Origin: a virus
Virus record (IMG/VR): IMGVR_UViG_3300031857_001231
Location: 1-25,720 of that record
DNA: 25,720 bases
Direction: 5' to 3' (one strand)
Shown: positions 1 through 25,720 of the stretch, piece after piece
How the letters are laid out: every line of letters starts with the position of its first letter
How positions within the stretch are numbered: position 1 is the stretch's first letter
The notes under the pieces: generated by a model
Seen by the model: only the letters and a program-made list of their open reading frames with translations
The model's database searches: none
What the model was told of the DNA's origin: nothing
Position numbers and translations under genes: made by a program

Positions 1-150
1 CCACTCGTCGGCCTGCCGGAAATAGGCCTCGAATGCCTCGCGGAGAGAGTGAGAGGTTGCCGGTTCCAGCCCTTCGGGGATTGTCAGGGCGAGCGGTTGC
101 GATTTGCCTTCGGGGGGAAGGACTTCGATGATGTCGGTGTGAGTGTTCAT
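1..150 (-). CDS. Phage protein of unknown function, N-terminal 50 residues only
   Basis: This gene starts with ATG at 150 and runs off the left edge, so only about 50 residues are visible, beginning MNTHTDIIEVLPPEGKSQ and reaching FEAYFRQADEW. It was too short to stand out as an open frame but has a convincing start: a GAGG Shine-Dalgarno-like sequence lies 9 nt upstream, inside a hairpin (154-178). From memory, the leading part (a short segment, then LTIPEGLEP, then SLREAFEAYF) resembles N-termini of phage proteins found in recombination/replication modules, but this is a weak resemblance. It is separated from the tail operon by a terminator and shares an upstream palindromic motif with the SSB gene, so it probably belongs to a separately controlled unit. 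The function cannot be assigned from this fragment. Confidence 0.7.
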   Translation of the reverse strand, partial: MNTHTDIIEVLPPEGKSQPLALTIPEGLEPATSHSLREAFEAYFRQADEW

Positions 151-153
151 AGT

Positions 154-178
154 GTGGTGCCTCGTTTGAGGCGACCAC
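154..178 (-). promoter_or_regulatory. Leader hairpin overlapping the ribosome binding site of the gene at 150
   Basis: On the minus strand GTGGT and GCCTC pair with GAGGC and ACCAC across an AAAC loop, with a single bulged C. This gives about 10 base pairs ending 3 nt before the ATG at 150. The GAGG that would serve as Shine-Dalgarno sequence is in the 3' arm, so the hairpin could hide the ribosome binding site. The pairing is seen directly; the regulatory role is inferred. Confidence 0.45.
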
Positions 179-191
179 AAGAAAAGCATGC

Positions 192-210
192 CTTGCACTT
201 TTGCAAGCTC
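192..210. promoter_or_regulatory. Operator-like palindrome, copy 1
   Basis: CTTGCA and TGCAAG flank a 4-nt spacer (192-207), a perfect 6-bp inverted repeat 42 nt upstream of the start at 150. The 18-bp core TTGCACTTTTGCAAGCTC (193-210) recurs with one mismatch at 12755-12772, upstream of the SSB start. This looks like a binding site for a dimeric regulator. I cannot identify a clear -35/-10 pair beside it. Confidence 0.5.
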
Positions 211-214
211 CACT

Positions 215-241
215 TTGCGTAAAATTGCAGCATCATGCTGC
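215..241 (-). terminator. Rho-independent terminator at the end of the tail operon
   Basis: Twenty bases after the stop codon of the gpD-like gene (ends at 261), the minus strand carries GCAGCA, a TGA loop and TGCTGC (241-227), followed directly by AATTTTAC. A 6-bp GC-rich stem plus a short T-run fits an intrinsic terminator for the late tail transcript. The T-run is short, so termination may be partial. Confidence 0.5.
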
Positions 242-260
242 GATTTGCGGGATTTGACGG

Positions 261-1286
261 TCAAGCACCTTCGCCTGACACGCTCATCGACCATCCGCCA
301 GAGTCGATGCGATGCCTGACGTTCTTGACGAGCCATTCACCGTTCACGCCTTCTCGGAAGCCGGTCAAGTTGACCTTCCCACCGGCAACGATGTCGAGCC
401 GCCCAGGAAGCGTCAGCTCGAAAGAACGTGTGCCGCGAGCGATGCGTTTCGCCGTCGTCTTTGCGATGGCTTCCGCTTCTTCCTCGTTAGATGCCACGGT
501 CGATGGCGTGAACGTGTTCTCGTCGAGCGAAAGCCAATCGGTATCGGAAAACTGCCCAGCGCTTTTTGACTTCGCGATGTCAGCCTCGACGTTCTTGGAC
601 TCGCCGGTCTCGTAGTCGTGGAAGCGAACCTTCACCTTCTTCAATCCCTCGGCTTTTCCGCCGCTCGACACGCGCCAGCTCGTGCATTGCTGCTTTGTGA
701 GCGTGGCAGTCAGTGAGGTGCCGCCTGTGCCTGTGCCCGAGCCTTCTTCGGCAACGACCATTTTGCCCTGGGTAAATTTCAGGAAGCCACCATAGCGCCG
801 CACGAGCCGCAAAAGGAAGTTCGTGTCACTCTCATCGACTTGTTGCGCGTTGGTGATCGTGATGGATGCCAGCGCGGAATCAATCGCCGCTGTGACACCG
901 AGCTTGCTTGCGATGCTTTGCGAGATCTCGCCAAGCGTGGTGTCTTCCCATGACTGCGACTTGCGTGCCGTTGCGCTCTTGCCGCTGGCGTCAACAAAAG
1001 GTGCGGCACTGCCACTCACGGTCAGTTGATCTGGCGGGCCGCTTATTTCAGCCTCGTCGATTGAATAGGTGCCAACCTTCTGGAGCGCTCCGTTGTATCC
1101 AGCAGCAAGTTCGATCTTCGCGCCCTTCTTCGGCACAGCGAGCCGGTTGTCAGCGTCGTGCAACGTGACGGTGAACGAGTCGGATTTTTCTTCAACTCCA
1201 TCTGTCCACTCCATTTGAACAAGCCGCTTCGAGACATCGGAAGTGATGTCCTGGCCGGAAACGAGAAGGCGGAAGGATGGTGTCAC
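261..1286 (-). CDS. D: Phage late control/tail hub protein, P2 gpD family
   Basis: The 341-residue product matches the gpD family by its opening (a region like PSFRLLVSGQDIT), its mid-domain (DESDTNFLLRLVRRYGGFLKFTQGKMVV) and its C-terminal VNGEWLVKNVRHRID stretch. GpD-like proteins form the baseplate hub (gp27-like) that holds the central spike and connects it to the tail tube. Length is close to P2 gpD (387 residues), slightly short. The ATG overlaps the stop of the upstream gpX gene by 4 nt, indicating translational coupling. It is the last gene of the tail operon and is followed by a terminator-like hairpin. The final position after T, U and X matches the P2-type order. Confidence 0.9.
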   Translation of the reverse strand: MTPSFRLLVSGQDITSDVSKRLVQMEWTDGVEEKSDSFTVTLHDADNRLAVPKKGAKIELAAGYNGALQKVGTYSIDEAEISGPPDQLTVSGSAAPFVDASGKSATARKSQSWEDTTLGEISQSIASKLGVTAAIDSALASITITNAQQVDESDTNFLLRLVRRYGGFLKFTQGKMVVAEEGSGTGTGGTSLTATLTKQQCTSWRVSSGGKAEGLKKVKVRFHDYETGESKNVEADIAKSKSAGQFSDTDWLSLDENTFTPSTVASNEEEAEAIAKTTAKRIARGTRSFELTLPGRLDIVAGGKVNLTGFREGVNGEWLVKNVRHRIDSGGWSMSVSGEGA

Positions 1287-1495
1287 GAGAACAGCTGAAT
1301 GCGGTCGGTCGGTTCTGACGTCGGCGCGTCTGGCAACGTGATTGTCAAGCCAGCCGAAAGCACTGGCCCGCTGTCAGCAAGTCCGCGATTGGACTCAAGC
1401 ACAAGTTCAACGAGTCCGTTGTCCTGGCGGCCGTAAAAGCGGTTCACGATCTCATCGAGCACGTCGCCGGTTCGGGTCTGGTAGGTTGCTGCCAT
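1283..1495 (-). CDS. X: Tail protein X, LysM-like
   Basis: A 70-residue protein that starts MAATYQTRTGDVLDEIVNRFYG and contains the gpX/LysM pattern: a TRTGDVLDEI helix, then NGLVELVLESNRGLAD, then LTITLPD. The P2 gpX family has the same size and fold and acts in the baseplate hub. It sits between the U and D genes with a 3-nt gap upstream and a 4-nt overlap downstream, which is its usual place in P2-like tails. Assignment is secure by both sequence pattern and context. Confidence 0.9.
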   Translation of the reverse strand: MAATYQTRTGDVLDEIVNRFYGRQDNGLVELVLESNRGLADSGPVLSAGLTITLPDAPTSEPTDRIQLFS

Positions 1496-1498
1496 AGG

Positions 1499-1936
1499 TC
1501 ATCCAAAAAGTTGAGCGATGCGACTGACGTTGCCAAGCGCGGAGCCGATGGCGCTCATCATGTCGCCGTATTTTTTGAGCTGTAGATTGAACGTCATTCG
1601 GCGCGGCGTGCCGTCCACAAAATGAATGTCTTCACCCTGTTCGATGCTTTCGATAACCCACAGCCCCATGAACAGGCCTTGGCCCGACACGAGCGGCAGT
1701 GGCTTGCCCAGGTCGCCAAGCAATCGCAGTACTTCGAGGCTGCTGCGGTCGCCAGTGAGTTCTGGGCAAAGCATGCCCGAGAGCGTGATTTTCTCCGCCG
1801 CCTTGCCGGTGAATTGCAGCGCAGGCGTAGCGCCGATGAGCTGTTGTTCCGGCCAGTTCCACCCGGTTTGTCGTGTGAGGTTTTGATACGGGACGGTGTC
1901 CAGCATGAAGGGGAAGCCCCCGAGCATCATCATCAT
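1499..1936 (-). CDS. U: Tail protein U, P2 gpU family
   Basis: A 145-residue protein with the gpU signature: LGGFPFMLDTVPYQNLTRQTGWNW at the N-terminus, an ATPALQFTGKAAEKITLSG segment, and RRMTFNLQLKKYGD near the C-terminus. GpU-like proteins act in tail assembly and baseplate completion of P2-type contractile tails. The start is a run of four ATG codons (1936-1925). The first overlaps the stop of the tape measure gene by 4 nt; any of the four could be used and would change only the extreme N-terminus. Neighbours T (upstream) and X, D (downstream) confirm the assignment. Confidence 0.9.
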   Translation of the reverse strand: MMMMLGGFPFMLDTVPYQNLTRQTGWNWPEQQLIGATPALQFTGKAAEKITLSGMLCPELTGDRSSLEVLRLLGDLGKPLPLVSGQGLFMGLWVIESIEQGEDIHFVDGTPRRMTFNLQLKKYGDMMSAIGSALGNVSRIAQLFG

Positions 1937-3816
1937 GGCGAGGAAGGTTGTGGAATGACACCGAACGCGGCCATGTCGTAGAGGTCGCGGCTTTGCAGCT
2001 TCGACTTGACGGCCTGCCCGATGCCGTTGGCGTCGGTGCCAGGCGGAACGGTGACGTTGATTTGAAAATCCTGTTTGACGTTGTTGTTCATCGTCGCGCC
2101 GCTCTTACCTGACGCTGGCATGTTCGCAGGAGGCAAAAGCAGTTCAGCACCCGGTGATGTCGACTTCGGAATATTCGGCGACATTGAAGGAAGCATGCCA
2201 TTGCGAGACAACTGCACATTGCTGTCACGAGCTTGTAAACTTTGCTGGGTCGTATCATTCAGCGAGCCGAATAACTTGCCGACAGATGAGTTGCTGGCCC
2301 AATCAGTGAAGCCTTGCCACAGCTCTTTCAGGTCGTTGATCGCCTCGGAAATCGGAATATAGACATTAGTGCGGAACCATGCGGATACGGAATCCCAGTT
2401 GCTGTAAATCGCAACGGCTGCTGCGCCTATCGCAACAGCCAGCAAGCCCCACGGGCCTGTCAAAGCGCCGACTGCGCTGCCCATAGTCCAGAGCGAAGTG
2501 CTAAGTTGCACGACGCCAGCGATGACTGGCGCAAAGTTCAACGCGACAAGGCCAGCGCCGAGATTGCCCCAGCCGCCAACAGCCTGAGCCACCCATGAAA
2601 CCATGCTGGTGATTTGTGTGACGACTTGACCAATGTTGGATACAAGCGCAGGCAGCTGATTAGTGACAAAGGAACCGATGGCCGGTGCCAAGTTTTCCAT
2701 GAAACTTTTTCCGGCCTCTTGAATCCATGCGGTGAGCATGGGTCCGTGCTGAGTAATGATCTGCCCGAGCTGACCCATTAAATCCGTGAACACTGGAAGC
2801 AGCGGCGCGAGTGCCTGATTTCTGAATCCTTCGAGCCTGAGCTTGAACTGATTAAACGCGGCGTCGGCTTTGTTGACGGCGTCATTTGTGTCATCGCTCA
2901 GGATGTAGCCGGTCGCTTTTGCCTCATCATAAATTCCTTTCAGTCCAGCGGCTCCCGCTTTAAGCACTGGCAACAGCTTGTAGCCAGACTTGCCAAAGAT
3001 CTCGTTGGCGAGCGCTGTCTTGTTAACCGTGTCCGGCAGTCGCGCAAACGCCTCGGTGATGTGCGTGAGCTGCTGCTCCGGCTTCATCTTTTTCAGCTTT
3101 GAATAACTGACGCCAAGAGCCGCAAACGATTCTTTTGTGCCGTCGCTGCCTTCTGAAATCTTGCTTTGCAGCTTGGACAAGATCGAGCCGAGTTTCTCGG
3201 ATTCGATGCCGACCGTGCCAGCGGCAAACTGCCAAGTTTGGAGCGCCTTGGTGGACATGTTCAAGCCCTCGGCTTGATCTGCCAACGCGTCACCCTGGTC
3301 AATAAATTCGGCTGTCAGATAACCAACGCCAGCGATTGAGCCACCGATCACGCCAGCGGCAACGCCCAAGCGCGTGAATGCGCCGCCGAGTTTTTCTTTT
3401 AGCCCACCGACAGCATCGCTGACACCTTTTGCGCTTGTCTTCAGTTTTGCAAAGGCATCGCCCACGCGGTTGAGTCGGCCAAGCTCTTGCTGCGTCCTGC
3501 CGATGCTTTGCGCCAGCCGAGCCTGTTCTTGTGTGAGCTGTGACGTGTCCACTCCGGCAGCTTGCAGAGATGCCGAGAGCTTCTCGATCTGCGCCGAATA
3601 GCGGGCAACAGCAGCCGTGTTGCCCTTTCCCTGGGCATCAGTAAGCCGCGATTGTGCAGATTGCAGGCGTCCGATGTCAGCCGATTGGCGCTTGAGCTTT
3701 GACAGGCTAGCCCCGAGGTCATTGACCTTGCGAGAGATGCCACCGAACACACTGCCGACCGACGACGACATTGCCGCGCCGATCTGGACTGTTGCTGAGA
3801 TGTTGCGATTAGCCAT
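1933..3816 (-). CDS. T: Tail tape measure protein, P2 gpT-like
   Basis: A 627-residue protein that sets tail length and occupies the tail lumen. The N-terminal 120 residues are heptad-rich with Gln/Ala/Ser/Lys helices (NDLGASLSKLKRQSADIGRL and similar). A TP901-type tape measure core follows (LTAEFIDQGDALADQAEGLNMSTKALQTWQFAAG, then NEIFGKSGYKLLPVLKAG). A hydrophobic stretch near residues 425-475 includes GPWGLLAVAIGAAAVAIYSNWDSV, typical of this family. It is shorter than P2 gpT (815 residues), implying a somewhat shorter tail if the usual length relation holds. The ATG overlaps the E' stop codon by 8 nt, as expected when the E/E' chaperones precede the tape measure gene. Confidence 0.92.
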   Translation of the reverse strand: MANRNISATVQIGAAMSSSVGSVFGGISRKVNDLGASLSKLKRQSADIGRLQSAQSRLTDAQGKGNTAAVARYSAQIEKLSASLQAAGVDTSQLTQEQARLAQSIGRTQQELGRLNRVGDAFAKLKTSAKGVSDAVGGLKEKLGGAFTRLGVAAGVIGGSIAGVGYLTAEFIDQGDALADQAEGLNMSTKALQTWQFAAGTVGIESEKLGSILSKLQSKISEGSDGTKESFAALGVSYSKLKKMKPEQQLTHITEAFARLPDTVNKTALANEIFGKSGYKLLPVLKAGAAGLKGIYDEAKATGYILSDDTNDAVNKADAAFNQFKLRLEGFRNQALAPLLPVFTDLMGQLGQIITQHGPMLTAWIQEAGKSFMENLAPAIGSFVTNQLPALVSNIGQVVTQITSMVSWVAQAVGGWGNLGAGLVALNFAPVIAGVVQLSTSLWTMGSAVGALTGPWGLLAVAIGAAAVAIYSNWDSVSAWFRTNVYIPISEAINDLKELWQGFTDWASNSSVGKLFGSLNDTTQQSLQARDSNVQLSRNGMLPSMSPNIPKSTSPGAELLLPPANMPASGKSGATMNNNVKQDFQINVTVPPGTDANGIGQAVKSKLQSRDLYDMAAFGVIPQPSSP

Positions 3817-4182
3817 GCTTCGGTTTTGGAATGAGCGTCACCCATTCCAAGAACTCGTCATGGGGCAGCTCGTCAATTTCGGAAAGAGGCCAACCGGTGT
3901 AGTTGGCTAGAAAAAGAACGCAGCGTTTCAGGTCGTCTTTTTCTTGCCACTGAAACCCGAAAGCGCGTCTTGCAGCTTAACATAGTCGGCAAGGTCGAGC
4001 GACTCGATGGTGTCCGGTGTGAGCTGCGACAGGTTCGCCAGGAGCGTGATCTCAGCTTCTGCGCCATCGCGTCCGCCAGCGCTGGCGACACGCATGTCTT
4101 TCACGGTCGGGCGGCGTAGCTCGATCTCGTTTAGAGTCGCGCCGTCGGCTTTGACAGGGTAATCGAGTTTGATGCGTGGCAT
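3809..4182 (-). CDS. E': Frameshifted tail assembly chaperone E+E'
   Basis: A -1 shift near the end of gene E opens a second frame that runs from about 3936 to a TAA at 3809. Its translation, DDLKRCVLFLANYTGWPLSEIDELP then HDEFLEWVTLIPKPKHG, carries the WPLSEIDEL-type motif characteristic of P2 E' products. The joined product would be about 124 residues, against 142 in P2. In P2, E and E+E' are made in an unequal ratio and chaperone the tape measure protein during tail assembly. The E' frame lacks a good start of its own, and it overlaps the T start by 8 nt. The reading frame is seen directly; the frameshift itself is inferred by analogy. Confidence 0.8.
3928..4182 (-). CDS. E: Tail assembly chaperone E (P2 gpE family)
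   Basis: An 84-residue protein opening MPRIKLDYPVKADGATLNEI with the family pattern IELRRPTVKDMRVA. That is followed by a helical segment ending in YVKLQDALSGFSGKKKTT. This is the short, non-frameshifted product of the E/E' pair and assists assembly of the tape measure and tube. It lies immediately after the tube gene (3-nt gap) and before the tape measure gene, the canonical place. The last codons include AAG AAA AAG, the slippery stretch that leads into the E' frame. Confidence 0.9.
   Translation of the reverse strand: MPRIKLDYPVKADGATLNEIELRRPTVKDMRVASAGGRDGAEAEITLLANLSQLTPDTIESLDLADYVKLQDALSGFSGKKKTT
3937..3943 (-). promoter_or_regulatory. Slippery heptamer for -1 programmed frameshifting
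   Basis: The minus strand reads G AAA AAG in the zero frame of gene E, five codons from and including the TGA stop's neighbourhood. It closely resembles the strong A AAA AAG site of dnaX. A one-base backward slip links the E frame to the E' frame, whose protein is recognisable. Efficiency cannot be judged from sequence; the first base is G rather than A, which weakens re-pairing of the P-site tRNA. Confidence 0.65.
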
Positions 4183-4185
4183 GGC

Positions 4186-4695
4186 TTAGATTCCGATTGC
4201 GGCACGTTGAGCGGCGAGACGATCAACGCCATTCACGATGCGTTTCATGTTCAGAACGTCGATGTCGTGAAGGCGCACGCCATCGATGTCATAGGCGAAC
4301 TCGCGAATGTCCATCGTCAGAGAAACGCCAGCCTTTGCGCCAGCCGTGACAGCATCCCATTCAACGCTGCGGATCGTGCCGCGCTGCGTGAATACCTCGG
4401 CTTTCACTGTGCCGTCGAGGTCTTCGAGAGCGCCACGAACAATCAGGCTGAACGTCTGGCCTTGGCCTACGCCCCACAGGCGAAGAGCCTCGGCGGCAAT
4501 CTTCGACAGCTTGAAGGTTGCCTCCATCTTCTCTTGCCCCATGTCGAGCGCGACACTGGTGTCCATGCCGCCAGCGCGGAAGTCCTCAACCTGGACGGCG
4601 AGAGTTGGAGCCTGGTATTCCTCGACATTCCCGGCGAAGCCGAAACCATCGAGGAACAGGTTGAAGTTTTTACGGATTTGAGCAGCGGCAGCCAT
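4186..4695 (-). CDS. FII: Major tail tube protein, P2 FII family
   Basis: A 169-residue protein of the contractile-tail tube family: an N-terminal segment KNFNLFLDGFGFAGNVEEYQAPTLAVQVEDFRAGGMD, then MEATFKLSKIAAEALRLWG and a C-terminal IDVLNMKRIVNGVDRLAAQRAAIGI. The last motif, with an Asn-Val-Asp-hydrophobic pattern, is typical of P2 FII and related tubes. It forms stacked hexamer rings inside the sheath. It follows the sheath gene by 28 nt, a longer gap than elsewhere in this operon, and precedes E. Length equals the family norm (P2 FII 172 residues). Confidence 0.92.
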   Translation of the reverse strand: MAAAAQIRKNFNLFLDGFGFAGNVEEYQAPTLAVQVEDFRAGGMDTSVALDMGQEKMEATFKLSKIAAEALRLWGVGQGQTFSLIVRGALEDLDGTVKAEVFTQRGTIRSVEWDAVTAGAKAGVSLTMDIREFAYDIDGVRLHDIDVLNMKRIVNGVDRLAAQRAAIGI

Positions 4696-4723
4696 GATCG
4701 TTCAAGTGATGAGGGTTGAGGAA

Positions 4724-6163
4724 TTAAGCGAGGATCTCGGTGATGTAGTCGTTCACCAGGATCGAACGGAAGATCACGTTCTCGGCTGGGTAAGGCGGGG
4801 TGAACTCGAAATTGAAGTAAACTTTGCCCTGCGAGATGTTTGCCGGGCTGTTGAGGTCCGGGTCAGGCCAGCACTTGCCGCCGAGCACGGCCCCGAGATT
4901 CGTCAGCGTCTTGAGGTAAGCGTTCACGCTCTCGGTGACGTCTTCGAGGTAGGTGCGCGAGATGTTGCGGTCAACGGCCCACAGGTGAGCGCGAAGGATC
5001 GAATCGTTGATGAGGTCAGCAGTGCGACGAACGGAGATGAACGCGAACTTCGGATCGGCGCTGGTCGTGCGATTACCCCACAGGCGATTTCCGTTCTGCT
5101 TGATGATGGTCGTGATGTTCGCCTCGTTCAGCAGGTTTGCTGGGCTGGTCGGATCTCCAAGGCGGAAGCCAACAGCGCGAGACGTGCCGGTGAAGCCGAG
5201 GATTTCAAGGTTCGAAGGAGACCACCAGAAGCCGCGCTCATAATCGGACTTCGCGGTTGCTCCTGCCCATGCGGCGGATGGCGCATGATCGACGCCGTCC
5301 TTCACGAGCCACGGGTCGATGATGGCGAGGCGGTCAGAACCGAACTGTGTAGCGTAGTTGATCGCGTCGGCGTCGCCGGTGTTCGGACCATCGGCAAAAG
5401 CGAAGGCGCGGAGCTTGTTGGCGCTGCTGATAAGAGCGTCGGCCACAGTCTTCTCATACGAGAACTCAGGCGCGATGAGGATGCGCGGCACGAGGCCGGT
5501 CACGCTCTCGCTGTCGAGCAGCATCTCAATGCCAGCGATGATGTTTGCCTTCGTGACTTCGGCATCGGCGTCAGCCTCCACGCGAACGACCACGATGACG
5601 GCTCCGACTTGATCGAGAATGTCGTCGAGCGCGGAAGGGATGGTGCCAGTCAAACCAGCGCGGGCAGCTTCGGCGCGGGAAGACGCCACGCGGTAAGGTG
5701 TGTCGAGCGGGAAGGACTCATCGAGGCCACCTTGCAAGCGAACGGTCGCGGAAGGTGTGACAACGCCAGAGCCACCGCTGGTCACGTCCACAAGTGCAGC
5801 GATTGCGGTGTTTGCGTCCAGTGCGGTCTTGATCGTTGCGGGCGTGCTGGTGATCTGACCCGATACGCCGGTAGCAAGATTGACCGTGATGGCCTTGTCA
5901 CTCAGAGAGACGGACAAGGCGGCAGAGTTTGCGCCAGGATTACGCAGTCGGACGGAAATCGCGTTGCCTGCGATGCCTCCGGTGGCTGCGGTTATCGTCA
6001 GAGCGCTCGTGCCTGTGCCCAGTGTAACACTGGCGGCGACATCAGATTCAGCATCAGGCGCGGTGCCGACGAGGCCGATGATGGCGCTGTTTACGGTGCG
6101 GATGGGGCGTGGGCCATCCGTGATTTCGACAACTTGGACGCCATGAAGGAATTGCTCGGGCAT
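4724..6163 (-). CDS. FI: Contractile tail sheath protein, P2 FI family
   Basis: A 479-residue sheath protein. The opening MPEQFLHGVQVVEITDGPRPI and the segment NSAIIGLVGTAPDAE are typical. The C-terminal domain has the family's strongest motifs: GFRLGDPTSPANLLNEANITTII then NGNRLWGNRT, FISVRRTADLINDSI, and NFEFTPPYPAENVIFRSILVNDYI. It is longer than P2 FI (396 residues). The extra length falls around residues 35-130 (a Ser/Thr/Ala-rich segment with repeats like TGTSALTITAATGG), probably an extra domain displayed on the sheath surface. A 19-bp motif shared with three other places lies 29 nt upstream of the ATG (6193-6214). Confidence 0.93.
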   Translation of the reverse strand: MPEQFLHGVQVVEITDGPRPIRTVNSAIIGLVGTAPDAESDVAASVTLGTGTSALTITAATGGIAGNAISVRLRNPGANSAALSVSLSDKAITVNLATGVSGQITSTPATIKTALDANTAIAALVDVTSGGSGVVTPSATVRLQGGLDESFPLDTPYRVASSRAEAARAGLTGTIPSALDDILDQVGAVIVVVRVEADADAEVTKANIIAGIEMLLDSESVTGLVPRILIAPEFSYEKTVADALISSANKLRAFAFADGPNTGDADAINYATQFGSDRLAIIDPWLVKDGVDHAPSAAWAGATAKSDYERGFWWSPSNLEILGFTGTSRAVGFRLGDPTSPANLLNEANITTIIKQNGNRLWGNRTTSADPKFAFISVRRTADLINDSILRAHLWAVDRNISRTYLEDVTESVNAYLKTLTNLGAVLGGKCWPDPDLNSPANISQGKVYFNFEFTPPYPAENVIFRSILVNDYITEILA

Positions 6164-6192
6164 GATGTGATTTTAGAAGGTGGGTTTCGAGT

Positions 6193-6214
6193 GTCTTGTG
6201 CGGTTGGTTCCGGT
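6193..6214 (-). repeat. Interspersed motif copy 1, upstream of the sheath gene
   Basis: On the minus strand this reads through the core GGAACCAACCGCACAAGAC. It is identical over 22 bases to the copy at 10465-10486. It lies in the 50-nt gap between the collar-domain gene and the sheath gene and ends 29 nt before the sheath ATG. A TAAAAT box lies between motif and start here but not at the other copies. Promoter or 5'-leader element is the likeliest reading. Confidence 0.6.
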
Positions 6215-6819
6215 TACGTTTTGACAATCCAATTAAGCGCCATCGAGGGCTGCATGTTGTTGTGGGCAGTGCCTCCGCCTGTGCCGCCGACCTGCTGGCC
6301 TAGCGTTGCTGACGGCGTTCCTGTAAAGGCCGTTTGGTTGGCGTTTGAGACCGTACTGATCATGATGCCGCCAGTAATTGATGACGGTGCGGTCGCCTGA
6401 GCAAACGAAGACGTTCGGAACGGGTGGCCATGTAGCGGCATTTGCGCCTCGGTGAGCATATGATCCTCGGCTCCTACCTTTGCTCCATGCGTGCGTGCTG
6501 TAAGACCTGAGCCGGTGCCCGTGCCGATGATTGACCTGCCGCGCATGTCCGGCAAAGTAATCGTCTTGTTGGCCGTCCAGTCTGCCGAGGCTGATTCGCC
6601 TCGACCTCCTGATACCGGAGCGTCGGTGTTAGTCAGCGAGTTCCACAGCGCAACAAACAGCTCCTTGAAGTCAGCGCTGGCACGCGTTGCGGCGCTGGAG
6701 GCGCTGCCTAAGGTGTCACCGTTGAACATCAGCCAGCCGGTCGGCGCTGCGGTCAAGATCGTGGCAATGACTGTGCCTGTCATGCCTTCGGAGAGTTGGA
6801 GTGTTCGACGTTTGCTCAT
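6214..6819 (-). CDS. Tail collar-domain protein
   Basis: A 201-residue protein of the phage collar/receptor-tip class. It carries PTGWLMFNGDTLG near the N-terminus, then LPDMRGRSIIGTGTGSGLTARTHGAKVGAEDHMLTEAQMPLHGHPF, and ends in AHNNMQPSMALNWIVKT. The HGHPF motif and the AHNNMQPS...W ending are characteristic. These domains form trimeric fibre tips or sit in the fibre shaft. Its C-terminal half has the same architecture as the end of the longer fibre protein at 7378-8667, suggesting duplication. The lysis genes lie between the two. It probably contributes to host adsorption or baseplate decoration. Confidence 0.8.
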   Translation of the reverse strand: MSKRRTLQLSEGMTGTVIATILTAAPTGWLMFNGDTLGSASSAATRASADFKELFVALWNSLTNTDAPVSGGRGESASADWTANKTITLPDMRGRSIIGTGTGSGLTARTHGAKVGAEDHMLTEAQMPLHGHPFRTSSFAQATAPSSITGGIMISTVSNANQTAFTGTPSATLGQQVGGTGGGTAHNNMQPSMALNWIVKT

Positions 6820-6822
6820 AAA

Positions 6823-7065
6823 TCATTTTTGGGTCAGTCCTTCATAGACGCGGGCCATGTATTCAGCGTGCGAGTGCCAGATTTCATCGACCTGTGGAAC
6901 GTATGTTCCGTGAATCGTTTCGACCTTCATCCCGGCTTTCAGGTGCAGCGACGATGGCGAGTAAAGCCGCATGGTGCTTTCGGGCGTTGGCGAGTTTGAC
7001 GCGCAAGCGGTCAAGGCGAGGCCGCTCATCAGGACGAGCGCGAGCTTCGAGTTCAATGATTTCAT
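6823..7065 (-). CDS. Outer-membrane spanin-like lipoprotein (Rz1-like)
   Basis: An 80-residue protein with a lipoprotein signal peptide: MKSLNSK basic end, hydrophobic LALVLMSGLAL, then lipobox LTAC with Cys at residue 21. The mature part is short and polar and ends PQVDEIWHSHAEYMARVYEGLTQK. Such a lipoprotein overlapping the 3' part of a gene for a membrane-anchored coiled-coil protein is the hallmark of an o-spanin. With the i-spanin it would fuse inner and outer membranes at the last step of lysis. It overlaps the upstream frame (6884-7168) by 182 nt in a different reading frame. The mature part is not notably proline-rich, unlike lambda Rz1. Confidence 0.75.
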   Translation of the reverse strand: MKSLNSKLALVLMSGLALTACASNSPTPESTMRLYSPSSLHLKAGMKVETIHGTYVPQVDEIWHSHAEYMARVYEGLTQK

Positions 7066-7168
7066 CGGTCAGCTTTTCGAGTTCTTCGGACTGCCGCCAC
7101 GCCAGCCACAAGGGGAACGCCCGCAAGGCTGCCGTAGCAGCGGTGATGAATGCGGCAATCGTGCCCAT
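6884..7168 (-). CDS. Inner-membrane spanin candidate (Rz-like)
   Basis: A 94-residue protein with an N-terminal hydrophobic segment (MGTIAAFITAATAALRAFPLWLAW, about residues 1-24). A charged heptad-patterned helix follows (residues 26-65, EELEKLTDEIIELEARARPDERPRLDRLRVKLANARKHH split here by eye). One membrane anchor plus a periplasmic coiled coil is the i-spanin architecture. The ATG shares one base with the TGA of the small membrane protein upstream (TGATG), and the lipoprotein gene is embedded in its 3' part. The sequence alone would not prove the role; the overlap with a lipoprotein does most of the work. Confidence 0.65.
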   Translation of the reverse strand: MGTIAAFITAATAALRAFPLWLAWRQSEELEKLTDEIIELEARARPDERPRLDRLRVKLANARKHHAALLAIVAAPESRDEGRNDSRNIRSTGR

Positions 7169-7341
7169 CAGACGCCGCTCTTGTTGCCGTCCTTGGCCGC
7201 GAGAAGTCCCATGCCAGCGAGCACGGCCACAACTTTGGACAGGTGCCCTTGGTATTCAGGCAGCCAGGTTTCGACGATAGTGGTCACGATAACGACTGCG
7301 CCGATGAGTGATGTTTTCCAGTTTTTGATGATGTAGTTCAT
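7168..7341 (-). CDS. Small membrane protein, holin candidate
   Basis: A 57-residue protein beginning MNYIIKNWKTSLIGAVVIV. It has two hydrophobic stretches (about residues 12-25 and 37-49) and ends AAKDGNKSGV. The N-terminal NWKTSLIG and the C-terminal Ala-Lys-Asp-Gly-Asn pattern are common in small phage membrane proteins coded beside lysis genes. Two predicted membrane segments followed immediately by the spanin pair make a class II-type holin plausible, though many relatives are left as unknown. The frame is too short to appear among the larger open frames but has a clean ATG and a TGA shared with the next start. Confidence 0.65.
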   Translation of the reverse strand: MNYIIKNWKTSLIGAVVIVTTIVETWLPEYQGHLSKVVAVLAGMGLLAAKDGNKSGV

Positions 7342-7377
7342 GCGTTTTGTTCCTGCGGATGATTTGTGTGTCCGTCA

Positions 7378-8667
7378 TCATGCGGTCCGCAACCACATGA
7401 ACACGGTGATGTAAGGTTGAAGGTTGTTGTGGGCTTGGCTCCCTCCGGTGTTTGCTAAACTCGCGCTGCCTGGTCCGATACTATAGTCGAAGCCAACGAC
7501 GCCAACGCCTCCCGCGCCACCACCCACGCCATCATCGCCACGCACCGCAGCCGTGTGCGTGTGCGCTGGCATTTCCGCCTCGGTCAAAACGTGCGTCTTT
7601 GCGCCTCCAGTCTTGTCCAGCGCGTTGAACGACGCGTCTGCTGGATCGAAGCCGACTTTGACGCGTCCAACTCCATACCGCTCCCATGTGCCGAATCCTA
7701 GCCATGTCTTAGGATCGCCAGCGCGGCGCGTTTCCAGGATTTCGCCGACTGGATAATCCCGCTTCTTCATCACAACCCACAGTGCATTTAAGTACGTTGC
7801 ATTGGTGAGCAGTTCGAGGTTTGAGCGAGCAGTCTCTTTATTCGGCACGTCTGATAAATTGTTGACAGACTTCAAATAATCGTTCTCGCCAGCAGGTTCG
7901 TTCTGCACGACGAGGATCTTCGATCCGTCTGCGTAGCTCGTTGCCAGAGTGATCGTCGTCGCATTCGTCGCTGTCCAATCGCCGGGATGCAAGCGCACAC
8001 CCTCGATGTAAACGGCGGAATTGTCGGTCGTGCAAATCGCCAGCGTGACGGTTGTTTGGGATGTCGCAAGAGTCTGTTCTTCTTGGATCAGTTCAACCAC
8101 GACATTCACATCGGTGGCGTCTGCCCATTCGGTGTCACCATCGGCATTCGACGCCTTGCGAAGGATCTGATTGGTTGTGCCTCCCGGCAGTAGCGCAGTC
8201 AGATTGAAATTAGCATCCACCCACGAGCGCGATGCAACGATGATGCTGGTGTCCACCTGGAGCGTGATTGCGCTGGTGTTCGACACGTTCAGAATCAAGC
8301 GCACGATCATGTCGAGAGTTGCGCCTTCGGCAGCGGTCGGCTTGTAAACGGCAGGATAAGCAGCCACCGCAATGAGAGCGCCCGTGTTGTCAAAAAGGCC
8401 GATCTCGCGCACTGTCCAGCCGCCCTGATTTGCAGGAATGACAAGCTCGGCGAGCACACGCGTGTTGTTAACCGGGTCGATGTCCACGCGGTTAAGTGCA
8501 GCGGTATAGACAACGCGGGCCAGGTTCGTCCACGATGGGTTTGGCGTAACAGCGTTGCCGTTGCCATCGCCAATTTTGCCCGTCGTGATGTTCACGCTGG
8601 TATTGTTAGCGACGGCGTCGGCAATCTTGGCGAGGCCGAGTGTGGTGAGGATGGCTTCGTATGGCAT
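7378..8667 (-). CDS. H: Tail fibre protein, P2 gpH-type N-terminus with collar-type tip
   Basis: About 429 residues. The N-terminal 150 residues match the tail-fibre attachment domain of P2 H-like proteins: YEAILTTLGLAKIADAVANN, then ITTGKIGDGNG, then VREIGLFDNTGALIAVAAYP. The middle is variable. The C-terminus is a collar-type receptor tip: YPVGEILETRRAGDPKTWLGFGTWERYGVGRVKVG, then HVLTEAEMPAHTHT and ending SQAHNNLQPYITVFMWLRTA. It attaches to the baseplate via the N-terminus and recognises the host with the tip. Start choice: ATG at 8667 lies 2 nt after the gpI stop; an in-frame TTG at 8673 would overlap that stop (TTGA). Confidence 0.88.
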   Translation of the reverse strand: MPYEAILTTLGLAKIADAVANNTSVNITTGKIGDGNGNAVTPNPSWTNLARVVYTAALNRVDIDPVNNTRVLAELVIPANQGGWTVREIGLFDNTGALIAVAAYPAVYKPTAAEGATLDMIVRLILNVSNTSAITLQVDTSIIVASRSWVDANFNLTALLPGGTTNQILRKASNADGDTEWADATDVNVVVELIQEEQTLATSQTTVTLAICTTDNSAVYIEGVRLHPGDWTATNATTITLATSYADGSKILVVQNEPAGENDYLKSVNNLSDVPNKETARSNLELLTNATYLNALWVVMKKRDYPVGEILETRRAGDPKTWLGFGTWERYGVGRVKVGFDPADASFNALDKTGGAKTHVLTEAEMPAHTHTAAVRGDDGVGGGAGGVGVVGFDYSIGPGSASLANTGGSQAHNNLQPYITVFMWLRTA

Positions 8668-8669
8668 GG

Positions 8670-9200
8670 TCAAGCTGGCGGTTCAATTTGTGCTTCCATG
8701 CCGGAGAGGGTTACACCTCCGACATAGATGAGCACGGGGTCAGTGTCGGCAAGGAAATCGGTTCCGACAAGTTCCGAGCGTGCGTTTTTTTGCAGCAACG
8801 CGATTGATGTTGCGCGTTCAATCGCGTCTTCGATCACAGCGCCACCCGCCGATTCGCCAGCACGAATTTTGAACCGCAGTCGAAACGTGTAGGCTGTGCC
8901 GGTTGCCTCGTCGATCTCGACCTCGTAGCCAAGCCGCTCAAGTGCTCGGCGTAGTGCGCCGACTGTGCCTTTCTTGCGGTGTTGGTCAATGCTGGCAGCA
9001 ATGACTTGGCGCTGTGTCTCGACCGGCCAAGTCGTGCCCCACTCATCCACGCTGAGCGCCCATGCCAGCCACGGAAGAACGCTTTCGGGGCAGGTGTAAG
9101 GAGTCCAAAGCTGTTTTATTGGCACAGCCACGTCGCGCCCAGTTGCGAGCGAAAGTGCTCGTTCCTGCGGTGTTGCGTTCGGTGGCAAAAGGTCACTCAT
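8670..9200 (-). CDS. I: Tail protein I, P2 gpI family
   Basis: A 176-residue baseplate protein that begins MSDLLPPNATPQERALSLATGRD. The family pattern PESVLPWLAWALSVDEWGTTWPVETQRQVIAASIDQHRKKGTVGALRRALERLGY is clear and specific for gpI. It joins the wedge proteins W and J in the baseplate and helps anchor the tail fibre. The start at 9200 overlaps the J stop as ATGA. A longer in-frame extension exists upstream but lies inside gpJ and is not needed. Confidence 0.93.
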   Translation of the reverse strand: MSDLLPPNATPQERALSLATGRDVAVPIKQLWTPYTCPESVLPWLAWALSVDEWGTTWPVETQRQVIAASIDQHRKKGTVGALRRALERLGYEVEIDEATGTAYTFRLRFKIRAGESAGGAVIEDAIERATSIALLQKNARSELVGTDFLADTDPVLIYVGGVTLSGMEAQIEPPA

Positions 9201-10096
9201 GCGGTGGCCGGTGTGATTGTGACGCCCGTGCAAAACGGCGCTTGAGCTGCGGTGCAAACGAGGTCGGCAGTGATCCCAGGTGATGCGAGCGTCACTCGCT
9301 CAACGCCACCGATGTGAAGCGCGGCATACAAGGCTGACAGCCGGATGTCAGCGCCGACCTTGTGCTGTGCGGCAACAAAAGCCGCGACGCTTGCCTCAGC
9401 GGCGGTCTTGACAAGCTCAGGGTCTGGACCGGGCAAAATGTAGATCGTGGCGATGACTGCATACTGCTGGATCGTCGCGGATTGCACCGTGACTTGATCT
9501 GTCAGCGGGCGCACGTCTTCGCCGTTGAGTACGGCCAGCACCGCACTTCTCAGATTTGTGTCGGCTGCTCCATTCCCAGCCTGAGCCAAGATTGTCACGA
9601 GCACATCGCCAGGATCAGTATCGGGCGGGCCTTGAACGCCCACGTCTTTGACGCCCTCAACTTTGAGCGCGTGATAGACATAACTGCCAATCGGACCGGC
9701 AGTGCTAAGACCTTCGAGCGAGAGCTGCGTGCGATAGCGAAGGCTGGCGTCGGTTTCGTAGGTGGCCGGAATTGGCGGAATCGCGTTTGCATCGCCAGCG
9801 TCGATGAGCTTCCGCGTCACGCCAAACAAGCCCGCCAGTTGCTCAAGGTCTGCTCCGGTCGAGTAGGCCAGCATGACGGCCCGAGCGCCATCGTTGACGC
9901 GCTGGCGAATCAACAGCTCACGATAAGCTGCGACTTCGAGGATCTTGTAAGCCGGATCAGATTCAAGTAGCGCAGTAAACGACGGGTCACGGGTCCGCAA
10001 ATCGGCCAGCATCTCGGTGAAGATCGTCTCAAACGAGAGCGTCTCGACAACGTCGGGAGCCGGGAGAGTGGAAAGGTCGATGGGTGTGTAACTCAT
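9197..10096 (-). CDS. J: Baseplate assembly protein J, P2 gpJ family
   Basis: A 299-residue protein of the gpJ/gp6-like wedge family. Recognisable segments are LPAPDVVETLSFETIFTEM, AYRELLIRQRVNDGARAVMLAYSTGADLEQLAGLFGV, YRTQLSLEGLSTAGPIGSYVYHALKVEGVKDVGV, and VGADIRLSALYAALHIGGVERV. It forms the baseplate ring that triggers sheath contraction. Length matches P2 J (302 residues). The start overlaps the W stop by 4 nt and its stop overlaps the I start by 4 nt, so W-J-I form a tightly coupled set. Confidence 0.94.
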   Translation of the reverse strand: MSYTPIDLSTLPAPDVVETLSFETIFTEMLADLRTRDPSFTALLESDPAYKILEVAAYRELLIRQRVNDGARAVMLAYSTGADLEQLAGLFGVTRKLIDAGDANAIPPIPATYETDASLRYRTQLSLEGLSTAGPIGSYVYHALKVEGVKDVGVQGPPDTDPGDVLVTILAQAGNGAADTNLRSAVLAVLNGEDVRPLTDQVTVQSATIQQYAVIATIYILPGPDPELVKTAAEASVAAFVAAQHKVGADIRLSALYAALHIGGVERVTLASPGITADLVCTAAQAPFCTGVTITPATA

Positions 10097-10434
10097 GCGG
10101 TGACAACGATGCCGTCGAGAGTGATGGGTTCGCCGGTTGGTGTATAGGTAGCCTCAAGCTCGATTTCTACGCAGCCAGCTTCTGCGGCAGTGATGCCGAC
10201 ACGCCGAGGCGAAATGCGCGGTTCCCAGCGTAACAGCGCCTCGATGGTTGCCGCGTAGAGTTGCGCGATAGTTCCACGGTTGAGCGGTGCGTCAACAAGC
10301 TGGAACAGCCGCGAGCCGTAGTCACGACGCATCACGCGACTTCCGAGCGGTGTCGTCAGGATGTCGCGAATCGACTGTTTCAGGTGGTCAAGGCCGGAAA
10401 GCGGCTTGCCCGTCGTGGCGCTGGTGCCTCGCAT
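10093..10434 (-). CDS. W: Baseplate wedge protein W, gp25-like
   Basis: A 113-residue member of the P2 W / T4 gp25 family, with the diagnostic LKQSIRDILTTPLGSRVMRRDYGSRL and a downstream LLRWEPRISPRRVGI. It bridges sheath and baseplate in contractile tails. The ATG is preceded by a 72-nt gap holding the 19-bp interspersed motif, which ends 30 nt upstream. It begins the uninterrupted W-J-I-H set, so the motif may mark a transcript start here. The spike gene V, which precedes W in P2, is here separated from it by the endolysin and two small genes. Confidence 0.93.
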   Translation of the reverse strand: MRGTSATTGKPLSGLDHLKQSIRDILTTPLGSRVMRRDYGSRLFQLVDAPLNRGTIAQLYAATIEALLRWEPRISPRRVGITAAEAGCVEIELEATYTPTGEPITLDGIVVTA

Positions 10435-10464
10435 GTTGCAAGGATGCCGCCCGGCTGAGATGTG

Positions 10465-10486
10465 GTCTTGTGCGGTTGGTTCCGGT
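10465..10486 (-). repeat. Interspersed motif copy 2, upstream of baseplate W
   Basis: The core GGAACCAACCGCACAAGAC lies in the otherwise noncoding 72-nt gap between the Cys-rich small gene and W. It ends 30 nt before the W ATG. The 22-base match to the copy at 6193-6214 is exact, whereas the sequences between motif and ATG are unrelated. Confidence 0.6.
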
Positions 10487-10506
10487 CGAACAGTCAGGCT
10501 TCGCGT

Positions 10507-10710
10507 TCACGCAAATCTCGCCTGCCAGCGGGCAAGGAACGGCGTCAATGGCCCGCCTTCCCCGTCCGCCATGCGACACTTGCAGGCCTCGGCCTTGTCG
10601 CATTCAATCCATGCACAGCCAGGCTCGTAGTGGAGGCGCGGCGTCTGCTTCTGGAGTCGGCAGACGGTCCCGGCCTCAAAATGGCTTTTGATTTGTTCCC
10701 AGGCGGTCAT
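10507..10710 (-). CDS. Small Cys-rich protein of unknown function
   Basis: A 67-residue protein starting MTAWEQIKSHFEAGTVCRLQ, with five cysteines at about residues 17, 32, 37, 43 and 45, and ending FLARWQARFA. The cysteine spacing could bind a metal but does not match a zinc finger family I can name. Its ATG overlaps the stop of the nucleotide hydrolase-domain gene as ATGA, and a 72-nt gap follows before W. I do not recognise it. An in-frame extension to 10773 exists, but the ATGA overlap makes 10710 the better start. Confidence 0.7.
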   Translation of the reverse strand: MTAWEQIKSHFEAGTVCRLQKQTPRLHYEPGCAWIECDKAEACKCRMADGEGGPLTPFLARWQARFA

Positions 10711-11054
10711 GGCCTTGGAGGTCGGTTGTCGATCAGCGTGCCGTGTCGCCGTGCATCCAGCACGATGCCGCATCCAGCCGCGACGTGCCCGAGGTGAAAG
10801 GCTCCGCTTTCAGGGTCGATGTCCTCGCCGTCGATGATGGCGTCGATGTGGCGCTTCATCGCTCCGAGGTAGGTCATCAGCTCGACGCGGTTCTCGCGCC
10901 AGTTCCACGGGCCATATTTTGCGGCTCCGAGAGCAAGAGCTTTGGCAGCTTCAGCGCTTAGAACTGGCGGCACAAGCTGGAGCTGCGTTTTGGCAGCTCC
11001 GGCCTGACCTTTCGGATCAGCGGTGTGTGGAGCGACAGGGTGGAGAATGATCAA
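10707..11054 (-). CDS. dATP/dGTP diphosphohydrolase-domain protein
   Basis: A 115-residue protein whose residues 22-110 match the phage dATP/dGTP diphosphohydrolase N-terminal-type domain (MazG-like all-alpha fold). The order is KTQLQLVPPVLSAEAAKALA, GAAKYGPWNW, YLGAMKRHIDAIIDGED and HLGHVAAGCGIVLDA. Acidic residues Glu77, Asp78 and Asp80 and His87/His90 are candidates for metal or substrate contacts. Such enzymes hydrolyse purine dNTPs to monophosphates, and relatives occur in phages with modified DNA. The start is most likely TTG at 11054, overlapping the endolysin stop as TTGA. No ATG fits before the domain except by running into the endolysin. Activity on a given nucleotide is not shown by sequence. 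Confidence 0.75.
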   Translation of the reverse strand: MIILHPVAPHTADPKGQAGAAKTQLQLVPPVLSAEAAKALALGAAKYGPWNWRENRVELMTYLGAMKRHIDAIIDGEDIDPESGAFHLGHVAAGCGIVLDARRHGTLIDNRPPRP

Positions 11055-11527
11055 ACGATTTTCTGGTGGTTGTAGTTCTCTGCCTGCATGCGAGCGCGAA
11101 CGGCTGCCAACGACAGCCCAAACGTGACTTGAAAATGCGGACCTTCGGGAAAGCTCTTCCAGGTTCCCGCCCACTCGATGCCGTGCTCGGCTGCGAGTTT
11201 GCCAAGCTGGCTGTAAAGATCCGCCGCCAGCGCCGGTTTGCGCTCGTCCAGATAGACGCCAGCTTGGAATAGCCCGAGGTCAATGGCGAGGCCGTAGTTG
11301 TGCCAGGACGAGCCAGGGCGGGCCTTCGTGACGATGCGACCCGGCTTTGCGCGTCCCTGGGCATACAGAGCGGCCTGTTGCTGCCACGAGCGAAGGCCGG
11401 AAATGACTTCGACCGTGACGTTGCGTTTCGCCATCAGCTCTTGAGCAGCGACGACGAACGGTTCCAGCTTGGCGCGGGCTTTCTTGTTGAGGCTCGCGAG
11501 ATTTTCAAGGGTGCGTTTGGTGAACAT
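11051..11527 (-). CDS. Endolysin, M15-type L-alanyl-D-glutamate peptidase
   Basis: A 158-residue peptidase of the M15 (VanY/T5 endolysin-like) fold. It has the metal motif SWHNYGLAID: His76 and Asp83 with the third ligand His131 in EGPHFQ. A general base Glu128 lies just before it. ISGLRSWQQQAALYAQGR is the family's substrate-pocket segment. It cuts peptide bonds of peptidoglycan to release progeny. There is no signal peptide, so export needs a holin. A 57-residue membrane protein starts upstream and overlaps this start by 23 nt. Unusually, the gene lies between the spike V and baseplate W rather than beside the spanins. Confidence 0.9.
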   Translation of the reverse strand: MFTKRTLENLASLNKKARAKLEPFVVAAQELMAKRNVTVEVISGLRSWQQQAALYAQGRAKPGRIVTKARPGSSWHNYGLAIDLGLFQAGVYLDERKPALAADLYSQLGKLAAEHGIEWAGTWKSFPEGPHFQVTFGLSLAAVRARMQAENYNHQKIV

Positions 11528-11678
11528 AGGCTTTTGGCAATGATGCGGAAGCGCCGAGTTTCCGGCGAGGTTTCAAGAGTTTTTCGAGCAAGTTGACCAT
11601 ATCAGCCAAGGCCTGAATGCCTCGGGAAATTACGCCAAGAACGAGCAAAGCGAGGATGAAAAGGAGGATCTCGGCCAT
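11505..11678 (-). CDS. Small membrane protein upstream of endolysin, holin candidate
   Basis: A 57-residue protein starting MAEILLFILALLVLGVISRG. It has one strong membrane segment (residues 4-18), then an amphipathic region (ADMVNLLEKLLKPRRK) and a basic polar tail. It begins 3 nt after the spike stop (TTA on plus at 11682) and its TGA lies 23 nt inside the endolysin frame, so it is translationally linked to both. A single-pass small protein coded directly before an endolysin fits a class III-type holin or pinholin. It has no family I recognise. It is shorter than the size cut of ordinary ORF lists and could be missed. Confidence 0.6.
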   Translation of the reverse strand: MAEILLFILALLVLGVISRGIQALADMVNLLEKLLKPRRKLGASASLPKAYVHQTHP

Positions 11679-11681
11679 ACC

Positions 11682-12239
11682 TTAAACAGGTTGCCCAGTA
11701 TTGCCGCCGCCCGATTGCACACCGCCATGAACGTGCGTTTGAAGCGTGACGTTCCCGCCTTTGATGAGGCCGGTCGAAGTGATTTTTCCGGTGACTTCCA
11801 CGTCGCCCGTGATCTTGATCTTGCTGCCTGAGAGTTCCAGCACAGCAGAGCCAACGACGACTTTTGCCTTGCCATCCTCAAACGTCACAGCGCAGTCGCC
11901 ACAGGTGACACGCCACTTGCCACCGCTCGGAATGTCAATCTCGCGGGTGTTGGCTGCGGTGCCGTTCGCCGGGTTCGCTTCGGTGAAGATCGCGCCGCGC
12001 TGGATGTATCCAGCATTACCTGTGCCGCCAGGATTGATGACGCTGACTTGCTCGCCGACTTTTGGATGCCCGTTCCATTCTTTGATGTCTCCGGCCTGCG
12101 TAGTTTGCCACGGCAGCGGCGCGGTGATGTTATTCTCGCCGAAAGACACGCGAGCGCGGCCTGCGACGATGCTGTGAATGGTGCCAACGCGAATTAGGTT
12201 CGCGATGCGGCTTTGAAGGTCGGATAGTTCTGCGCTCAT
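11682..12239 (-). CDS. V: Baseplate central spike protein V, P2 gpV family
   Basis: A 185-residue spike. The N-terminal helix and OB domain cover about residues 1-85 (ELSDLQSRIANLIRVGTIHSI, then VSFGENNITAPLPW, then KVGEQVSVINPGG). A beta-helical shaft follows with repeats such as AVLELSGSKIKITGDVEVTGKITSTGLIKGG. The end is QTHVHGGVQSG, with His169 and His171 forming the H-x-H motif that binds iron at the tip in P2 gpV. It pierces the outer membrane during contraction. The ATG at 12239 is the conservative start. An upstream GTG at 12254 overlaps the SSB stop as GTGA and is a real alternative, adding five residues. Confidence 0.92.
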   Translation of the reverse strand: MSAELSDLQSRIANLIRVGTIHSIVAGRARVSFGENNITAPLPWQTTQAGDIKEWNGHPKVGEQVSVINPGGTGNAGYIQRGAIFTEANPANGTAANTREIDIPSGGKWRVTCGDCAVTFEDGKAKVVVGSAVLELSGSKIKITGDVEVTGKITSTGLIKGGNVTLQTHVHGGVQSGGGNTGQPV

Positions 12240-12250
12240 GTCGAATGCCG

Positions 12251-12706
12251 TCACCAAGGAATGTCGTCAAAATCATCAGCCTGACGAGTTTGCGCTGTCT
12301 GCTGTTGTGGAGCCGGTTGCGGCTGCGGAGCTGGTCTGTCACCATAGCCACGCTCGCCACCTTGCTGCTGCTGTCCGCTCCCCAGGAACTGCACGCCCTC
12401 GGCAATAACGCGGAGCTTGCTGCGCTTCTCGCCGGTCTGCTTGTCATTCCATGTCTGGAGTTCAAGTCGGCCATCGACGAACGCAGGTGAGCCTTTTTTG
12501 AGATATTTCGCGCACGACTCGGCAGTCTTGCCCCACAGGCCGATGTCGACAAACGTCACCTCTTCATGGATTTGACCTTGATCGTCTTTCCATTTGCGGT
12601 TCACCGCGATTGCCATGTCGGCCACTGGCGAGCCTTTCGGGGTGTAGCGAAGCTCGATGTCGCGAGTGAGATTGCCGATGAGTTGAACTTTGTTGTATGA
12701 GGCCAT
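12251..12706 (-). CDS. ssb: Single-stranded DNA-binding protein
   Basis: A 151-residue bacterial-type SSB. The OB fold spans residues 1-107 (MASYNKVQLIGNLTRDIELRYTPKG, MAIAVNRKW, EVTFVDIGLWGKTAESCAKYLKKGSPAFVDGRLE, LRVIAEGVQFL). A Gln/Pro/Gly-rich linker and an acidic tail ADDFDDIPW follow. The usual tail ends in DDIPF; the final Trp still gives an aromatic end for partner binding, but is less common. SSB coats ssDNA in replication and recombination and recruits repair proteins. It lies between head-tail joining genes and the spike, an odd place for a replication gene. A 70-nt gap with a palindrome lies upstream, so it may have its own promoter. Confidence 0.95.
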   Translation of the reverse strand: MASYNKVQLIGNLTRDIELRYTPKGSPVADMAIAVNRKWKDDQGQIHEEVTFVDIGLWGKTAESCAKYLKKGSPAFVDGRLELQTWNDKQTGEKRSKLRVIAEGVQFLGSGQQQQGGERGYGDRPAPQPQPAPQQQTAQTRQADDFDDIPW

Positions 12707-12753
12707 GTGGTGTCAGTGTGTGGGGTTAAGTGTGCGCCAGATGCTGCGACAGC

Positions 12754-12772
12754 GTTGCACGTTTGCAAGCTC
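12754..12772. promoter_or_regulatory. Operator-like palindrome, copy 2
   Basis: TTGCA-CGTT-TGCAA (12755-12768) with flanking AGCTC matches 17 of 18 positions of the element at 193-210. It lies in the gap between the tail terminator-like gene and SSB, 48 nt upstream of the SSB start. Shared sequence, symmetry and position before a start codon suggest a common operator for SSB and the gene at 150. Confidence 0.5.
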
Positions 12773-12776
12773 AAAA

Positions 12777-13283
12777 TCACTCGGCCTCGACAATCGGCGT
12801 GTGCTCATTCCCCTGCTCGCTGACATTGACCTCTTCGGGAACATCGCCATCGTCAATCCACACGTCGATGCCAAGCAAAGCGTCGTGCTCGATCTCGATG
12901 CGGCGGCACTCGTATTCAAGCGGGTCGCCTTGGAACGTGTCGCGATAAGCTCCGATGACGCGGGCAGCTCCAACTGGACAGCTCCATTTTTTACCGCGAA
13001 CGAATGCCATCACCGCAGCCGCCAGATTGCGGACAGCGAGCTTCTTGCCGTCTTTGTAGCTCTCGACGGCATAGACGTTGAGCCGCAGCGTCACCTCGAC
13101 TTGTTCGGCACCATTATTGTCAGGGTCGCTTGCGTCGATGTCATCCAGGTCGATCAACAGCGCAGGCGTTTTGATCTTGTCACCTGGGCGCGGGTAATAA
13201 TCGACTGTGCACGTCGGGAACTGCGCGGCGAGCTGCGTCTTGAGATTGGCGTGAAGTGTGGTGAGGTTGACGGGCGAGTTCAT
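12777..13283 (-). CDS. Tail terminator/completion-like protein
   Basis: A 168-residue protein: an N-terminal helix (VNLTTLHANLKTQLAAQFP), then alternating strands (DYYPRPGDKIKTPALLIDLDDID, AEQVEVTLRLNVYAVES), then a helix NLAAAVMAFVRGKKW. A strand-rich end with an acidic tail follows. This alpha-beta order and the position between gpZ-like and tail genes are typical of tail terminator proteins (lambda U and Mu gp37-like). These cap the tail and join it to the head. I assign it by layout and predicted fold rather than by a decisive motif. The start overlaps the Z-like stop by 4 nt. Confidence 0.6.
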   Translation of the reverse strand: MNSPVNLTTLHANLKTQLAAQFPTCTVDYYPRPGDKIKTPALLIDLDDIDASDPDNNGAEQVEVTLRLNVYAVESYKDGKKLAVRNLAAAVMAFVRGKKWSCPVGAARVIGAYRDTFQGDPLEYECRRIEIEHDALLGIDVWIDDGDVPEEVNVSEQGNEHTPIVEAE

Positions 13284-13783
13284 GCGTTGAGGATCTGTTG
13301 TGAGGTTCCAGTTTCGCGTCCGCTGACTTTATCGAGTGCGGCGAAAAATTCTTCGAGCAACTTTGCCCGGACTTCATCGGGAAACTCGGCTTCGACGTAG
13401 GCCGTGCCAGCAGCTTCGATTGGCTTCTCGACTCGATCAATCGGCAAGCGAGCACGGCCACGGCGGCGAAACCAGTGCGCGTTCAGTTTGTCGTTTGTGA
13501 AGCCGCCCTTGCGCTCTTTTGCACCGAGGTATTTTGCGCTCACCGGATTCAGGCCGAACCAGACTTGTCCCGATCCAGTGAGGCGATACTTTGCCCGCGT
13601 GCGTGCTCGTGCCGCTCGATAGGGAATGCCAGCCTCGGCAGCGATGTCCTTTGCGGCCTTTCTCTCTGCCCACTTGAACGTCTTGCGTGTCGCGGTCTTG
13701 ACCGCTTTCGAGATGTCCGACTCAAGCACGCCAAGCGCGATTTTAACGCGAGCCAAGTTTGAGCTGGTCAGAAACTCAATCAT
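13280..13783 (-). CDS. Z: Minor tail/head-tail protein, lambda gpZ family
   Basis: A 167-residue basic protein. The long N-terminal helix has many Lys/Arg and Ala (KAVKTATRKTFKWAERKAAKDIAAEAGIPYRAARARTRAKYRL). A GSGQVWFGLNPVSAKYLGA segment and a conserved-looking ending VEAEFPDEVRAKLLEEFF follow. The RKTFKWAERKAAKDIA and VWFGLNPV patterns match gpZ proteins, which act at tail completion in lambda. It overlaps the FII-like gene by 8 nt upstream and the terminator-like gene by 4 nt downstream. Here it serves a contractile-tail phage, as in other mosaic phages. Confidence 0.8.
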   Translation of the reverse strand: MIEFLTSSNLARVKIALGVLESDISKAVKTATRKTFKWAERKAAKDIAAEAGIPYRAARARTRAKYRLTGSGQVWFGLNPVSAKYLGAKERKGGFTNDKLNAHWFRRRGRARLPIDRVEKPIEAAGTAYVEAEFPDEVRAKLLEEFFAALDKVSGRETGTSQQILNA

Positions 13784-14081
13784 CCTCGTCGGTCACCTCA
13801 GTGAGCAGCACGGTTGAAAAGCCCGTGCCATCCGGCTCGATCCGCAGAACTTCAAACGTGCCGCATTTCAGCGTGATCGTGTCTTCACGTTTCAACGTCC
13901 CCAGGTCGCAATCGCGGACAACGAGGCGTTTCTGCGTGGTGTCCAGAACAGTCTCGCCGATGCTCGCATCGAAAAACGCGGCGTCGTAAATGCCCTTCAC
14001 TTCGCGGTCGCCTGCGTCGGTGTTAAGAACGACAGTCTCGCCAAAGTCGGACACGAATATGTGCTGAGGATCGCGGATCAT
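13776..14081 (-). CDS. Head-tail joining protein, lambda FII-like
   Basis: A 101-residue strand-rich protein: IRDPQHIFVSDFGETVVLNT, then REVKGIYDAAFFDASIGETVLDTTQKRLVVRD, then LKREDTITLKCGTFEVLRIEPDGTGFSTVLL. The order of strands and the LKREDTIT...F.V..I.PDG pattern match the lambda FII/head-tail attachment family. It binds the connector at the portal side and receives the tail. The start overlaps the upstream membrane-protein gene by 4 nt. It lies directly before the gpZ-like gene, as expected from lambda-type order. Confidence 0.75.
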   Translation of the reverse strand: MIRDPQHIFVSDFGETVVLNTDAGDREVKGIYDAAFFDASIGETVLDTTQKRLVVRDCDLGTLKREDTITLKCGTFEVLRIEPDGTGFSTVLLTEVTDEDD

Positions 14082-14296
14082 GATGCCAAGTGCTTGATAA
14101 GCATGTCGCGAATCTCTCTTCGGTCGCGGTCACATTCAGCGATTTGACTTTCCATCGCGTCGAGTCGCTCGCTGCGCTCTTTGTTGAGTTCGGTAATCAG
14201 ATCTGTGTTTGAGCGCGTCAACCACCATACGGCCACACCCATAAGCAATGCGGGCAATCCATTCGATGAAAGTGCATTCAAGAGTTCGGGAGGCAT
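14078..14296 (-). CDS. Small membrane-anchored coiled-coil protein
   Basis: A 72-residue protein: MPPELLNALSSNGLPALLMGVAVWWLTR with one membrane segment (about residues 12-26), then a charged heptad-like helix (NTDLITELNKERSERLDAME then ESQIAECDRDRREIRDMLI). It resembles small phage membrane proteins sometimes called holin- or spanin-like, but no lysis gene is adjacent. It starts 3 nt after the unknown gene at 14300 and overlaps the FII-like gene by 4 nt. The function is unknown. It is one of three small membrane proteins in this window. Confidence 0.7.
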   Translation of the reverse strand: MPPELLNALSSNGLPALLMGVAVWWLTRSNTDLITELNKERSERLDAMESQIAECDRDRREIRDMLIKHLAS

Positions 14297-14299
14297 GGT

Positions 14300-14764
14300 T
14301 TACAAGTTGTCAGATAGTTGAATGGCAGTGTTGAAGATCGCGTCGAGTTGCTGTGGCGTTTGACCGATGGCAGCACCAAGCGCAATGACGAAAGGATGAT
14401 CGCGATGGACGGTTGTGCTTTGTGCGGTGCTCCACCAGATCTCGCCTTCGGGAGTTACTAAAGCGGCGGATTTAACCTGTTGGTAAAGTCCGGCTTCAAG
14501 GAGCGCAAATGCCAAGGAGCGGAAACTGACGACGACGGGCTGCGTCGGATTCTCATTCACCTGCCACCCGAGCGTGAGCGTCTTGGCCTCGTGGTCGGGC
14601 ACCTCGGTGCGCGTGAGGTATTGGTTGGTCGCGATGTCTGGCTGTGGGATTTCGATGACTTGATAAACTTGCAGCGTCGAGTCGAGGCCGACAATCTCAG
14701 CGTCGTCGTCGCGAGGATAGGATGGAAGGAAGGTCTGCGTGACGGTGTTGTAGAGTCTTTTCAT
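14300..14764 (-). CDS. Phage protein of unknown function in the fibre cluster
   Basis: A 154-residue acidic protein that I do not recognise. The N-terminal half ([20 protein letters not shown], then DSTLQVYQVIEIPQPDIATNQYLTRTEV) looks strand-rich. The C-terminal half is helical (FALLEAGLYQQVKSAALV, then LGAAIGQTPQQLDAIFNTAIQLSDNL). Its start overlaps the F5/8C-like gene by 4 nt, and that in turn overlaps the collagen-like gene by 4 nt. It is thus translated with this accessory fibre set and may be a chaperone or component of it. This role is an inference from coupling only. Confidence 0.65.
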   Translation of the reverse strand: MKRLYNTVTQTFLPSYPRDDDAEIVGLDSTLQVYQVIEIPQPDIATNQYLTRTEVPDHEAKTLTLGWQVNENPTQPVVVSFRSLAFALLEAGLYQQVKSAALVTPEGEIWWSTAQSTTVHRDHPFVIALGAAIGQTPQQLDAIFNTAIQLSDNL

Positions 14765-15255
14765 GCGCTGATTTTGAATTCAAATTCGAGGGCGTAGGGG
14801 GATTGGTTTGTGCTGCCGCTGATTTTTTTCATGCGATAGTAACGGAATGCCGTGGTGTTGGCGGACAGCGCGGTGATCGTCGAAGTCGTTGCTCCGCCAA
14901 GCGTGAAGGTTGATCCAATGCTCGTCCAAGTGCTGTTGTCATTTGAGCCTTCCCATTGCCAGACTCCCTGAGTCTGTGCGCCGCTTTGATAAAATTTAAT
15001 TTCATTGATGACTTTAGCGGTGCTGAAATCGAATTTTAGCCATTCACCATTCGCGCACCCATTCGGCATCCAAATATTTGATGTGGCTTTATTTCCGTCC
15101 TTTAGCTGGAAGAAATTCACTGAGGCATTCATCGGGTTGCTCGCGCCCGACTGGGTTATTGTCGGGATGCCGCTGGTGCGATTGCCTGAGCCACCAGGAT
15201 TCGAGTAACTGGTGGAAACAGCCACAGAATACTGGAAGGAATTTACGAGGTTCAT
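14761..15255 (-). CDS. F5/8 type C (discoidin)-like carbohydrate-binding protein
   Basis: A 164-residue beta-rich protein consisting of one discoidin-like domain. The family pattern is visible: [37 protein letters not shown], then [18 protein letters not shown], then [24 protein letters not shown]. Such domains bind glycans. There is no signal peptide, consistent with a virion part. It is coded with a collagen-like fibre protein (4-nt overlap), so it may be the receptor-binding or decoration tip of that fibre. Codon use is AT-richer than in the tail genes, suggesting separate acquisition. Confidence 0.75.
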
Positions 15256-17177
15256 GCGCGAGTTCCGATAATGGTTACCTTCAACCCAGCGCCAGCGATG
15301 GTGCTGCCGATCTGGTCGATGTCGATAGTGATCTCTGAATCGTCCGCCAATGCTGAGTCTGATATTACTGCTGGAACGGCTGCTGTGGTGCTGGTTTTTT
15401 CTGTGACGTCGATGGAGAGCTTGGTGCTCAGGATGGAGGTTCCGTTTTCGTTGATGTCCACGATCAACGTTGATCCCGTGGGCGCAGTGCCAACACTTGC
15501 CCGCACAGACGTAACCGTCATCGCGCAGGGCATGCGAAAAGTTAGCTTTGTGGTTCCTGCGGTAAGTGCGGTAGTTTCGTCTGAAACTGCTGCTGAATAC
15601 TCAAATGGCATACCAACAAAGCTGCCACCTGCTCGATAAATGAGATTTCCTTCAATGGTTAAATTGCCAGCCGAGCTACGGGCGAGAGTCGTGTCAGAGG
15701 CATGACCAATATTTAGACTTCCGACTCCCAACGCCGTGGAGGTTGAAGCTGTGATTCCAGCAACAGGTAGGCCCGTGCAATTCGTAAGTGTTCCACTAGA
15801 TGGAGTTCCAAGTGCGCCATTCTGTAAGAGTAAAGTTCCAGAGGCGTCTGGTAGAGATATGGTTTGGTTTGATGTGGCTGTTCCGTTGAGAGTTGTGCGA
15901 GTCGTTGGTGCACCAAACCCAATTGAACCTGTGCCTGTTGTTATAATTGAACCTCCATTATTGCTGGTATCAATATTTCCGCCGCCGTTGCTCGTATTAA
16001 TATAGCCACCTGGATTACCATTTAATCCATCTGTTGCGTCTCCTCCATATGTGTGAATGTAACCACCATTACCTCCGCCGTAGTCACCCCCAGGATCGCC
16101 ACTTGTAAAACCGTTTCCGCCATTGGTTCGGATTTCTCCACCAAATCCGCCAGACCCACCTCCTGGACCTTGTGGTGTTGGTCCACCGTCGCCACCGTAT
16201 GTTAGTAAATTTCCAGCATTAGCTGTGAAAGCGCCGTTATCAGCACCAGATTGCATCCCTATTTTTGCCCTTGTCGCAACGGTTCCATCAATTGGCATCT
16301 CCAAATATGGATCAACCCAACGAATATCCGCACCTCCGAAGGCTCCTGAGTTGTTGAATTGCAACTCAGTGTCAACACCTCCAGGTGTTCCGCCGCTTCC
16401 CGCTGGCCCTTGCGGTCCTTCATTGCCAGTTGCGCCTGGCTCACCTTGCGGTCCTTGTGGACCCTGCGGACCTTCCGGCCCCGTTGGACCTTGTGGGCCC
16501 TGTGGGCCTTCTGGTCCCTGCGGGCCAATCATTGACGCATCGCTCCCAGCCGGTCCCTGTGGACCTTGTGGGCCTTGTGGACCCTGCGGGCCTTCCGGTC
16601 CCGTTGGACCTTCCGGACCCTGTGGGCCTTGGTTGTCTTGCAACTCCCAAACCGCAGCACCTTCGGTAGCATCGCTGCAAACCCACTCACGGCCGTCCTC
16701 ATGCACCCAGCGTGAGCCAACACGGAAACGCATCGAGGCTCGGTCATCATCGTTGACGCTTGGTACACCAAAGTTCATGCGAACCTCGCGGACACCTGCG
16801 CCACTTTGATCAAAGAACCAAAGCCTTCCACCCTCCCAGCGTTGACGATAATCAATCGAGCAGACCTGCTCGATGCCGCCTCCAGAGCCGAGGCTGCCGT
16901 AGCTTGGATCTCCAGCGTCGATGAAGGAGCCATTCTCGAAGTCAATCGGGATGCCGCCACCGACCCCATCAGCACCGGCTGGTCCCTGCGGACCTTCTGG
17001 GCCTTGAGGCCCATCGTTGCCTATTGGACCCTGCGGCCCTTGCGGCCCCTGTGGACCTTGCGAACCTTGCGGGCCTTGTGGGCCTGCTGAGCCTCCTGGA
17101 CCTTGTGGACCTGTTTGACCGATGGGGCCAATCTTGACTTCGACCAATGCGGTGCGTTTGATGATGTCAACGATCAT
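15252..17177 (-). CDS. Collagen-like fibre protein
   Basis: A 641-residue protein with two collagen Gly-X-Y blocks, rich in GPQGP and GPEGP triplets (about residues 17-72 and 180-268). A non-collagen domain with [35 protein letters not shown] lies between them. A Gly-rich region follows ([30 protein letters not shown]), probably a beta-helix shaft. A beta-sandwich-like C-terminus contains [37 protein letters not shown]. Collagen-like phage proteins form trimeric fibres. The short N-terminus [17 protein letters not shown] may attach it to the virion. Its place in the head-to-tail stretch, far from the P2 fibre, argues for a head or neck fibre. Confidence 0.85.
16388..16640 (-). repeat. Collagen-coding repeat block 2
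   Basis: Tandem 9-18 bp units coding Gly-Pro-Gln and Gly-Pro-Glu triplets, with variants of GGTCCACAAGG on the minus strand. It is imperfect at third positions, so the repetition is selected at protein level but can also recombine or slip. It is broken by GSDASMI near the middle. Confidence 0.85.
16978..17128 (-). repeat. Collagen-coding repeat block 1
   Basis: The first collagen block of the fibre gene, again made of Gly-Pro-Gln-type triplet codons in degenerate tandem copies. It follows the 16-residue N-terminal segment of the protein directly. It shares many 10-15 bp stretches with block 2. Confidence 0.85.
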
Positions 17178-17527
17178 GGTGTCAGGTCGGTGATTTGCGG
17201 AAGTAGGTTGATCGTGCCGCGAATGATCGGCGTGATGACGCCAGCCTGTGAAATTAGAACGTCAAAGTCGGCCACCTGTGCAACGGTAGCTTCGGGAATG
17301 AGCACGGCAATCAATGCGCCGTCCTCGGCATCCAGTTCGATGGCCGGTGACACTCCGATGCTGTCGGCAGTGAATAAGATCGAGCCGCTCTTCGACCTCG
17401 CGGTCATGGCTACGCGATAGCCTGTAATGTCAATAACCTCGCCAGCATCGTCTTTCAGCCGGAGCTGCAAAACAAACGTGCTGCCAATGGTGGCCTCGGT
17501 GTTGAAGATCTTACAGCTGCAGCTCAT
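17174..17527 (-). CDS. Ig-like/BppU N-terminus-like structural protein
   Basis: A 117-residue protein with a strand-rich layout: [42 protein letters not shown], then [39 protein letters not shown]. This pattern is typical of small beta-sandwich phage proteins related to the BppU N-terminal domain and often coded before fibres. It probably connects the collagen-like fibre to the virion, because its stop overlaps the fibre start by 4 nt. A terminator-like hairpin lies between it and the gene upstream. No catalytic features are seen. Confidence 0.6.
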
Positions 17528-17531
17528 AGCC

Positions 17532-17571
17532 TGAAAAAGTCACGCCGCGCCCACGAATTGCGAGCGCGGCG
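17532..17571 (-). terminator. Rho-independent terminator before the fibre cluster
   Basis: The minus strand has CGCCGCGC (17571-17564) and GCGCGGCG (17550-17543), an 8-bp all-GC stem with a 13-nt loop. TGACTTTTTC follows the stem. It lies between the stop of the 70-residue protein and the start of the Ig-like gene. It implies at least partial separation of head and fibre transcripts. Confidence 0.6.
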
Positions 17572-17582
17572 GACTCGTTGAA

Positions 17583-17795
17583 TTACTTCTTGTTGACGTC
17601 GTCCTTTTTTGCTTCCTTGGTCTTTTCAACCTCGGCAGCAAGAGCGACAGGAGCGACAGGAGCGACTTCGACAGCACGCTTGCGAGCGAGCAAGTCAAGA
17701 GCGACAGGACGATCAACCTCGACGGTTGCTCCTGCTTTCGTTGGCTTGCCTTCAATCAACACGTTGGATGTCAGAGTGATTTTCATTCGGGTCAT
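17583..17795 (-). CDS. Small phage protein following the capsid gene
   Basis: A 70-residue protein beginning MTRMKITLTSNVLIEGKPTKAGATVEVDRPVALDLLARKRA. The end is Ala/Val/Lys-rich and low-complexity. The first 40 residues resemble small phage proteins with a KVTLTSN...G...AGD-like pattern found next to structural genes (DUF7210-type), of unknown role. A second in-frame ATG (MKITL, 17786) is an equally good start. No Shine-Dalgarno sequence is clear for either. The gene lies alone between two terminator hairpins (17820-17854 and 17532-17571), so its expression depends on read-through or on an unseen promoter. Confidence 0.7.
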   Translation of the reverse strand: MTRMKITLTSNVLIEGKPTKAGATVEVDRPVALDLLARKRAVEVAPVAPVALAAEVEKTKEAKKDDVNKK

Positions 17796-17819
17796 GGCTT
17801 TGTTTCTAGTTCTGGTTTT

Positions 17820-17854
17820 AGAAAAGAAACGCCCCAGTCACCTAACTGGGGCGT
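17820..17854 (-). terminator. Strong Rho-independent terminator after the capsid gene
   Basis: A perfect 10-bp stem (ACGCCCCAGT at 17854-17845 and ACTGGGGCGT at 17838-17829 on the minus strand) encloses a 6-nt loop and is followed by TTCTTTTCT. It begins 9 nt past the capsid stop. The strongest terminator seen in the window follows the most highly expressed gene type. Confidence 0.8.
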
Positions 17855-17862
17855 CCGTCGAA

Positions 17863-19809
17863 TTAGTCGAGCACGCCGTAGCTAAAGGCGGCAGCGCGAC
17901 GGACTTCGAAGTCCACATCCTGGAAGTTGCTCACAATCACGCGGCCCTTGGTGGACTGCGTGTAAGGATCAACGATGATGTCGAGGCCGCCCCACATGCC
18001 GATGAGCAACTCGGAGAAGTCGCCAAAGAACACGTCGCCGTTGGCGATCTGGTTGGTGACTTCGGAGTCGTAACCGTTCACGCCGTTGCCTTCCCAGATG
18101 ATCATCGAGGTCGAGTCACTGGAGAAGCGCTTCGTGGTCTTGAAGTAGCCCTTCATGCGTGCGTTGTGCACGTAGCGGCTAGTGGCAAGATCAAGGTTGT
18201 CGGCTTCGACTTCCGTTTCCATCGACACCAGCTCGGCCCAGGTTGGGTTTGCACCGGCAAAGCCGACGAACTGGATGCCGCTGGTATTCTTGATGCCGAT
18301 TGGCGCATTGCCGGTGCCGTCACCATAGTAGCCAGCGAGGTCGATGGCCTGGCCCATGCAGGCAGCCAAGTCGCGGCGAAGGAGTGCTTCGACGTCGAGG
18401 CTGGACTGCATCAGCATCTTGCGAGTGACAGCGCCATGAGCGGCAACAGTCTTCGGCGAGAGGCTGATCTGACCAAAGGTCATGTCGCGCTGTGGTGCGC
18501 TCTCGTCTTCACCGATCCAGCCAGCGTTGGCGCTGTTGGTGAGCTGTTTCGGGATGTCGAGGTCGCCCACGAGTCCGCCGAGGATTGTGCCTAGGCGCAT
18601 GATGCTGGTCTTGTTGCGGAGCAGCTCGAAGTAGGAGCTGGCAAGCAGCGTCGTCTGGACGGTCTCGCCACCGGTGCCAGTGTAGCCACTGCCGGTCTTG
18701 ATGGACACGATGTCGCGGCGAGCTTCGTGAGAGAGCGGGCTGCGAAGGATGTCCACGGGGATGACGGTGCCACGAGCGCTCTTGCGGTGAGAGCGGGCAG
18801 CTTCGCAAACGTCCAGCTCGAAGGCTGCGTCTTCACGAAGACCTTTGTTCTGAGGGTCGCAAAGCGAGCGGATCAGCTTCACAAAGCTGAAAGAACGCGC
18901 TTCTTTGTCGTTCAGACCAATCGGAGTGTTGGACTCCTTGAAGGCAGCGCCACGCTTGCTGATTTCCTCAAGGGCGGCAGCGCGGAATTCATCGAGAGAC
19001 TTGCCCTCGGTGACATGGCGTTCAGCAAGCTCGGCGAGCTTGAACTGTTTGCCAGCCGTCATGATGTCGGCCATGCGTTTGCGTTCAGTTTTCACAGCGT
19101 CGCTGTTGTCTTCGCCGACCTGAATGCTGCGCTGAGAAGGCGCGGCGGGCTTGTATTCGGTGACCATCCGAACGAGTTCGGCGTCAGTGATTTCTGCGGA
19201 GGTTTGGATGCCGCGAGCGGCAAGCCATGCGATCATTTGCTCTTTGTTCATAAGATTGTTTTTTCGTGTCTGAGTTGGGTTGATGATTCGGCCCACGCCA
19301 ACAGACGAATCGGCGGGTGCTGAGACGATGCTGATTTCGTATGGCTCCCACTTGGTTACCAGATAAACATCATTCCCGTCGTCGCGGGTTTCTTTCAGCT
19401 TGATCTCGTTGATGCGGTAGCCAACGGACACGTTTTTCAGGATTCCGTCCTGAATATCTTGCCAGACTTCCTCGGCGTCCTCGCGCTTGGAAAAGCGAAC
19501 CAACGCCCTTCCTTTGCCGGTTCCGTCGAGCCAAGCCCGTTCGATGACTCCAAGCACCTCGTCGAGGTCATGGTTGAAAAGTAGTGGTCCGCCATTGTTC
19601 AGGCGGGAAAGATCGACAGCGCCGGCCGAGTGATCGAGCACTTCGATCATGCCGTAGCGCTTTACTTCGATGTCGCTGGAAAACGACAGTTCAATGGTGC
19701 GCTTGTCTTTGTCCACGTTCTCAACGGACATGACGCGATGACCAGCGGCCCCAGGTTCAAAGCCCTCGGGCAACTTACCAATGTCGCGGTGGAATAGACG
19801 TTTACGCAT
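17863..19809 (-). CDS. Fused prohead protease-major capsid protein (HK97 fold)
   Basis: A 648-residue fusion. Residues 1-180 form an S78 prohead protease: FSSDIEVKRYGMIEVLDH, FNHDLDEVLGV with catalytic His80, ILKNVSVGYRI with candidate Ser128, and EISIVSAPADSSVGVGR. Residues 187-300 give a helical, charged delta/scaffold-like region (MNKEQMIAWLAARG; MADIMTAGKQFKLAELAERHV). The HK97 capsid domain follows (TGSGYTGTGGETVQTTLLASSYFELLRNKTSIMRLG; AALLRRDL-like; GQAIDLAGYYGDGTG; GLDIIVDPYTQSTKGRVIVSNFQDVDFEVRRAAAFSYG). It builds and matures the capsid. The start at 19809 lies 9 nt after the portal stop, and an interspersed motif ends 30 nt upstream. An internal ATG at 19251 could yield free capsid protein. 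Confidence 0.93.
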   Translation of the reverse strand: MRKRLFHRDIGKLPEGFEPGAAGHRVMSVENVDKDKRTIELSFSSDIEVKRYGMIEVLDHSAGAVDLSRLNNGGPLLFNHDLDEVLGVIERAWLDGTGKGRALVRFSKREDAEEVWQDIQDGILKNVSVGYRINEIKLKETRDDGNDVYLVTKWEPYEISIVSAPADSSVGVGRIINPTQTRKNNLMNKEQMIAWLAARGIQTSAEITDAELVRMVTEYKPAAPSQRSIQVGEDNSDAVKTERKRMADIMTAGKQFKLAELAERHVTEGKSLDEFRAAALEEISKRGAAFKESNTPIGLNDKEARSFSFVKLIRSLCDPQNKGLREDAAFELDVCEAARSHRKSARGTVIPVDILRSPLSHEARRDIVSIKTGSGYTGTGGETVQTTLLASSYFELLRNKTSIMRLGTILGGLVGDLDIPKQLTNSANAGWIGEDESAPQRDMTFGQISLSPKTVAAHGAVTRKMLMQSSLDVEALLRRDLAACMGQAIDLAGYYGDGTGNAPIGIKNTSGIQFVGFAGANPTWAELVSMETEVEADNLDLATSRYVHNARMKGYFKTTKRFSSDSTSMIIWEGNGVNGYDSEVTNQIANGDVFFGDFSELLIGMWGGLDIIVDPYTQSTKGRVIVSNFQDVDFEVRRAAAFSYGVLD

Positions 19810-19818
19810 GACGGAAAG

Positions 19819-21354
19819 TTATTCAGCCGCAGTGCTAGCGTCTTGTGCGGTTGGTTGCGGAGGGCTTCCCGGCAATAGGTCAGGCACGAGGCCAAGCGCA
19901 TCGAGCGCCTCTTCTTCGCGCTGGCATTCGGCCCACACGTCGTCAGGATCTCCACCCATTTGACGGATGATCTCGGAGCGGCTGACAAGTTTTTGACCGA
20001 TGGCGATGGCATTGGCTTCGACCTCGGTTTTCGGGTCGATCCAGCTCCAGCGCCGTCCGGTGAATGCGGCCTGCTTGTACTTGTCGAGCTTGATGAACGG
20101 CAGCGCACCAGAGCCACCGGCTTTCGTTGGCACGCGGATTTTCTCCATCAGGAGCGCCATTTGTAGCCACTCAGGATAGAGCTGTTCGCACCATGCGGAA
20201 ATGAAAAACTGTTGCAGCCCCTTCCAGACTTCGCGCTCGTCGAGTGCGCCCTGTCGGATGCTGGAAAAGTTCACGCTTGTGAGGTCACCAGCGAGGTTGT
20301 TGTAGCTCACGCCAAGGCCTACGGCGATGGAGCGCAGGCAGGAGCGAGTGAATGCTTCAATCGACTGCTCTGGAAACTGAGGATTCCACTGTTGAAACTC
20401 TCGGCTGCCGATGTTCTCAAAGACGCCCGGCTCGGCATCCATTGGCAAGTCGTCGGTGTCGTCAGGATCTGCGTCAGTGTCTTTGAAGAAGCCCATCTTC
20501 GACGCGCCGATTCGGGCATTGATGATTGCAGCGTCCTCAAACGCGGCCAGGTTCCGCATACGAAAAAGTGCCGTCCGAGTCCACGGAAGGCCACGTTTCT
20601 GACCGATGCACTCCACGACAAAAACGTGAATGACATCCTCTGCGGCAATGCGCTGATATTTCTTGCCGGTGCCGAGCACATAGCCGACTTGGCGCTCGTC
20701 CCAGTCGCGGAACCAGTAGGCCACAGGCTGTTCATCGGAGTTAAACTCGATGCCGTGCTTGACGCGGTTGCCGTTGTTCAGCGTCTCGAAGTGGGTGGGG
20801 TCAAGTCCGACCGGATCAACGAGCTGAATTGCGATGCCATGCGGCAGGTTCTTCGACCGGCGCTTGATTGCAAAGCATTCGCCGTCACGCGCCACAGTGG
20901 TCACGACTAGGCGCTCCACATCGGGACGGCTCATGCTGCGGGTGATCTCATAAACGCCGCGCTTGCTGAATTCATGCCACGCGTTTTCGATGGCATCGCT
21001 TGCGATTGAGTCAGCTTTGCCTGAGGGGTCTTTTACCTGCGATTGCAGATTAAAGCCATTCGGACCGGCGATGTTGTCGCGGCAGAGTTGGAGGAATTTA
21101 CGAGCATGGTCAGACTTCTCGGCTTGGTCGCGTGAGCGAGCCACGAGGCTGTTCCAGTGCTGGTAGATGTAAGCGTCAACGGTGGTCGGTGTGACGGCCC
21201 ACGAGGCGGTCAGGCGGTTGTTGCTGGCTGCGTCCGCAAAATGGCGTTCGCCGACGTTCATGGCGCCAGACTTCGGCTTGATGATGTGCCCTGCCAAACG
21301 CCGAGCTGGTTTGTGCTCGGCTTGCTTGCGGAAAAGAGATGAAAATAGGCCCAT
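19819..21354 (-). CDS. Portal protein, lambda gpB family
   Basis: A 511-residue portal beginning MGLFSSLFRKQAEHKPARRL. Family segments are NNRLTASWAVTPTTVDAYIYQHWNSLVARSRDQ, FLQLCRDNIAGPNGFNLQSQV, HVFVVECIGQKRGLPWTRTALFRMRNLAAFEDAAIINARIGASKMGFF, and YNNLAGDLTSVNFSSIRQGALDER. It forms the dodecameric ring through which DNA is packaged and released. Length matches lambda B (533). I moved the start from an open extension at 21588, which lies inside the upstream gene, to the ATG at 21354, 4 nt after that gene's stop. The C-terminal PQPTAQDASTAAE carries the coding version of the interspersed motif. Confidence 0.94.
   Translation of the reverse strand: MGLFSSLFRKQAEHKPARRLAGHIIKPKSGAMNVGERHFADAASNNRLTASWAVTPTTVDAYIYQHWNSLVARSRDQAEKSDHARKFLQLCRDNIAGPNGFNLQSQVKDPSGKADSIASDAIENAWHEFSKRGVYEITRSMSRPDVERLVVTTVARDGECFAIKRRSKNLPHGIAIQLVDPVGLDPTHFETLNNGNRVKHGIEFNSDEQPVAYWFRDWDERQVGYVLGTGKKYQRIAAEDVIHVFVVECIGQKRGLPWTRTALFRMRNLAAFEDAAIINARIGASKMGFFKDTDADPDDTDDLPMDAEPGVFENIGSREFQQWNPQFPEQSIEAFTRSCLRSIAVGLGVSYNNLAGDLTSVNFSSIRQGALDEREVWKGLQQFFISAWCEQLYPEWLQMALLMEKIRVPTKAGGSGALPFIKLDKYKQAAFTGRRWSWIDPKTEVEANAIAIGQKLVSRSEIIRQMGGDPDDVWAECQREEEALDALGLVPDLLPGSPPQPTAQDASTAAE
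19840..19860 (-). repeat. Interspersed motif copy 3, upstream of the capsid fusion
   Basis: The core here is GCAACCAACCGCACAAGAC, one base different from copies 1 and 2. It lies within the last codons of the portal gene (coding PTAQD) and ends 30 nt before the protease-capsid ATG. The spacing to the start codon equals that of copies 1 and 2 within one base. Confidence 0.6.
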
Positions 21355-21358
21355 GATC

Positions 21359-21847
21359 TCAGAATCGAACGGCGATTCGCGGCCCGAGGCCTGCGATGCC
21401 TTTGTTTTTGCGTTCTTCGCGCTGCACTTCGGCGGCAAAATGACTGCGAATCTGCAATAGCTCGGCCACGCTGTATCGTTCCAGTTCGCGATTGTTGATC
21501 TTGTAGCGGCGCACGCCTTCGACTGCCTGACCGGCGAGCATTGCGTCGATGGCTTCGAGCGATTTCCGAGCTTGGCTGCGGATGTCACCGGCTGCCAGGG
21601 CGGCGCGGATCGTGAACGAGTGCCGAGTAACGATGCGCTTCACGTTGCCCGTGAAGGTCGCCCAGACTTCGGCGGCATACTCGCCAGCGTTCAGGCTTGC
21701 AGTGTCGAGGTTGACCGTCCACTCGTTGCCGCTGGCGGTCATCGAAGCCGTGCCAGTCTTCGGGCCGCCATAGCGCAGTTCGACCGCCGTCGCATCGGCG
21801 ACAGTTTCGATGATGGTCAAAGTCTCGCCTTTTGTTAGAGTCGCCAT
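21359..21847 (-). CDS. Ig-like plus gpW-like head-tail joining protein
   Basis: A 162-residue protein between the large terminase and portal, the place of gpW in lambda. Residues 1-85 look like an Ig-like beta domain (VELRYGGPKTGTASMTASGNEWTVNLDTASLNAGEYAAEVWATFTGN). Residues 92-162 are helical and end in a gpW-like pattern: SLEAIDAMLAGQAVEGVRRYKINNRELERYSVAELLQIRSHFAAEVQRE, then GPRIAVRF. GpW fits under the portal and seals packaged DNA. Lambda gpW has only 68 residues, so this is a possible fusion. The ATG lies 13 nt inside the terminase frame. The gpW link is by position and pattern, not proven. Confidence 0.65.
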   Translation of the reverse strand: MATLTKGETLTIIETVADATAVELRYGGPKTGTASMTASGNEWTVNLDTASLNAGEYAAEVWATFTGNVKRIVTRHSFTIRAALAAGDIRSQARKSLEAIDAMLAGQAVEGVRRYKINNRELERYSVAELLQIRSHFAAEVQREERKNKGIAGLGPRIAVRF

Positions 21848-23781
21848 GATTGCACGAATGATGAGCGGCGACGAGGCTTTGACGGCCTTTCGCGCTGTGG
21901 TTCAGTTTGTGGCCCTGCCTCCGGTGCGTCTTGTGCGGTTGGTTCCGTATCGACGGCAGGCTCAACGGGCTTCGGTTTCTCGATCTGCATCGGTTGCGTT
22001 TTCTTTTTCATGCGGAAGGCCAGTTTTTCGAACTGCGGTGGCTGCATCACGAGCGCCGCGAATGCATAGACGCGGCAGTCGAGCGCCTCGTTTCGCACGC
22101 CGTTGGACTTCTGCCACTCACGCACGGCAAAGCCTTTGACATATCGGGTCATCAGCTTCTCGGCCACGAGCTGCCGGAACCATTCGGCTTCACGGCTGGC
22201 AGGGAAATGACAATATCCAGCGCCAGGAGAGTCGAGCTTCAGCCGGTTCCTCAGAGTCATCTTCGCGTTATCGACTCCAACGATGAACACGTCCACCGGC
22301 CTTTTGACCTTGCCGGAGCGGCGGCGATTCGGTGCCCCGATGACCGGCAGGCCAGCGCCACCTCGGCCCTTGATGGCAAACACGCCGGAGAACTTGTGCC
22401 GCTTGGCGTAGCCATAGACAGCCTGCGTATTGTGCCCGCCTGAGTCAATACAGGTGCGCGTGATACCGATCTCGACGCCCTGCTCATGCCGCCAGAGTTT
22501 CCGCAGGTAGCCGGTCAGCTCACTCCATGGTGAGCCTGCCTGTTCCTCCGGCAGGTCTGGGTCGCCGTAGATGATCTGATAGTCAATCGACCAGCTCTGT
22601 TCACCGGCACCCCATGCCACAACCTCGATCTCGAGGCGGTCCGGCTGCACGTCCACGCCAGCGGTTAGGATCAGCCCCTGCCGTGGCACGTCGTGAGCGT
22701 CCTGCTCAAAGCGCGGCCTGTTCATCAGGTCTTCGACCGTGATATCTTCGCCGCCACCATCCCAAGTCTCGCCGAGGATGGTGTTCACAAAGACCTTCAT
22801 TTGCTCGGGGTCTTTCTTCGCTTCGAGGAACGCCTTCACGCGGTCGGCAATCGGTCTCCACGGTGAATAGCCTGCCCAGATATGGAAGCCTGCGGTGCCC
22901 CTGAATGGCGCGTGCGCTTGCCAGTTCCCACGGCGCACGGCTGCGTTCTTCTGCGCGTCGGTATAATAGCCGTCGCAGTGCGGGCATATCCACAGCGCTT
23001 TCTTTGGGTCGTTCTTTGCCGGTGAGTCCGGCCCCCATCTCACATTCGACCATTGCAGCGTGTGAGCTTCTCCACAGTGCGGGCATGGGATGTAGTAGTA
23101 GCGCTGGTCGGAAAGCTGGAATTCTTGCTCGGTGCGGCTTTGATCCTTCCAGACGGGTGTGCCGCCCAGAAGAATCTTTCGATTCCAGAACGTCTCTGTT
23201 CGGCGCTCGGCCAGCAAGAGCGGGTCGCCTTCCTTGCCGGAGCTGGCAGGGTAGCGGTCGACCTCATCCGCCAGCACAACACGAATCGGACGGCTGGCGA
23301 GCTTCGACGGTGCATTGACGCCAACAATGGCAAGGTGCCCGCCCCTGAACATCTTGTGCAGCTTTTTGGACTTGGTCGATCTGACTTTGTTCTGGATCTT
23401 CGCGGCAATGGCAGGCGTGTCGCGGACCATCGGCGAGAATCGGTCCTCGCTCCATGCCTCGGCCATGTCCTCAGTCGGCTGGAGCATCAGCATCGGGCAC
23501 GGATCGTAGTCGATGTAATAGCCGATTGTGTTGTTGAGGATCTCGGTCCAGCCGATCTGCGACGACTTCATGCAGACCACTTTCTCAATCAACGGATCTG
23601 AAAGCGCGTCCATGATGCCGCGCTGAAACTCAGAGCGGCTGGTTTTCCACTTGCCAGGCTCGGCGCTGGCTTCGCTCGACAGGATGCGCTTGGCGTCAGC
23701 CCACTGCGAAACCGTCCACTTCGGTGGAGGTTCCCACTGGCGCGAGATGTCTTTGAAGAGGCTGGCAAGTGCAGGCGTCAT
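21835..23781 (-). CDS. terL: Terminase large subunit, lambda gpA-like
   Basis: A 648-residue packaging motor of the GpA family. The ATPase has a Walker A-like KSSQIGWT (residues 72-79) and Walker B LADEVDRYP (Asp172-Glu173). A zinc ribbon has CPHCG (233-237) and CPHCD (266-270). The nuclease begins with GVDVQPDRLEIEV (Asp377), then DSGGHNT and a C-terminal NEALDCRVYAFAAL. It cuts and packages phage DNA into the prohead. Length equals lambda gpA (641). The start overlaps the small subunit stop by 4 nt. The C-terminal 60 residues are a Pro/Glu/Lys/Arg-rich tail with EPTAQDA coded by an interspersed motif copy. Confidence 0.95.
   Translation of the reverse strand: MTPALASLFKDISRQWEPPPKWTVSQWADAKRILSSEASAEPGKWKTSRSEFQRGIMDALSDPLIEKVVCMKSSQIGWTEILNNTIGYYIDYDPCPMLMLQPTEDMAEAWSEDRFSPMVRDTPAIAAKIQNKVRSTKSKKLHKMFRGGHLAIVGVNAPSKLASRPIRVVLADEVDRYPASSGKEGDPLLLAERRTETFWNRKILLGGTPVWKDQSRTEQEFQLSDQRYYYIPCPHCGEAHTLQWSNVRWGPDSPAKNDPKKALWICPHCDGYYTDAQKNAAVRRGNWQAHAPFRGTAGFHIWAGYSPWRPIADRVKAFLEAKKDPEQMKVFVNTILGETWDGGGEDITVEDLMNRPRFEQDAHDVPRQGLILTAGVDVQPDRLEIEVVAWGAGEQSWSIDYQIIYGDPDLPEEQAGSPWSELTGYLRKLWRHEQGVEIGITRTCIDSGGHNTQAVYGYAKRHKFSGVFAIKGRGGAGLPVIGAPNRRRSGKVKRPVDVFIVGVDNAKMTLRNRLKLDSPGAGYCHFPASREAEWFRQLVAEKLMTRYVKGFAVREWQKSNGVRNEALDCRVYAFAALVMQPPQFEKLAFRMKKKTQPMQIEKPKPVEPAVDTEPTAQDAPEAGPQTEPQRERPSKPRRRSSFVQSWRL
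21928..21947 (-). repeat. Interspersed motif copy 4, inside the terminase tail
   Basis: The core GGAACCAACCGCACAAGAC lies within codons for EPTAQDA near the end of the large terminase gene. It ends 80 nt before the next start (21847), further than the other three copies. No alternative start is visible at 30 nt. Peptide sequence here and in the portal tail is the same (PTAQDA). Confidence 0.55.
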
Positions 23782-24350
23782 TCAGTGGCTTCATCGTCGT
23801 CCTCTGGTTCGATCTCCTGCGGTTCATCGCTTTGAGTGGCGACGTATTGCTTTGTGACGCTCTCAGGCGAGTAGTCCGCCAGCTCTTTCAAGGCTTCGTT
23901 GACGCCGTGCTGAATGGCTTCTTTCCGCTCCTGAATTGTCATGCCTTCGAGCTGAGAGGCTAGCGTGGTCGGCAGGCTGAGCAGCTTGGCGCGTGCGTTG
24001 CCAATCATGTCAGCCCAGACGGCGGCGACAGCTTCGGCATCGTGAGCGGTGCCTTTTTTGAGGTCCGCATCAAGCTCGGCAATATCGGCTTTGGCTTTTG
24101 TAAGGCGTGCACGGTGGGCTTCATAGTCCCCGGGGTTGTCAGCTTCTCCGGCGCTGCTCCACTGGTTCACCTTTCGCTCTTGCAGATACTTGATGTAATT
24201 TCGGATTGATTGCCACAGGTCATACTTGCCACGAGCCACGCGGATGACCACGCCGTCGGCCACGAGTTGGTGAATGCGGACTGCAGTGAGGTTGAAAAGT
24301 TTGGCAAGCGTGCCGACTTCGACGCTCGGGCTTTCGGCAGGTCGGCTCAT
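23778..24350 (-). CDS. terS: Terminase small subunit, lambda Nu1-like
   Basis: A 190-residue DNA-packaging recognition protein. The N-terminal winged helix-turn-helix has SVEVGTLAKLFNLTAVRIHQLVADGVVIRVARGKYDLWQSIRNYIKYLQ (residues 9-57). This closely follows the Nu1 pattern for DNA recognition and is followed by LTKAKADIAELDADLKKG and a helical oligomerisation region. The end is very acidic (DEPQEIEPEDDDEATE). It binds the packaging site of phage DNA and hands it to the large subunit, with which it overlaps by 4 nt. The start overlaps the glycosyltransferase stop by 4 nt, linking packaging with the DNA-modification genes upstream. Confidence 0.88.
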   Translation of the reverse strand: MSRPAESPSVEVGTLAKLFNLTAVRIHQLVADGVVIRVARGKYDLWQSIRNYIKYLQERKVNQWSSAGEADNPGDYEAHRARLTKAKADIAELDADLKKGTAHDAEAVAAVWADMIGNARAKLLSLPTTLASQLEGMTIQERKEAIQHGVNEALKELADYSPESVTKQYVATQSDEPQEIEPEDDDEATE

Positions 24351-25222
24351 TTTTTGTGGCTAGAGTCGAGGATTTTCGGCACGGCATTGTTCCATTTGAT
24401 TTTGTGATGCAGTCGTTTCATGGATGCCGTTACTGTAGCCACTGCAAACGATGGGCAGGTCATCACCGTATAGAATGATTTGACGTAGGTGCCTCCAGCC
24501 AGATAGGCCTCGGACATGCCGCCAGTGGTTGCTTGAGTCTGGGCCTGTTGCAGGTAAACCTCGGGCATTGTAAAAAACAGCCGACCACGATGACCGAGCG
24601 AAAGGTATGTGTTCACATCCTCATTTAGGCGGCTAAAAAACCAAAACCGGCGCGAAGTCTTGCAGAAAAACGAGTTCATGGCTTTTCTGTTTTTCCACGG
24701 AAATGACTGCCTTCGCCATTGTGTCGATTTTTCGCCTCCGATCATGTCACCTGTTTGCATCATGCAAACAGAATCAATGCGTTCATCATAATCGAGAAAG
24801 TGGCGCATGATTTCAAAAACAGGATCGAGCTTCTTGATTTTGCGCCTCAGGAAATTTCCATCAGTGCCAAAAGTGAACCGGAAATCTGTGTAATCGTCAT
24901 CCAGGACAAGGAAATACTCAAAGCCAAGCTGAGCTGCAAAGTCAAAGCAGGAGTTTCGTGCGTGAGTTGTCGTGCGTCGATTCTGGAAGTTGTCGCAGTT
25001 GTCAACGAGCGAGGAATAATGCAGCTTGTCAAAAACGAGCACCATCTCAGCGCCAAAGTTTGCCCGATACTGCTCGACAGTTTTGTCCTCATTATCGCAG
25101 ACGATGAACAGCGGCCCTGTGTAGCCGCAGCGCTTGAGAGTTTTAAGCGTGACAACTTTATCAGGTCGCCCGTGGCTAATGATGAACGTGCAGAAATTAT
25201 TCATCAGCGTTGGTGTCTTCAT
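24347..25222 (-). CDS. Glycosyltransferase, TET-associated (TAGT)-like family
   Basis: About 291 residues. The N-terminus CTFIISHGRPDKVVTLKTLKRCGYTGPLFIVCDNEDKTVEQYRANFG has the shape of GT-A nucleotide-sugar binding. The DxD-type motif FLVLDDDYTDFRF is typical, and RNSCFDFAAQLGFEYF and GRLFFTMPEVYL are further recognisable segments. TAGT enzymes are known to be coded with TET/JBP dioxygenases in phages and to add sugars to hydroxymethylated bases. No TET gene is visible in the window. I chose ATG 25222 because GAGGA lies 5 nt upstream. ATG 25204, 8 nt inside the upstream stop, begins with a very family-like MNNFCTF and is also possible. Codon use is AT-richer than in structural genes. Confidence 0.75.
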   Translation of the reverse strand: MKTPTLMNNFCTFIISHGRPDKVVTLKTLKRCGYTGPLFIVCDNEDKTVEQYRANFGAEMVLVFDKLHYSSLVDNCDNFQNRRTTTHARNSCFDFAAQLGFEYFLVLDDDYTDFRFTFGTDGNFLRRKIKKLDPVFEIMRHFLDYDERIDSVCMMQTGDMIGGEKSTQWRRQSFPWKNRKAMNSFFCKTSRRFWFFSRLNEDVNTYLSLGHRGRLFFTMPEVYLQQAQTQATTGGMSEAYLAGGTYVKSFYTVMTCPSFAVATVTASMKRLHHKIKWNNAVPKILDSSHKK

Positions 25223-25720
25223 CTGGTTCCTCGGCTCCAAGAGCGCCAGCAATCTCATCCTTCAGCTTCACATATCCGAGCTGCATCGCTTTCTTGAAGT
25301 CGATGATGATCAACGCGGAGTTTTCCATCAACTCCTGAGTTTTCTTGTCTGCGTGACAATAAAACTCGGCAATTTTCTCAAAGTTGAAAATCGTGTGACG
25401 TGCCGCGGCGGCTTTCAGGAATGCCGCCACTTCATCCGGCAGTTGAGCTTTGTTGATCTGATTCAGCAACTCATCGGCTCGTGACCGGTCAAGCAGTTCA
25501 CTGACTGGCGGCTTTTCTCCTTTCGGCTCATAAACCGGCGCATCAACCTTGTGAGTGTAGTTGTCAGACAGCCCGTCAGTTTTAGGCTCATCAGGATTAA
25601 GTGCTGCCTCGATTGATTCGGCATCAAAACCCATGATCCCAAGGTCAAAACCGACCTCTCGCAATGATGAAAGCTCAACGGCTAAAAGCTCCTCGTCCCA
25701 GCCAGCGTTCAGCGCCAGTT
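25197..25720 (-). CDS. ParB-like domain protein, C-terminal part
   Basis: This frame enters at the right edge with its N-terminus missing. The visible 174 residues open LALNAGWDEELLAVELSSLREVGFDLGIMGFD, the last strand and helix pattern of the ParB/Spo0J-like N-terminal domain as seen in phage ParB-methylase proteins. A linker (YTHKVDAPVYEPKGEKPPVSELLDRSR) and a helical module AAAARHTIFNFEKIAEFYCHADKKTQELMENSALIIIDFKKAMQLGYVKLKDEI follow. No methylase catalytic motif is in the visible part. It likely links DNA recognition to the adjacent glycosyltransferase, whose start lies within its last codons. A role in DNA-modification targeting is inferred. Confidence 0.75.
   Translation of the reverse strand, partial: LALNAGWDEELLAVELSSLREVGFDLGIMGFDAESIEAALNPDEPKTDGLSDNYTHKVDAPVYEPKGEKPPVSELLDRSRADELLNQINKAQLPDEVAAFLKAAAARHTIFNFEKIAEFYCHADKKTQELMENSALIIIDFKKAMQLGYVKLKDEIAGALGAEEPDEDTNADE

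Follow-up and report, generated by a model that had tools for sequence, protein, structure and literature searches.

A ParB-like protein and a TAGT-family glycosyltransferase form a recurrent viral gene pair that may be a late DNA glycosylation module

In viruses and prophages of many bacterial phyla, and in viruses of haloarchaea, the gene of a TAGT-family glycosyltransferase lies downstream of a gene encoding an unnamed helical domain, usually attached to a ParB domain, which we denote CTD. This CTD is likely the missing partner of one large TAGT clade. Our leading reading, which in our judgement stands about an even chance of being correct, is that the pair forms a late-expressed two-component glycosylation module, presumably with DNA as the acceptor. 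It is based on the gene pair itself, the obligate CTD-TAGT linkage, the folds, the catalytic motifs, the late-operon position and purifying selection, and also on the failure to find known base-hydroxylating partners.

The window, by which we mean the whole stretch of DNA analysed here, is an entire virus record of 25,720 bases; sheath and baseplate genes identify it as a fragment of a contractile-tailed phage. At its right end four genes lie on the minus strand, in the transcribed order ParB-like, TAGT, terminase small subunit (TerS) and terminase large subunit (TerL). The ParB-like gene (25197-25720, minus strand; phrog_620, E 6.4e-17) is represented by its C-terminal 173 aa, with the N-terminal part lying past the right edge, and its stop codon is at 25197-25199. 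The TAGT gene (24347-25204, minus strand) encodes 285 aa from its best start, the ATG at 25204 (MNNFC...), and an upstream ATG at 25222 is a possible alternative. The initial annotation had described these two genes as overlapping each other, and the TAGT gene as overlapping that of the small terminase subunit. Both overlaps are borne out, the first as 8 nt shared by the ParB stop and the TAGT start (25197-25204, minus strand) and the second as a 4-nt ATGA at the TAGT stop and the TerS start (24347-24350, minus strand), and the two family matches are confirmed. The location beside the terminase is also real and conserved, with TerS (23778-24350, minus strand; phrog_57, E 7.7e-34) followed by a gpA-type TerL (21835-23781, minus strand; PF05876 and PF20454, E 1.3e-86 and 6.1e-91, respectively). 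The 8-nt overlap was found again in an E. coli prophage copy of the pair (L145). Elsewhere in the window, one 648-aa ORF (17863-19809, minus strand) fuses a head protease (Peptidase_S78) to the major capsid protein (Phage_capsid), and a collagen-like repeat protein with internal DNA repeats (15252-17177, minus strand; PF01391, E 1.7e-10) is encoded between capsid and tail genes.

The CTD spans positions 25224-25559 on the minus strand, is about 115 aa long, and is recognisable by the pattern YTxKI..PxYEPxGEKP...RHxVFxYxxIAEFYxHA...LMExSALVIID. It has no Pfam match above cut-off, and the part of the protein model after residue 163, in which the CTD was modelled within the whole protein, yielded weak and scattered PDB matches (Z about 3). 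When viral contigs were scanned with the ParB alignment alone, at least 80 loci were recovered among the matches listed (600 pattern matches). A TAGT gene lies downstream on the same strand in 78 of the 79 new viral loci among the matches listed, mostly overlapping, and the remaining locus (L133) stops at a contig edge. Conversely, in 36 of 36 bacterial-genome loci that were found through TAGT, a ParB/CTD gene overlaps or adjoins it; eight phage records and 14 viral loci with an upstream partner are all likewise paired. The pair is therefore not a chance neighbourhood, as it recurs in every retrieved relative that has enough flanking sequence.

The CTD is the constant element of the upstream protein. 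At least two types of ParB domain accompany it, and in Vibrio T4-like phages and four contigs (L035, L039, L042 and L058) a CTD without ParB_N still precedes TAGT; stand-alone CTDs occur in L024 and in these four contigs. Mean pairwise identity is 0.47 for the CTD and 0.46 for TAGT, and 0.39 for the ParB part. With an invariant CTD, a ParB domain that is variable or absent, and CTD and TAGT similarly conserved, CTD and TAGT form the core, to which the ParB domain is a swappable attachment. The association marks one clade of TAGTs: T6 and Aeromonas phage 65 have TAGT without a credible CTD, their best matches reaching E about 0.002 at a distance from TAGT, compared with E 1e-45 for true CTD carriers. 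Four contigs (L033, L037, L044 and L058) carry tandem duplicated or triplicated TAGT genes beside a single CTD gene, an arrangement that suggests the use of several sugars or the building of an oligosaccharide.

The glycosyltransferase itself is a clear member of its family, matching PF20691 with E 6.2e-36 and 124.7 bits (curated cut-off 27.5) and phrog_842 with E 1.4e-62. Its predicted structure is a GT-A fold (pLDDT 89) that superimposes on the protein glycosyltransferase GnT I (Z 14.1, 199 residues, 3.9 A) and similarly on GalNAc-T2 (Z about 14). The acidic metal/donor-binding motif of the family is present as DDD (24893-24901, minus strand; residues 109-111 in the 292-aa numbering), of which D110 and D111 are invariant across 83 homologues, as are D203, H273, H274 and K249. 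Comparing enterobacterial copies in pairs gave dN/dS values of 0.05-0.16 for TAGT and, for ParB, mostly of 0.08-0.28, so that the E. coli copies are under purifying selection. Given the fold, the invariant motifs and the low dN/dS, TAGT is predicted to be an active enzyme; the same dN/dS values rule out a decayed gene, save in phiLdb and Ld17, two phages of Lactobacillus delbrueckii with a broken TAGT.

Full-length relatives of the ParB-like protein match PF02195, and the P-motif arginine is kept in 81 of 88, so that both features by which the ParB CTPase fold is recognised are present. The model aligns with CTP- or CDP-bound ParB and Noc over 130 residues (Z about 15.7, rmsd 2.6), and a survey of ParB folds reported that NTP binding is lost when the P-motif arginine is mutated (PMC12704722). 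Homology links the ParB part to the N-terminal region of ParB-DNA-methyltransferases (PADLOC MTase_II, E 1.5e-40, residues 10-151; phrog_498, E 1.8e-53), and a 'modification methylase' with 42% identity to it was found among viral models. It does not resemble the ParB of a ParABS partition system: TIGR00180 scores below cut-off, the CTD replaces the HTH/dimer domain, and no ParA is encoded in the annotated neighbourhoods of the pair. A role in plasmid partition was rejected, the CTD being absent from 72,556 plasmids (PLSDB). A known defence gene was likewise rejected, as PADLOC gave no match for TAGT or the CTD and matched ParB only to the N-terminus of a methyltransferase model.

The pair is widespread. 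It occurs in genomes assigned to Verrucomicrobia, Bacteroidetes, Gamma- and Alphaproteobacteria, Desulfovibrio and Firmicutes, and further to Gastranaerophilales, Cloacimonadota, Falkowbacteria, Kiritimatiellae and Spirochaetes; single host assignments may be wrong, because many of these genomes are MAGs. Named phages with the pair infect Nocardia, Lactobacillus, Porphyromonas, Vibrio (CTD-only, in T4-like phages) and Haloarcula. In 885 of 5,426 complete E. coli genomes (~16%, about one in six), 80% or more of the pair's DNA is present at a single site, within a Rac-type prophage between trkG and the terminase (L145:15001-16717). Among 149 Enterobacteriaceae species genomes, only E. coli itself has the CTD. 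In the K-12 gene ynaK, the first 85 codons of the ParB gene run into the region that precedes ydaY (L162:3001-3264); ynaK is a truncated ParB remnant. RefSeq marks the intact ParB gene of some strains as an incomplete ynaK even though the frame is open for 262-264 aa (L159-L161), probably because it uses the remnant of K-12 as reference. Lactobacillus phages offer a natural knock-out series: the pair is intact in phage c5, whereas TAGT is split or internally deleted in phiLdb and Ld17 (L022:836-1713 and L144:75-833). The function is therefore dispensable in some hosts.

Gene order points to the time at which the pair is used. In the phage population of the window a late activator gene immediately precedes it (L026, see below), and in phi jlb1 a transcriptional activator gene does so; in E. 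coli it follows holin, endolysin and trkG and precedes the terminase, and in c5 the operon next to cos on its downstream side is that of the pair. In most of 81 loci, a terminase or portal gene is the largest ORF found downstream of TAGT. Since the pair follows late activators, lysis genes or cos and precedes the terminase, we propose that it is expressed late. A mostly marine-looking group (L012/L093, L104, L105, L107, L110, L115, L116, L118, L120, L123, L125, L132 and L135) has a gene of about 315 codons between ParB and TAGT, which in the members examined (e.g. L012:9058-10002) encodes a fusion of a histidine phosphatase and an HldE/TagD-like nucleotidyltransferase, similar to HldE/glycerol-3-phosphate cytidylyltransferase. 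Turning a sugar bisphosphate into an NDP-sugar requires just these two activities, and the fusion therefore suggests synthesis of a sugar donor.

Putting these elements together, we propose that the ParB-like protein would use its N-terminal NTP-binding domain to load on or slide along DNA, probably in an NTP-dependent manner, with the CTD as a putative adaptor docking TAGT. TAGT would then move a sugar from a nucleotide-sugar onto what we presume to be the phage DNA, shortly before or during packaging. The donor might be a host UDP-sugar in most phages, and in the marine clade is probably a special NDP-sugar supplied by the intervening phosphatase-nucleotidyltransferase. Glycosylated incoming DNA may then resist nucleases in the next host, which would give the module an anti-restriction role.

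The main rival, which we nevertheless consider unlikely, is that TAGT glycosylates a protein, either a packaging or virion protein (terminase, portal or capsid) or ParB, with the ParB/CTD protein presenting the substrate. The position of the pair directly before terminase or portal genes in most loci speaks for such a target, as does the likeness of the GT-A model to GalNAc-T2 and GnT I, and no acceptor base is known for the pair. GREB1-type relatives in the TAGT superfamily are reported to modify protein, which also counts for this possibility. However, the ParB domain is of the type associated with DNA methyltransferases, and in the CTD-only phages the pair lies amid replication genes rather than structural ones. 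Moreover, the terminases and portals next to the pair come from many families that are not related to one another, so that no common protein target is apparent.

The T2/T6 TAGT glucosylates DNA bases (PMC13216743). For TAGT-type and related enzymes of phages, the DNA acceptors described are pyrimidines that are hydroxylated or carry glucose already (PMC13390438, PMC13216743). The initial annotation had taken the pair for part of a DNA hypermodification module, the rest of which was expected just beyond the right edge, with a TET/JBP dioxygenase, a cytosine methylase or further modification enzymes as candidates. This region is accessible through contig L026, which belongs to the same phage population (99.98% identity to the window over 10,137 bp, 98.3% over the last 118 bp), is binned as Verrucomicrobiaceae, hinting at a verrucomicrobial host, and reaches 4.8 kb past the window edge. 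L026 supplies the ParB_N part (PF02195, E 2.5e-7; phrog_15396, E 1.7e-56), past which come a short late-transcriptional-activator gene (phrog_836, E 1.4e-13), a hypothetical ORF that matches no family, and a DNA primase. Nothing in these 4.8 kb is recognisable as a TET/JBP, a methylase or another base-modifying gene, so that the expected remainder of the module is absent there. Relative to the window, the ParB gene of L026 has a 174-bp deletion (window 25429-25602), which could be either a true variant or an assembly error.

Wider searches gave the same picture. We searched 15 ParB-TAGT virus records and one CTD-only Vibrio phage with PF00303 and PF00145; for the window's own phage the dCMP-hydroxymethylase search covers fragments. 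No C5-methylase (PF00145) was found in the 16 records. No dCMP hydroxymethylase, the mark of the T-even HMC glucosylation pathway, was found in them either: the single PF00303 match is a thymidylate synthase with the VPFN motif in the Vibrio T4-like phage, which therefore fails as proof of an HMC acceptor. No TET/JBP was found in 11 + 48 partly overlapping records (about 55), many of them fragments, with a profile lacking validation on a known phage TET and with a silent PF20515 control. Hence there is no evidence of a base hydroxyl introduced by known enzymes. The annotation had named the lack of any base-modifying gene near the pair as evidence against its proposal, and such a lack is largely what we observed; the version with a TET partner therefore fails, and the more general idea of glycosylation survives. 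A role in DNA modification is still the best reading, given the methyltransferase-type ParB and the DNA-modifying activity of known TAGTs.

An ordinary TET-TAGT or HMC-glycosyltransferase pathway could also be at work with its first step undetected, the base being hydroxylated by an unrecognised phage or host enzyme such as a divergent TET/2OG dioxygenase. We think this improbable. It would agree with the pyrimidine acceptors described for TAGT-type enzymes, many phage genes are unnamed, and the TET controls are weak; but the PF00303 search does detect T6 gp42, a dCMP hydroxymethylase used as positive control, and no candidate is annotated in c5 (31.8 kb) or phi jlb1 (38 kb), two small, fully sequenced phages with the pair. 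The spread of the module over viruses of hosts as distant as Haloarcula, Lactobacillus and E. coli also argues against it. The accessible part of the literature on HHTV-2 contains no statement on DNA hypermodification, nor did any measurement of virion DNA come to light.

Least probable of all is an action of the pair on host molecules, nucleotides or DNA ends, in counter-defence or regulation rather than in genome-wide base modification: the top Foldseek match of the TAGT model is indeed AvpGT, a nucleoside 3'-O-glucosyltransferase (PMC11959488), and the pair lies near the terminase, and in c5 near cos, but AvpGT shares only about 18% identity with it, the scores of other GT-A enzymes are similar, and glycosylation of 3' ends should keep cos ends from being ligated.

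Returning to the DNA glycosylation module, a bolder form of it, which we regard as doubtful, is that CTD-ParB and TAGT are a self-sufficient, hydroxylase-free system common to bacterial and archaeal viruses, including Rac-type prophages, in which a ParB-type NTP-driven clamp would guide the transfer of sugar directly to an ordinary base, for example at an exocyclic amine.

That TAGT is associated with DNA modification is already known, and so are unexplained solitary TAGTs: among 753 phage genomes with GT genes, a 2026 survey counted 288 whose TAGT homologues are solitary, with no alpha- or beta-GT, and regarded these homologues as potentially novel transferases (PMC13216743); the word 'ParB' is absent from its text. 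We found no description in the available literature of the CTD and of how nearly absolute its linkage to TAGT is, of the apparent lack of a precursor pathway or of the link to E. coli and K-12; an earlier account of ParB-TAGT neighbourhoods may exist, the most relevant prior survey being Iyer et al. 2013 (NAR 41:7635). Our data give one large TAGT clade a likely partner in the CTD, usually carried on a ParB domain, and predict late expression and a donor pathway. Small Lactobacillus phages, with intact and broken TAGT, and E. coli prophages are convenient test systems. If the pair does glycosylate DNA at a base that is not hydroxylated, this would be new nucleic-acid chemistry; if it instead glycosylates protein, a very common phage gene pair would still be explained.

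Several known systems resemble the pair in part. Mom of phage Mu offers an analogy, being a phage gene that is expressed late and serves to modify DNA ahead of packaging, with an enzyme and a chemistry unrelated to TAGT. RefSeq names the E. coli TAGT 'GREB1-related protein', and we take GREB1-related proteins and the kinetoplastid base-J glycosyltransferase to belong to the same superfamily; here, in contrast, the gene is that of a prokaryotic virus and has a ParB/CTD partner. The beta-glucosyl-HMC-alpha-glucosyltransferase of T2/T6 shares the Pfam family (PF20691, TAGT) and the GT-A fold, but ggt of T6 adjoins dCMP hydroxymethylase and has no CTD partner, whereas the clade of the window is distant and no dCMP hydroxymethylase was found with it. 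The TET/JBP-TAGT hypermodification operons, from which the name TAGT comes, have TAGT in common with the pair, and the actinophage Tonitrus has a ParB-like gene beside a TET-like gene (PMC11955845); the pair differs from these operons in its obligate CTD partner, and no TET/JBP was found past the edge or in the records searched, with weak controls. Finally, phages are reported to carry fusions of a ParB fold to an N6_N4-MTase (PMC12704722), and the ParB-DNA methyltransferases (phrog_498, PADLOC MTase_II) share with our protein a homologous ParB domain plus linker; in the present pair the CTD stands in for the C-terminal methyltransferase, and the enzyme is a separate glycosyltransferase.
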